From assembly GCF_041378895.1 (NCBI RefSeq), contig NZ_CP144212.1, positions 1,845,501-1,909,500 of the forward strand: a stretch of DNA of 64,000 nucleotides. The letters run 5' to 3'. Shown piece by piece: positions 1 through 64,000 of the stretch. The notes beneath the pieces were generated by a model. It saw nothing but the letters and a program-made list of their open reading frames with translations. It was not told where the DNA came from and made no database searches. Positions within the stretch are counted from its first letter, which is position 1; every line of letters starts with the position of its first letter. The position numbers and the translations under genes are program-made. Source of the stretch: Dechloromonas sp. ZY10. Its GTDB lineage: Bacteria > Pseudomonadota > Gammaproteobacteria > Burkholderiales > Rhodocyclaceae.

Positions 1-44
1 CAAAAGGCATAATCCTACTTGAGCGGGCGGGATTGCGCCAGAAT

Positions 45-62
45 CCGGGCGCTGACGCCCGG
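45..62. terminator. GC-rich hairpin beyond the 71-424 gene
   Basis: A perfect 7-bp stem (CCGGGCG / CGCCCGG) with a 4-base loop lies about 9 bases past the stop codon of the leftward gene. No T-run follows on either strand, so it is at best a weak or factor-assisted transcription end. Confidence 0.25.
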
Positions 63-70
63 GTTGCGAC

Positions 71-424
71 TTAATTTGGGCGGACCAGCGTGTACTGGTG
101 GCGGAAGCCAGCGTTTTTCAACTCGGCGACCGAGAAGGAATCGCGGGCGCCAACCAGCTTGACCCGACCGCTGCCGTTCGGGGCATCATGCCCGGCGGTG
201 GTTTCGCGGATATCGACAATGATCGGCTCGGGGGCAATCAGGCGGACTTCCAGCGCGGTATCGAGATCGTTCTTGACCCAGAACTGGTAATGCGCATTGG
301 CCCCGGCCAGCTTGACCTGCTCCTGCAACTTGCCGTCGATATAGACATCGATCAGCACCGGCTCGACGGCCTGGGCGGCAAAAGAAAGGGAGAGAGCAGC
401 AAGCAGGACAGACAATGATTTCAT
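71..424 (-). CDS. putative secreted/periplasmic protein, unknown function
   Basis: This encodes 117 aa. It starts at the ATG that begins a clear Sec signal peptide (MKSLSVLLAALSLSFAAQA, predicted cleavage after the final AQA), which is why the longer upstream reading is not used. The mature part is about 98 residues, with alternating hydrophobic residues suggesting a small beta-rich periplasmic domain, and it has no cysteines. I do not recognise a family. It is divergent from the Mth938-like gene at 651, so the roughly 225-bp spacer should carry both promoters. Reality is supported by the signal peptide and codon usage; function is unknown. Confidence 0.7.
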   Translation of the reverse strand: MKSLSVLLAALSLSFAAQAVEPVLIDVYIDGKLQEQVKLAGANAHYQFWVKNDLDTALEVRLIAPEPIIVDIRETTAGHDAPNGSGRVKLVGARDSFSVAELKNAGFRHQYTLVRPN

Positions 425-650
425 GGCAGTAGCGGCGAGCCTGCGCAGCACGCTGGCTGCACACCTCGAAAAAGGCAAAAAACAATCTCTTATTCTAACG
501 CGCGACCGGCAATTCCTTGCCACTGTTTTTCAGCCCTGCGGCAGCCGCCTTGACCCACTGCTTTCCCGAATAGGCGCGGGCCGCCGAGGAATGCAATAAT
601 CCGCGCTGCGGCGTTGCTGCTCAGCCCCCAGACAGACCGAGGTTTACACC

Positions 651-1022
651 GTGAAACTGCACCAGACCCATCTTGCCGGACTCAACATCTTCACCGCCCA
701 CGGCGAAGGCTTTGTCACGGTCAACCACGAAAAATACGAAAAAAGCCTGATCGTCACCCCGGAAAACATCGTCCCGGCGTGGACCGAGGCCAAGCCGGAC
801 GCCCTCAGCGAAGCCGACATGCAGCAACTGATGCAACTCGGAGTCGAGGTCGTGCTGCTCGGCACCGGCAAGCAGCTGCGCTTTCCGCCCGGCCCGCTGC
901 TGCGCCCTTTCGCCCCGGCCGGGATTGGCATTGAAGTCATGGATCTGCCGGCGGCCTGCCGGACTTACAACATCCTTGCCGCCGAGGGGCGCAAGGTGGC
1001 GGCGGCGCTGATCTTCGACTAA
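651..1022 (+). CDS. Mth938-like (DUF498/AAMDC) domain protein
   Basis: This encodes 123 aa, the usual length for this single-domain family. The chain matches the Mth938 fold pattern: an N-terminal strand pair (MKLHQTHLAGLNIFTAHGEG), then a region with VVLLGTGKQLRFPP near residues 68-81, then IGIEVMDLPAACRTYNILAAEGRKVAAAL at the C-terminus. In the family the VLLGTG and TYN(I/L)L segments are the conserved marks. The human relative AAMDC is linked to mitochondrial and adipogenic roles, but the bacterial role is unknown. It stands alone about 120 bp upstream of moaA in the same direction. No catalytic motif is visible. Confidence 0.8.
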   Translation: MKLHQTHLAGLNIFTAHGEGFVTVNHEKYEKSLIVTPENIVPAWTEAKPDALSEADMQQLMQLGVEVVLLGTGKQLRFPPGPLLRPFAPAGIGIEVMDLPAACRTYNILAAEGRKVAAALIFD

Positions 1023-1141
1023 AGGGCAAATATTTTGGCAAAGCGAGGGAACCTGGCTGCTTTTTTGATTTCTGTACTGGTAGACCGCCCTGTCGGTCAC
1101 CAATAATCCCGGCTATTGTCACCGTCCGCGCAGCCCCCCCG

Positions 1142-2215
1142 ATGCAAAACGAAACCCTGAGACCGGAACACACCCCCGACGGCCTGCAAGATTTCCGTCC
1201 GAACCTCGATCCGGCCCGCCTGATGCACGCCGAAGGCGCTCTGGTCGACAAGTACGGCAGGCGAATCACTTATTTGCGCCTGTCGATCACCGACCGCTGC
1301 GACTTCCGCTGCACTTATTGCATGGCCGAGGAAATGAGCTTCCTGCCCCGCGACAAGGTGATGAGTCTGGAAGAATGCCTGCGGGTTTCGGCTGCCTTCG
1401 TCAGCCTTGGCGTAACCAAGCTGCGAATTACCGGCGGCGAGCCGCTGGTGCGCAAGGAAGCGATGTGGCTGATCGAACGCCTGGGCGCCCTGCCCGGCCT
1501 CGAACAACTGGTGCTCACCACCAACGGCTCGCAACTCGAACGCTTTGCCGGACCGCTCAAGGCTGCCGGCGTCAAGCGCATCAACATCAGCCTGGATACC
1601 CTGAAACCGGATCGTTTCAAGGCAATTACCCGCATCGGCGACCTCGGCAAGGTCCTGCAGGGCATCGCCGCTGCGCGCGCCGCCGGCTTTACCCGCACCA
1701 AGCTCAACGCGGTGATGATGCGCGGCACCAACGACGACGAATTCGTCGACCTGGTGCAGTTTGCAGTCGAAAACGAACTCGACATCTCCTTCATTGAAGA
1801 AATGCCGCTCGGCGAAATTCACGGCCGCGACAATACCTTCATTTCCTCGGAAGAAGCCCGCCAGATCATCGGCCAACGCTATCCGCTGGTGGCCAGCGAG
1901 GAATCCTCCGGCGGCCCGGCCCGCTACTGGCGGACTCCCGGCAGTGAAAGCCGGATCGGCTTCATCTCCCCGCACAGCCACAATTTCTGCGACAGCTGTA
2001 ACCGGGTCCGGATCACCGCGCAAGGCGAGCTTTACCCCTGCCTCGGCCAGAACGACGCGACCAACCTGCTCAGTGTTCTGCGCGGCGGCGCCGACGACGC
2101 CCAGCTGCGCCAGGCAATCGTCGACAGCATGGGGATCAAGCCCTGGGGGCACGACTTCACCCAGCAGATGAACGCGCCGCAAGTCGTACGCTTCATGTCC
2201 ATGACCGGCGGCTGA
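1142..2215 (+). CDS. moaA: GTP 3',8-cyclase MoaA
   Basis: MoaA is the radical SAM enzyme that converts GTP to (8S)-3',8-cyclo-7,8-dihydroguanosine triphosphate, the first step of molybdenum cofactor synthesis in the cytoplasm. The 357-aa chain has the radical SAM triad C53-x3-C57-x2-C60 (CDFRCTYC), the GGEP motif ([10 protein letters not shown]) for SAM binding, and the second [4Fe-4S] site near the C-terminus ([19 protein letters not shown]). It ends in the GG pair (SMTGG) that is needed for activity in the family. About 35 residues precede the usual start of the core, slightly longer than typical. No other moa gene is nearby. It is followed 14 bp later by the GGDEF-EAL gene. Confidence 0.97.
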
Positions 2216-2229
2216 CCACCGCTCAGTCG

Positions 2230-4122
2230 ATGCCCACCAGCGCCAGCCAGCCACTCCCCCGGCCGACAACTGCGGCTCCGCGCTGGCTCCTGCTGACCGC
2301 CGCCTTGGCCGGACTGTTGCTGGCCTGGCTGGGGCGCAGCGATCAGCACTGGATCGCCGAAGCCCTCTTTTTGGGCAGCCTGGGCGCCCTGTGCTGGCTG
2401 GCCTTCAGCGAATGGCGGAGCCTGCATCGCAACGCCCAGGCCTATGCCCTGGCCATGCAGGCGGCCCACGACGGTTTCTGGGAATGGGACCCGCGCAGCA
2501 AGAAACTGCAGGTCGGAGCCCGACTGCTTGAAATTCTCGGCTACCGCGAGGATTTTCTCCCCGACACCCACGCCTGGCTGGAGATCGTTCACCCTGACGA
2601 CCGTGCCCATTACAACCGGGCGGTGGCCGACCACCTCAAAGGCCGGAGCGAGCATTTCTATTGCGAATACCGGGTCCGCGCCAGCGACGGCAGTTTTCGC
2701 TGGATCGGCTCGCGCGGGATCGCCGTGCGCGACCCGCAAGGCCGTGCCTACCAGATGGTCGGCTCGGTCAGCGACATCACCGAGCGCCGCCGCTATCAGG
2801 ACAACCTCGAATTCCTCGCCCATCACGACAGCCTGACCGGCCTGCCCAACCGCCTTGAACTGGCACGCACGCTGCCGCCACAGATCGTCGCCGCCAACGC
2901 GGGCAACACGCTGCTGGCACTGTTTTTCATCGACCTCGACCGGTTCAAGGACATCAACGACACCCTCGGCCACCGTGCCGGCGACCTGCTGCTGCAAGGC
3001 GTTGCCCAACGGCTGGGACAATTGTTCGGCAACCAGTGCCAGCTATTCCGCCAGGGGGGCGACGAGTTCATCGCCCTGCTCCCCGGCTGCCCCGACATTG
3101 CCGCTGCGCTGAGCTTTGGCGAAGCGCTGCGCGAGGCGATTGCCCGCCCCTTTGCCGGACACGATGCCGATTTCTTCACCGGAGCCAGCATCGGCCTCAG
3201 CCTCTGCCCGCTCGATGCGGCCGACGGCGAAACCCTGCTGCGCAACGCCGACACCGCGATGTACACGGCCAAGGCCGCCGGCGGCAACGCGCTACGGCAA
3301 TACCAGCCAGAGATGAACCAGCGCCTGCGCCAGCGCATGGAACTCGAAAGCGCCTTGCGCCAGGCGATCCAGCACAACGAACTGGAATTGCATTTCCAGC
3401 CCAAGATCGAGCTTGCCGGCGACCGGCTCTGCGGCGCCGAAGCCCTGCTGCGCTGGCGCCACGCCGGCCGCCTGATCCCGCCCGACCAGTTCATCCCGGT
3501 CGCTGAAGACAGCGGGCTGATCCTCGAAATCGGCGACTGGGTCACCGCCCGCTGCCTGGAACACGCCCGCGACTGGCAACAGCGAGGCGCCAGCCCGCTG
3601 CCCCTGGCGATCAACCTTTCGCCGCGCCAGTTCTGGCGCCGCCGGCCAGCCCAGGAAATCCTCGCCCGCCTGGCCACCAGCGGCCTCCCGCCCTCGGTGC
3701 TGGAGGTCGAAGTCACCGAATCGCTGCTGCTCAATGCCGACAGCGGGGCCACCGAAGAACTGGAAGCCTTGCGCCGGGCCGGCATTCGCGTCGCCCTTGA
3801 CGACTTTGGCACCGGCTACTCGTCGCTCTCCTATTTGCAGCGCCTGCCGATCGGGGTGCTGAAAATCGACAAATCCTTCATCCGCGCACTCGATACTGCC
3901 GATCAGGGAGAAAACCGGCGAGCCGGCGAACTGGTCCGGGCGATCATCGCGATGGCGCACAGCCTGTCGCTCAGCGTGGTTGCCGAAGGCGTCGAAACGC
4001 CAGTGCAGCTGGCCGAACTCAGGGACCTCGGCTGCGACATCGTGCAGGGCTATTTCTACAGCCGACCGCTACCCGCCGAAGAGTTCTTCCAGCGCTATCT
4101 GGCCCCGGGCAAAACCTGCTGA
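2230..4122 (+). CDS. membrane PAS-GGDEF-EAL cyclic-di-GMP protein
   Basis: The 630-aa protein has two N-terminal membrane segments (about residues 18-35 and 43-60), a PAS fold of the PAS_3 type (about 75-185, ending in SDITERRR), a GGDEF domain (about 195-355) and an EAL domain (about 370-620). The GGDEF signature is intact ([11 protein letters not shown]) and so is the EAL signature ([10 protein letters not shown]), as is the [10 protein letters not shown] loop. The protein could therefore make or degrade c-di-GMP; in many such hybrids one domain is regulatory, and the sequence alone cannot say which. It starts 14 bp after moaA, so co-transcription is likely, although a functional link is not evident. 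Confidence 0.93.
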
Positions 4123-4145
4123 TTGCCGGAAAAACCGGCTCCGCA

Positions 4146-4159
4146 CACGGTCGACCGTG
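4146..4159. repeat. SalI-centred palindromic element (intergenic copy)
   Basis: A perfect CACGGTCGACCGTG palindrome lies 24 bp after the GGDEF-EAL stop. It is followed directly by a second hairpin (TGAAAAAT, loop CGC, ATTTTTCA; 4158-4176). It belongs to the scattered family described in the findings. Its place between two convergent genes fits a role in transcript ends. Confidence 0.85.
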
Positions 4160-4199
4160 AAAAATCGCATTTTTCACCGCCCGGTGGCGGTCGTCCCGG

Positions 4200-4367
4200 C
4201 TAGGGATAGACGCTGCACATGCCCGGCGGCATCGCAACCGGATCGGTCAGCCAGCCGAGCAAGCTGAAAAACAGCGCCAGCAACAATAAAAAGGCGACCC
4301 GCCGGGTCGCCTTGGGATGCTGCTGCCGCCAGTGCCGGAAATGACTCCGGCAAGGCGCGCAGAACAT
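4200..4367 (-). CDS. possible 55-aa membrane microprotein downstream of typA
   Basis: A short reading frame starts 3 bases after the typA stop and encodes 55 aa. It has an N-terminal CAPC motif, a basic stretch (HFRHWRQQHPKATRR), one hydrophobic segment (VAFLLLLALFFSLLGWL) and a C-terminal tail with one cysteine. The layout is protein-like. However, the strong terminator hairpin for typA lies inside the frame, so only read-through transcripts could express it. I rate it as possible, not established. Confidence 0.35.
   Translation of the reverse strand: MFCAPCRSHFRHWRQQHPKATRRVAFLLLLALFFSLLGWLTDPVAMPPGMCSVYP
4285..4313 (-). terminator. typA rho-independent terminator
   Basis: Read leftward, a perfect 10-bp stem (AAGGCGACCC / GGGTCGCCTT) with a 3-base loop is followed by TTTATT. 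It lies about 60 bp past the typA stop. Confidence 0.8.
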
Positions 4368-4370
4368 GGC

Positions 4371-6215
4371 TTATGCGCCTTCGCGCAGAGCGCGCTTGCG
4401 CTCGTTTTCGGTCAGGTGACGCTTGCGCAGACGGATCGACTTCGGCGTCAGTTCAACCAGTTCGTCGTCGGCGATGAATTCGACGGCGGATTCCAGGCTC
4501 AACTGGACCGGCGGCACCAGGCGGACGGCTTCGTCAGTACCAGAAGCGCGAACGTTGGTCAGCTGCTTGCCCTTGATCGGGTTCACGACCAGATCGTTTT
4601 CACGGCTGTGGATACCGATGATCATGCCTTCGTACAGCTTTTCGCCCGGGCTGACGAACATCCGGCCGCGATCCTGCAGCTTCCACAGCGCGTAGGCCAC
4701 GGCTTCGCCGTTATCCTGCGACACCAGCACGCCATTGCGACGCTCGGCAACGTTGCCTTCCTTGACCGGGGCGTACTCGTCGAAAACGTGACTCATCAGG
4801 CCGTTACCACGGGTCAGGTTCATGAACTCGCCCTGGAAACCGATCAGGCCACGCGCCGGGATGCGGTACTCGATACGGACGCGACCGCGACCGTCCGGCA
4901 CCATGTCCTGCAGCTCGCCCTTACGCAGGCCGAGGCTTTCCATCACGCCGCCCTGGGTGTCTTCCTCGACGTCGACGGTCAGCATTTCGTACGGCTCGCA
5001 CTCGACGCCGTTGATCACCTTCTTGACCACGCGCGGGCGGCCAACCGCCAGTTCGTAGCCTTCGCGGCGCATGTTTTCCAGCAGGATGCCGAGGTGCAGT
5101 TCGCCACGGCCGGCCACGTCGAAGACGTCGCCGTTCGGGGTGTCATGCACGCGCAGCGCCATGTTGGTCAGCAGTTCTTTGTGCAGGCGGTCGCGGATCT
5201 GGCGGCTGGTCACGAACTTGCCTTCGGTACCGGCCAGCGGGCTGGTGTTAACCATGAACTGCATCGACAGGGTCGGCTCGTCGATCTTGAGCAGCGGCAG
5301 CGCTTCCGGCTGGTCCGGGTCGGTCACGGTGCAGCCCAGCACCAGATCTTCGATACCGGTGATCTGGACGATGTCGCCGGCCAGACCTTCGGCCATCTCA
5401 ACCTTGTTCAGGCCCTTGTAGCCGAACACCTGACCAATCTTGGCCTTGATCGGGTTGCGATCGTGCTCGGCAGCCTCTTCGTCGGTCCCGAACATGACCA
5501 TCACGTTCTGGCCGGTCTTGACGCGGCCGCGAATGATCTTGCCGACGCCGATACGGCCGACGTAGGAAGAATAATCCAGCGCAGTGATCTGCAGCTGCAG
5601 CGGCGCATCGACATCGGCATCCGGTGCCGGCACGTGGCGCAGGATGGTGTCGAACAGCGGCTTCATGTTCTCGCGCGGCTGGTCGAGTTCCATCGCCGCC
5701 CAGCCGTTGAGGCCGGAAGCGTAGACGATCGGGAAATCCAGCTGTTCGTCGGTGGCACCCAGCTTGTCGAACAGGTCGAAAGTCAGGTTGACGGCGTTGT
5801 CCGGATCGGCGCCGTCACGGTCCACCTTGTTCACCAGCACGATCGGACGCAGGCCTTGCGCCAGCGCCTTCTTGGTCACAAAGCGGGTCTGCGGCATCGG
5901 GCCTTCGGCCGCATCCACCAGCAGCACCACGCCATCGACCATGCCCAGCACGCGCTCGACTTCACCGCCGAAGTCCGCGTGGCCCGGGGTATCGACGATG
6001 TTGATGTGAATACCTTCGTATTCGACGGCGGTGTTCTTGGAAAGAATGGTGATGCCGCGCTCTTTTTCCAGATCGTTCGAGTCCATCACACAATCGACCA
6101 CCTGCTGGTGGGCGGCGAAGGTACCGGATTGGCGGAGCAGTTGGTCAACCAGCGTGGTTTTGCCGTGGTCAACGTGGGCAATGATGGCGATGTTGCGGAT
6201 CGGGCGAACGGACAT
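4371..6215 (-). CDS. typA: ribosome-associated GTPase TypA/BipA
   Basis: BipA is a translational GTPase of the EF-G family that binds 70S ribosomes and helps large-subunit assembly, mainly under cold or other stress. The chosen start ([19 protein letters not shown]) gives 614 aa, the family norm; the frame stays open 39 codons upstream, but that extension is not conserved-looking. G1 (AHVDHGKTT), G3 ([16 protein letters not shown]) and G4 (NKVDRDGA) are intact. The C-terminal BipA-specific region follows ([19 protein letters not shown]). It has its own terminator. There is no strong Shine-Dalgarno sequence before the chosen ATG. Confidence 0.97.
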
Positions 6216-6287
6216 GGGAGTGGATTTGGCCAGAAAAATCAAAGGCGCGATTCTAACACCCTGTGCTGCGGCGCAGCATCCCGCAGC

Positions 6288-6313
6288 AAAAAAAAGCCGA
6301 CCAAAACGGTCGG
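6288..6313 (-). terminator. rho-independent terminator of the 6386-6727 gene
   Basis: Read leftward: stem CCGACC / GGTCGG with a 5-base loop, then C and eight T residues. It lies about 75 bp past the gene's stop and just upstream of typA. Confidence 0.85.
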
Positions 6314-6385
6314 ACCGGGGTCTGCTTACCACACCCGGCGCCCGCCGGGCAGCGCCGGACCGGTGTCGGCGCCGCTACCGCCGCC

Positions 6386-6727
6386 TCAGGAAAAACCATC
6401 CTCCAGCGCCGCATCCCGCCGCTGGCGCAGCCCTTCCGGCATGTGCAAGGTAGCGCGATCCCAGCCCTCCAGCGTCAGCACCTGGTCGAGACATTGCTCC
6501 ATCCGCGCATGCGCCTCGCGTGCCGCCTCGGCAATGCAGCGGTGCACCTCGGACGCATTTTCCGGGCCATTCAAACAGGCCTCCTGATAAGCGATCAACT
6601 CGCGCAACAGGCGAATTTCCTTGGCCACCTGCGCCGGACAGGCGCACATATAGACCATTCCCTCTTCGACAATCCGCTCCAGATCATCAGACGAAAAGCG
6701 TTGCAGATAGCTCACGATCAACTCCAT
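6386..6727 (-). CDS. small cytoplasmic protein with CAC motif, unknown function
   Basis: This encodes 113 aa from the ATG of [16 protein letters not shown]. The longer frame upstream runs through GC-rich, non-protein-like sequence, so the inner start is preferred. The chain is mostly helical, with four cysteines, two of them close together ([20 protein letters not shown]). No signal peptide or membrane segment is visible. It has a dedicated strong terminator and no operon partner. I do not recognise the family. The clustered cysteines could bind metal or sense redox state, but this is only inference. Confidence 0.7.
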
Positions 6728-6830
6728 CCAAATAAACACTCCGGAACTCCCCGCATCGCCGCAGCAACCGGGGGAGCGCCAGTATACCCACCACCCCGCG
6801 CCGCCGGCCGGGCAAAAACCGGGCAAATTC

Positions 6831-6842
6831 ACGGTCGACCGT
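6831..6842. repeat. SalI-centred palindromic element (intergenic copy)
   Basis: An ACGGTCGACCGT core lies between divergent genes. On its left are two direct copies of a GGGCAAA motif that elsewhere forms the tail of this element. Confidence 0.8.
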
Positions 6843-6930
6843 AGTCATGGCCCTATTTGCCAAGACCGCGACTGTAAGAAAGCGGGCATCGAAGCGACTA
6901 ACCGGTACATCACCTGCCAAATGTCTCATC

Positions 6931-7663
6931 ATGCCCGACCCCATCGCTTTTTCCTCCCTCGCCCTCAGCCTGCTCGCCGGCAGCCTGACCACCCTGTCGC
7001 CCTGTGTTTTCCCGCTCTTGCCGCTGGTGCTGGGCGGTGCCGTCCAGGCCAACCGGCGGGCGCCGCTGGCAATGGGGCTGGGCATGGTACTGTCGTTTGC
7101 CAGCATCGGCATGCTGGTCGGCGCCCTCGGTCCGGCGCTCGGCATCGACCCCGACCAGGTCCGCCTGGCCGGCGGCTGGCTGCTCCTGGCCTTTGGCCTG
7201 GTCATGCTGATCCCCGCGCTGAATGAACGTTTCAACACCTGGCTGCTGCCGCTGGCCAGCCAGGCCAACGCCGCCGGCAGCAAGTTCGATCAGGGCTCGC
7301 TCGGCGGTGCGCTCTTGCTCGGCGCCCTGCTCGGCCTGATCTGGAGCCCCTGCTCCGGCCCCTTGCTGGCCTCGGCCCTGCCCCTGGTCGCCAGCGAAGG
7401 CGGCGTACTGCGCGGCGGCCTGATCCTCGGCCTGTTTGGAATCGGCGCCGCGATCCCGCTGGTCGCCGTCGCCTACGCCTCGCGCAGCGGCTTCAACCGC
7501 GCGCGGCTGGGTGCTGGGCCACATCGGCGCGATCAAAACCGGCTTTGGCCTGCTCATCCTGCTGCTCGGCCTCGCCATCCTCAGCGGCGCCGACAAATGG
7601 CTGGAAGCCCGCCTCCTCGCCCTGCTCCCCGACGCCTGGATCAATCTCAGTATCCGCTACTAA
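6931..7663 (+). pseudogene. CcdA/DsbD-type membrane thiol transporter, frameshifted
   Basis: Proteins of this family carry reducing electrons across the inner membrane to periplasmic thioredoxin-like partners. From the ATG of MPDPIAFSSLAL the frame encodes six recognisable hydrophobic segments and both conserved membrane cysteine motifs (LSPCVFPLLPLVLGG and WSPCSGPLL). Near 7500-7512, in a GCGCGCGG tract, coding similarity moves to the next frame. There the last membrane segment continues (GHIGAIKTGFGLLILLLGLAI) and ends at a TAA at 7661-7663. Without the shift, the first frame runs through nonsense and then, by chance, joins the downstream thioredoxin gene. One extra base (or two missing) would explain this; it may be a real mutation or a sequencing error. 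Confidence 0.75.
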
Positions 7664-7680
7664 ACCCGATGGAGAACACC

Positions 7681-8061
7681 ATGCAACGCCACCTGCCCGC
7701 CGCCTTCACCCTGCTTGCCCTCTTTGCCCAGACCAACCCCGCCCAAGCCCTCGAAATCGAAGCCTACCGGCCCGAACGCTTTGCCCAGCTGCAACAAAGC
7801 CAAGCCAGCGTCGCCCTGCACTTCCACGCCGACTGGTGCCCCACCTGCCGCGCCCAGCAAAAGGTGTTCAACGGCTGGCAAGGCGACCCCAGCGTCCCCG
7901 GCACCCTGCTCGTCGTCGACTACGACAAAGCCCGCGACCTGCGCCGGCAAATGAGCGTGCGCAGCCAGTCGACCGTGATCAGCTTCAAAGGCAAGGAAGA
8001 AAAAGCCCGGCTGGCGGGGGAAACGGAGGCTGGGGCGTTGCGAAGGGTGTTGGGGGAGTGA
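7681..8061 (+). CDS. secreted thioredoxin-fold protein
   Basis: The 126-aa protein has a signal peptide (ending near AQA, residue 23) and a thioredoxin active site W-C53-P-T-C56 in the context FHADWCPTC. A cis-Pro-type strand region (SQSTVISFKGKEE) follows. It begins 18 bp after the CcdA-like gene and is the likely periplasmic partner that receives electrons from it, as in DsbD, whose parts are here on separate genes. If the CcdA frameshift is real, this thioredoxin may lack its reductant. The reading frame happens to be continuous with the first frame of the CcdA gene, which should not be mistaken for a natural fusion. Confidence 0.85.
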   Translation: MQRHLPAAFTLLALFAQTNPAQALEIEAYRPERFAQLQQSQASVALHFHADWCPTCRAQQKVFNGWQGDPSVPGTLLVVDYDKARDLRRQMSVRSQSTVISFKGKEEKARLAGETEAGALRRVLGE

Positions 8062-8220
8062 GGGGCGGCCGGTCGGTTTCTCTAGCCGTCCGCAGACCAA
8101 GATGGCATCGCTTAATCATCAAATGCTCGGTGAAAATTCAGCGATTGCCACACGAAGGAGCTCTCCTACTGCCACTATTCGCATCTGCCTTGACAGCGGC
8201 GGTAGTTCTCTTGCGTACAT

Positions 8221-9078
8221 TCATCCCATCAATCTGGAAAGTTGCGGGTCATTGCGCATCAACAAGCACCAACGGGCTACCGCCGAGAGTTCGGCTGCAG
8301 GGTTGGTCATCTCGCGCACGCGGGCGCAAACTTCGATCAGTTTCGCCTTGGCCGCTGGGTTATTACCTGCGCGACAACGGGCTTTGGCGTTTGTATAGTC
8401 ATCGATCAAGTCGCCCACTTTCTGCCACACCTTGCGACGGGCTTCTGCCAGCGGTACATGCTCATTGAGCTTGAGCCGTTTTACCGTCTCGCTGACGCGC
8501 TCCCGCTCCCATTCCGAAGAACCGGGCGTAGGAATAACCTTGCCTTCTTCATCGAAGGCAATCAGCGACACATCGTCGTCATCAATCGGGTCAAGCAGGT
8601 AACGCGTTTCAGATTCTTCGCATTGCAGGGTATGCGTGGAGCACAGTGAGCCATTCTTGAGCGGAAACCAACCGCCTTTCTTGCGGTTACCGACATTGCC
8701 GCAGATGCGGAAATTCATATAATCGAAAGCCAGCCACCAATAGCCATCGCGCAGGCTGGCATCCAAGGCCTTGGCCTCCTTCTTGGGGCGAAAATGCTCC
8801 ACGTCATAGTGCGAGTAAAGCTCGCGCACTTCTGAAAACCAGCATTTGCCAGCCGACAACGCCAACAACCATTCCTTCAAGGCACCCCAGTGAGTGCTAT
8901 TGGCGTCAATCAGCGCGTTGCGTTCAGCACGCTTGCCGGCTGCATCCAGGATGGCCAGATCGGCCACCAATTGGACAGACTTTGCCTGCCAGGCATCCCA
9001 CTGCTCTGGCGTCCATGGCTTCCAATTCGGGATATCGGTATCGGTAGGACGCTTGCGCCCCAGGTCAATCCAGATCAC
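8221..9078 (-). CDS. HNH endonuclease, PtuB-like
   Basis: This encodes 285 aa from a GTG start that shares its first base with the TAG stop of the ATPase gene, so translation is probably coupled. The HNH core is at about residues 90-140: D92-V-E-H95-FRPKK, then GYWWLAFDYMNF, then GNRKKGGWFPL. This order (EHxxPK, WWLA..N, NRKxxxFP) is that of the TIGR02646/PtuB nucleases found with PtuA-type ATPases in Septu and Septu-like retron loci. The zinc CxxC pairs of some relatives are absent. It is the last gene of the eight-gene defence operon. A DNA nuclease role is well supported by family; target and trigger are unknown. Confidence 0.85.
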   Translation of the reverse strand: MIWIDLGRKRPTDTDIPNWKPWTPEQWDAWQAKSVQLVADLAILDAAGKRAERNALIDANSTHWGALKEWLLALSAGKCWFSEVRELYSHYDVEHFRPKKEAKALDASLRDGYWWLAFDYMNFRICGNVGNRKKGGWFPLKNGSLCSTHTLQCEESETRYLLDPIDDDDVSLIAFDEEGKVIPTPGSSEWERERVSETVKRLKLNEHVPLAEARRKVWQKVGDLIDDYTNAKARCRAGNNPAAKAKLIEVCARVREMTNPAAELSAVARWCLLMRNDPQLSRLMG

Positions 9079-11171
9079 TAGCGACCCTCCTCACGCAATA
9101 TTTCGTCGATGATAGAGTCGGCGATACGGTCCTGCTCAGCTCGCTCCTCGGGCGTCAGCACGGGTTTTCGGAAGCGCCGGTGTTGCGCCATCTTGCGCAC
9201 AAACAGTGCGTAATCCGGGTCGCGGAAATCGGCGTTCGAAAAACCCAGATCTGCCAACCCAGCAGACAGGCGGCTCAGCTCGGCATCTTCCTCGGGTGTG
9301 CGCGGCGATTTCACGAACAACTCGTTGCGGCGGAACAAACGCCGCTCGGTTTCGCTATCCAGAGTGGATGAGAGCCCGAACAGCTCGCTCTTGAGCAGCC
9401 CGGTCACCCCCATACCCTGCGGGTGCTCATCAGGCACATCGACCACTGTGCGCTCGCCATCACGGCGCAGGATATGAACCTGCTCACGCTTGAGGCTGCC
9501 CAGCATCATCGGATCGTGGGTCGTAATCAGGATTTGCGACCCACCTTGCGCCAGCGTGGCAGCATCCGAGGCCAGCACGCCTTCAATGTCGTCGAAATAG
9601 CGCAGTTTCCAGATTGGGTTCAGGTGGGTATCCGGCTCGTCGAGCAGGAACAGACAATGATCGTCTCGGGTGATACGCATCAGGCCCAGCACGGTGAGCA
9701 TTTGCAGTTCTCCCTCGGAGAGCTGGGTGAAACTTACCTTACCGCCGTGCTCATCGCGTTTCTTGACGGTGATACGCACTTCGTCGATCAGGTCGCCGAC
9801 ATAAGCGCCCTCGGCGTAGCGGAAGAAACTGTGAATGCCGCCGACCAGCTCACCCAGTTGCTTGAGCTTGTCCTGGCTGGGAACAAACAGGTAGAGCTGC
9901 TTCTGTTTCTCGCTGCGACCACGGAAATCGATCTGCTTGGTTGCCTCCTGCTCAATCGGTGCCCAGGCCACTTGCCAGAGTTTGTCGAGGAACTCACTGA
10001 CCACATTGCCACGTGCATACCAGAAGCGCGGATCTCCTTCGTTCAGCTCCAGCTCGTCGAACTTGCCGCCACGGCGCTTTTCGCGCAGGCGGTGTGGCTC
10101 CTTCAGCACAAACAAGGCCGACTCCAGCGATTCAATGTGCAGATTCTTGAGCACCTTCTGAAATACCGGATCGTCGGAGAGCAAACAAGCCAGCAGTACC
10201 AACTGGCTATGGCCACCCCGGCAATAGAACAGGCGGCGCAGGCGGTCGTCGCCAAACTGGTTGCGCGTCTTGTGTTCTTCACGCCGTCTAATTGCCTCGA
10301 CAGTACGAATATCTGCTTCACTGGCAGAAAACTGGGCCAAAAAACGCTCCGGTAGCGTTTCCTCAGTAGTAATTTCCTGGCGTCGATTAAAGCGCCGCTG
10401 ATGCTCCTGAAACAGCGCCTCAATACGCTCATTGCGCCCCGAGTAGTAGGCAAAAATGTGCGATGGCAGCAGCTCCTTGTTCTTCAGCAAATAGCCTTGC
10501 GATTGCGCACGGCCATCGACCCAGACATAGGGGCGCCGCTGCTCTGCGGTCTTCGCCTGTAATTGAACCAGATGGCCACGGATTCGGTAGCTCAGCGTGT
10601 AGTCAAAAGCCGCATCCCGATCCAGATCAACATCACGAAAAATGGTGATGATGGCTTCGATCAAATTGGATTTCCCGGTGCCGTTCTGGCCAATCACCGC
10701 ATGGCTAGAGATACGCTTGGGGGCATCCCCATCGAAGGCTGGTGAGCCATAGGCAGAAAACTGAATATCCAGATCACGCAAATTCTTGAACTGCGGAAGC
10801 TGCAAGTGCTGCAAATGCAGGCCTTGCAGCGGCAAATGCGCAGCTACCCGGTCTACCAGATCGTCGAGCCCCAAGACCCACTGCGAATTGATCGCAAATT
10901 TGCGTTGCCCCTGCTTGGCCACCGTCTCCCACAGCCAATTGGCAATGCGGTGTGCGGGGGCTTCAGGGGCGAATGACACGCCCCAATCCAGATTTTGCGT
11001 CCCCCCCGCGAACCCCAGGCGACGTTTGCTCAGGCGCTGTAGCGCGCAGCCATCGCCCATCAGCACATCCTGCGCCGCCCACGCTGCCAGTGCTTCATCC
11101 CGATCAGCATCATCGGCAAAGCGCAAATTAACGATAAACGGGGAGGATCCCGTATGCATTCCTTTAGCCAT
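9078..11171 (-). CDS. AAA/ABC-type ATPase, PtuA-like
   Basis: This encodes 697 aa from the ATG of MAKGMHTGSSPF. That start overlaps the upstream stop by 8 bp and follows a GGAAAGAG Shine-Dalgarno-like stretch. It is an SMC/Rad50-type (AAA_21) ATPase with Walker A GQNGTGKS at about 161-168, signature LSEGE at about 484-488, Walker B LFLLDEPDTH at about 507-516 and the H-switch ITTHDP at about 549-554. The long middle region holds charged helical stretches. A C-terminal extension of about 100 residues is rich in E/R. Paired with an HNH protein it matches the Septu (PtuA-PtuB) plan. It is longer than typical PtuA, with about 150 residues before Walker A. Confidence 0.88.
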   Translation of the reverse strand: MAKGMHTGSSPFIVNLRFADDADRDEALAAWAAQDVLMGDGCALQRLSKRRLGFAGGTQNLDWGVSFAPEAPAHRIANWLWETVAKQGQRKFAINSQWVLGLDDLVDRVAAHLPLQGLHLQHLQLPQFKNLRDLDIQFSAYGSPAFDGDAPKRISSHAVIGQNGTGKSNLIEAIITIFRDVDLDRDAAFDYTLSYRIRGHLVQLQAKTAEQRRPYVWVDGRAQSQGYLLKNKELLPSHIFAYYSGRNERIEALFQEHQRRFNRRQEITTEETLPERFLAQFSASEADIRTVEAIRRREEHKTRNQFGDDRLRRLFYCRGGHSQLVLLACLLSDDPVFQKVLKNLHIESLESALFVLKEPHRLREKRRGGKFDELELNEGDPRFWYARGNVVSEFLDKLWQVAWAPIEQEATKQIDFRGRSEKQKQLYLFVPSQDKLKQLGELVGGIHSFFRYAEGAYVGDLIDEVRITVKKRDEHGGKVSFTQLSEGELQMLTVLGLMRITRDDHCLFLLDEPDTHLNPIWKLRYFDDIEGVLASDAATLAQGGSQILITTHDPMMLGSLKREQVHILRRDGERTVVDVPDEHPQGMGVTGLLKSELFGLSSTLDSETERRLFRRNELFVKSPRTPEEDAELSRLSAGLADLGFSNADFRDPDYALFVRKMAQHRRFRKPVLTPEERAEQDRIADSIIDEILREEGR

Positions 11172-12174
11172 CTCTTTCCTGCCATTCGTTTTGCAGTTGT
11201 GCCGCCCATGCCCAGGCATCATTTGGCGGCGGCCCGAGCGCCCGCTCCGTTTGCTCATAAAGCTTGCCCAGACGCACCAGCGGTGGCGGATGGTGCTTGC
11301 AAGGGGTTATCGCCCCCACGGCTTCCAAACGTGCCATCAGGCGAAAGAAGGCAGCAATGAACAACAGGTTGTTCCACATCACTTCAGGGCCTTCGGTATG
11401 GGCCAGCAAACATGAGAGTGCGAAGGCGTCAGCATCCAGTTCCATCGTTTGTTCGGCACTCACGTCCGAATATTGAGGAGACTCATAAACGACCCGTCCC
11501 TGTCCGGGCAAAAAACGCATCCGCCAGTGGCCCACGTGTCCTAGTACAACATGCCCCAATTCGTGCAAAGCAACAAAGCGAAGGAGCACGCTACCGACCG
11601 CTCCTCCCTGCACCGCATAGGCGTCATTTGCATGGTGTTTGCGCCCATTCCAGGCTGCGTGCAATTGGCGCTGACTTTGGGCCAGATAGACTTCCTCTGC
11701 CGACTGATAAGTGGCCAAGCTGCCAATCTCATCACCATCGGCGGCCCGAAGAAATGCCTCTGCCAGTAAACAACTTACCCAAAACAATCCCAGATTAATG
11801 CCGATAATTTTTTCATGAGGGGCATGGGCAACTGCCTCGGCAAAAGCATTGCTGGTCATATAGGGAATGAACCCCAGTGCCAGGCGGTTCAATGTCTCAG
11901 ATTGCTGCTCTCCCACATATCTAGCCAAATCTTCAAATAGGTTGCTCTCAGTCCGCTTCAGCCAGTGGTAAATGTCGTCACCGTGTTGCGCCATTTCATC
12001 ACGATGATCCACGCCATAACGCTCATCAACCATCTGGGCGAGTGCTTGTTTTTTAGCATTATCGAGTAGTTTTACACCGGACTCGGCCAGGCTGCGGTAC
12101 ACCACCGAGCCCGGCTCACCTAGTGTAGCGGCTTGTAAAAAGGCCAAATAGTCTTGAGCATTCCTGTTCGACAT
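11164..12174 (-). CDS. HExxH metalloprotease-like protein (second of pair)
   Basis: This encodes 336 aa, starting at the ATG of MSNRNAQDYLAF, 4 bp after the previous stop and behind a strong AGGAG site inside the upstream gene. The zinc motif is H204-E-L-G-H208 (ALHELGHVVLGH), and the probable third ligand is in M-E245-LDADAF, about 37 residues later. This is the HExxH...ExxAD plan of gluzincin-like peptidases such as M48, and of the phage-exclusion Lit (U49) type. There is no signal peptide and no membrane segment, so it is cytoplasmic. No family name can be given with certainty. The substrate is unknown; its place in a defence operon suggests a toxin-like or signalling protease. Confidence 0.75.
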   Translation of the reverse strand: MSNRNAQDYLAFLQAATLGEPGSVVYRSLAESGVKLLDNAKKQALAQMVDERYGVDHRDEMAQHGDDIYHWLKRTESNLFEDLARYVGEQQSETLNRLALGFIPYMTSNAFAEAVAHAPHEKIIGINLGLFWVSCLLAEAFLRAADGDEIGSLATYQSAEEVYLAQSQRQLHAAWNGRKHHANDAYAVQGGAVGSVLLRFVALHELGHVVLGHVGHWRMRFLPGQGRVVYESPQYSDVSAEQTMELDADAFALSCLLAHTEGPEVMWNNLLFIAAFFRLMARLEAVGAITPCKHHPPPLVRLGKLYEQTERALGPPPNDAWAWAAQLQNEWQERDG

Positions 12175-12178
12175 CAGG

Positions 12179-13318
12179 TCAATCTCCTGCTCGTGCCAGC
12201 CAGACTGGTGGCACATATTGGCGAAATACCTTGCGCAAATTGAGGAGCGTCGGCCAGGTATGTGTCTCCAATCGCTCAAAATCGGCCTTGATTTCCTCTT
12301 CGCTACCGAAGGGACGGTAGTGCTTGGCACAAAATGCTGCGCCAGTTTCCATGCCTGCCACGAACATCTTTAGATCTCGCACCTCCCAGACACTGGCCAG
12401 CCCCTCCAGGAAACATTCAGTGCGTATTTGGGGCAAATGGTAGCCAGCACGATAATCGGCAGACTGAACCTGTTCCTCGAAAACATTGAAGGTAAGCAGA
12501 GCTAAAAATGCCATCAACTCACACCAGTAAGGCAGATTGTCTTCGTTGACCTCACCCAGCATGCCGATGCTCAAGGCTTTTGCCATGAAAACCCCGGCAT
12601 AAATATCGGCATCTACCTCCACGGCACGGCGATGATGATCAGCACCCGTACCTTTTTCTCCCTTCCCGGTGTGCAGGGGACGCAAACTCCGATTTTCGCG
12701 CAGGCTGCCAACCCCCAGCGTCTCCGCCGCCCAGGCATTGTGGCCACGAATGATGTGTGCAAACTCGTGATAGAACACCACCAGCGCGGACAGCATGGCC
12801 AGATTCATTGCCAACTGGAAACGCTCCGGGTCACGAGGCTGATTGGCCAGCGGCACCTCCGACCAGGCTGACTGACAGGTCGTCAAATCCCCCAGTTCCG
12901 GCCACACCTCGGCACAGGTAAATGCGCGCAACACGCGATCAGCCAGCCTTACGAAAACGCCAGGGCGGAGCACCATCAAATGCGGCGCCTGGGTCTCATC
13001 CACCTCCCCCAGCGTGGTGACGAAAGCGTCAAACTCGCCGATCCCACCCCGCAACAACACCAGCAGGCTCAAGGGCTCAAGCGCCGCTATAGCCTGCGGC
13101 GATTCCAGATGGTTGCACAGCATCTGGAACATGCCGCGCACGATGGCATCGGTATCGATAGCGGCGGCAGTTGCCAGATCGTTTGCCTGAGCCGACCACG
13201 CCGGCTCGAAAGCTTCCGCCACCTGCCGGTTAACAGGCAGGCTGTTCAGCAAGCGCCACAAGTTCTGGCGATCACCAATGGCCACCCCGTGCAGCAAGCT
13301 ATCGTCCGGTGCGTTCAT
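12179..13318 (-). CDS. HExxH metalloprotease-like protein (first of pair)
   Basis: This encodes 379 aa, starting 13 bp after hsdS. The motif is H184-E-F-A-H188 (VFYHEFAHIIRGH) with a likely third ligand at E234-VDAD, about 46 residues later. A charged loop (about 205-230) separates the two. Apart from this plan it shows little similarity to its neighbour, so the two are not a simple recent duplication. It is cytoplasmic by lack of signal or membrane segments. The C-terminal 100 residues are aromatic-rich, with no known motif. Its fixed place between hsdS and the ATPase suggests it belongs to the defence operon. Protease activity is inferred from the motif only. Confidence 0.75.
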   Translation of the reverse strand: MNAPDDSLLHGVAIGDRQNLWRLLNSLPVNRQVAEAFEPAWSAQANDLATAAAIDTDAIVRGMFQMLCNHLESPQAIAALEPLSLLVLLRGGIGEFDAFVTTLGEVDETQAPHLMVLRPGVFVRLADRVLRAFTCAEVWPELGDLTTCQSAWSEVPLANQPRDPERFQLAMNLAMLSALVVFYHEFAHIIRGHNAWAAETLGVGSLRENRSLRPLHTGKGEKGTGADHHRRAVEVDADIYAGVFMAKALSIGMLGEVNEDNLPYWCELMAFLALLTFNVFEEQVQSADYRAGYHLPQIRTECFLEGLASVWEVRDLKMFVAGMETGAAFCAKHYRPFGSEEEIKADFERLETHTWPTLLNLRKVFRQYVPPVWLARAGD

Positions 13319-13331
13319 GAGCGGCTGGGTA

Positions 13332-15314
13332 TCAGTCTTTCAGCTCGACCCGGGCCGGTTCGGGCTCAACAATCCAGCCATGCGCGACTTCGGTTTTCAA
13401 CTGCTGATAAAAAGCGTCGATCTCGCCGCCGAAGCGCTGCCACAAATCCTTGGCCTCCATTTCCCCGTGATGCCGGGCCAGGATCGTGGCCAGCGGCGCC
13501 TGAGCCTTAATGTCGGGTGCCGTACCCAAGCGTAGCGGGGCGACCAGTTCGGTTTGCGGGGCTTTCATGGGTTCCTCTTCTGGTTCGGTGGTGATGCCGG
13601 TAAAGCTTGCCAGAGTTGCATCAGCCAGTAGTTCAGCCAGGTGCTGTTTCTTTTCCAACTGTTGATGCCAAAACTTGGCTTTTACGGTCAACGCATTCAG
13701 CTTGGCCAAAATCGCACGCTGCTCATCAAGCGGCGGAATTGGCATTGGAAAACTACGAAGCTGCGTCATGTTGATCGACGCCAAATTGGTTGTCTGCTTT
13801 GACGCCCCAGCAAAGTAGTCGCGGCCAAGGCCAGAATTGAATACAAGTTCGACCCACTCGTTGAGTAAGGATAAAGAAGGTACCCGCGCCTTGAAGACAT
13901 GATTTTGGTGAAGGCAGTTATCGATACCACCTCTCCAAATGGCCGTGCGACCTACCTTGTCCCAATCACCGCCTTCCGTGATGAGCAAGTCGCCTTCTTG
14001 GACAAGGTACTTGTCCAGCTCCTCTTTTCCGATCTGGATCGTCTTCAGATTGGTCAGCTTGAAGAATCCACGCTGGACGTTGGCAACCGCCAGATACGGG
14101 CAAGTAACGACATCGCGCCCTCGTAAATCACGGCCTTTAGTGACACCACCGATCACCACAGCAACCTTATCGAATGGTGCAACTGCCCAATGCTCGGGAT
14201 ACACAACGTCCGAATCTGCAATGGAGATAAGCTTCTGGCGTCGCATCAAACCTGACGTGATGTATTGGTCGCGCAAATTATCGCAATCCGCCACGACTGC
14301 ATCCACAGGCGAAACCGATGTCGATGGCAAGGAAAGCAAACCTCGGACCGCCATGTTCTTCAGTTCGGCGACCAACTCATCCACATCCTCCGGCGCATGA
14401 AAAAGCCGCCCGAAGTTGTCGGCCAGGCATGTCCAGGTGGTTTGCAGTTCGTGCGGGCTGGTGGCGCTGGCGACGGCTTGCAGGATGGACTGGCGCAGGC
14501 TGTTTTGCAGTTTGCGGCGAGCTTGCTGCTGTGTTTCCAGCTTGTCGCACAAGGCCATCAGTTCATCGACTTTGGCGACGATGCGGGATTGTTCTTCGGG
14601 CGAAGGAAAGAAGAGTTCGTAATTTTCAATATGCCCCTTAGTCAGATTATTGATTCCTATGCCTTTGCCTTGATCCGAGACGTAATCCCGGTATTGAGGT
14701 GATTGCATTACCACTCGAATGAATTCACACCGTAACGATGGCATGGGGCGAAATGCACCACAAAATGCCCCAAACCCGAACTCAGTATCTTCAAGGACCA
14801 TTGCGGCCTTTCCAACTAAGCCTTTGCTTCCACTTGACATGGAAATAAGAACGTCACCAGCGCAAAGAATCTGCTCCTTATCAACAAGGTCAGATGGAAC
14901 ATAAACCAAGTCGTCAAACGAAATATTCGCCCCGATGTTATTGGCGCGAAGCAAGCCGGTCATCCCTTGCCCACCTGAGGCACGAGCGACAGCTTTGTTG
15001 TAAGTGACGCCCCGAATTAGCACACCAATTTGACCTAACCTAGCTTTAACCCAACCAGATGGCGCAGGGACTAGAAGTGTGCTCGCCGCGTCACGCCCCC
15101 CCGATGTACGGCGGTATCCGTTTGCCGCTTTATAGTCGGCGAGCTCCTGCTCAAGTTTTTTTAGGGAATCCGCAGCAAGGCTTTCGTTGACTTCAGATTG
15201 CTCGATCAAGCGCCCTGATACAGCCAGAGCTAACACCATCTCCCGCAACCGCGCCACGCCCCCCGGCGCATTCGCAATATGCCCAAACTCGGCCAAAAAC
15301 TTCTGCGCGTCCAT
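13332..15314 (-). CDS. hsdS: type I restriction specificity subunit HsdS
   Basis: HsdS gives DNA target choice to the type I methylase and restriction complex. The 660-aa chain has two target-recognition domains (about 85-245 and 365-530). Each is followed by a conserved helix: SPEEQSRIVAKVDELMALCD after the first, and PPLDEQRAILAKLNAL after the second. It is longer than usual (about 400-480 aa) because of about 95 extra N-terminal residues, a linker of about 100 residues between the domains and a C-terminal tail of about 85 residues that contains a helical domain (ILARHHGEMEAKDLWQRFGG). The start overlaps the DUF1016 stop by one base (TGATG). Confidence 0.93.
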   Translation of the reverse strand: MDAQKFLAEFGHIANAPGGVARLREMVLALAVSGRLIEQSEVNESLAADSLKKLEQELADYKAANGYRRTSGGRDAASTLLVPAPSGWVKARLGQIGVLIRGVTYNKAVARASGGQGMTGLLRANNIGANISFDDLVYVPSDLVDKEQILCAGDVLISMSSGSKGLVGKAAMVLEDTEFGFGAFCGAFRPMPSLRCEFIRVVMQSPQYRDYVSDQGKGIGINNLTKGHIENYELFFPSPEEQSRIVAKVDELMALCDKLETQQQARRKLQNSLRQSILQAVASATSPHELQTTWTCLADNFGRLFHAPEDVDELVAELKNMAVRGLLSLPSTSVSPVDAVVADCDNLRDQYITSGLMRRQKLISIADSDVVYPEHWAVAPFDKVAVVIGGVTKGRDLRGRDVVTCPYLAVANVQRGFFKLTNLKTIQIGKEELDKYLVQEGDLLITEGGDWDKVGRTAIWRGGIDNCLHQNHVFKARVPSLSLLNEWVELVFNSGLGRDYFAGASKQTTNLASINMTQLRSFPMPIPPLDEQRAILAKLNALTVKAKFWHQQLEKKQHLAELLADATLASFTGITTEPEEEPMKAPQTELVAPLRLGTAPDIKAQAPLATILARHHGEMEAKDLWQRFGGEIDAFYQQLKTEVAHGWIVEPEPARVELKD

Positions 15315-16363
15315 CAGGCGTCCTCCCCACGGTTTTCCAGGCGGGCGCGGGAACGGGTGATGGCTTCGTGCAGTTTGGCTTGCAGCACTTCCCGGGGGGG
15401 CAGGCTGGTGAGGTATTCGGCAATGTGGATGCCGCTGGCGTCCAGCTCCAGCAGTTCAACCTGCTCCTGCTTTTTGCCGCTGCACAGGATGATGCCTAGC
15501 GGTGGCGCCTCGCCCGGCTCCTGTTCGTGTTTGGCCAGCCAGCGCAGGTACAGCTCCATCTGGCCTTTGTCGGCGGCCTTGAAATCGCCCAGTTTGAGTT
15601 CAATGGCGACCAGCCGTTTCAGGCGGCGGTTGTAGAGCAGCAGGTCGATGTAAAAGTCGTCGTTGTCGATCTGGAGGCGCTTTTGCCGGGCAACAAAGGT
15701 AAAGCCGGCACCCAGCTCCAGCAGGAAGTTTTCCAGCTCGCGCAGGATGGCGTCTTCCAGGTCTTTTTCCAGATAGCGGTCTTGCAGGCCGAGGAAATCG
15801 AGTATGTAGGGGTCTTTCAGCACCAGTGCCGGGGTGAGGGTTCCGGTTTGGCGCAGGGTGGCCAGCTCTTGCTCCAGCAACTGCTCGGGCTGCCGGGAGA
15901 GGGCGGTGCGCTCGAAAAGCTGGGAGTCCAGCCGGTCTTGCAGGGTGCGGGTGCTCCAGCCTTCCTGCTGGCACATTTGCAGGTAGAAGTCGCGTTTGAG
16001 CGGGTTGTCGATGTAGATCAGGGTCTTGATGTGGGTCCAGCTCAATTGTCTCCGCACTGCGGAGACAATCTCTTGCGAGGGGATGGCTTCGGCAAAACGC
16101 AGCATGTGCCGCAGGTTTTTGGCGGAGAAGCCGCGCCCGTAGTCGGCTTCCAGTTGTTTCGCCAGTGCCTGGACAATCTGTTCGCCGTAGGTGGCGCGTT
16201 CGCTACCCAGTATTTCGGTGCGAATGCGGTGGCCGATGTGCCAGTACAGCATGGTCAGCGCACTGTTGACCGCCGCCGCCAGTTGCCCACGGCTTTGCTC
16301 GATCAGTTGGCGGATGTCGCCCAGCAGTTGCGGTGCGGCAGTCTCCGCTGCCGTGGGCTTCAT
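15314..16363 (-). CDS. DUF1016 (PDDEXK) nuclease-domain protein
   Basis: This encodes 349 aa from the ATG of MKPTAAETAAPQLLGDI, which overlaps the hsdM stop in an ATGA. The N-terminal DUF1016 helical domain is clear (YWHIGHRI, YGEQIVQALAKQLEADYGRGFSAKN split over about 45-90). The C-terminal half carries a PD-(D/E)xK nuclease core: DDFYIDLLLYNRRLKRLVAIELKLG, with D and the E-x-K triad. Such proteins often sit inside type I restriction loci or defence islands; a role in DNA cleavage or repair is inferred and not proven. It has about 125 extra in-frame codons upstream that overlap hsdM and are rejected. Confidence 0.88.
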   Translation of the reverse strand: MKPTAAETAAPQLLGDIRQLIEQSRGQLAAAVNSALTMLYWHIGHRIRTEILGSERATYGEQIVQALAKQLEADYGRGFSAKNLRHMLRFAEAIPSQEIVSAVRRQLSWTHIKTLIYIDNPLKRDFYLQMCQQEGWSTRTLQDRLDSQLFERTALSRQPEQLLEQELATLRQTGTLTPALVLKDPYILDFLGLQDRYLEKDLEDAILRELENFLLELGAGFTFVARQKRLQIDNDDFYIDLLLYNRRLKRLVAIELKLGDFKAADKGQMELYLRWLAKHEQEPGEAPPLGIILCSGKKQEQVELLELDASGIHIAEYLTSLPPREVLQAKLHEAITRSRARLENRGEDA

Positions 16364-18174
16364 GCTTCGGCCTCCGGGCTGAAATGGTGCGCCAGGGCGG
16401 CGGCCAGCTCGCTTTTGAGCTGATTTTCGGTCTCTTCGATTTCGCCCAGCAGCTTTTTGTATTTCTCCAGTAGCAGGTCGGGGTCGTGGGTTTCTTCTTC
16501 CGGGGCGTTGGGGTTTTTGAGGTCGAGGTTGAAGATCGGCCAGTAGAGGCGATCGCCGGCGGCTTGGGCGTCGCGGGCTTGCAGGCGCAGCGGTTCGGCC
16601 TTGGCGCGCAGTTCGGCAATCTGGGCGTCGATCTTTTCGCGGTAAGCGGTATCCGTGGTGCCGACCAGGCTCTTGCGCAAATCCCCCGCTTCGCCTTCCA
16701 GCGCAGCGGCCTGATTGTTCAGCTCGTCGGCGCGTTGCCAATGCGGCTGTGCAGCGGCCTCGGCCTGTTCGCGCTTGCTCTTGAAATCGACCTTCCAGGC
16801 CTTTTTGTCAGCGATATCTGGATCGTCGTTGTATTGCTCACGCTTGGCAAAGTTATCAGCTTCGTCTCCCCACCACTCTTTGATGGGATCGAACTCTTCA
16901 ATCCGAATGGGCTTTGTTTTTGAGTAACTTTTGTATCCCGTAGGGTAAGGGTGCTCGTAGAACCAGATGGTGTCGGTGTGGAAGTGCTCGGTCCCGTCAT
17001 CCACCGTGGCGCCCTTGGTGAAAAAGAGCAGGTTGGTCTTGATGGTGGTGTAGGGGGCAAAGACGCCTTTGGGCAGGCGGATGATGGTGTGCAGCTTGCA
17101 GTCACGCAGCAGCAGCTTTTTCAGCGCCCCCTTGATGCCCTCACCAAAGAGGAAGCCATCGGGCAGCACCACGGCGGCACGTCCGTTTTCCTTGAGCAGC
17201 TTCTTGATGATCAGCGCCATGAACATGTCGGCGGTTTCGCGGGTGCGCAGATCAGCCGGATAGTCGCTGCCAACGCCATCGTCTTCGTAACCACCAAAAG
17301 GCGGGTTGGTGATGATGCAGTCGACCTTGTCGTTGGCGTTCCACTCGTTCCAGCCAATGCCCAGGGTGTTGCGGTGCTTGATCTGGCTAGGCACGTCGAT
17401 GCCATGCAACAGCATGTTGGTGGTGCATAGCAGGTGGGGGAGCTGCTTTTTTTCGATGCCGTGGATCAGGGTTTCAATGGCGCGTTTATCGTCGGCACTG
17501 GATTTGGTGGTGATCTGCTTGCGGAAGTGGTCGATGGCGGCGGTGAGGAAGCCGCCGGTGCCGCAGGCCGGGTCCATCACGGTTTCGCGCTTGTCCAGGC
17601 GCGGGTTGACGCGATCAGCCATGAAGGTGGTGATGGCGCGGGGGGTATAGAACTCGCCAGCATTGCCGGCGCCGCGCAGGTCGTTGAGCAGTTGCTCGTA
17701 CACGTCGCCGAGCTGGGCGCGCTCCTTGAAGTCATCGAAATGAATGGCTTCTTCCAGTTTTTCGATGACGGCGAGCAACTGGGTGCCGGATTTCATGTAG
17801 TTGTTGGCGTCTTCAAAGACGCTGCGGATCACCGCCTGCTGCTCGCCGTGGGTGGCGTCCAGCTCTTTGAGCTGAGGGAAGAGCTGGTTATTGACGAAGC
17901 TGATGATCTCGCTGGGCGCAATCTGCGGCTGCTTTTTGCCGTCTTGATCCGGTACATACGCCGCCCAGTTTCGCCAGCGGAATTCGTCGGGTAGCGGGGA
18001 GGTGTACGACTTGCCCTGATCCTTGGCGTCGTCTTCCCATTCCCGCTCGCGCTGGTCGAATACTTTGAGGAAGAGCATCCAGGTGAGCTGGCCGAGGCGC
18101 TGGGCATCGCCGTCGACGCCGTCGTCTTTGCGCATGATGTCCTGGATGGATTTGATGGTGCTGCTGAGGTTCAT
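16360..18174 (-). CDS. hsdM: type I restriction-modification methyltransferase HsdM
   Basis: HsdM is the N6-adenine methyltransferase subunit. The 604-aa chain has the N-terminal HsdM bundle (about 5-130), the SAM-binding motif DPACGTGGFL at 201-210 and the catalytic NPPF at 290-293. The C-terminal part is long and includes a coiled segment (about 485-545, rich in A/E/Q/R) ahead of the last helical region. It starts 35 bp after hsdR and overlaps the DUF1016 start by 4 bp. All catalytic motifs are intact, so the host DNA should be methylated at the HsdS target. Confidence 0.96.
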   Translation of the reverse strand: MNLSSTIKSIQDIMRKDDGVDGDAQRLGQLTWMLFLKVFDQREREWEDDAKDQGKSYTSPLPDEFRWRNWAAYVPDQDGKKQPQIAPSEIISFVNNQLFPQLKELDATHGEQQAVIRSVFEDANNYMKSGTQLLAVIEKLEEAIHFDDFKERAQLGDVYEQLLNDLRGAGNAGEFYTPRAITTFMADRVNPRLDKRETVMDPACGTGGFLTAAIDHFRKQITTKSSADDKRAIETLIHGIEKKQLPHLLCTTNMLLHGIDVPSQIKHRNTLGIGWNEWNANDKVDCIITNPPFGGYEDDGVGSDYPADLRTRETADMFMALIIKKLLKENGRAAVVLPDGFLFGEGIKGALKKLLLRDCKLHTIIRLPKGVFAPYTTIKTNLLFFTKGATVDDGTEHFHTDTIWFYEHPYPTGYKSYSKTKPIRIEEFDPIKEWWGDEADNFAKREQYNDDPDIADKKAWKVDFKSKREQAEAAAQPHWQRADELNNQAAALEGEAGDLRKSLVGTTDTAYREKIDAQIAELRAKAEPLRLQARDAQAAGDRLYWPIFNLDLKNPNAPEEETHDPDLLLEKYKKLLGEIEETENQLKSELAAALAHHFSPEAEA

Positions 18175-18209
18175 TGTTTGGTACTCTGGTCGTTCAGCCT
18201 GGCAGGGAA

Positions 18210-20657
18210 TCAGGCCTGCTTTTGTTCGGGGGAGTCGTAGAGGGCTTGTTCGAGCTCGTGCACGGCCTGGGTGTATTGCTCAACGCTGCCGAAGATGCCA
18301 CGGCGGATCTGGGTTTTGCTGCCGAATTGGTCAAAGGGCGGCAATTCCAGCACCTTGGCGTCTTCAATGTCTTGCACACCGTGGTCGGCGAACTTGTCTA
18401 GCAGGGCTTCAAGGACCGCGCGGGCCTGCTCGCCGTATTTACCGAAGACGTCGCGCTTCTTGACGTTGTTGGCCCGCTCGCGGCGGGTAAGGGGTTTCTG
18501 GTCGAAAGCAACATGAGCCACCAGGTCAAAAACATCCAGCTCGTTACCGTTTGCTACCGCCTGCTGCAATATTTCCAGCGGCACACCACGCTCGGTCAAC
18601 TCTGTCAGCACGGCCTGCTTGCGTTCGGCGCTGTTCCAGCGGCGCAGGAAGTCGGTCAGGGAGCCGAATTCTGCTTGCAGCGCCTTTTTGATGTCGTCCT
18701 TGAGCAGAACGCGGTAGTCCTCGGTGATGAGCTTGCCGTCGGTATCGAGGTATTGCGAACGCTCCACGGCCAGGCGGACGTTGACGTCGTCGACCACATA
18801 TTTGACACGACCGGGGCCACCACCGCCTCCACCCATGTCGCTGCCTTCATCATCATCTCCCGGTGCGCCGGGGTCATACGGTGGCGCTTCGGGCTCGGCA
18901 ACCCCCGGCGGGTTCGGGTCTTCTGGTGGATCAGTGTCAGGGGGGACGACAGGTTCGCCAGGCTTGGGGTCGTAAATCACGACAGGCTCACCGTCAAAGT
19001 CCGGGTCGGCGAACAGGCGTGTGGCCCCTTTGAAGTCCATGATGGTGAAGTAAAGCTTGTGGTAGTCCTCACGCAGGCGCGTGCCACGGCCAATGATCTG
19101 CTTGAACTCGGTCATCGAGTTGATGTTCTGGTCGAGCACGATGAGCTTGCAGGTCTTGGCATCGACCCCGGTGGTCAGCAGTTTGGAAGTGGTGGCGATG
19201 ACGGGATAAGACTCGTCGTTGTCGATGAAGTAGGAGAGCTGGTTCTTGCCTTCGTTGTCGTCGCCGGTGATGCGCATCACGTAGCGGCGGTTGCTGGCGG
19301 CGGCGGGAATCAGCTTGACCAGCTCTTGTCGCATGCGTTCGGCGTGATCCTGGTCATCGCAAAACACAATGGTCTTGGCCATCGGGTCAGTGGCCTTGAG
19401 GTATTCCCAGACCTTGCTGGCGACAAGCCGGGTGCGTTTTTCCAGCACCAGCGTGCGGTCGAAATCCTTGGTGTTGTACTGGCGTTGCTCCACCACTTGG
19501 CCATGTTTGTCGAGCTTGCCTTTTTCGGGGGTGTAACCCACGGCATCGACATCGGTGGCGATACGGATGACCTTGTAGGGGGCAAGGAAGCCGTCTTCGA
19601 TGCCCTGCTTGAGCGAGTAGGTATAGACCGGGTCACCAAAGTAGGTGCTGTTGCTGATTTCTTTGGTTTCCTTGGGCGTGGCGGTCAGGCCCAGGTGGGT
19701 TGCACGGTGGAAGTAGTCGAGCACTTCGCGCCAGGCTGAATCGTCTGCGGCACTGCCCCGATGGCATTCATCGACCACAACCAGGTCAAAGAAGTCTGCC
19801 GGGAATTGCTTGTAGATCTGCTTCCATTCTTCCTTGCCGGTAACCGCCTGATACAGGGCAAGGTAAATTTCGAAATTCTTTTTGACCTGGCGATTGGTGA
19901 CTTTGTGCATGACCTCGCCAAAGGGAGCGAAGTCTTGCTGCATGGTTTGATCGACAAGGATGTTGCGGTCAGCCAGAAACAGGATGCGTTTTTTGGCCTT
20001 GGCCTTCCACATGCGCCAGATGATCTGGAAGGCGGTGTAGGTTTTGCCGGTGCCGGTGGCCATGACCAGCAGCACGCGCGGCTGAGCTTTGGCAATGGCT
20101 TCCACCGCACGGTTGATAGCTACGCGCTGGTAGTAGCGCGGCTCGCGACCGCTGCCGTCGGTGTAGAACGGCTGCTCGATCAGTTTGACCGCTTCAGGTG
20201 CCTCCAGCCCTTTCCACTGCTGGTAGATCGGCCAGAGATCATCCAGTGCAGGAAACTCGCTGAGCGGGAGTTCGCGTTCGGCAGGTTGTGTGATGCCAGT
20301 ACGGTCATGGAGCAGGAAACCATCGCCGTTGCTACTGATGGCAAAGGGGGCATCCAGCATTTCGGCATAGGCCAAGGCCTGCTGCATGCCATGGCCGACC
20401 GAAAAGCGCGCCTGTTTGGCCTCGACAACTGCAATCGGGACATTGGGCCGGGCGTACAAAACGAAGTCGGCACGCTTCGGGCCGCCTTTGGCATCGGGAT
20501 TCTTGATACGTGCGGCAAGCTTGCCCCGCACCATGACGCGACCATCGGTGAGATTCACTTCTTCCCGGAACTGATGCTGCTGCCAGCCGGCCTGCATCAT
20601 GGCGGGCGTGATGAACTTGGTGCAGATGTCGCGCTCACTGAGCTGGTATTTGTCCAT
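18210..20657 (-). CDS. hsdR: type I restriction enzyme HsdR
   Basis: HsdR translocates and cuts unmethylated DNA. The 815-aa protein has an N-terminal nuclease with D64 and E79-x-K81 (ADFVLY...VVEAKQ), Walker A ATGTGKT at about 200-206, DECH at 296-299 and later helicase motifs (TTGVDAKTCKLIVLD, IGRGTRLRED). A Gly/Pro/Asp-rich linker (about 565-610, with GGGGGGPG) precedes the C-terminal EcoEI_R-like domain. It leads the operon, followed by hsdM. A purine-rich site (AGTAGGGGG) precedes the ATG. All catalytic motifs are present. Confidence 0.95.
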   Translation of the reverse strand: MDKYQLSERDICTKFITPAMMQAGWQQHQFREEVNLTDGRVMVRGKLAARIKNPDAKGGPKRADFVLYARPNVPIAVVEAKQARFSVGHGMQQALAYAEMLDAPFAISSNGDGFLLHDRTGITQPAERELPLSEFPALDDLWPIYQQWKGLEAPEAVKLIEQPFYTDGSGREPRYYQRVAINRAVEAIAKAQPRVLLVMATGTGKTYTAFQIIWRMWKAKAKKRILFLADRNILVDQTMQQDFAPFGEVMHKVTNRQVKKNFEIYLALYQAVTGKEEWKQIYKQFPADFFDLVVVDECHRGSAADDSAWREVLDYFHRATHLGLTATPKETKEISNSTYFGDPVYTYSLKQGIEDGFLAPYKVIRIATDVDAVGYTPEKGKLDKHGQVVEQRQYNTKDFDRTLVLEKRTRLVASKVWEYLKATDPMAKTIVFCDDQDHAERMRQELVKLIPAAASNRRYVMRITGDDNEGKNQLSYFIDNDESYPVIATTSKLLTTGVDAKTCKLIVLDQNINSMTEFKQIIGRGTRLREDYHKLYFTIMDFKGATRLFADPDFDGEPVVIYDPKPGEPVVPPDTDPPEDPNPPGVAEPEAPPYDPGAPGDDDEGSDMGGGGGGPGRVKYVVDDVNVRLAVERSQYLDTDGKLITEDYRVLLKDDIKKALQAEFGSLTDFLRRWNSAERKQAVLTELTERGVPLEILQQAVANGNELDVFDLVAHVAFDQKPLTRRERANNVKKRDVFGKYGEQARAVLEALLDKFADHGVQDIEDAKVLELPPFDQFGSKTQIRRGIFGSVEQYTQAVHELEQALYDSPEQKQA

Positions 20658-21029
20658 GCAGCCCCCTACTTATGCTCTTTTTTCCTTGTAACCATCTACG
20701 AGTTCCCAGTCATCAACCTCAGACTCCCAGAATTTCCATGGCCGCACAATCCGGCATGCACACAAGCTTTTGCACTTCCCCTCCGGCAGATCGCGTCACG
20801 GGTAACTCCTAGGTGCCTGGCAACCTGATCTGCAGATACTCAAGAATCAGCAGCCAAAACAGCACTTCGACACAACGCACCAAAATCGCACAAAAACTTA
20901 TTGCAGAAAGCATGGAATTTATCAGCTTGCATGATTGCAAGCGAGCGACAGATGCCGAAGACATTGAAAATCCCATGCTCTGAGCCAAGCCACAAAAAAT
21001 CGGATAGCCGCCCTCGCCTTTTTGTCTCC
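20658..21029. other. gene-poor spacer between hsdR and the group II intron
   Basis: This is about 370 bp, richer in A/T than the neighbours. It must contain the promoter of the hsdR operon, but no confident -35/-10 pair stands out. A 63-codon frame on the minus strand starting next to the intron 3' end has no recognisable motif and is not called. Confidence 0.5.
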
Positions 21030-21657
21030 ATCGGGATAGGGGCGGCCAGATAACCTGACCGGCCCCTCCCACACCACCCGGCATGCGGGTCCGCACCGGG
21101 CGGTTGAAATGGTTGAGGTAGTACGCAGGCAAACCCTCCTGCACACTCCTGGTTTCGCTAATTCGAGTTCGGCAAGATTGGTTGTCTCGCTGCCAGACCA
21201 TTGAGGGCTTCACCCTCACCGGATGTATGGCGAGCTTCAGGTTAGTGAACATCTGAGACTCCCCGCTCTCGATAACTCGGTAGCTACACCTCCCATTCCT
21301 TCGGCCCTTCACCCCAAGATGGCAGCTACTATGGCCTCTGCTGACTTCTCGCTCCGTGTCACCACGTCGCCCTTTCAGGCACAAGGCGAGATCTCCCCAG
21401 GTAAGAACGCACTCCTTCTCTGCACAACCGCCGGATTTACGCCACTTCGCCTTGATCACAAGAGCTTCGCGGTCATTGGCCCGCTCGCCCTGCTCAGCAA
21501 CGCCTTCTATCCGGTTCTTGTTCATCAGCTCGCAGTTTATGCTCCACGCTTCCTTCCCACACTCGGTCGCCCTCATGCAGTTGCGCTTCACTTCGTTCGT
21601 CGTGATCAACTTACGGCGGGACTTGCACCCGCAGGAGTGCGCCCATGCTGAGCGCAC
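21030..21657 (-). mobile_element. ORF-less group IIC intron
   Basis: Read leftward, this 628-nt stretch begins GTGCGCTCAGCATGGGCGCA, the typical GUGYG start. It contains domain I landmarks (GCAAGTCCCGCC; TGCGTTCTTACCTGGGGAG; GAAGTCAGCAGAGGCCATAG) and ends with domain V at about 21072-21105 (AACCGCCCGG...CCGGGTGGT, catalytic triad CGC) and a domain VI hairpin closing at CCCGAT. The wording closely follows class C (IIC) introns. No maturase/reverse transcriptase ORF is present: domain IV is only a short linker. Its 5' end lies 5 bases after the T-run of the purL terminator, the classic IIC target. It could splice only if a maturase acts in trans. Confidence 0.85.
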
Positions 21658-21661
21658 CAAC

Positions 21662-21688
21662 AAAAAACAGCGCCCAAAAGCGCCGTTT
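21662..21688 (-). terminator. purL rho-independent terminator
   Basis: Read leftward: a 9-bp stem (AAACGGCGC / GCGCTGTTT, one G-U pair), a 6-base loop and six T residues, about 30 bp past the purL stop. It is also the insertion landmark for the adjacent group IIC intron. Confidence 0.8.
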
Positions 21689-21716
21689 TTGATTACTACC
21701 AGCCAACCTGCCCGGC

Positions 21717-25670
<3,954 letters not shown>

Positions 25671-25861
25671 GAGGAGAAATCAGGGGGTTTTCGCGAAAGG
25701 CGGGATTATAACCGAGCCCCGCCCCGCCCGCCGCGCAAACTGGCCGGAAAACCACGGCACGGCGACCACGCGCGCCCTGTTGCGACGCCACGGCACGCTG
25801 ACCGCGCGGCCAAGTTGTAGTAGCCTTGCCCCCTTTCCTGAATTCGACATCGGTCTCGCGC

Positions 25862-26626
25862 ATGACGCGTGGATTACAGCGCGCCACTTTCAATCGCGCC
25901 GACCTCGTTCGCATCCTTTCTGAAACCGTAAGCAATCCCATTGATTTCAAATACGATTTCGGCGAACGACTCGGGCAATGGCTGGATTTCACTGACGCTC
26001 TCAACCTTTCCTCGGTGCTCAACGGCAGAACCGGGGCGACGACTTGCGCCCTCGCCCACCCGGCCGCCACCGAGTTGCAAGCGCAACTGGCGCGAGCGCG
26101 CAAGCAATTGAGCAAGGCGATTACCCACGACGGCGTTTTCGGCAACGACAGCGGCCGCCACCGCTTTCCAACGCCCCTGCCCGAAGCCAGCGCCGAGAGC
26201 GCCGCCGACTTTTCGCCCTACCACCGCTATTACCTGGCACAGCAGCGGGAACTGGCGGCCACCCTCGGCGCCCTGCGCAACCAGGCACGCAAAGCACTGG
26301 CCAGCGGCAACGCCGGGCAGCAGCAACTGGCCGAACTCGACGCTGCCTTTGAAAAATCGCTGCAGGCCCGCGAACGCAACCTGCTCGCCAATATCCCGAT
26401 CCTGCTCGCCAAGCGTTTCGCGCAGCGCTACCAGGAACACCGCGCCCGCCTCGTCGATGGCAGCGACAACCCCGCCACCTGGAGCGCCGCCGGCAGCTGG
26501 CTGCACGCCTTCTGCCAGGACACCCGGGCGGTGCTATTGGCCGAACTCGACCTGCGCCTCAAACCCATCACCGGACTGATCGCCGCGCTCGGCCCCGGCG
26601 AAGCCAACCCGAACCCCGCACCATGA
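25862..26626 (+). CDS. DUF3348 family protein
   Basis: This encodes 254 aa, starting at the ATG of MTRGLQRATFNRADL, which is preferred over an ATG 36 bp upstream. The opening (FNRADLVRILSE...DFGERLGQWLDFTDALNLSSVL) matches DUF3348, a betaproteobacterial family always seen with DUF802 and OmpA partners. The rest is helical, Ala/Gln/Arg-rich and soluble. Its stop overlaps the next start in an ATGA, so the two are coupled. The function is unknown. By its place before the motor-like pair it may bind the motor tail or act as its cytosolic effector; this is inference. Confidence 0.85.
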   Translation: MTRGLQRATFNRADLVRILSETVSNPIDFKYDFGERLGQWLDFTDALNLSSVLNGRTGATTCALAHPAATELQAQLARARKQLSKAITHDGVFGNDSGRHRFPTPLPEASAESAADFSPYHRYYLAQQRELAATLGALRNQARKALASGNAGQQQLAELDAAFEKSLQARERNLLANIPILLAKRFAQRYQEHRARLVDGSDNPATWSAAGSWLHAFCQDTRAVLLAELDLRLKPITGLIAALGPGEANPNPAP

Positions 26627-29283
26627 ACCGCAACTACGCCCTTTCCGCTTTTGTTCTCGGCCTGCTGGCCGCACTCTGGGTCGCAGCCGGCTATCTCGGC
26701 GGCAGCCTGCTGGCGCTGGCGGTCACGCTGGTGATTCTCGCCGTCTATCTGGCCGGCGCCCTCGAAATGCGCCGCTTCCAGCGCCAGACCGAGGGTCTGG
26801 CGACGGCGCTGGAAAACATTCCGGACGATCTCGGCCACCTCGGCGAATGGCTGCAGCAGGTGCCGGCGGCACTGCGCAATACGGTCCGCCTGCGCATCGA
26901 GGGCGAGCGGGTGGCGCTACCTGGCCCGCACCTGGCGCCCTATCTGGTCGGCCTGCTGGTCCTGCTCGGCATGCTCGGCACCTTTCTCGGCATGGTGGTC
27001 ACGCTCAATGGCGCGGTCCTGGCGCTGGAAAGCACCACCGACCTGCAGACCATCCGCGCCGCGCTGGCGGCGCCGGTCAAGGGCCTGGGCGTCGCCTTCG
27101 GCACCTCGGTCGCCGGGGTCGCCACCTCGGCCATGCTCGGCCTGATTTCGGCGCTGTGCCGGCGCGACCGGCAGAAAGTCGGGCAACTGCTCGACAGCCG
27201 CATTGCCGGCGTCCTGCGCGACTTTTCGCTGACTCATCAGCGCCAGGAAACCTTCAAGGCGCTGCAGGCTCAGTCGCAATCGCTGCCGGAACTGGTCGGC
27301 AAGCTCGACACCCTGCTGGTGCAGATGAGCGAACAGCAGCGCCAGCTGGGCGAACGCCTGCTGAGCGGCCAGGAGCGCTTCCACGCCGAAGCAAAAACGC
27401 TGTACACCGAGCTCGCGCACTCGGTCGACCAATCGCTGAAAACCAGCCTCCGCGACAGCGCCAGCGTTGCCGCCGAAACCATCCAGCCGGTGGTCGCCGC
27501 GACCATGGGCCGGATTGCCGACGAAAACCAGCGCCTGCACGAGCGCCTGTTCGGCAGCGTGCACGGCCAGCTGGGCGAAGCCGCCGAGCGGTTTGCGCAA
27601 ACCGCCGGCGAACTCGGGCAGCAGTGGCAAGCCGCGCTGGCCCGGCAAGAGGCCGGCGCTGCCAGCCAGCAAGCCGCCAACCAGGCCAGCCTCGACGCCT
27701 ATAGCGAAAATCTGGAGCGGCGCGCCGGCACGCTGCTGGCCAGCCTGGCCGAACAGCAACAGCAATGGCAGCGCGATTCGGCGCAGGCGCAAGCCGAACT
27801 CCTGGCCGCCAGCCGCGAACAGCAGCAGGCGCTGGCCGAGCGCCTGGGCGAGCGGTTTGCGGCGCTGAGCGACGGCCTGGAACGGAGCGTCGAGCAGATC
27901 GTTGCCAGCTTCGCCGGGCGTAGCGCGGCATTGCTCGACTCAGTAGGCAGCGCCCACGCGGCGCTCGCCAGTACCGCCGCCGAACGCCAGCAGCAGCTGG
28001 CTGCCAGCCTCGACCGGCACCTCAGCGCACTGAGCAGCCACCTCGACACCACCGTCAGCCAGCTGGCAAACCACTGGCAAACGGCGCTGGCCGCGCAAAG
28101 CGAAGACCACACGCACAACCGCGAACAACTCGCGACCACGCTACTGGCTTTCAGCAGCCGCTTCGGCCAGCAGGCGGAAGCCCTGCTCGCAGCCGTCGCC
28201 AGCAGCCAGCGCGCGCTCAAGGATGAACTGCTCGCCCGCCACGGCGCGCTGATCGACAGCGGCCAGGCGCAGCAACTGGCACTCGGCGAACAGATCGCCG
28301 GCCAGTTAGCCGGCATCGGAGAGCACTTTGCCGCCACCGCCGCGCAGGTCAGCAACACCTGGAACAGCGCGCTGGAGCGGCACGTGGCGGCCAGCGACCG
28401 CCTCTGCGCCAGCCTTGACCAGACCCAGAGCGCGCTGGCGGCGAGTTTTGCCGAACGCTGCGCGGCGCTGCTCGGGGAACTGCAGAACCAGCAAGCCACC
28501 TGGCAGCAGGACTGGGCAGCCGGCGAAGCCAGCCGCCAACAGCAGATCAGCGCAGCCATCGGCCAGTTGGCGGGGCAACTCGCCGGCCAATGGGAAAGCC
28601 ATGGCGAAACCGCGCGGCAACAGCAACTGCAGCTGACGCAGACCCTGGACGCAACAGCGCAGCGACTGATCGCTGCGACGCAGGCGCAAAGCGAAACCAC
28701 CATCGGCGAAGTCACCCGACTGATGCAGACCGCCGCCGAAGCACCCAAGGCTGCCGCCGAGGTGATCGGCCAACTACGCCAGGAGTTGTCGGCGAGCATC
28801 GCCCGCGACAACAGCCTGCTCGCCGAGCGGACGCGGATCATGGAAACCCTGAGCAGCCTGCTCGACGCGATCAACCATGCCTCGACCGAACAACGCACCG
28901 CCATCGACGGGCTGGTCAGCGCCGCCGCCGGGCTGCTCGAACGCAGCGGCCAGCAATTCGCCGCACAGGTCGGCAGCGAAGCCGGCAAGCTGGTCGAGAT
29001 CGGCGCTGGCATCGCCGGCGGCGCGCTCGAAGTGGCCAGCCTGGGCGCTGCCTTCGACAGCGCGGTGAACCGCTTTGCCGAATCGAACGACAAGATGATG
29101 AGCACGCTACAGCGGATCGAAGGCGCGCTGGCCAAGTCGCTGACCCGCAGCGACGAGCAACTTGCCTACTACGTCGCGCAGGCCCGCGAAATCATCGACC
29201 TCAGCATCCTCTCGCAGAAGAAGATGGTCGATGACCTGCAACGCGTGGCCAGCGGCACCGCTGCGCTCAACGCCGAGGCCTGA
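26623..29283 (+). CDS. DUF802 protein: MotA/TolQ/ExbB-like channel with long cytoplasmic tail (ZorA-like)
   Basis: The 886-aa protein has two membrane segments at about 6-24 and 27-46. A second pair, at about 106-130 (LLVLLGMLGTFLGMVVTLNG) and 155-178 (GLGVAFGTSVAGVATSAMLGLISAL), has the glycine pattern of MotA/ExbB/TolQ proton channels. The remaining 700 residues are a soluble, Ala/Gln/Leu-rich coiled-coil tail with repeated HWQTALAAQ-like units (the DUF802 repeats). Four membrane helices plus a giant tail is the plan of ZorA of the Zorya defence motor. The partner stator protein is encoded 2 bp downstream. An ion-driven rotary motor is inferred; the function is not established. Confidence 0.8.
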   Translation: MNRNYALSAFVLGLLAALWVAAGYLGGSLLALAVTLVILAVYLAGALEMRRFQRQTEGLATALENIPDDLGHLGEWLQQVPAALRNTVRLRIEGERVALPGPHLAPYLVGLLVLLGMLGTFLGMVVTLNGAVLALESTTDLQTIRAALAAPVKGLGVAFGTSVAGVATSAMLGLISALCRRDRQKVGQLLDSRIAGVLRDFSLTHQRQETFKALQAQSQSLPELVGKLDTLLVQMSEQQRQLGERLLSGQERFHAEAKTLYTELAHSVDQSLKTSLRDSASVAAETIQPVVAATMGRIADENQRLHERLFGSVHGQLGEAAERFAQTAGELGQQWQAALARQEAGAASQQAANQASLDAYSENLERRAGTLLASLAEQQQQWQRDSAQAQAELLAASREQQQALAERLGERFAALSDGLERSVEQIVASFAGRSAALLDSVGSAHAALASTAAERQQQLAASLDRHLSALSSHLDTTVSQLANHWQTALAAQSEDHTHNREQLATTLLAFSSRFGQQAEALLAAVASSQRALKDELLARHGALIDSGQAQQLALGEQIAGQLAGIGEHFAATAAQVSNTWNSALERHVAASDRLCASLDQTQSALAASFAERCAALLGELQNQQATWQQDWAAGEASRQQQISAAIGQLAGQLAGQWESHGETARQQQLQLTQTLDATAQRLIAATQAQSETTIGEVTRLMQTAAEAPKAAAEVIGQLRQELSASIARDNSLLAERTRIMETLSSLLDAINHASTEQRTAIDGLVSAAAGLLERSGQQFAAQVGSEAGKLVEIGAGIAGGALEVASLGAAFDSAVNRFAESNDKMMSTLQRIEGALAKSLTRSDEQLAYYVAQAREIIDLSILSQKKMVDDLQRVASGTAALNAEA

Positions 29284-29285
29284 GC

Positions 29286-29942
29286 ATGCAGGGCATCGAT
29301 AGCGGCCACGAATCCGACGCACTGGAGGCGACGCCGGTCTGGGCGGTCTTCGGCGACCTGATGTCCGGCCTGCTCGGCGCCTTCGTGCTGATCCTGGTCG
29401 GCGTGCTCGGCGTGCAGCTGGAGCTGGTGAGCAGCCTGGAAGCCGAAATCGCCAAGCGCCAGCAGGAAGAACAACGTCGCCTGGCGCTGGAAAAGGCGCT
29501 GGCCGGGCCACTGGCCTCGGGCCGGGTGACCCTCGCCAACGGCAAGATCGGGATCAGCGGCAACGTGCTTTTCGCGCTCAATTCCGACCACCTGCAGCCG
29601 GAAGGCCGGCAGGTGCTGAAAGGCCTGGCTGCGCCAATTTCCGCCTACCTGGGCGCCAGCGGCCAGATGCTGATGGTCAGCGGCTTCACCGACGACATGC
29701 CGGTGCGCGGCAGCAACAGCAAATTTGCCGACAACTGGGAGCTCTCGGCCCAGCGCGCGCTGACCGTAACCCGCACGCTGATCGAGGAAGGCGTGCCGGC
29801 CGACGCGATCTTTGCCGCCGCCTTCGGTGCACAGCAGCCGGTCGCCGCCAACAGCGACGCCGAGGGGCGGGCCAAAAACCGCCGGGTCGAAATGGCGCCG
29901 GTACCCAAATCGAGCCCGAGCGAGAAGCCGAACCATGGCTGA
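29286..29942 (+). CDS. MotB/ZorB-like OmpA-domain stator protein
   Basis: This encodes 218 aa. One membrane helix (about 19-42, VWAVFGDLMSGLLGAFVLILVG) has an aspartate at D24 in its N-terminal part, like the proton-carrying Asp of MotB (ADMM) and ZorB. A coiled stalk (about 45-68) leads to an OmpA peptidoglycan-binding domain (about 80-205) with VLFALNSDHLQPEG, GFTDDMP and NWELSAQRALTV. It starts 2 bp after the DUF802 gene. With that partner it would make a MotA5B2-like unit anchored to the cell wall. The Asp is seen; its protonation role is by family analogy. Confidence 0.88.
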   Translation: MQGIDSGHESDALEATPVWAVFGDLMSGLLGAFVLILVGVLGVQLELVSSLEAEIAKRQQEEQRRLALEKALAGPLASGRVTLANGKIGISGNVLFALNSDHLQPEGRQVLKGLAAPISAYLGASGQMLMVSGFTDDMPVRGSNSKFADNWELSAQRALTVTRTLIEEGVPADAIFAAAFGAQQPVAANSDAEGRAKNRRVEMAPVPKSSPSEKPNHG

Positions 29943-30837
29943 ACCCCAGGCAGAATCACCGCCAGCACGGCCGGCCGGCTTGCCAGCCGAGTTAGCGACA
30001 AACTCGGTTGCAAGCTCAGCGACCGATTCAGCAGCCAACTCAGCAGACCATTCACCGGCTGCCCCGACCACTGAATCAGCCACCCAAGCCCTAGCCACAG
30101 CCTCGTTCGCCGCGCCCTCTCCGGCCCCCGGCGACAGCCCTGCCGAGGTCTTCGCCCAGGCCCCGACGGCAGCACCAGACAACCCGGCGGCCCGGCTGGC
30201 CCCGCTGCCTTATGCCCGCCGCCAGGCGCTGAGCCGTCTTGCCGAAGCCCAGCCAGGCATCGTTCAGGAACGACTGCAGGCCCGCCTGCAAGCGCTGACG
30301 GCGCAAATCGAGCAAATGCAAGCGGCCGCGACGGCGCCCCCTCCGGCCGCCAGCGCAACGGCCGTGGCCGAACCCGCCAGCCCGCTCGCCGAACTGCTGG
30401 CTTACATCGGCGAGCAGGCCTTGCCTGACCTCCCCTTTGCCGAGCAAAAATCCCGTATTTCCACGGTCGACCGTGGAAATAGCGAAAAAAGCAGCGCGCC
30501 GCTGCCCATCGGCCAAAGCACCGCCGCACCGGAACTCAAGGCGGTGGCCTATTTCCGCGACGCCTGGTCACGCCTCAGCACCGAACAGCAACTGACGCAA
30601 ACCCTGGCCCAGGCCCCGGAAAACGCCGGCCCGATGAACTCGCAGCATCTGGTGCTGCGCAGCCTGCAAGTGATGCGCGAGGTCGCCCCGGACTATCTGC
30701 AGGGCTTCATGTCCTACATCGACACCCTGATCTGGCTGGAGCAGGTCGACCCGACCCGCATCCCGGCCAAGGCCGCCGGCGAAAGCGACAAGAAACCGCG
30801 CAGCAGCAAGCGCCCGGCGAGCAAACGCCAGGCCTGA
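29935..30837 (+). CDS. DUF2894 family protein with in-frame palindrome insertion
   Basis: This encodes 300 aa from the ATG of MAEPQAESPP, overlapping the previous stop by 8 bp. The first 95 residues are a low-complexity Ala/Pro/Ser/Thr region. The conserved part begins around PLPYARRQALSRLAEAQPG and continues after a gap with YFRDAWSRLSTEQQLTQTLAQAPENAGPMNSQHLVLRSL (split here only for reading), typical of DUF2894. A Lys/Arg tail ends the protein. Between the two conserved parts, at about residues 173-183, a 24-bp palindrome encodes ISTVDRGN. The protein is soluble and its function unknown. It completes the four-gene set with the motor pair. Confidence 0.82.
   Translation: MAEPQAESPPARPAGLPAELATNSVASSATDSAANSADHSPAAPTTESATQALATASFAAPSPAPGDSPAEVFAQAPTAAPDNPAARLAPLPYARRQALSRLAEAQPGIVQERLQARLQALTAQIEQMQAAATAPPPAASATAVAEPASPLAELLAYIGEQALPDLPFAEQKSRISTVDRGNSEKSSAPLPIGQSTAAPELKAVAYFRDAWSRLSTEQQLTQTLAQAPENAGPMNSQHLVLRSLQVMREVAPDYLQGFMSYIDTLIWLEQVDPTRIPAKAAGESDKKPRSSKRPASKRQA
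30457..30480. repeat. SalI-centred palindromic element inside the DUF2894 gene
   Basis: A 24-bp perfect palindrome (ATTTCCACGG at the left arm, centre TCGA) sits in frame within the gene, flanked by GAGCAAAAAT on the left. It codes for STVDRG. Confidence 0.9.
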
Positions 30838-30951
30838 GCAGCCACCCGGAATTATGACAAACGACTGTTTTCCCCATCCGGTCAGTAAGTTATGGTCAAG
30901 ACACACTGTCTTTCCCCGGGGGAGCTATAGTTCCCCAACGGCCAACGCTAA

Positions 30952-31236
30952 TGTAGTAGCGTCAACCTGCCGGCCGGCTCGACCACGCTGACAGGCGGGG
31001 ATGGCGGCAGCAACGGCAGTGCCAGCGACACCCTGCCCGCCGATCTCGGCTTCATCCTGCACGGCGACAACAGCGTCGAATACCCGACCAGCGCAATCGA
31101 TTCCGCCTATGACTACAACACGCTGATGCTGCTTGGCGTATCCGGCACTCCGCTCAGAACCGCCAACCGGAACACCGGAAAACAGAAAATGCCCGTTGTC
31201 ACGGTCGACCGTGACAACGGGCATTTTTCCCTCTGA
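30952..31236 (+). pseudogene. orphan 3' coding fragment ending in the palindromic element
   Basis: A frame open from a stop at 30949-30951 to a TGA at 31234-31236 lacks any early start codon. It reads like a protein end: SVNLPAGSTTLTGGDGG, then ADLGFILHGDNSVEYPTSAIDSAYDYNTLMLLGVSG. The last 20 or so codons come from the palindromic element (VVTVDRDNGHFSL). I cannot name the parent protein. A remnant of a larger surface or secreted protein gene is the simplest reading; a chance open frame is possible. Confidence 0.35.
31186..31227. repeat. longest palindromic element copy (42 bp perfect)
   Basis: Arms of 21 bases match perfectly around a GGTCGACC centre. The outer arm reads AAAATGCCCGTTGTC. 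This shows the full form of the element: core CACGGTCGACCGTG (here TCACGG...CCGTGA) with outer GGGCAT/GGGCAA arms. Confidence 0.9.
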
Positions 31237-31422
31237 TCCCCTCCCGGGAAAGGCCGGGCGACTCCGGATCGGCTGTGCTCAGTCGCTTCGCCAGCGGGGG
31301 ATGCTTGCCGCGTGCCCCTGGGAGGAGTAGGCACGCGGGGGAAGCCCGCAGCACAGCAGATACCGAAAGTCGCCCTCCTTTGGACGACCAAGGGGGATCG
31401 GTCGTTCTTTACCGTGCGCCGC
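31237..31422. other. intergenic stretch with no recognised gene
   Basis: This is GC-rich sequence between the palindrome and the DUF3149 gene. Short imperfect hairpins are present near 31375-31410, but there is no clear terminator or frame. Confidence 0.4.
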
Positions 31423-31581
31423 TCAGCGAGTGAGCGGCCCGGCGCCGGAATTCCTGGCGGCGTCTTCCTTCATGTGCTTGAGCGCATAACCGCCGATGTA
31501 CCACGCCATCCCGAGGATGAAGACGATGGTAAACAAGCTCAGCAAGCCGATATCCGAGGTCAGCAACAACTCCCATGCCAT
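31423..31581 (-). CDS. DUF3149 small membrane protein
   Basis: This encodes 52 aa. The start MAWELLLTSDIGLLSLFTI is diagnostic for DUF3149, a family of about 50-residue proteins in beta- and gammaproteobacteria. One membrane helix (about 10-32) is followed by a charged tail (YALKHMKEDAARN). A good AGGGAG site lies about 10 bases before the ATG. The function is unknown; in other genomes the family often lies near respiratory genes, but none is adjacent here. It is a single-gene unit on the minus strand, divergent from the riboswitch-controlled transporter. Confidence 0.85.
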   Translation of the reverse strand: MAWELLLTSDIGLLSLFTIVFILGMAWYIGGYALKHMKEDAARNSGAGPLTR

Positions 31582-31865
31582 GATGCGTTCTCCCTGTTTC
31601 TGTCGTTGAGTGATGGATCAAACACAAACCACCCCCAGCCTTTTGCACAAGCCATGCCAGAATCAAGAACACAATCACAACCCATTGATTAAATTTAACA
31701 AAACAAAAAACAAAGCTTTCTTTCCCGCCCCTGGCCGCCGGCTTTTACCCGCCCCCGGTCAAAACTGACCGCCAGCAATGGCAGTAAGCACCAATTCTGA
31801 CAAATCGACCTTGCGCCCTTCCCCGCTTGACGCGGCTCGCCGCGTTTGCCGATAATCGCCGCCTC

Positions 31866-32041
31866 TGCGGGAGAGCGGGCTGCAACAGCCCCGCCGAAGG
31901 CGCAAACTCCCATAATCGCTCAGGCTCAGGAACCGCAGGACCGTTACGCTAACTGGAGAGAAGCCGGCCGCCGCTGCGGTGCGGGACTCACCGAAGGGGC
32001 AGGCACCTGGTGCCGAAACTCTCAGGTAAAAGGACAGGGGG
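31866..32041 (+). promoter_or_regulatory. tandem glycine riboswitch (gcvT motif)
   Basis: Two glycine aptamers lie in series. The first runs at about 31868-31944 (GCGGGAGAGCGGG, then CCGAAGGCGCAAACTCCC, then CGCTCAGGCTCAGGAACCGC). The second runs at about 31952-32040 (ACTGGAGAGAAGCC, then CCGAAGGGGCAGG, then CGAAACTCTCAGGTAAAAGG). The GGAGAG, CCGAAGG and CTCAGG.A segments are the conserved core of the class. It ends about 60 bases before the start codon of the TRIC-type transporter, so glycine should control that gene. Confidence 0.95.
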
Positions 32042-32102
32042 AGAAGCACCACCCTGCTGCCGGCACCGCGATTGCGGCCGGCCCTGACCTGTGAGCCCTG
32101 CC

Positions 32103-32792
32103 ATGCCCGTCCTTGCCTTTCCCTGGTCGCCCTCCGGCGCCGTCGTCACCGCCCTCGCCCCCCTGACCACGGTCGACATCCTGCCCGGCATCTACCTGAT
32201 TGCGATTGCCGCCGAGGCGATCTCCGGCGCCCTGGCCGCCGGGCGCCGGCAAATGGATATTTTCGGGGTCGCCGTCATTGCCTTTGTCACCGCGCTTGGC
32301 GGCGGCACCTTGCGCGACGTGATTCTCGGCAATTTTCCGGTGGGCTGGACGCAGCACCCGGAATACGTCGCGCTGGTGCTAGGTGCCGGCCTGCTGACGC
32401 CGCTGGTCGCCCGCCACCTGCATCACCTCAAGCATCTCTTCCTCAGCCTTGATGCGCTCGGCTTGGTCGCCTTTTCGCTGATCGGCTGCAGCATCGCGCA
32501 AAAACTCGGCTACTCGCCGCTGATCGCGGTCATGGCCGGCATGCTCACCGGCATCAGCGGCGGCGTGATCCGCGACGTGCTGTGCAACCAGGTGCCGGTC
32601 GTCTTCCGCCGCGAACTCTACGCCAGCGTCTCGCTGGCTGTCTGCCTGCTTTTTCTGGCGCTGCAAGCCCTCGGACTGGAGCGCAACGGCAATGTCCTGC
32701 TCTGCTTTGCCGCCGGCTTCAGCTTCCGCATGCTGGCGCTACACCGCGCCTGGCGGCTGCCGACCTTCAGCTACGCGCAACGCTGGGAGTAA
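32103..32792 (+). CDS. TRIC/UPF0126 membrane transporter (probable glycine transport)
   Basis: This encodes 229 aa from the ATG (MPVLAFPWSP); a GTG 12 bp upstream is an alternative. Seven hydrophobic segments form two repeats of the UPF0126 domain, each with a GGGxxRDV glycine-rich kink: ALGGGTLRDVILGN in the first and GISGGVIRDVLCN in the second. The family includes YicG-type glycine transporters and is the bacterial relative of TRIC cation channels. Direct control by the glycine riboswitch supports glycine as substrate, probably for export or overflow relief. Substrate is by context, fold by sequence. Confidence 0.92.
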   Translation: MPVLAFPWSPSGAVVTALAPLTTVDILPGIYLIAIAAEAISGALAAGRRQMDIFGVAVIAFVTALGGGTLRDVILGNFPVGWTQHPEYVALVLGAGLLTPLVARHLHHLKHLFLSLDALGLVAFSLIGCSIAQKLGYSPLIAVMAGMLTGISGGVIRDVLCNQVPVVFRRELYASVSLAVCLLFLALQALGLERNGNVLLCFAAGFSFRMLALHRAWRLPTFSYAQRWE

Positions 32793-32995
32793 AACCGGCT
32801 CAAGCCGGCGCCGGGCAGGCCAACCCGGCAAACACCCCGGCCAGGCACGCCACCTTGGCCGCCGCTGCCGTTCGGCAAGGCGCAGCCCCGGCATCGTTCC
32901 GGCAAACAAAAAAGCGATGCCGGAACGCACCGCCACCCTTGCCCCACTACCCAAGCCGCGCCACGCAATAGCGGCCCGCCTGAGCCGGCAGCGGG

Positions 32996-33337
32996 CTACG
33001 GGTACATCGGCTTGCCGTCGTTGAGGTAGAGCCAGCCCTTGACGACCCGGTAGATCAGCCAGATGCCGTTGGCCGCCAGCACCAGCCAGCCGACCAGCAG
33101 GATGAAAGTCAGCCAGCCGACAGCCATCCACAGCAGCCCGAACCAGAAGGTGCGAATCTGCCAGCGAAAATGGCTTTCGAGATAAGTCCCGAGCACATCG
33201 TCGCGCTTGACGTAATTGACGATGATCGCCACCACCGCCGTCACCCCGAACAGGCAGGAAGCCGCGTACAAGGCATACAACACCGTGGTCAGGGTTTTTG
33301 CCGACTGCAGCCGCTGCTCGTCACTCAAGACATCCAT
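32996..33337 (-). CDS. small membrane protein, DUF4870-like
   Basis: This encodes 113 aa from MDVLSDEQRLQSAKTL. The longer frame upstream would pass through the palindromic element and is rejected. Three membrane segments are seen at about 13-40 (TVLYALYAASCLFGVTAVVAII), 60-78 (TFWFGLLWMAVGWLTFILLVG) and 80-95. Between them lies the pattern YVKRDDVLGTYLESHFRWQIRTFW, common in DUF4870/Tic20-like proteins. The last residues are KGWLYLNDGKPMYP. It stands alone; function is unknown. Confidence 0.85.
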   Translation of the reverse strand: MDVLSDEQRLQSAKTLTTVLYALYAASCLFGVTAVVAIIVNYVKRDDVLGTYLESHFRWQIRTFWFGLLWMAVGWLTFILLVGWLVLAANGIWLIYRVVKGWLYLNDGKPMYP

Positions 33338-33389
33338 CGCGCTCTCCTCCCGCCACCGACCGCGCAGTCGGCAGAAAAAAACGTCAAAT

Positions 33390-33405
33390 CCACGGTCGAC
33401 CGTGG
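33390..33405. repeat. SalI-centred palindromic element (intergenic copy)
   Basis: CCACGGTCGACCGTGG lies 53 bp upstream of the small membrane protein gene, so this copy is near a 5' end and not only at transcript ends. Confidence 0.85.
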
Positions 33406-33938
33406 CAGAAGCAAAAAACCGCCGCCACGACTCAGCAAGGGCTGCAGGGTACCGCATTCCGCCGGCTTGCAGCACCCTGCCTGGGGAGGCTTCCAGCGGC
33501 CATCCAGCCAATCAGGCCAGGGGAAAGCTTTAACAAAGCATTCCTTATTAAAACTTTTGCAAGTTAGGTTTAACAAACAGCTGATCATCCAGTCTTTGAT
33601 GAGAAAAACCGACCCTCACCCGCGCCTGCAACAAAGCTGCCGCCCAATACTGGGCTGGACTCAGTACTCGACGAAGCTGAAGCAGTAACGGGCTTGTGGG
33701 AGTGTTGGCGGGGGCGATACCGGATGTACGAATTTACTAAAAGGGCGCCGAACTCTGCAGGCTGGCGGAGATGAACCGAAAAGCCCACACTGCCCGGAAT
33801 GATGCTTGACCCGATCGCTGCCATTGAGGAAGCTGCTTAGCCCAGAAAGCGGCCGTAGAGGCTATTCAAAGAGCTCGGCCTTTGCTGACATTGAGCCAGC
33901 AGCTAGGCTATGGCGGCAGCACACCGTTTAACTGCCGT
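33406..33938. other. low-GC unassigned stretch at the left edge of the type III-like cassette
   Basis: About 530 bp without a convincing gene. Base composition falls (for example TTAACAAAGCATTCCTTATT near 33530), and the sequence from about 33640 to 33900 has short broken frames that look like decayed coding DNA. No inverted-repeat end or transposase motif was recognised. It probably marks the boundary of transferred DNA. Confidence 0.4.
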
Positions 33939-36527
33939 TCAGTCATAGTCGCTGGCCCACGTGCCCTCGTATAGCCCCTTCGCACTGCTTGCTTCCTTGA
34001 TAGCTTGGCGCACATCAGGGCGCTTCAAGTCCAGCACACGCAACTTGCCACACGCTTCTGCAACGGACTCAATACGCCGGTAAGCACCGCCATAGAGTTC
34101 AGCATAGGTTGCCAGCCCCTTCAGCTTTGGAAGGGCATCAGCCAAGTGCAAGCCATGAGGATCGACTAAATCCACCACTACCTTGCCGTCCTGCTCGGCG
34201 AAGAAGATAAAGTCGGGGCGAACGATTTGGTATTGCTCATCCTCCACGTAGGCGATACCTAGCGATGACTGCCCCGGCTGTTGTGGATTCCGATACCAGA
34301 ATTGGAAGCCGGTGCGCCTCATCTCTGCCTCAATAACAGCGGGCTCCCAACTGCTCTTAAACTCAGTGGGGTATTTCCCATCCTTGTCGCAAAGCAGATG
34401 GTTCTTCCAGATTGGGAAGGCAATTTCCTTGTCGTTTTCGCGTGCTTTGGTTGCCTCGTAGCGGGATTCGGGTTTTGCCAAATTGACACTCTGTGGCTCG
34501 GTGCTCATCTCGATGATTTGCCGATAAGATTCTTTCCTGTCGTCGCTGAGCACCTTGATCTGTGATGCATAAGCCGTCAGCCACGCCTTTGCCAGCTTGT
34601 CAGCCTCTGCATCAAAGTAAGCCTGCACCTCTGTAACCAGCCCGAGGCCAGCTACGGTGACACGAGCCTCCACGATGGCCTCCAAGAATTCCTCGGGGTC
34701 GTCGTCAACGCTTGCAACTTTCTTCGCCAGATGCTCGACGTAGGTACGGGCAATGTCCGGGCTGAAAATGCGTGCCGCGCGCCTAAAGGCATCGTCAATC
34801 ACCGCTACATCGGCGTCTTCCCAGAAATCGTCAAAGCTCTTTGCCTTGCCCTTCATGTCGGCGATTACCGTCTTGCCATCCACGGTCATCACCGATTTGC
34901 GCTTTGCCTCAATCTTCTCTTTCTGACTTTCCTGAAAAGTGTCCAGCGCCTTATGCATCTCGGCATGAGCCTGTCTGCCTGCGCGAGGAAGGATGTCATC
35001 GGACGCCAATTCATGTGCCAGCGCAGTCAATCGTTTCGCCGGTTTCGCACCGCGTTGCGGGCGGGTCTGTGATGGCAGAGACTCGAAGGCATCCCAAACT
35101 GCTACCGATGCTTCTGGGTTGGGTTTCAACTCAACATAGTCGATGAGAATGCGCCCCGAAGGCGGTGCCGAATCGTCGCCCGTCATCAAGGCATCGACAA
35201 CTTCTTCCACTGTCTTCTTGCTGAACTTCGGTAGCAGACAGTCCACGGCATTCAATCGATCGTTGCCAGGGATACGGCGTGCCAACGGAGATCGCACCAT
35301 GCGCCCCAGCAACTGAGTAATGTGGGTGCGGTCGCTGGCAGCTCGGAATGACACCATCACTTCAGCGCGAGGGCAATCCCAGCCGGTGCTAATTGCGTCC
35401 TTTGCAATCAGAATTCGAATCCAGGTCGATTCCTGCACACGTTGGGGTTCGATGTACGGCACGTCGCGGTTGCCGAAGCGCTGTGTCGTATGTTCGCCAA
35501 AAACATGGGCCACACTGGTAGCTGGCAACTCGGGGGAACGCTCGAAGATGGTATCCAGCGCGCGCCCTATTTCATTCGGGTCGGGCGTGTTGGGAACCTG
35601 CAACACCATCAGTGGAACAACAACGTGCGCCTCTTCTTGCTGTTTGGCGTACTCCGCCCAAGCGGTGCTCGACTCCTTGAGTTTGTCGGTCGCGCGCCGT
35701 ACCAGCACGGTATCGAAATCCCCGACTTCATCTGGAATATCCAGCAAGATCGTATCCTTGATGAGGCCGGACTCTTGAACCTTGGACGCATCTACCACGA
35801 CGTTCGGCAATTTGATGTGCTTGCCAGCGAACTCAATGGCTTTGTTGAAACGCTCCACCGTCGCAGAGATGCCCCAAACTGCGGGAATGCCAGGCACGCC
35901 GCCAGCTCCATTTATGAGGCGCTGAACGATGGTCCCCTTTTCCTTCGGCGTAGCGTTGCCCATGCCGCGATGTGCTTCATCTAATACCAGATAAAGCGTC
36001 AGCTCTGGGTCTTCGATGGTGTTTTTGATCGTGTCCCAAATTGTGTAGGCCCGCAGATCGGGACGGGTTTCCGGTAGCAGGTTGCCTGCTTTGGCTTCCA
36101 GTTCTTCTTGGTCGAAGCCTCGTACCAGCAGACTGTTCTTGCCTAGCTTCTGCGTGTTGAGGAAGTAGATTTTCCCAGCCTCGAATCTGGGACGATTGAA
36201 GGTGTTTTCCACCACAACCATATCGGTATGATTGATGCGGTCGCTGGCTTCCATCAGGCGAAAGCGGGTCTGTTCATTCAAAGATGGGTCGTCGCTGAAC
36301 CAGATCACCACGGCACCGGGATCGGCATCAAAGTTGAATTCATCATCGCCATGGAACAAGGCTTCAAACGCGGCAGCCGCCATAACGGTTTTACCCGCAC
36401 CCGTAACGGCGGTCAGAGAAAATGCAGTCTTGTCGGACTCCCCCTGCCAGAGACGACGGGCCTTTCTTAGATTGGACAAGGCATCGCGCACTGCGTCGCG
36501 TTGATAGTCCTTGAGGGTGAACTTCAT
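33939..36527 (-). CDS. type III-like restriction subunit (DEAD/DEAH helicase plus nuclease)
   Basis: The 862-aa protein has Walker A VTGAGKT at 41-47 and DEAH at 183-186 (LVLDEAHRG). Helicase motif III is ISATV, and motifs V/VI appear as AKDAISTGWDCPRAEVMVSF and ITQLLGRMVRSP. Near the C-terminus, RPDFIFFAEQDGKVVVDLVDPHG has the spacing of a PD-(D/E)xK-type nuclease, with a noncanonical final residue (D in place of E-x-K). It begins 3 bp after the methyltransferase gene. Together they form a type III-like restriction pair that would cut DNA lacking the partner's methylation. The nuclease call is less certain than the helicase. Confidence 0.88.
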   Translation of the reverse strand: MKFTLKDYQRDAVRDALSNLRKARRLWQGESDKTAFSLTAVTGAGKTVMAAAAFEALFHGDDEFNFDADPGAVVIWFSDDPSLNEQTRFRLMEASDRINHTDMVVVENTFNRPRFEAGKIYFLNTQKLGKNSLLVRGFDQEELEAKAGNLLPETRPDLRAYTIWDTIKNTIEDPELTLYLVLDEAHRGMGNATPKEKGTIVQRLINGAGGVPGIPAVWGISATVERFNKAIEFAGKHIKLPNVVVDASKVQESGLIKDTILLDIPDEVGDFDTVLVRRATDKLKESSTAWAEYAKQQEEAHVVVPLMVLQVPNTPDPNEIGRALDTIFERSPELPATSVAHVFGEHTTQRFGNRDVPYIEPQRVQESTWIRILIAKDAISTGWDCPRAEVMVSFRAASDRTHITQLLGRMVRSPLARRIPGNDRLNAVDCLLPKFSKKTVEEVVDALMTGDDSAPPSGRILIDYVELKPNPEASVAVWDAFESLPSQTRPQRGAKPAKRLTALAHELASDDILPRAGRQAHAEMHKALDTFQESQKEKIEAKRKSVMTVDGKTVIADMKGKAKSFDDFWEDADVAVIDDAFRRAARIFSPDIARTYVEHLAKKVASVDDDPEEFLEAIVEARVTVAGLGLVTEVQAYFDAEADKLAKAWLTAYASQIKVLSDDRKESYRQIIEMSTEPQSVNLAKPESRYEATKARENDKEIAFPIWKNHLLCDKDGKYPTEFKSSWEPAVIEAEMRRTGFQFWYRNPQQPGQSSLGIAYVEDEQYQIVRPDFIFFAEQDGKVVVDLVDPHGLHLADALPKLKGLATYAELYGGAYRRIESVAEACGKLRVLDLKRPDVRQAIKEASSAKGLYEGTWASDYD

Positions 36528-36530
36528 GCC

Positions 36531-38648
36531 TTACTCCCCATTTGTGAAGCTGAAATTGGTCAGATAGGACTCGTATAAACGCACGGGCTCGACGCCATCA
36601 GGCAAGCGCTTGGCAATGGCCTGGAAACGGCGGTCGTCGTCGGTAACGATATAAGCAACGCGCAGGCTTTCTTTACTCACAGCGTGGATAAATGGCGTGG
36701 CCTGATCCACTTCCGTCAGTAAGCCGTAGTTGTCAGCCACTTCCCAGCCCTCGGCAGGCAGTTTGTCGATGCGCCGACCTTGGGCTCCAGCCCGCAGCCA
36801 CAACAAAGGTGCAATGCGGGCATAGGCCAGGTTGTGATTGACTGCGCTCTTGGCCTCGTAGGTCAGCGTGAAGAATTCGGCGTTTTCCTCGAACCCGTCG
36901 GCCATTGGGAATTCATCGGTAAATTTGTAGTCGCCTTTGATTGGCTCGCCATCTGGCGTCTTGCCCGTGATCGCGGCGGCAACGCGGGGCTTGGTGATGT
37001 AGTCACAGATGCCATGCTTTTCCCATTCGGCATCACCAGGGCGCAAGCCCTGCTCACGCAGTGCTCTCTGCTCATCGGCAGCCACTTCATTGTTTGTCAC
37101 CGAAATGCACTGGCGGTGACCGCTATCCTGACGGTTCAGACGCATTACGGCGTGGGCTGTGGTGCCGGAACCGGAGAAGAAGTCGAGGATGATGGCATTG
37201 GATTTCCCCCCTACAAAAAAACGAAGGGAGTCTTCAACAGCATACAAAGATTTCGGGAATGGAAACCTTCGCTCAGGGATAACAGATTTCAGTATTCCCG
37301 TTCCTCCGTGCTCAGCACTGTGCGATGTGAAATCCCATTGCGTTGTCACGTGTTTCAAAGTTGCGTCAACATACTTCGCAACCACAGAACCGTCTTCACG
37401 TCTTCTCTCTATAACAGCCGTACCAGCGGCAATTTCTTTTCTGGCTTTATTGGGTAGATGCTGAATGATGTAAGGCTGCGGCTCATCTTTTCTGCCGTTT
37501 GCGCGGATAAAACCCTTTGGCCACCAATTGTCAAAAGCGGAATCTGTGTATTCCCAATTCATTTCTGTGCCATCGGGACGAACGGGAAATACAGCTACAG
37601 CCCCCTCGGGGGGGGCAATGGTTTCACGCAAGGTATCAGGCGGCAATGGGTTACCGCGCCCGACTATTGCGCCCGTCTTGGCATCTACAAAGATTGGGAA
37701 AAACTGATTAGGCCCACAAGCGCCTTTCCCCTTTCTGCCGCGGACAGAAGCGAGATTACGTCGACGCATAGTCTCCCAGCCAACCTCGGCCCCTACATCT
37801 GCATCATCAGGCATGCCGCCTACTTTCGCAGATCCAAATCGCACGAAAAAAAGGAACTCGTTGGTCCGCGCAAAATCACCGGACCTGCCTGTTCCTTTTG
37901 GATTGATGACAGAAGACACCATTTCAATTTTGGCGCCCTCGTATATTTGTTCGAGTAGCAGTCCAAGACGCAGGTATTCTTTCTCATCGATGGTCGCGAT
38001 CAGCACCGAGTCCGCCGGATTCAGCAACTCCTTTGCCACCAGCAAACGCCGCTCCATCATCGCCAGCCACTTGCTGTGACGATAGAGATCATCACCCTCA
38101 ACGTAGTCGTTGTTGTATTTCCAATCCTTCGCGCCGGTGTTGTAAGGCGGGTCAATGTAAATGGCATCTATTTTGCCACGGTGTGTGTAGGTCAACGCCC
38201 TGAGCACATGGTAGTTCTCACCATTGATGACCGTATGAAATGGCTTGTCGCCACCTCGTTCTACCTTGCCGGTACTGACTAGGCCCGGGTAAATCGTGTC
38301 GCGGAATTCGGCTACGACTACCAGATCATCTAGCGCGACGGATTGCATTTCAACTTCAGCCGAGCCCAGTAGCTCTAGATCGGCGATGTTCTTGGCCTTG
38401 TGAATAGCCTTGACTTGCCATAGGCGCTGATCGCCCTTCTTGGTCGCCCCTCGCTCGGGAAGGACGCGAACCTTGTCACCCTTTCGAATTGGGCGTAGCG
38501 GTAATTCAACGGCTTCGGGGCTGTGGCGCTCAAAGTTCAGGCCGAAAGGTAGTCGTGAAGACAGAGCTTTAAACTCCCGTTCCAGGTCGGCACCTAGTTG
38601 TGCATCCTTGGCCTTGGTACGAGCCAGCAGGTCAGTAAGTCGAGACAC
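36531..38648 (-). CDS. type III-like site-specific DNA methyltransferase (Mod)
   Basis: This encodes 705 aa. The catalytic DPPYNTG motif is at 166-172, before the SAM motif FSGSGTT in the last third (ILDFFSGSGTTAHAV), so it is a beta-class N6-adenine (or N4-cytosine) methylase, the class of type III Mod subunits. The 110 residues before the catalytic domain include a small beta-barrel-like region (RKGDKVRVLPERGATKKGD), unlike standard Mod. The middle 250 residues should hold target recognition. It is expressed with the helicase gene 3 bp downstream and probably with the HTH gene 51 bp upstream. Confidence 0.92.
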   Translation of the reverse strand: MSRLTDLLARTKAKDAQLGADLEREFKALSSRLPFGLNFERHSPEAVELPLRPIRKGDKVRVLPERGATKKGDQRLWQVKAIHKAKNIADLELLGSAEVEMQSVALDDLVVVAEFRDTIYPGLVSTGKVERGGDKPFHTVINGENYHVLRALTYTHRGKIDAIYIDPPYNTGAKDWKYNNDYVEGDDLYRHSKWLAMMERRLLVAKELLNPADSVLIATIDEKEYLRLGLLLEQIYEGAKIEMVSSVINPKGTGRSGDFARTNEFLFFVRFGSAKVGGMPDDADVGAEVGWETMRRRNLASVRGRKGKGACGPNQFFPIFVDAKTGAIVGRGNPLPPDTLRETIAPPEGAVAVFPVRPDGTEMNWEYTDSAFDNWWPKGFIRANGRKDEPQPYIIQHLPNKARKEIAAGTAVIERRREDGSVVAKYVDATLKHVTTQWDFTSHSAEHGGTGILKSVIPERRFPFPKSLYAVEDSLRFFVGGKSNAIILDFFSGSGTTAHAVMRLNRQDSGHRQCISVTNNEVAADEQRALREQGLRPGDAEWEKHGICDYITKPRVAAAITGKTPDGEPIKGDYKFTDEFPMADGFEENAEFFTLTYEAKSAVNHNLAYARIAPLLWLRAGAQGRRIDKLPAEGWEVADNYGLLTEVDQATPFIHAVSKESLRVAYIVTDDDRRFQAIAKRLPDGVEPVRLYESYLTNFSFTNGE

Positions 38649-38699
38649 GGCGGTTCCCTGCGTATTGCATGAAATGATTAAAGGTATGGAAATGACGCA

Positions 38700-38903
38700 T
38701 CAGCACTCCCCTTGCTTTGTTTTATTTTCGATACTGGCGGCAATCCAGCGATCCAGTTCGTCACGGCGAAAACGCCATGTCCCGCCGAGCTTGAAGGCGG
38801 GTATATCGCCTTGCTGGGCGAGCCGGTAAACAGTTCGCTTGCCTGCTTTCAGGTAGGCAGCAACTTCTTCAAGGGTCAGTATTTCGTCTTTATGGTCTGC
38901 CAT
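38700..38903 (-). CDS. excisionase-type helix-turn-helix DNA-binding protein
   Basis: This encodes 67 aa. ILTLEEVAAYLKAGKRTVYRL and the following GDIPAFKLGGTWRFRRDELDRWI are the MerR-like HTH_17/excisionase pattern in full, with the winged arginines that contact DNA. As the first gene of the restriction cassette, behind a TATAAT box, it is likely a regulator of the cassette, in the way controller proteins time methylase and nuclease synthesis. An excision function is possible, but no integrase is in the window. Confidence 0.88.
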   Translation of the reverse strand: MADHKDEILTLEEVAAYLKAGKRTVYRLAQQGDIPAFKLGGTWRFRRDELDRWIAASIENKTKQGEC

Positions 38904-38959
38904 TTCACGGTCCTTGCCGATGTTGCTCTTGGATTGCCAAGTTTGGCAAATTCTCTCAC

Positions 38960-38965
38960 ATTATA
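38960..38965 (-). promoter_or_regulatory. candidate -10 box of the HTH-mod-res cassette
   Basis: Read leftward, a perfect TATAAT lies 57 bp before the HTH gene start, in an AT-rich island that contrasts with the genome. No good -35 hexamer was found at 16-18 bp; CAAATT at 17 bp is the best. Confidence 0.45.
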
Positions 38966-39277
38966 TCTACGCACAAAAATTGAATTTGCATACATCTTGT
39001 GGGCTGATTGGCAAAAGCAGATAAATGCCCCGGGGATGTTTCCAATTTGAACGGCAACAAAGCGACGTAAAGCCATCAGATATTGGACGATAGATTATCG
39101 ACTGCTTTGGCCAACGAACAGCCATAGATCAACCGCAACAAACAGCCAGCCTCCCCAACCACCAGCCGTCCCCCTTCCACCTCGACACAGAACCGCCGAA
39201 GAACGACTCGAACCAGTCAAGAACACGGGCTCCTGTGATCTGCCACCAGCGATTTCACAACAGGAATCTGCCCCCCC
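38966..39277. other. intergenic stretch at the right edge of the type III-like cassette
   Basis: About 310 bp with no gene recognised. The left 60 bases are AT-rich (promoter region of the cassette). The remainder is ordinary GC-rich sequence without a terminator-like hairpin that I can defend. Confidence 0.4.
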
Positions 39278-39649
39278 TCACCCGCACCACTGCTGCTCAC
39301 ACGGCACGCCATCACCATCGCCGTCCATCTTGGTATTCGGGCAGTTTTTGAGGAAGTAGGTGGCTTCGGCGCAGGAGGTCATTTGCGAGCAGTGGGTGCG
39401 TCCGTCGCAGCGGAAGTTTTGACTCGGTGATTCGCTGCGCCAGGCCGGCGGCGTGGCGGCTGGTGGGGCAAGCGGCTCGGGTGCGGCCGGTAGCTCGGCG
39501 GCGCGGCTGGGGGCGGCCGGTGCGCTGTGGCTGACGGCGGCGGGCTCGTCGGGTTCGGCCGGGGGCGGTGGTGGTGCGGCGTTGAGGAATTTGAGCGACA
39601 ACTTCCAGCCCACCAGCAGCAACAGGGCGTAGAGCAACAGTTTTTTCAT
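39278..39649 (-). CDS. membrane-anchored protein with Excalibur calcium-binding domain
   Basis: This encodes 123 aa from MKKLLLYALLLLVGWKLSLKF, an N-terminal membrane anchor or uncleaved signal. A Pro/Ala-rich linker (about 25-75) leads to an Excalibur domain at about 80-122, with four conserved cysteines and the Ca-binding loop DGDGDGVPCE. Excalibur domains are extracytoplasmic and often linked with surface nucleases, but no nuclease part is present. The longer frame upstream runs through the palindromic element and is rejected. It stands alone and the role is unknown. Confidence 0.88.
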   Translation of the reverse strand: MKKLLLYALLLLVGWKLSLKFLNAAPPPPPAEPDEPAAVSHSAPAAPSRAAELPAAPEPLAPPAATPPAWRSESPSQNFRCDGRTHCSQMTSCAEATYFLKNCPNTKMDGDGDGVPCEQQWCG

Positions 39650-39852
39650 TCGGCGTTCCAGGCAAAAAACCGCCGCCCGGCGGGGCGGCGAGGCGTAAGG
39701 GGGAAGGCGGCCAGGTCGCGCAATACATCTCGCATAAGCATCCTGAATTATGACATAAGGCGATCCGGCACTCTGCCGCCCCCGCTGTGCGATTTTCCGC
39801 ACAGCGCCCGGCCCGGCCGTCGCCAATTCCACACAGACCGGTTTCTGCCCTG

Positions 39853-39872
39853 TTCCACGGTCGACCGTGGAA
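39853..39872. repeat. SalI-centred palindromic element (intergenic copy)
   Basis: TTCCACGGTCGACCGTGGAA, a 20-bp perfect palindrome, lies 40 bp upstream of the sigma-54 promoter of the ABC transporter operon, between divergent genes. Confidence 0.9.
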
Positions 39873-39911
39873 TTCATCAAAAATCAGTCACTTGCATCGA
39901 AAGCACCGAGG

Positions 39912-39927
39912 TGGCACGGCTCCTGCA
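39912..39927 (+). promoter_or_regulatory. sigma-54 (-24/-12) promoter of the ABC transporter operon
   Basis: TGGCACGGCTCCTGCA matches the RpoN consensus TGGCACG-N4-TTGCW at 15 of the fixed and variable positions, with GG and GC exactly 12 bases apart. It lies about 38 bp before the transporter ATG, leaving room for the GGAGGAG ribosome site. The NtrC-type regulator encoded at 44828 is the obvious activator. Confidence 0.8.
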
Positions 39928-39964
39928 ATGGGAGGAGACCTGTTTTCCACTGGAGGAGTCGATC

Positions 39965-40951
39965 ATGAAAAAAGCACAAACCCTGAACTGCAGCTTGCTG
40001 GCCGCGCTGGCACTGGCCTTTGCCGCGCCGGCGGCGGCGCAGGCGCCGGATGTGGTGCGCCTGGGCAACCTCAAGTTCGCGCATTACGGCGCGGTGTCGT
40101 ACATGAAGGAAGCTTGCGGCAAGTACAACCTCAAGGTCGAGGAGCGGATGTTCCCCAAGGGGCCGGACATCATGCCGGCCATCGTCGCCGGTGAAATCGA
40201 CATCGCCGCGCTGGCTTCGGACGGCGCCATCGCCGGCCGTGCCAACGGCGTGTCCATCGTCACCGTCGCCGGCTTTGCCAAGGGCGGCGCCCGCCTGGTC
40301 GCCGGTAGCGAGACCGGGATCAAGGACATCCAGGGCCTCAAGGGCAAGAAGGTCGGCGTCACGCGCGGCGGCGCCCACGAGCTGCTGCTCTACGCCGAGC
40401 TGGAAAGGGCCGGCCTGAGCTGGTCGGACAAGCCGGGCAAGGACGTGCAGATCGTCTTCCTCGCCTTTGCCGACTTGAACCAGGCGCTGGCGGCCAAGCA
40501 GATCGACGCGATGTGCCAGTCCGAGCCGCAGTCGTCGCAGGCGCTGAACAAGAAGTTCGGGGTTGAGATCATGAAGCCCTACGGCACCAAGATGGGCGAG
40601 CCGGTGCGCCTGCTGGTGATGACCGAGAAGATGTATGCCGAGAAAAAGGATGTGGCGCAGCGGCTGATGAAGTGTTTTGTCGAAACCACCGCGCTGTTCA
40701 ACAAGGACCCGGCGCTGGCCGAAAAATACGTGCGCGAGCAGATGTTCAAGGGCCAGATCAGCGCCCAGGACTTCCAGGACGCGATGGACAACGCCGATTA
40801 CACCTACGACGTGTCGCTCGAACATATCGACATCACCACCGAGTTCATGAACAAATATGGCGTCGGCCGCATGCAGAAGCCGCCCAAGGCTGCCGAGTGG
40901 GTCAAACTCGACCTGCTGCAAAAGGCCAAGGCCGAACTGAAGGTGAAGTGA
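39965..40951 (+). CDS. ABC transporter substrate-binding protein (NitT/TauT family)
   Basis: This encodes 328 aa with a signal peptide ending near AAAQA (residue 26). The mature protein has the NMT1/THI5-like periplasmic fold: GNLKFAHYGAVSYMKEACGKY, then the switch region GEIDIAALASDGAIAGRANG, then GLKGKKVGVTRGGAHELLLY. This family takes up sulfonates, nitrate, thiamine precursors or aromatic acids, and the substrate cannot be read from sequence. It is the first gene after the sigma-54 promoter and is followed 7 bp later by the permease. A CHMI-like isomerase in the nearby regulatory operon makes an aromatic or dicarboxylate substrate worth testing. Confidence 0.92.
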   Translation: MKKAQTLNCSLLAALALAFAAPAAAQAPDVVRLGNLKFAHYGAVSYMKEACGKYNLKVEERMFPKGPDIMPAIVAGEIDIAALASDGAIAGRANGVSIVTVAGFAKGGARLVAGSETGIKDIQGLKGKKVGVTRGGAHELLLYAELERAGLSWSDKPGKDVQIVFLAFADLNQALAAKQIDAMCQSEPQSSQALNKKFGVEIMKPYGTKMGEPVRLLVMTEKMYAEKKDVAQRLMKCFVETTALFNKDPALAEKYVREQMFKGQISAQDFQDAMDNADYTYDVSLEHIDITTEFMNKYGVGRMQKPPKAAEWVKLDLLQKAKAELKVK

Positions 40952-40958
40952 GCGCGCG

Positions 40959-41771
40959 ATGCAAAAGCTGAAATCCTTCTTCGAGGGCGCGCTGGTGCCG
41001 GTGCTGCTCCTGCTGCTGTGGGAAGCCGGTTCGCGTGCCGGGCTGTTTTCCGAGGTGATCATGCCGGCGCCGACAGCGGTGGCCGCCAAATGGTGGGCTT
41101 ACCTGCTGCCGACGCAAGCCCAGGAGCCGGGCCAGTCCTGGCTGGCCTGGGCGCTGTCGGGCGAACTGCTGCACGACGCTTATTCCAGCCTCTACCGGGT
41201 GGTCGCCGGCTTCGTCATCGGTGCCGGCCTGGCCCTGCCGCTGGGCTTGCTGATGGGCGCCAACACCCGCATCTACGCGCTGTTCAACCCGCTGGTGCAG
41301 ATCCTGCGGCCGATTCCGCCGATTGCCTACATTCCGCTGGCAATCCTCTGGTTCGGCCTGGGCAATCCGCCGTCCTTCTTCCTGATCGCCATCGGTGCCT
41401 TCTTCCCGGTGCTGATGAACACCATCGCCGGGGTGCGCCAGGTCGACGGCATCTACATCCGCGCCGCGCGCAACCTCGGGGTCGGGCAATGGACGATGTT
41501 CACCCGTGTCATCCTCCCCGCCGCCACGCCCTACATCCTGGCCGGCGTGCGCATCGGCATCGGCACCGCCTTCATCGTGGTGATCGTTTCCGAGATGATC
41601 GCGGTCAATGACGGTCTCGGCTTCCGCATTCTCGAAGCCCGCGAGTTCATGTGGTCGGACAAGATCATCGCCGGCATGATCACCATCGGCCTGCTCGGCC
41701 TGGCCATCGATACCGCCGTCAGCCGCCTCAACAACCATTTGCTGCGCTGGCATCGCGGCCTGGAGCACTGA
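40959..41771 (+). CDS. ABC transporter permease (SsuC/TauC type)
   Basis: This encodes 270 aa with six membrane segments. The cytoplasmic EAA loop is well preserved (YIRAARNLGVGQWTMFTRVIL, about 165-185), which docks on the ATPase. Other family marks are ILRPIPPIAYIPLAILWFG and the start of the last helix. It is the inner-membrane channel for the substrate bound by the preceding protein. It lies between the binding protein and the ATPase, with gaps of 7 and 2 bp. Confidence 0.94.
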   Translation: MQKLKSFFEGALVPVLLLLLWEAGSRAGLFSEVIMPAPTAVAAKWWAYLLPTQAQEPGQSWLAWALSGELLHDAYSSLYRVVAGFVIGAGLALPLGLLMGANTRIYALFNPLVQILRPIPPIAYIPLAILWFGLGNPPSFFLIAIGAFFPVLMNTIAGVRQVDGIYIRAARNLGVGQWTMFTRVILPAATPYILAGVRIGIGTAFIVVIVSEMIAVNDGLGFRILEAREFMWSDKIIAGMITIGLLGLAIDTAVSRLNNHLLRWHRGLEH

Positions 41772-41773
41772 AC

Positions 41774-42565
41774 ATGAGCCCCATCCTGATCAACAACGTG
41801 CACAAGGTGTTCAAGACGCCTGGCGGCGACGTGACTGCGCTCAAGGACATCAACCTGACGATCAAGCCGGGCGAATTCGTCTGCCTGCTCGGGCCTTCGG
41901 GCTGCGGCAAGTCGACGCTGCTCAACGCGGTGGCCGGCTTCCAGCCGCCGTCGTCCGGCGAGATCATCATCGACCGCCAGACCATCCTCGCTCCCGGCCC
42001 GGATCGCGGCATGGTCTTCCAGGAATACGCGCTGTTCCCGTGGATGACGGTGGCCCAGAACATCGCCTTCGGCCTCGAAGTGCAGAAGAAGGAAAAGGCC
42101 GAGATCGACCTCACCGTCAAGCAACTGCTTGACCTGCTGCACTTGAGCGACTTCCGCGACCGCTACCCCAAGGACCTCTCCGGCGGCATGCGCCAGCGGG
42201 TGGCGATTGCCCGCGTGCTGGCGCTCGACTCGCCGATCATGCTGATGGACGAGCCCTTCGGCGCCCTCGACGCGCTGACCCGGCGCAACCTGCAGGACGA
42301 GCTGCTGCGCATCTGGGAAAAGCTGGGCAAGACCATCCTCTTCGTCACCCACTCGATTGAAGAGTCGATCTACCTGGCCGACCGCATCGTGGTCATGACC
42401 TACCGCCCCGGCACGGTCAAGCGCGACCACTATGTCGACCTCCCACGTCCGCGCGACCCGGCCTCGCCAGCCTTCAACGAACTCAAGCGCGAACTCGGCC
42501 GGCTGGTGATGGAGGAGCAGCAACGCCATGCTGCCGCCGAAATGAAGCTGGCTGCGGTCGACTGA
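41774..42565 (+). CDS. ABC transporter ATP-binding protein (SsuB/TauB type)
   Basis: This encodes 263 aa from MSPILINNVHKVFKT; the longer frame overlapping the permease is rejected. Walker A GPSGCGKST, Q-loop VFQEYALFPW, signature LSGGMRQRVAIARVLA, Walker B IMLMDEPFGALD and the H-loop FVTHSIEE are all present. It powers the importer. It ends 31 bp before the sensor kinase gene. In that gap lies a GGCAAAAATC stretch like the tail of the palindromic element. Confidence 0.96.
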   Translation: MSPILINNVHKVFKTPGGDVTALKDINLTIKPGEFVCLLGPSGCGKSTLLNAVAGFQPPSSGEIIIDRQTILAPGPDRGMVFQEYALFPWMTVAQNIAFGLEVQKKEKAEIDLTVKQLLDLLHLSDFRDRYPKDLSGGMRQRVAIARVLALDSPIMLMDEPFGALDALTRRNLQDELLRIWEKLGKTILFVTHSIEESIYLADRIVVMTYRPGTVKRDHYVDLPRPRDPASPAFNELKRELGRLVMEEQQRHAAAEMKLAAVD

Positions 42566-42596
42566 GAAAAATGGCAAAAATCGGTAGGATGCGCGG

Positions 42597-44432
42597 GTGA
42601 CCCCACCCGCCTTCCCTCCCCCGGCGCTGCGCCGCCCCGCCTTTCTTGCCGGAGCGGCGCTGGCGCTATGCCTGCTGCTTGCGCTGCTCACCTATCGCAG
42701 CCTCTTTGCCTACCTGCTTGACCAGGAACGCCAGCATGCCGCGCAGCGCCTCGACGCGCTGGCGCTGTCGCTTGATGCGGCGCTGGCCCGCCACGAATCG
42801 CTGCCCGGCCTGCTCGCCCTCGACCCGACCCTGAGCGCGCTGCTCGACGCACCGCGCGACCCGGCCCGGCTGGCCGCCGCCAACGCCTATCTCGAAGCCG
42901 CACAGCAGAATGCACAGGTTGCCGCAGCCTTCCTGATCGACGCCGAGGGGCTGACCCTGGCCGCCAGCAACTGGCGCCAGCCGCTCAGTTTTGTCGGCCA
43001 CAACTACGCCTTCCGCCCCTATTTCCGCGATGCAGTCGAGCACGGCCTCGGCCGCTTTTACGGCGTCGGCGTCACCACCGGCGAGCCGGGCTACTTCCTG
43101 GCCGCACCGATCCGCCGGAGCCAGCAGCTGCGCGGGGTGATCGTGCTCAAGATCGGTCTGGAAAGCCTGGAACAGGCGCTGGCCAACGGCGGCGACCCCT
43201 TGTTGCTGGCCGACGCCGACGGCATCGTCTTCCTCGCCTCGGCCCGCCGCCTGCGCTACCGCAGCCTGACGCCACTGCCCGAGCAGGTGCTGGCCCGGCT
43301 GCGCGACAGCAAGCAATATGGCGAACAAGCACCGCCGCTGCTCGCCGACCGCCCGCTGCCGGCAGCGGGCCTGAGCCGCCTGGCGCTGCCCGAAGAGCGG
43401 CCACGCGAACGCCTGGTGCATAGCCGGCCGGTCGGCAAGCACGGCTGGCGCCTGGTCCAGCTCGGCGACCCGGGCGAGGCGCGCACTGCCGCCTTGGCCG
43501 CCGCTACGGCGACGGCCTTTGCCTGCGCCTTTGCCCTCGGGCTGGCCGCGCACTTGCGCCAGCGCGCCCGCCGCCGCGAGGAGTTGCGGCGCATCCACGC
43601 CAGCCTGGAAACGCGGATCGCCGAACGCACCGCCGACCTCACCGCGCAAATCGCCGCCCTCGAACGGACCAAGGCGATCCTGCGCGAAACCCGCGATGCG
43701 GCGGTGCAAACCGGCAAACTCGCCACCCTCGGCCAGATGGCGGCGGGGATCAGCCACGAACTCAACCAGCCGCTGGCCGCGCTGCAAACCCTGGCCGACA
43801 ACGCGCAGGCGCTGCTCAAGCGCAACCGCCTCGACGAAGCGGCGGAAAACCTGCAACTGATCTCCGACCTGGTCGGGCGCACCGGCCGCATCGTCCGCCA
43901 GTTGAAGAGCTTTGCCCGCAAGGAGGCGCCGACGCCGCAGCCGGTCAGCGTCGATAGCGCCATCGAGCACGCCTTGCTGATCGTCGAACCGCGCCGGCGC
44001 GAACTCGGCGCCAGCATCCACGTCCCCGACGCCGATCCGGCACGACAGGTGATCGCCGAAGCCGGGCGGGTCGAGCAGATCCTGATCAACCTGCTGCGCA
44101 ACGCGCTCGACGCCGTTGCCGACCACGCCGCGCCCCGCGTCGAAGTCAGCTGCCGGCGCAACCCCGACGACGGCAGCCGGCTCGATCTGTGCGTCCGCGA
44201 CGACGGCCCCGGCCTCAGCGACGAGGCGCGCCACCACCTGTTCGAACCCTTTTTCACCACCAAGCCGGCCGGCGCCGGTCTCGGCCTCGGCCTGGCGATT
44301 TCGCAGACCATTGCCGAGAGCTACGGCGGTACACTGAGTGCCCGCAATGCGCCGGGCGGCGGTGCCGAATTCGTGCTGACCCTGCCCGCCGTTTCGCCCG
44401 AAGGAGATTCCGATGCCGCACCTGACGCTTGA
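42597..44432 (+). CDS. DctB-like sensor histidine kinase
   Basis: This encodes 611 aa from a GTG start. There are two membrane segments (about 18-40 and about 298-318) around a periplasmic double-Cache-like sensor domain. It is followed by a coiled coil (about 320-365), HisKA with the phospho-acceptor in GISHELNQPLAALQTLADNA, and an ATPase domain with DDGPGL and a GLGLGLAISQTI G-box. The plan and the HELNQPLAAL wording are those of DctB kinases, which sense C4-dicarboxylates or related organic acids outside the cell. It would phosphorylate the DctD-like regulator two genes on. Its 3' end overlaps the CHMI-like gene by 20 bp. Confidence 0.93.
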   Translation: MTPPAFPPPALRRPAFLAGAALALCLLLALLTYRSLFAYLLDQERQHAAQRLDALALSLDAALARHESLPGLLALDPTLSALLDAPRDPARLAAANAYLEAAQQNAQVAAAFLIDAEGLTLAASNWRQPLSFVGHNYAFRPYFRDAVEHGLGRFYGVGVTTGEPGYFLAAPIRRSQQLRGVIVLKIGLESLEQALANGGDPLLLADADGIVFLASARRLRYRSLTPLPEQVLARLRDSKQYGEQAPPLLADRPLPAAGLSRLALPEERPRERLVHSRPVGKHGWRLVQLGDPGEARTAALAAATATAFACAFALGLAAHLRQRARRREELRRIHASLETRIAERTADLTAQIAALERTKAILRETRDAAVQTGKLATLGQMAAGISHELNQPLAALQTLADNAQALLKRNRLDEAAENLQLISDLVGRTGRIVRQLKSFARKEAPTPQPVSVDSAIEHALLIVEPRRRELGASIHVPDADPARQVIAEAGRVEQILINLLRNALDAVADHAAPRVEVSCRRNPDDGSRLDLCVRDDGPGLSDEARHHLFEPFFTTKPAGAGLGLGLAISQTIAESYGGTLSARNAPGGGAEFVLTLPAVSPEGDSDAAPDA

Positions 44433-44827
44433 ATACAGCGCCAATCTCGCCACCCTGGCCCCCGCCTTCAACCCCGCCGCCGCGCTTGCCGCAATCAACC
44501 GTGCCGCCTTCGCCAGCGGTCTCTTCGGCGAAGCCGACATCAAGAGCCGGGCGCTGGCCTGCGAGCAATTCTGCATCGGCGTCGAGGTCGCCCCGCGTGC
44601 CTTCGCCCATCTCCGCATCGCGCTACTCTCCGGGCGCAGCGGTGACGAACGGCGACAACTGGCGGCGCAATTGCTGGCGGCGTTGAAATCCACGGTCAAC
44701 GGCGAAAATGGGCAAAATTCCGTCCCCGCTTCAGCGCCCGCCGCAATCCCCATCCCCGGCGGCGAAATCCAGTTGAGCGTCGAAACCTGCGACCTCGACC
44801 GCCCGAGCTACGCCAAGGACGTGCTGC

Positions 44828-44835
<8 letters not shown>
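44413..44835 (+). CDS. 5-carboxymethyl-2-hydroxymuconate isomerase (CHMI) family protein with in-frame element
   Basis: This encodes 140 aa. After removal of Met, the N-terminal Pro of PHLTLEYSANL is the catalytic base of this tautomerase-fold family, which includes HpcD of homoprotocatechuate breakdown. Conserved spots follow (FCIGVEVAPRAFAHLRIALLSGRS; then LSVETCDLDRPSYAKD). Near residues 92-102 the sequence KSTVNGENGQN comes from a decayed copy of the palindromic element, and the insert makes the chain about 15 residues longer than usual. It overlaps both kinase and regulator genes, so all three are one unit. A role in making or clearing the sensed ligand is inference. Confidence 0.85.
44691..44717 (+). 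repeat. degenerate palindromic element inside the CHMI-like gene
   Basis: CACGGTCAACGGCG followed by AAAATGGGCAAAA keeps the element's left arm and its GGGCAAAA tail, but the right arm has drifted. It is in frame (TVNGENGQN). Confidence 0.75.
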
Positions 44836-46183
<1,348 letters not shown>

Positions 46184-46186
46184 CCG

Positions 46187-47056
46187 ATGGACCCGCTCGC
46201 CCTGGCACTGGTGATCGCCGGCGCGCTCTGCCACGCCAGCTGGAACCTGATTTCGAAGAAAGTCGGCGGCGGCCTGTATTTCGTCGCCCTCTACGGGCTG
46301 GTCAGCAGCCTGCTCTGCCTGCCGCTGGCGCTGCAGGCCTGGTATGCCCACCCGGCACCGCTCGGCCTTACCGCCTGGGCGGCGATTGGCGCCAGCGCGC
46401 TGATCCACGCGGTGTATTCGCTGATCCTGCAACGCGGCTACCGTGCCGCCGATTTCTCGCTGGTCTATCCGCTGGCGCGCGGCAGCGGCCCGCTGTTCTC
46501 GGTCGTCGGCGCGGTGCTGCTGCTCGGCGAAGCGCCGGGCGCGACCGGGCTGGCCGGAATCGCCGCGATCCTGCTCGGGATATTGCTGCTTTCCGGTCTG
46601 GCCGAAGTCCGCCGCTCGCCCAGGCTGCGCGCCGGAATTTTCTGGGGCGGCCTGACCGGGCTCAGCATCGCCGCCTACACCGTGCTCGACGGCTGGGCGA
46701 TCAAGGTGCTCGGGCTGGCGCCGCTGCTGTATTACGGCCTCAGCCTGCTGGTCCGCAACCTGCTGTTGCTGCCGCAGGCCTTGCGCCGCCGCGACCTGCT
46801 GCTCGCCGAATGGCGCGGCAAGTGGCGGGCCATCGTCGCCGTCGGCATCCTTTCGCCGCTGGCTTACAGCCTGGTGCTGATCGCGCTGACCCGGGCGCCG
46901 CTCAGCTACGTCGCGCCGCTGCGCGAATTGTCGATGCTCGGGGGCGTTCTGCTCGGCAGCCGGCTGCTGCAGGAAAAAATCTCGCCGCTGCGCGGCCTCG
47001 GCATCGCCGGGATGCTGCTCGGCGCCGGGCTGCTGGCGCTGGCCAAGCCAGGTTGA
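46187..47056 (+). CDS. EamA/DMT-superfamily transporter
   Basis: This encodes 289 aa with ten predicted membrane segments in two EamA repeats. The conserved end of the first repeat is YPLARGSGPLFSVVGAVLLLGE, and the second repeat ends LRELSMLGGVLLGSRLLQEK. DMT exporters move amino acids, sugars or other metabolites; no substrate can be assigned. It starts 3 bp after the sigma-54 regulator and so is probably in the same operon. Confidence 0.92.
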   Translation: MDPLALALVIAGALCHASWNLISKKVGGGLYFVALYGLVSSLLCLPLALQAWYAHPAPLGLTAWAAIGASALIHAVYSLILQRGYRAADFSLVYPLARGSGPLFSVVGAVLLLGEAPGATGLAGIAAILLGILLLSGLAEVRRSPRLRAGIFWGGLTGLSIAAYTVLDGWAIKVLGLAPLLYYGLSLLVRNLLLLPQALRRRDLLLAEWRGKWRAIVAVGILSPLAYSLVLIALTRAPLSYVAPLRELSMLGGVLLGSRLLQEKISPLRGLGIAGMLLGAGLLALAKPG

Positions 47057-47145
47057 ATCACCTAGTTGGCAACCTGCAAGCGGAAGAAGGCAACCGGCCG
47101 GTCATGCCGCCTTGCCGTCGCCGACGCAACGACCGGCGGCATGCC

Positions 47146-47994
47146 TCAGGAAGCGCTGCCGGCGTTGATCACCGGTTGCGAACCGCGTTCGCTGCACAGC
47201 ACCACCAGCAGGTTGCTGACCATCTGCGCCTTGCGCGCCTCGTCGAGCTTGACCTGGCCGTTCTTGTCGAGTTCGGCGAGCGCCATTTCGACCATTCCCA
47301 CTGCGCCAGCAACGATCCGCGAACGCGCTGCGATCACCGCGTTGGCCTGCTGCCGCTGCAGCATCGCCTGGGCGATTTCCGGCGCGTAGGCGAGGTGGCT
47401 GATACGCGCTTCGATCACCTGCACGCCGGCCTTGCCCAGGCGCTCGGCCAGTTGCTCCTGCAAGTGGTGCGAGATTTCCTGCGGGTGGCTGCGCAGCGCG
47501 ACCTGGCCGCTTTCGCTGGCGTCGTAAGGATAGCTGGTGGCCATCGCACGCAAGGCCGATTCCGACTGGATATGGACGAAGCTCTCGTAGTCGTCGACGT
47601 TGTACACCGCCTCGGCCGAATCGGCGACCTGCCAGACGATCACGGCGGCAATCTCGATCGGGCTGCCTTCGAGGTCGTTGACCTTGAGCTTGCTGCTCTC
47701 GAAATTTCTCACCCGCAGGCTCAGCTTGCGCTTGTGGTAGAGCGGATTGTTCCAGCGCAGCCCGTCCTCGCGCACGGTGCCGACATAGCGGCCGAACAGG
47801 CTGAGCACCGCCGACTGGTTGGGTTCGAGCATGTACAGGCCAGGCAGCACGAACAAGCCGGCAAAGAGCAGCAGCAGGCCGAGCAAGGCTTGCAAGGGCG
47901 ACGACGAGAGCAGGACGCCGCCGCTGACCAGCGCAGCCAGCGCCGTCAGCAGCATGGGAATCCCGGCTTGGGAATGGACGCGATTTTCTTTCAT
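47146..47994 (-). CDS. SPFH (band 7/stomatin) domain membrane protein
   Basis: This encodes 282 aa from [14 protein letters not shown]; the longer frame is rejected because the inner ATG directly precedes the membrane region. Two adjacent membrane segments (about 12-48) are followed by the SPFH domain (about 50-225): [24 protein letters not shown], then [25 protein letters not shown] helical tail ends the protein. Such proteins form membrane-bound oligomeric cages and scaffold microdomains. No NfeD-type or protease partner is adjacent. It is divergent from selO. Confidence 0.9.
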
Positions 47995-48163
47995 GAGCGG
48001 ATCACCGACGATAGGCTGGTCAAAGGAAGCCAGATGATAGACAAGAATTGCGCTCGGCATGCAAGCTGCAACGCGGCCGGCCGATCCGGAACCTCGGAGC
48101 GGCATTCCGGTCGAACCGCGCCGGCCTGCCACGGTCGACTCTCCAGATCACGAAAAAACCGCC

Positions 48164-49690
48164 ATGCCCCCGACTCCGCCGCTCTTCGCCTTCGACAACA
48201 CCTACGCCCGCGACCTCAAGGGTTTCTATGTCCGCTGGCCGGCCGAGCCGGCGAGCAAGCCGGTCTGGGCGCTGGTCAATGATGCGCTGGCCGAAGAACT
48301 CGGCGTCGATCCCGCCCGCCTGCGCGGCGCCGAAGGGCTGGCGGCGCTATCGGGCAATGCCGAGCCGGCCGGTTCGGCGCCGCTGGCCCAGGCTTACGCC
48401 GGGCACCAGTTCGGCGGCTTTTCGCCGCGCCTGGGCGATGGCCGGGCGCTCTTGCTCGGCGAAGTGATCGACCGCCACGGCCGGCGCCGGGACATTGCCC
48501 TCAAGGGCTCGGGGCGGACGCCGTTCTCGCGCAACGGCGATGGCAAATGCGCGCTTGGCCCGGCATTGCGCGAATACCTGATCGGCGAGGCCATGCACGC
48601 GCTTGGCATTCCGAGCACGCGAGCGCTGGCGGTGGTCGCCAGCGGCGACATGGTGCGCCGCGAACGGGCGCTGCCGGGGGCGGTGCTGACCCGCGTCGCC
48701 GCCAGCCACCTGCGCGTTGGCACCTTCGAATTCTTTGCCGCGCACCAGGGGCCGCAGGCGGTCGAGCAACTCGCCAACTACACCCTGCTCCGCCACGACC
48801 CGGCGCTGGCCGAGCACCCGCAGCCCTACCTGGCGCTGCTGCAGGCGGTCTGCGCCCGCCAGGCGGCGCTGGTCGCGCGCTGGCTCGGCGTCGGCTTCAT
48901 CCACGGGGTGATGAATACCGACAACATGACCCTCTCCGGCGAAACCATCGACTACGGCCCCTGCGCCTTCCTCGAAGCCTACGACCCGGATACTGTGTTC
49001 AGCTCGATTGATACCCATGGCCGCTACGCCTACGGCAACCAGGGCGAGATCGCGCAATGGAACCTTGCCCGTTTTGCCGAAACCCTGCTGCCGCTGATCG
49101 ACCCGGAGCAAGCGCGGGCGGTCGAACTGGCGACGGCAGTCATCACCGCCTTCCCGCAGCAACTGGCGGCGGAATGGCTGACGGTAATGCGCGCCAAGCT
49201 CGGGCTGGCGAGTGAGCAAAATCCGGCCAAAACCACGGTCGACCGTGAAAACGGGCAAAAATCCGCCGCGCTCGACCGGGCGCTGGCCGAGGACTTCCTG
49301 GCGCTGCTGCACGCCCGCCGGCTCGACTTCACCCTCGCCTTCCGCGCCCTTTACGACCACGCCACCGGTCAGCCGGCACCCCTGGCCCGGCTGTTCGCGG
49401 CCGACGACGGCGAATTCGCCGCCTGGCAGCAGCGCTGGCAGGCGCGCCAGCCGCAACGCGACGCCGCCCTGCTTGAGACGATGCGCCGCGCCAACCCCTG
49501 GCTGATCGCGCGCAACCACCGCGTCGAGGAAGCCCTTGCTGCCGCCAGCGAGCATTTCGACCTCGAACCTTGCCGGCAACTCCTCGCCGCACTGCGCGCC
49601 CCATGTACTGAGAACCCCGAGCACGCTGCCTACGCTGAACCGGCCCCGGCAGCGGTCACCGCTAACTACCGCACCTTCTGCGGCACTTGA
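48164..49690 (+). CDS. selO: protein adenylyltransferase SelO with in-frame palindrome insertion
   Basis: SelO is a pseudokinase-fold enzyme that AMPylates proteins and takes part in oxidative-stress control. The 508-aa chain starts at MPPTPPLFAFDNTYARDL. Family marks are present: the ATP-site lysine in ALKGSGRTPFSR, and the metal-binding HGVMNTDNMT followed by GETIDYGPCAFLE. The C-terminus ends FCGT, with a cysteine near the end where some relatives carry selenocysteine. At about residues 354-366 the palindromic element inserts KTTVDRENGQK into a region between conserved helices. Next to it lies a thioredoxin-MsrB fusion, consistent with a redox unit. Confidence 0.93.
   Translation: MPPTPPLFAFDNTYARDLKGFYVRWPAEPASKPVWALVNDALAEELGVDPARLRGAEGLAALSGNAEPAGSAPLAQAYAGHQFGGFSPRLGDGRALLLGEVIDRHGRRRDIALKGSGRTPFSRNGDGKCALGPALREYLIGEAMHALGIPSTRALAVVASGDMVRRERALPGAVLTRVAASHLRVGTFEFFAAHQGPQAVEQLANYTLLRHDPALAEHPQPYLALLQAVCARQAALVARWLGVGFIHGVMNTDNMTLSGETIDYGPCAFLEAYDPDTVFSSIDTHGRYAYGNQGEIAQWNLARFAETLLPLIDPEQARAVELATAVITAFPQQLAAEWLTVMRAKLGLASEQNPAKTTVDRENGQKSAALDRALAEDFLALLHARRLDFTLAFRALYDHATGQPAPLARLFAADDGEFAAWQQRWQARQPQRDAALLETMRRANPWLIARNHRVEEALAAASEHFDLEPCRQLLAALRAPCTENPEHAAYAEPAPAAVTANYRTFCGT
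49234..49261 (+). repeat. SalI-centred palindromic element inside selO
   Basis: A perfect CACGGTCGACCGTG core plus the AAAACGGGCAAAA tail, in frame with selO (TVDRENGQK). It is almost identical to intergenic copies, so the insertion looks recent compared with the one in the CHMI-like gene. Confidence 0.9.
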
Positions 49691-49711
49691 GCCGCCGCTC
49701 AGGAGACGACC

Positions 49712-50671
49712 ATGAACGCACGCCCCGCCGGCATCGTCGGCCAACTTGCCCCGGAACTCGGCATCCGCGACTGGCGCGATGCCAGCGGCCAGCCGCTCGC
49801 CGGCCTCGAACTCACCGCCCTGCCCGGCCGCTACAAGCTGCTGTTCTGCTTTCAGGACAACTGCCCCGGCTGCCACCAGCGCGGTTTTCCCACCTTGCAG
49901 ACCATCGTCGACGCTTTTCGCGGCTCCGACCTGCTTGCCTGTGCCGCGATCCAGACGGTTTTTGAGGAACACGCGGAAAATACCCGCGAGCGCGGCTTTG
50001 CCAACCAGCTGCGCTACGCGCTGGGCATCCCCTTTGCCCACGATGCCGGCGCCGACGGCCGGCTATCGACGCTGATGCAGCACTACCGCAGCGCGGGAAC
50101 CCCGTGGTTCATCCTGATCGACCCGCAGGGCGTGGTCCTCTTCAACGACTTTGCGGTCGATGCCGCCGGCCTGATCGACTATCTGCGCCGCCAGCCGGTG
50201 CCGGCCGCCGCGCCCGCCGGCGTGCTGACCTGGGCCGGCATCCTGCGCCAGCTGCGCGACGGCAACCCGCTGCCGCCGCGCCGGGTCGAGCTGAGCGCCG
50301 ACGAATGGCGGCAGCGGCTGAGTCCGGAACAGTTTTACGTCTTGCGCCAGAAAGGCACCGAGCGCGCCTTCAGTTCGGGGATGTGCACGGTTTTCAGCCC
50401 CGGCCGCTACGCCTGTGCCGGCTGCGGCAGCGAACTGTTCGATGCCGGCGAAAAATTCGACAGCGGCAGCGGCTGGCCCAGCTTCACCCAGGCCGTGACG
50501 CCCAATGCCGTCGCTTACCATGCCGACGCCAGCCACGGCATGCAGCGAGTCGAAACCACCTGCGCCGTCTGCGACGGCCACCTCGGTCACGTCTTTCCCG
50601 ACGGGCCGGGGCCGAGCGGCCTGCGTTACTGCATCAACGCGCTGGCGCTGTGTAAACTGGGAGAGCGCTGA
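49712..50671 (+). CDS. msrB: thioredoxin-fold/MsrB fusion protein
   Basis: This encodes 319 aa. Residues 1-165 form a TlpA/peroxiredoxin-like thioredoxin fold with CPGC at about 50-53 (FCFQDNCPGCHQRGFP) and a cis-Pro region (GTPWFILIDPQG). After a linker, residues 195-316 form a methionine sulfoxide reductase B domain. It has the Zn cysteine pairs CAGC and CAVC, the substrate-site GSGWPSFTQ, HLGHVFPDGP and catalytic Cys in RYCINALAL. The thioredoxin part probably recycles the MsrB part. No signal peptide is seen, so the protein is cytoplasmic. It starts 21 bp after selO. Its 3' end overlaps the convergent kinase gene by 46 bp. Confidence 0.93.
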   Translation: MNARPAGIVGQLAPELGIRDWRDASGQPLAGLELTALPGRYKLLFCFQDNCPGCHQRGFPTLQTIVDAFRGSDLLACAAIQTVFEEHAENTRERGFANQLRYALGIPFAHDAGADGRLSTLMQHYRSAGTPWFILIDPQGVVLFNDFAVDAAGLIDYLRRQPVPAAAPAGVLTWAGILRQLRDGNPLPPRRVELSADEWRQRLSPEQFYVLRQKGTERAFSSGMCTVFSPGRYACAGCGSELFDAGEKFDSGSGWPSFTQAVTPNAVAYHADASHGMQRVETTCAVCDGHLGHVFPDGPGPSGLRYCINALALCKLGER

Positions 50672-51996
50672 ATGCGGGGCGCGTCGACGCTTTCGAGCCA
50701 GACGGTGAACCAGAAACGCGAGCCGACACCGGGCTGGCTTTCCAGTCCGACGGCGCCGCCCATCAGTTCGGCCAGGCTGCGCACGATTGCCAGACCGATG
50801 CCGCAACTTTCGTTCTTGCGCGGGCTGCTCAGCGAATGCGGCGAAAAGGCCTGGAACAACCATTCCTGATCGCTTGCCTCGATTCCGATCCCGGTATCGC
50901 TGACCGAAAATTCGAGCAAGGCCCGCCCGGCATCCTGACGGATTTCCTGCACCGCCAGTTCAACCCGGCCGTGAGCGGTGAATTTGATCGCGTTGTCGAG
51001 CAAATTACCCAGCATTTCGAGCAGTTTCCGGCTGTCGCCGGCATAGCGTCCGGTTCCCGGTGCGACCCGCAATTCGCACGGCAACTGCTTTTGTTCGAGT
51101 AAATCGAGGTATTGCGCATGGCAGGCATGGAGCAGGGAAGCGGCATCAAAGACCCGCCGCTCCAGATTCATCCGCACCACATCGACTTCGGAAAGGCCGA
51201 TCAAATGATCGACCAGCGCCAGCAACTCCTGGCCAGAGTCCATAATCACCCGCGTGAAATCCTGCCGCTCGGCGGCTGAACAATTCGGATCGGCGAGCAA
51301 CTGCCCCATCCCCATGATCGCATTCAGCGGCGTGCGGAAGGCATGGCTGATGTTGTCGAGAAACCTGCTGCGGGCGAAATTGGCCGACTCAGCGCGGATT
51401 CTGGCCTGCACCAGTTCGCCTTCGCGCTGCTTGCGCTCGGCGATTTCGCGCATCAACCGCAAGGTATTGGCCGAAAGGTTGCCGTAAATCGACAGGATGA
51501 TGTCGATCAGGATTCGACCGTCGCCACTCATTTTTTCATTGGCCCGCTGCTTGGCAATGGTCAGCGACAGCCCCTGGCCGATGCCCTGGACCACCTGCGC
51601 CATGTAGCGGTCATTTTCGAGAATGTGCGAGGCCAGCCAGCGCGCCAGGTAGCCCAATGCCTCTTCGGCAACGCCATCGATCCGGCCGCCATCGAGCACC
51701 TCGCGCAAGCCGGCGATTTTTTCGACAAAGCCGCGATGAGTGTCGGAATGCGCCTGCTCCAGATCCTCTCCGGCCAGATATTCGGCCCAGATCGCCTCCT
51801 CGGTCGAAAAATGGTAGCTGGCATACTCCAGCAAACCATCGAAAATCTCCCCGACCTCGATATCCTCGGAACGAAACGCCACCCGCCCGGCAAGCAGATT
51901 GATCAGTTCAACCAGGCGCCGGTGCTGCGTATCGATGATCTCGATTCCTGTGCAAAAACTGTCTTCCCACGGGAAGATATCTACCGTTTCAATCAT
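50626..51996 (-). CDS. bacteriohemerythrin-histidine kinase hybrid sensor
   Basis: From MIETVDIFPWEDSF the protein has 456 aa; an ATG 18 bp upstream is an alternative but lacks a ribosome site. Residues 1-135 are a hemerythrin domain with all diiron-site marks: IDTQHRRLVELIN, HFSTEE, HSDTHRGF and WLASHILENDR. A linker (about 140-205) of PAS-free helices leads to HisKA (NISHAFRTPLNAI) and HATPase_c (SDTGIGIE; GIGLAIVRSLAELMGG). No membrane segment is present. Direct sensing of O2 (or NO/redox) by the diiron site controlling a kinase is strongly suggested. No response regulator is adjacent. Confidence 0.92.
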   Translation of the reverse strand: MIETVDIFPWEDSFCTGIEIIDTQHRRLVELINLLAGRVAFRSEDIEVGEIFDGLLEYASYHFSTEEAIWAEYLAGEDLEQAHSDTHRGFVEKIAGLREVLDGGRIDGVAEEALGYLARWLASHILENDRYMAQVVQGIGQGLSLTIAKQRANEKMSGDGRILIDIILSIYGNLSANTLRLMREIAERKQREGELVQARIRAESANFARSRFLDNISHAFRTPLNAIMGMGQLLADPNCSAAERQDFTRVIMDSGQELLALVDHLIGLSEVDVVRMNLERRVFDAASLLHACHAQYLDLLEQKQLPCELRVAPGTGRYAGDSRKLLEMLGNLLDNAIKFTAHGRVELAVQEIRQDAGRALLEFSVSDTGIGIEASDQEWLFQAFSPHSLSSPRKNESCGIGLAIVRSLAELMGGAVGLESQPGVGSRFWFTVWLESVDAPRIQRSPSLHSASALMQ

Positions 51997-52167
51997 CGGG
52001 CCGCACCCTTTCATTTATGCCATTTGTTTTTTTGCGGCAACGATGTTAACAACAAATTCAACAAAAATGACCTGTCAAAAGTGATAGCTAACAAAATCGT
52101 CAGCTAGCCGGCAATTCGTCTTGGCACCTTGCAATTGACATTGAATTCCAAAAAATGCGCTGTTCGG

Positions 52168-53158
<991 letters not shown>

Positions 53159-53170
53159 GATTCAGGTTTT

Positions 53171-53198
53171 CACGGTCGACCGGAGCGATGGGCAAAAA
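53171..53198 (+). repeat. partly degenerate palindromic element (intergenic)
   Basis: CACGGTCGACCGG then GATGGGCAAAAACC: the left arm and tail are intact, the right arm is altered. It lies 12 bp after the ppsR stop. Confidence 0.75.
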
Positions 53199-53255
53199 CC
53201 CTCGCCGGTCGCCCCGCAAACAAAGCGTTTTCCTTATTTTCCCGAGGAGAGTTGC

Positions 53256-53564
53256 ATGCCTTATTTGTTGCAAGTCGATTTCCCGTTTCCCGGCCCTTGG
53301 GGTGACGAGTTGAGTTCGGCGCTGCGCGGCCTGGCCGAGTCGATCGCCAACGAACCGGAGCTGATCTGGAAAATCTGGACCGAGAACCAGGCTGACGGCG
53401 AAGCAGGCGGCATCTACCTGTTCAGCACCCAGGCTGCCGCCGAAGCCTACCTGGCCATGCACAGGCAACGCTTGCGGGAATTCGGCATCGCGACGGTCAA
53501 TGGCAAGATTTTCCAGGTCAATCAAACGCTATCGCTGATCGACCGGGCTCCGCTTGGCGTCTGA
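53256..53564 (+). CDS. YdhR-like putative monooxygenase/dimeric alpha-beta barrel protein
   Basis: This encodes 102 aa. MPYLLQVDFPFPGPWGDEL and IWTENQADGEAGGIYLFST match the YdhR family, small ferredoxin-like dimeric proteins with a presumed mono-oxygenase role but no proven substrate. The end IFQVNQTLSLIDRAPLG is also typical. A GAGGAG site lies 9 bases before the ATG. It is a single gene, with no cofactor motif visible, as expected for the family. Confidence 0.87.
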   Translation: MPYLLQVDFPFPGPWGDELSSALRGLAESIANEPELIWKIWTENQADGEAGGIYLFSTQAAAEAYLAMHRQRLREFGIATVNGKIFQVNQTLSLIDRAPLGV

Positions 53565-53729
53565 GCCACGGAGCCCCCACTGTCGCCACCGCTCCCGATG
53601 AACACTGGGGGGTTTAACTGCTCTGCGCTCTGCGCCCGGCGCCCCTGTTCAGTCCTCGATGGGCGATGATCGACGCCACCGGACAGATCGACATGAAGAT
53701 CTCGATTGGGATTTGCAACAAGCTACAGT

Positions 53730-53744
53730 TGAGAATCATTCTTA
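53730..53744 (+). promoter_or_regulatory. candidate Fur box
   Basis: TGAGAATCATTCTTA is a 7-1-7 inverted repeat with one mismatch, closely like the betaproteobacterial Fur operator (TGAGAATNATTCTCA). It lies about 150 bp upstream of the ATG at 53893, in a 330-bp gap that otherwise holds no gene I can recognise. Confidence 0.6.
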
Positions 53745-53892
53745 TTGCCAGACCAGAAAAATCCCACTATAGTTGCACCTGACCGCCTTCATTCAGGCCC
53801 CCACCCGAACGGCGGTCACGCTGATTGTTCATTCCCGCCTTGAGGCCCAGCCAGCCGTCGCCAGCCAGCCTGTTTTTCTGCGCACGCACGTC

Positions 53893-54285
53893 ATGGCCCA
53901 TCCCGTTTCTGCCCTGCCCGTTTCCCCCGTCGTCGCTTGCGAGCGGGAGTTGCCCTGCCTGTTGCGGCATCTGGCTTCGGCGCAGTTGCGCACTTCGCAG
54001 CAGTTGCAGGTACAGGCGCGGGAAATCGAACAACTGGAGGCTCAGCAGCTGCGCCTTTATGGCGAGTTATTGCGGCGGACGACCGAAGTGCACTGGCTAC
54101 GGGCGGCACTCGATGCGGCCTGGGCCGAGGCCGATGCGGTGATTTGCCAGACCGGCTGCCTCAGCCATGGCGGCCATTGGCGCACGGCTGACCAGCACTG
54201 CCGGCGTAAGGGCAGCCGCTGCGACTACCGGGAAGCCGCCAGTCCGGCTGAACCGATCCCGAATTTGAGCAACGAAACGGCCTGA
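53893..54285 (+). CDS. coiled-coil protein with C-terminal Cys/His cluster, unknown function
   Basis: This encodes 130 aa from MAHPVSALPVSPVVACERELP; an open extension of 40 codons upstream would start close to the Fur box and is less likely. Residues 15-75 form an amphipathic helix rich in Q/E/L/R. The end carries a Cys/His group: CQTGCLSHGGHWRTADQHC, then SRC. The spacing could bind a metal ion or iron-sulfur cluster. I do not recognise a family. With a candidate Fur box upstream, an iron-linked role is plausible but unproven. Confidence 0.6.
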   Translation: MAHPVSALPVSPVVACERELPCLLRHLASAQLRTSQQLQVQAREIEQLEAQQLRLYGELLRRTTEVHWLRAALDAAWAEADAVICQTGCLSHGGHWRTADQHCRRKGSRCDYREAASPAEPIPNLSNETA

Positions 54286-54293
54286 AAAACGGC

Positions 54294-54319
54294 AAAAAAC
54301 ACGGTCGACCGTGGTTTTT
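54294..54319. repeat. palindromic element acting as likely bidirectional terminator
   Basis: A perfect CACGGTCGACCGTG core with A-rich left and T-rich right flanks (one mismatch) lies between convergent genes. The hairpin plus GTTTTT on both strands resembles a rho-independent terminator in each direction. Confidence 0.8.
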
Positions 54320-54380
54320 ACTGAAAACCATGCCTTCACGGCAAGACCGGCGCGCTCCGCCGGCCTACTCGCCAACCCCC

Positions 54381-55016
54381 TTACTCACCGACCACGTCGG
54401 TGCCGGCCGGCGGAGTGAAGCGGAAGGCGCTGGCCGGTAGCGCCGGGTTGCGTTCGATGCGGCTGAAATTGACCAGCGTCGTCTGACCGAAGCTGTCGAA
54501 CAATTCCATCGCCTTGAGTTCGCCGCCGGCAAAACCGATGCGGATTTTCTCGAAGCCGCTGTCGGTCGCCTTGGGTGTTGCTTCGACCCAGTTCAGGCCA
54601 TCGCCCTGCCCGGCTTCGCGCAGGCTGAAATTCTTTTCCAGTTCGTTGTTGCCGGCGAGCAGCGCCGCCGGCGTGCTGCCCAGCGCCTGCCCGGCCTTGC
54701 GCACGGTTACCTGTTGCAACTCGGGATCGTGAATCCAGATTTTCTGACCGTCGCCAACGATCAGTTGCGGGTAAGGCTTGAGAATTTCCCAACGCAGCTT
54801 GCCCGGCCGCGAGATCGCAACGGTGCCGGACGACAACTGCGGCTTGCGTCCGCCCTTGGCCAGCACGTTCTGGGTAAAGTCGGCGCGCAGGGTGCGGGTG
54901 GCCTGCAAAAAGTCGTGCAACTGCTCCACGGCGGTCGCCGCCAGGCTGGCCGGCGCCAGCCCCAGGCCGAAACACAAGGCTGCCACGGTCGACAACGATT
55001 TAAGGGCTTTTTTCAT
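54381..55016 (-). CDS. lolA: outer-membrane lipoprotein carrier protein LolA
   Basis: LolA takes lipoproteins from the LolCDE complex and carries them across the periplasm to LolB. The 211-aa precursor has a signal peptide ending near SLAA (residue 27). Family marks are QLHDFLQATRTLRADFTQ, GTVAISRPGKLRWEILKPYP and the C-terminal FRFTPPAGTDVV. Length is normal. It starts 8 bp after ftsK, a common pairing in proteobacteria. Confidence 0.95.
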   Translation of the reverse strand: MKKALKSLSTVAALCFGLGLAPASLAATAVEQLHDFLQATRTLRADFTQNVLAKGGRKPQLSSGTVAISRPGKLRWEILKPYPQLIVGDGQKIWIHDPELQQVTVRKAGQALGSTPAALLAGNNELEKNFSLREAGQGDGLNWVEATPKATDSGFEKIRIGFAGGELKAMELFDSFGQTTLVNFSRIERNPALPASAFRFTPPAGTDVVGE

Positions 55017-55024
55017 CCTCGGCC

Positions 55025-57337
<2,313 letters not shown>

Positions 57338-57429
57338 TTGCCGCCCCGCACGCCAGCCGTCTTGAGCGAGACTGGCAAAAGTAAGAATTCAGACATAAAA
57401 CATTATTCCGTTCATGGGCTTACGTGTGA

Positions 57430-58491
<1,062 letters not shown>

Positions 58492-58508
58492 TTGGCGCAG
58501 CAAGCATC

Positions 58509-59276
58509 TTGATCGACCCGGACGACCTGGCCGCCTTTCGTGCGGCCGTTGCCGGCGCCCAAGCCCTGGCGCCGGTCAACCGCATCGAAACCCGGCGCCC
58601 GCGCCCGGCGCCGCTACCGCGCACCCCGCGCGCCGGCGAAAGCGGGCCGGCAGAAAAACCGGCCAAGCGCGGCGAAGCCCCGCTCCCTGCCTTCTGGAAC
58701 AGCGAAGACCCGGAAGTGCTGCGCAAGCGCGCGCTCAACCCCGAGCTCGCCGCCTTCCACGTAGCAATGAACGGGGTCAAGCCGCTGCCCAACCCCAACC
58801 GGGTCGAACTCGGCAGCGTCCGCCCGGCACCGCAAGCCCGGCAATTCATCGCTGACGAACAAGCGGCACTGCACGAAAGCCTGTTCGGACTGATCGCGCT
58901 GCAGGACCGGCTGGAAGGCGGCGACGAGCCGCAATATCTGCGCCACGGCGTCGCGCAAAACGTCTTGCGCGACCTGCGCCGAGGCCGCTGGGTGATCCAG
59001 GGCGAAGTCGACCTGCACGGCTGCAACCGCGACCAGGCTCGCGAACAGCTGGCGCATTTTCTTGCCGAGTGCCTGCACCAGGGCAAGCGCTGTATCCGTG
59101 TCATCCACGGCAAAGGCCACGGCTCGCCGCAAAAACTGTCGGTCCTGCGCCAACTGGTGCGCGGCTGGCTGATGCAGCGCCAGGAAATCCTCGCCTTTTG
59201 CCAGGCCAAACCACAGGACGGCGGCGAAGGCGCCCTGCTGGTCCTGCTACGCGCTGCCCGCAAAAAAACCGGCTAA
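58509..59276 (+). CDS. Smr/MutS2 C-terminal domain protein
   Basis: This encodes 255 aa if it starts at the TTG of (M)IDPDDLAAFRAAV, as no ATG or GTG is available before the conserved part. The N-terminal half is charged and Pro-rich (DUF-like, typical of YdaL/SmrA). The Smr nuclease-like domain is at about 155-250, with VDLHGCNRDQAREQLAHFL and the GKG loop VIHGKGHGS. Smr proteins nick branched DNA or act on stalled-ribosome mRNA. It is probably co-transcribed with trxB. A TTG start is unusual and worth noting. Confidence 0.88.
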   Translation: MIDPDDLAAFRAAVAGAQALAPVNRIETRRPRPAPLPRTPRAGESGPAEKPAKRGEAPLPAFWNSEDPEVLRKRALNPELAAFHVAMNGVKPLPNPNRVELGSVRPAPQARQFIADEQAALHESLFGLIALQDRLEGGDEPQYLRHGVAQNVLRDLRRGRWVIQGEVDLHGCNRDQAREQLAHFLAECLHQGKRCIRVIHGKGHGSPQKLSVLRQLVRGWLMQRQEILAFCQAKPQDGGEGALLVLLRAARKKTG

Positions 59277-59298
59277 ACCACCGCCCACCAGCGACAAC

Positions 59299-59328
59299 CA
59301 CGGTCAACCGGCGCAAACGGCAAAAAAA
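59299..59328 (+). repeat. degenerate palindromic element (intergenic)
   Basis: CACGGTCAACCGG followed by AAACGGCAAAAAAA shows the tail and left arm of the element with a mutated centre, 23 bp after the smr gene. The 250-bp spacer up to glnK also holds a terminator and a perfect copy of the element. Confidence 0.65.
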
Positions 59329-59466
59329 CGCCCAAAAGCACCGATGCTTTCAGCCCAGCCCTCGCCGCTGACAGCGCTCGCCTTCCTCACCAGGCTTGCT
59401 CAGAACCGCGTCAATGACGCAAGGCGCTCAAGCGCTCACCGACAGGGCGGCCCACCACAAAAAACA

Positions 59467-59490
59467 AAAGCCACCGCAGCGGGTGGCTTT
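59467..59490. terminator. bidirectional rho-independent terminator between smr and glnK/B
   Basis: A 9-bp perfect stem (AAAGCCACC / GGTGGCTTT) with a 6-base loop is followed by T-runs on both strands. It serves the convergent smr and P-II genes. Confidence 0.85.
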
Positions 59491-59499
59491 TTGGCTTGG

Positions 59500-59519
59500 A
59501 TTTACGGTCGACCGTAAAT
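59500..59519. repeat. SalI-centred palindromic element (3' of glnK/B)
   Basis: A 20-bp perfect palindrome (ATTTACGGTC and its mirror) starts 7 bases after the P-II stop codon, before the terminator as seen from that gene. Confidence 0.9.
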
Positions 59520-59525
59520 TTTGGC

Positions 59526-59894
<369 letters not shown>

Positions 59895-61523
59895 TCAATA
59901 TTCGTCAGCATAACGGTTGGTGATGGGGTAACGCCAGTCCTTGCCGAAACCACGCGGGGTAATGCGGATTCCGACCGGCGCCTGGCGGCGCTTGTATTCG
60001 GCGATGCGCAGCAGACGCACGACCTTGCGTACGTCGGCCTCAGGCAGGCCGGCAGCGATGATTTCGCGCGGGCTGCGGTCTTCTTCCATGTAGGCCCGGA
60101 CGATGGCATCGAGGATTTCGTAATCGGGCAGCGAATCCTGATCCTTCTGGTCCGGCTTGAGCTCGGCGGACGGCGGACGGACGATGATGTTTTCCGGGAT
60201 CACCGGGGCGCCGCTGCACAGGGTGTTGCGGTAGCGCGAAAGGCGGTAGACCAGAGTCTTGTACACATCCTTGATCACCGCAAAGCCGCCGGCCATGTCG
60301 CCGTACAGCGTACAGTAGCCAACCGCCATTTCCGACTTGTTGCCGGTGGTCAGCACCAGCTTGCCGGTCTTGTTCGAGAGGGCCATCAGCAGGTTGCCGC
60401 GAATCCGCGCCTGGATGTTCTCTTCGGTGGTGTCAGCAGCCATGCCAGCAAACAACGGGTCGAGCATTTCGCCATAGACGCGCATCGCCGGTTCGATGGC
60501 GATTTCGTTGTAGGTACAACCGAGCTGGCGGATCATTTCGCGCGAGTCGTCGAGACTCATCTGCGCGGTGTAGGGCGAAGGCATCATCACCGCATGGACT
60601 TTTTCGGCCCCCAGCGCGTCGACCGCGACACACAGGGTCAGCGCCGAGTCGATGCCGCCGGAGAGGCCGATCAGCGCGCCCTTGAAGCCGCTCTTGCCGA
60701 TGTAGTCGCGCACCCCGACCACCAGCGCGCGGTAGGCTTCGGCCTCGGCCGACAATTCGGCGGCGTAGTCGTGCGAAGTCATCAGGCCATCGAGATAATC
60801 GACGATTCCCAGCGTTTCATCGAATTGCGCCAGACGCATCCGGCACTCGCCCCGGGCATCGAGCGCGAAAGAAGCACCGTCAAAGACCAGTTCGTCCTGA
60901 CCGCCGACCAGATTGCAATACACTGCCGCCATGCCGGTGGCGGCCACCCGCTCGCGCAGCACATGCACGCGCTGGCGATGCTTCTCCAGGTGCAGCGGCG
61001 AAGCGTTAAGGACCAGCAGCAGTTCGGCACCGGCAGCAGCTGCGCGTTCGGCGGCACCGGGCTCCCAGATGTCGGCGCAGATGTTGATGCCGCAGCGGAC
61101 GCCGCCGACATCGAGTACCAATGGCTGCTCACCGGCGGTGAAGTAGCGTTTTTCGTCGAAAACGTCGTAGTTCGGCAGCCGGTTCTTGCGGTAAGTGGCG
61201 CGTAGGCTGCCGTTTTCGATCACGGTCGCGGCGTTGTAGCAGCAACCTTCATGTTCTTCCGGATGGCCGACCACCAGCGTCAGGCCGGGCGCCTGCTCGG
61301 CGGCACGCACGGCAAGGGCCTCCAGGGCGTGACGACTGGCCCGGTAGAAATCGGGGCGCAGCAGCAGGTCTTCCGGGGGATAACCGCAGAGCGCCAGTTC
61401 TGGCGTCAGCAGCAGATGGGCGCCACGGGCTTTCGCCTCGATGGCGCGAACCAGGATGCGTTCGACGTTGCCCGTCAGATCACCGACGGTGGCGTTGAAC
61501 TGGGCAACGGCGATACGCAGCAT
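59895..61523 (-). CDS. nadE: glutamine-dependent NAD+ synthetase NadE
   Basis: NadE amidates NaAD to NAD with glutamine as nitrogen donor. From MLRIAVAQFNATVGDL the protein has 542 aa. The N-terminal nitrilase-type glutaminase shows its E-K-C triad (TPELALCGYPPED, YRKNRLPNY, GINICADIWE). The C-terminal synthetase has the PP-loop SGGIDSALTL and the TTGNKSEMAVGYCTLYGD block. Length is typical of two-domain bacterial NadE. It is grouped with glnK and, 18 bp upstream, ppa, which removes the pyrophosphate released in its reaction. Confidence 0.96.
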   Translation of the reverse strand: MLRIAVAQFNATVGDLTGNVERILVRAIEAKARGAHLLLTPELALCGYPPEDLLLRPDFYRASRHALEALAVRAAEQAPGLTLVVGHPEEHEGCCYNAATVIENGSLRATYRKNRLPNYDVFDEKRYFTAGEQPLVLDVGGVRCGINICADIWEPGAAERAAAAGAELLLVLNASPLHLEKHRQRVHVLRERVAATGMAAVYCNLVGGQDELVFDGASFALDARGECRMRLAQFDETLGIVDYLDGLMTSHDYAAELSAEAEAYRALVVGVRDYIGKSGFKGALIGLSGGIDSALTLCVAVDALGAEKVHAVMMPSPYTAQMSLDDSREMIRQLGCTYNEIAIEPAMRVYGEMLDPLFAGMAADTTEENIQARIRGNLLMALSNKTGKLVLTTGNKSEMAVGYCTLYGDMAGGFAVIKDVYKTLVYRLSRYRNTLCSGAPVIPENIIVRPPSAELKPDQKDQDSLPDYEILDAIVRAYMEEDRSPREIIAAGLPEADVRKVVRLLRIAEYKRRQAPVGIRITPRGFGKDWRYPITNRYADEY

Positions 61524-61541
61524 ACAGCTCAACCCTGGAAA

Positions 61542-62078
61542 TTACTTGGCTTCAGCCTGATAACGGGCAACGCCGTCCATGATTTCCTTCTTGGCGGAAT
61601 CAACGCCTTCCCAGCCGAGCACCTTGACCCACTTGCCCTTTTCCAGGTCCTTGTAGTGCTCGAAGAAGTGGGAAATCTGGTTACGCAGGATTTCCGGTAC
61701 GTCTTCGAAGGTCTTGGCATCCTTGTACAGCGGGGTCAGCTTGTCGACCGGCACGGCCAGCAGCTTGGCATCCTGACCGCCTTCGTCTTCCATCGCCAGC
61801 ATGCCCAGCGGGCGGCAACGGACGACCACGCCCGGCGGCAGCGCGAACGGGGTGACGACCAGCACGTCGACCGGGTCGCCGTCGCCGGCGATGGTGTTGT
61901 TGATGTAGCCGTAGTTGCACGGATAGTGCATCGCGGTGCCCATGAAACGGTCGACGAAGATCGCGCCGGACTCTTTGTCCACTTCGTACTTCACCGGGTC
62001 GGAATGAGCGGAGATTTCGATGATGACGTTGAAGTCATCGGGAAGGGACTTGCCGGACGGAACGTTGTTCAGAGCCAT
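61542..62078 (-). CDS. ppa: inorganic pyrophosphatase Ppa
   Basis: Ppa hydrolyses PPi to drive biosynthesis. The 178-aa family I enzyme has the signature region with catalytic aspartates DGDPVDVLV, the N-terminal [21 protein letters not shown] and YPCNYGYI. Length and motifs are standard. It is followed by nadE at 18 bp. Confidence 0.97.
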
Positions 62079-62153
62079 CTTTTTTCTCTCTCTGCGTAGC
62101 GGTTTGGAAAAGGGTTCGATAAACCGTAATTATAGCGTCGTGCGGCCGCAGCT

Positions 62154-62939
62154 TCAGCCCCAGGCGGCAAGAAACTCCTGCCAGTGCGGCGCTTCGATGC
62201 GGGTCAGCTGGGCTTTGACGAAGTCGATCTCGGCGCTTTCCTCGGCCGCCGACAACTCGCCGCGCAAACGGCGGAAGCGGTTGAAGACCAGGTAGGTATT
62301 GACCACGTCGGTCTCGCAATAATCGCGGATCTCGGCGATCTGCCCGGCTTGCCAGGCCTCCCAGACCTTGCTCCCGTCCATCCCGAGCTTGCCGGGAAAG
62401 CCGAGCAGCTTGGCCAGTTCGTCGAGCGGCGCGTTGGCGCGGCCGTTGTAGAGCGCCAGCAGGTCCATTAGGTCAAGGTGGCGGGTGTGGTAACGGCTGA
62501 TGTAGTTGTTCCACTTGAAATCGCGCGAGTCGGCATAGTCGCCATCGCCGAGATCCCAATAGCGCGGTGCGGTAACGCCGTGCAGCATGGCGCGGTAATG
62601 CAGGACCGGCAGGTCGAAACCGCCGCCGTTCCACGACACCAGCTGCGGCGTGAATTTCTCGATGCCGTCGAAGAAGCGCTGGATGATCTCGCCCTCGCCC
62701 AGTTCCGGCTCGGACAGCGACCAGACTTTAAAGCTGTCACCGGCACGCAAAACGCACGAAATGCTGACCACCCGCTGCAGGTGCAGCGACAGGAAATCGT
62801 TGCCAGTCCGCGCCCGCTTTTGCTGGAAGGCCAGTTCGGCGACTTCAGCATCCGACAACTCGCCCGGCAGATCGTTGATCCGCCGGAAGCCGGCAACATC
62901 GGGAATGGTCTCGATGTCGAAGACGAGGACGGGCTTCAT
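62154..62939 (-). CDS. PolB-like 3'-5' exonuclease domain protein
   Basis: This encodes 261 aa. DEDDy-type exonuclease motifs are visible: VFDIETIPD (Exo I, D8/E10), SWNGGGFDLPVL (Exo II) and the late YCETDVVNTYLVF (Exo III). LDLMDLLALYNG is also typical of the DUF/PolB_exo_2 family of proteobacterial proteins. There is no polymerase part. Its role is presumed to be DNA proofreading or repair, but the substrate is unknown. Its start overlaps the cysM stop by 4 bp (ATGA). Confidence 0.92.
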   Translation of the reverse strand: MKPVLVFDIETIPDVAGFRRINDLPGELSDAEVAELAFQQKRARTGNDFLSLHLQRVVSISCVLRAGDSFKVWSLSEPELGEGEIIQRFFDGIEKFTPQLVSWNGGGFDLPVLHYRAMLHGVTAPRYWDLGDGDYADSRDFKWNNYISRYHTRHLDLMDLLALYNGRANAPLDELAKLLGFPGKLGMDGSKVWEAWQAGQIAEIRDYCETDVVNTYLVFNRFRRLRGELSAAEESAEIDFVKAQLTRIEAPHWQEFLAAWG

Positions 62940-63841
62940 GCCGGGAAGACTCCGGTCGACAGGTAGCGATCGCCACGGTCGCAGACGATGCTGACGATGG
63001 TCGCGTTCTCGACCTGTTCGGCAAGCCGCAAGGCCACGGCAAGGGCACCGCCGGACGAAATCCCGGCGAAGATACCCTCCTCCACTGCCAGCCGCCGCGT
63101 CATCGCTTCGGCATCAGCCTGCGACACATATTCGATACGGTCGACCCGCGCTTTATCGTAAATCCTGGGCAGATAGGCTTCCGGCCATTTGCGGATGCCG
63201 GGAATCTGGCTGCCGTCGTCAGGCTGGCAACCGACGATCTCGATCGCCGGGTTCTGCGCCTTGAGATAGGCGGAAGTCCCCATGATCGTGCCGGTGGTGC
63301 CCATGCTGGAGACGAAATGGGTGATCGTGCCGGCGGTGTCGCGCCAGATTTCCGGCCCGGTGCCCTCGATATGGGCCAGCGGATTGTCCGGATTGGCGAA
63401 CTGGTCGAGGATGCTGCCCTTGCCTTCGTTGCGCATTTTTTCGGCGACATCGCGCGCCAATTCCATGCCGCCATCCTTGGGCGTCAGCACCAGTTCGGCA
63501 CCGTAGGCGCGCATGCTCTGGCGGCGTTCGACGCTCTGGTTCTCGGGCATCACCAGGATCATTTTGTAACCCTTGATCGCGGCGGCCATCGCCAAGGCAA
63601 TGCCGGTATTGCCGGAAGTCGCCTCGATCAGCGTATCGCCCGGCTTGATCTCGCCGCGCGCCTCGGCGCGGACGATCATCGACAGCGCCGGGCGATCCTT
63701 GACCGAACCGGCCGGGTTGTTGCCTTCGAGCTTGACCAGAATGGTATTGCCCCGGCGATCGTTGGCGGCACCGGGAATCCGCACCAGGCGGACCAGCGGC
63801 GTGTTGCCGACGAAATCGGCAAGCGTTTTATACGCGGGCAT
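62936..63841 (-). CDS. cysM: cysteine synthase CysM (O-acetylserine sulfhydrylase B)
   Basis: CysM makes cysteine from O-acetylserine and sulfide or thiosulfate. The 301-aa chain starts at [17 protein letters not shown]. The PLP lysine is in [11 protein letters not shown], the phosphate-binding loop is in [11 protein letters not shown], and the substrate loop is [12 protein letters not shown]. The long C-terminal loop and the lack of CysK-type ends favour CysM. It overlaps the hldD 3' end by 14 bp and the exonuclease start by 4 bp, forming one operon. Confidence 0.95.
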
Positions 63842-64000
63842 GCAGCCACTCCATGTATTCGGCGACGCCTTCTTCGACGCTGGCCATCGGCGCTTCGTAG
63901 CCGGCAGCACGCAGGCGAGTCAGATCGGCCTGGGTGAAGGCCTGGTACTTACCTTTGAGCGCCTCGGGGAAGGCGGTGTATTCGAGCAGGCCCTGGCTGC
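63828..64000 (-). CDS. hldD: ADP-L-glycero-D-manno-heptose-6-epimerase HldD, 3' part
   Basis: Only the last 56 codons lie in the window. The peptide [19 protein letters not shown] and the following [15 protein letters not shown], then [11 protein letters not shown], match the HldD (RfaD/WaaD) C-terminus, the enzyme that makes the heptose precursor of LPS inner core. The 5' part continues to the right of the window. It overlaps cysM by 14 bp. Confidence 0.85.

Follow-up and report, generated by a model that had tools for sequence, protein, structure and literature searches.

Accessory genes lodged in type I restriction operons, and latent enzymes that act on their own host once a phage is sensed, are both represented among the systems closest to the locus described here. 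RloC and other rlo genes are described as accessory inserts within hsd operons (PMC2610378). PrrC is a tRNA anticodon nuclease, described as kept latent by the type I enzyme beside it until the phage peptide Stp releases it (PMC2610378; PMC3014915; PMC9712102), and its gene lies between hsdS and hsdR, in the order hsdM-hsdS-prrC-hsdR (PMC3014915). Lit is a latent HExxH protease that, according to the same accounts, cuts EF-Tu in the presence of the Gol segment of the T4 capsid protein (PMC2610378; PMC3014915; PMC9712102). For the PtuAB nucleases the reported targets vary: the pair of retron-Eco7 depletes tRNA-Tyr and Septu EcB88 cleaves tRNA-Tyr (PMC11555353; PMC13096335), whereas tRNA levels were reported not to fall with the pair of retron-Eco4, and another Septu was reported to cleave DNA (PMC11555353).

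The window analysed here, a 64,000-nt stretch of the Dechloromonas sp. ZY10 genome, carries on its minus strand, between positions 8221 and 20657, genes in the transcription order hsdR, hsdM, a yhcG-like nuclease gene, hsdS, A, B, ptuA and ptuB. The type I restriction-modification gene set is complete by Pfam and PADLOC matches, with hsdR (18210-20657) encoding a restriction subunit of 815 aa (Pfam ResIII, EcoEI_R_C and HSDR_N), hsdM (16360-18174) a methylase of 604 aa (Pfam N6_Mtase and HsdM_N) and hsdS (13332-15314) a specificity subunit of 660 aa (Pfam Methylase_S, PADLOC Specificity_I). Between hsdM and hsdS sits an open reading frame for a YhcG/DUF1016-type PDDEXK nuclease (15314-16741; Pfam DUF1016_N and YhcG_C, PADLOC PDC-S02), which as called is over-extended upstream into hsdM. 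ARAGORN also reported a tRNA-Ser (gct) on the plus strand at 15397-15474, opposite the yhcG coding region, a call that is probably spurious.

Behind hsdS comes a block of 2511 nt (10821-13331), measured from the hsdS stop to the codon that aligns with the first ptuA codon of relatives. It holds gene A (12179-13318; 379 aa) and gene B (11164-12174, with its ATG at 12174; 336 aa), both encoding putative metalloproteases, and an in-frame N-terminal extension of PtuA that we call domain C (10821-11171), and it is followed by the ptuA core (9078-10820) and ptuB (8221-9078; 285 aa). Read directly in the DNA, A starts 13 nt after the hsdS stop, its TGA is separated from the ATG of B by CCTG, the end of B overlaps the start of the ptuA frame by 8 nt (common sequence ATGGCTAA), and the TAG of ptuA shares 1 nt with the GTG of ptuB. 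The initial annotation of this region had given the last three spacings correctly (4 bp, 8-bp overlap, 1-bp overlap) and had placed these genes in the hsdR operon; the shared orientation and tight spacing hold, and what they predict is co-transcription of A, B, ptuA and ptuB with the hsd genes as one operon. For A, B and C the frame given here has the best codon score of the six and no stop, under a codon model for which the remaining operon genes served as training set. Their G+C (0.54-0.60) is similar to that of the flanking genes, so composition shows no sign of recent arrival, and the repeat listing showed no trustworthy insertion signature.

The ATPase/HNH pair at the end of the operon had been recognised as PtuAB-like, and PADLOC agrees, with matches of PtuA to PDLC00293 (E = 5.2e-203) and of PtuB to PDLC00343 (E = 2.6e-108). 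The ptuA core encodes an ABC/AAA ATPase (Pfam AAA_21) whose translation contains a Walker A motif (GQNGTGKS), LSEGE and LFLLDEPD. PtuB is an HNH-type nuclease in which His95, Asn122 and Asn131, presumably including the catalytic residues, are invariant in a seven-row alignment; it does not have the cysteine pairs present in some relatives. The scores stay under the NCBIfam equivalog cut-offs for PtuA and PtuB (35.9 of 500 bits and 54.4 of 150 bits), models that name retron Ec78 effectors, and no PrrC model appeared for PtuA among the 25 of its 117 PADLOC matches that were listed.

The junction between hsdS and ptuA was compared with that of relatives. A scan of reference genomes with a PtuB alignment returned at least 589 stretches, at least 509 of them encoding relatives, and the best 80 loci, picked by two peptide patterns and ranked by similarity to the PtuB of the window, were kept, so that the scan may have passed over a locus in which A or B accompanies a diverged PtuB. 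These relatives reach 87% identity, and 46 of them (L024-L069) lie at 49-87%. With gene presence judged by phmmer at E up to 1e-3, a PtuA match was found in 77 of the 80 loci, although at this threshold it could be another ATPase; PtuA and HsdS were found together in 72, in every one of which the PtuA match is below 1e-15. The eight loci left out of the junction count (L061, L062, L073, L084, L086, L092, L097 and L099), in which HsdS and PtuA were not both seen, are mostly at contig ends, and some are short. In 66 of the 72 readable junctions ptuA lies directly behind hsdS, starting at most 30 nt from the hsdS stop or having an open frame that overlaps hsdS; when eleven junctions were compared, most had the ptuA ATG 1-2 nt after the hsdS stop, against 2511 nt in the window.

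No homologue of A or B was found by phmmer (E up to 1e-3) in any of the 80 loci, the sole tblastn match at E up to 1 was a stretch of 29 residues of B in L045 (E = 0.64), and blastn with the whole A+B+C block gave no match in these loci, returning only the window's own copies among all loci searched. Other insertions do occur at the same place. Single unrelated genes occupy the junction in four other loci, namely a zeta toxin-like gene (L048:7611-8183), a SLFN_AlbA_2/HATPase gene (L049:6779-8248), a RhuM gene (L056:2052-3053) and an RRXRR-HNH gene that is presumably IscB-like (L070:7024-8298); there is a 344-nt gap in L047, and in L094 hsdM lies between hsdS and ptuA. A YhcG-like gene stands between hsdM and ptuA in 20 of the 61 loci with hsdM upstream of ptuA, while among the remoter loci L072 and L080 have hsdM after ptuB instead. 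More remote homologues of PtuA, from five plasmids and two genomes, likewise adjoin hsdS with no protease gene between. On a Pseudoalteromonas plasmid, a HigB-like toxin gene and then an annotated ImmA/IrrE metallo-endopeptidase gene were seen downstream of ptuAB (L018:12528-14018).

To judge from gene order, the conserved unit in the closest loci is hsdR-hsdM-(yhcG)-hsdS-ptuA-ptuB, and we found no paper on this operon type among the matches listed from the open-licence literature. The idea that the two protease-like genes and ptuAB form a four-part module that travels as such can be discarded, with neither A nor B matched in 80 PtuB relatives and 72 junctions read. Judged by the 80 nearest loci, A+B+C looks like a local add-on and not a widespread four-part system, and the window is best described as a cargo insertion together with a gene fusion within a widespread hsdRMS-ptuAB operon, the insert being known from one genome.

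The fusion, the third part of the block, had gone unnoticed before. C consists of about 117 codons that run without a stop straight into the PtuA frame; the other two frames on the same strand score low, and one antisense frame reaches 0.04 and contains two stops. The window's PtuA frame opens 160 residues ahead of Walker A, at the ATG that overlaps the stop of B. The hsdS stop lies no more than 75 codons ahead of Walker A in 66 of the 72 relatives, the PtuA frame begins no more than 63 residues ahead of it in the other six, and none of the 72 has the room or an open frame for a C-like extension. The codon aligned by eye with the ptuA ATG of relatives is a CTG (10820-10818), with a TTG two codons later. 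In each of the 72 relatives a start codon of some kind lies 31-65 residues ahead of Walker A; in the window the TTG lies 41 residues ahead, with AAGG before it, and so a form of PtuA without C may also be made from this internal start.

C itself matched nothing in Pfam or in plasmids, and a scan of 180 genomes at E up to 0.1 gave it weak matches in 26, the best outside its own genome being at 0.0038. An alignment of 43 residues at 37% with L106 (E = 2.4e-6 against L106 alone, 0.001 against all loci) was taken as a chance match, L106 and L108 resembling what we assume to be an RfaE/HldE-type enzyme; L112 and L113 gave no clear alignment. It should be noted that L084:7572-9923, beside ptuB and with no hsd match in the stretch examined, encodes a PtuA-like ATPase with in-frame upstream repeats that we take to be leucine-rich, perhaps another N-terminal PtuA fusion.

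The initial annotation had treated hsdRMS as a neighbour of the PtuAB pair, a view that we reject in the light of the junctions (ptuA directly behind hsdS in 66 of 72), the identities and the correlation between HsdM and PtuA. Those of the L024-L069 loci that gave a match share 64-86% of HsdM residues and 69-94% of HsdR residues with the window; for HsdS the figure is 29-59%, apart from partial matches at 62-78%. Distance matrices were computed for the 38 of these 46 loci with all five genes, plus the window. HsdM and PtuA distances correlate with a Mantel r of 0.79, a value reached in none of 999 permutations, and the correlations for HsdR-PtuA (0.42), HsdR-HsdM (0.38) and PtuA-PtuB (0.35) are weaker. 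With the HsdM-PtuA correlation the highest, PtuA appears to go with the methylase and PtuB to be exchanged more; the matrices cover operon genes only, and shared host descent may therefore contribute to that correlation. PtuB alleles seem to have been swapped behind a conserved PtuA in L054, L055, L058-L060, L063, L066 and L067, where PtuB is 54-57% and PtuA 78-83% identical to the window.

That two genes with HExxH...ExDAD marks lie between hsdS and the PtuAB-like pair was right down to the residue numbers. A carries H184-E185-x-x-H188 and E234-V-D-A-D238, B carries H204-E205-x-x-H208 and ELDAD, and these marks give both products the predicted zinc-protease look for which they were first singled out. 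A by itself matched no family in Pfam, PADLOC, NCBIfam or PHROGs and nothing in plasmids, and among 369 genomes of the class it matched only its own. Searches of 297 family genomes matched its own, L019, which was kept, and L020 (E = 8.3e-4), which was dropped because the matched frame lies within another gene, presumably flavoprotein-like, in a different frame. Among viral contigs the one match kept was L022, an IMG/VR contig (L104, L115 and L120 are the same contig), and a profile search of 190 order genomes matched two, its own and that of L117/L118; L119 proved to be a chance match, antisense to a phage gene.

The three relatives kept (L019, L022 and L118) are remote, two of them aligning at 20-27% identity, and they lie elsewhere, with no hsd or ptu gene beside them in the stretches read. 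To the extent that such remote relatives are informative, A occurs next to unrelated genes, the outcome named at the outset as one that would refute the module. L019, which comes from the same family, is a single gene, with YHEFCH and ETDAD, beside what we take to be recB/recC-like genes. L022 (7611-8777) has YHEFAH and EMDAD and lies on a phage contig in the orientation opposite to that of the surrounding genes, which are presumably phage-like; it matches the PADLOC Lit model (E = 2.3e-7), and its own tblastn relatives are one phage record annotated as peptidase M48 (E = 3e-4) and two Rhizobium plasmids (E = 1e-3). L118 is a lone gene with QQLAH where HExxH is expected, so that the motif, put forward at the outset as a mark to be conserved among homologues, is kept in two of the three. 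The comparison with Lit made from the start has support for A through the phage-borne L022, while A itself has no Lit match and B reaches only E = 0.0064 (15.7 bits, cut-off 274) against NCBIfam Lit. We regard A as a probable distant Lit-like protein, the link to Lit passing through this one relative.

B has weak matches to the PADLOC models peptidase_U41 (1.9e-6) and capP (4.2e-5) and to PHROG 1914 (1.3e-4), and its score against Pfam M78 (ImmA/IrrE), 15.0 bits, is under the 22-bit gathering cut-off. No homologues were found in plasmids, phages or viral contigs; in the genus one genome of 76 matched, its own, and in the family two of 297, its own and L023 (E = 0.0085), the latter dropped as a chance match of 36 residues. 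The PADLOC peptidase_U41 model at E up to 1e-5 matched none of 185 genomes and none of 14 controls, and since it misses even the window's own genome that scan is uninformative. A and B are not convincingly alike by BLAST (E = 0.044 in a single comparison), but a profile alignment of B with the A family joins their HExxH regions (probability 53, E = 1.3e-4), so the two may be distant relatives. AlphaFold models of A with one relative (mean pLDDT 37.6) and of B alone (39.8) were too poor for a fold search, and sequence searches of the PDB gave matches only at E = 0.049 or worse.

The operon anatomy, the lack of proteases from hsdRMS-ptuAB in relatives, the insertion and the uninterrupted frame from C into PtuA can all be read in the sequences, and from them we can offer a proposal for the function of this locus. 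The tight position of ptuAB behind hsdS suggests a logic like that of PrrC, with restriction first and nuclease shutdown if restriction is beaten. By analogy with PrrC, and in keeping with the co-inheritance, the restriction complex would hold PtuAB silent as EcoprrI does PrrC, and a phage that disables or evades restriction would lead PtuAB to stop translation or nucleic acid metabolism. The target is best left general: DNA cleavage, first assigned to the pair, is not a safe assumption with tRNA-Tyr reported for two PtuAB systems and DNA for another (PMC11555353; PMC13096335), nor should tRNA be assumed here, given retron-Eco4 and the DNA-cleaving Septu. A and B would be latent zinc proteases, a second, Lit-like suicide layer cutting a host or phage protein after infection is sensed; for A this follows from the link of one relative to Lit, and for B from its motif. 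C would put PtuA under a partner specific to the window's variant, possibly the A/B proteases. We give about an even chance to this composite operon, in which hsdR-hsdM-yhcG-hsdS with a 3' PtuAB forms a restriction-guarded nuclease and the 2.5-kb cargo adds the proteases as a suicide layer. The stronger version, in which the proteases license PtuA through the fused C once a phage defeats restriction, making one layered, protease-gated nuclease device, is a long shot.

A simpler reading takes A and B as a stand-alone abortive-infection pair parked here for expression, and C as fused to PtuA by accident, without any part in coupling. A solitary relative of A (L019) and one carried on a phage contig (L022) fit this well, as do the four loci with single unrelated genes in the same slot. 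Had the insert left ptuA untouched, however, one would not expect the frame of C to be open and codon-like throughout, nor the old ptuA start to align with a CTG, and we consider this reading unlikely, though by no means far-fetched. C can also be given a role of its own, as a pro-domain or sensor holding PtuA inactive until A and/or B cut or bind it on infection, releasing PtuAB. Only the locus carrying A and B was seen to have C, whose reading frame continues into PtuA and whose first codon overlaps the stop of B; yet the association comes from one locus, with no C in the 72 relatives read, C has no clear relatives, and the possible TTG start would yield a PtuA lacking C. A gated Septu of this kind strikes us as rather improbable.

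It is also conceivable that B, and perhaps A, is a regulatory protease of the ImmA/CapP type, which would cut a repressor or inhibitor and so switch the operon on, instead of being a suicide enzyme. CapP and M78/IrrE are indeed among the weak matches of B, but the M78 score is below the Pfam cut-off and the Pfam scan of eight window proteins turned up nothing recognisable as a repressor, which leaves this an improbable account. The composite operon, with a restriction-guarded PtuAB and a protease layer added locally, is the reading we prefer.

This analysis shows PtuAB recurring in type I restriction operons in which, in the closest loci, PtuA diverges in step with HsdM, and these two observations make a restriction-guarded Septu a testable idea. 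The junction between hsdS and ptuA is a cargo slot and a place to seek new defence genes, and the variant in the window is a direct test case for protease gating of a PtuAB nuclease. If proteases do act on C, this would be a protease-gated nuclease in bacterial immunity.

Set beside the known systems, the locus resembles several in part. PtuA matches TIGR04435, the restriction system-associated AAA family ATPases, whose name records the same association, at E = 4.5e-34, but its 118 bits are below the cut-off of 300 and by that rule it is not a member. Like Lit of the e14 prophage, A and B have the look of HExxH zinc proteases (PMC3014915), and the A relative L022 matches the PADLOC Lit model, but the two window proteins, encoded by two genes, have no convincing Lit match themselves. 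As with PrrC and EcoprrI, a type I locus carries the gene for an NTPase-linked nuclease beside hsdS (PMC3014915); here, however, it is PtuA with PtuB as its HNH partner, and silencing by the restriction enzyme is an analogy. As with RloC and the rlo inserts, accessory genes have been put into an hsd operon (PMC2610378), in this case two protease-like genes and a fused domain, behind hsdS. With Septu the window shares an adjacent ATPase and HNH pair with intact motifs and PtuA and PtuB as the best PADLOC models. Unlike Septu, it belongs to a group in which hsdS accompanies ptuA (72 of the best 80 relatives), there is no reverse transcriptase among the eight window proteins scanned with Pfam, and the locus adds an N-terminal PtuA domain and an upstream pair of putative proteases.
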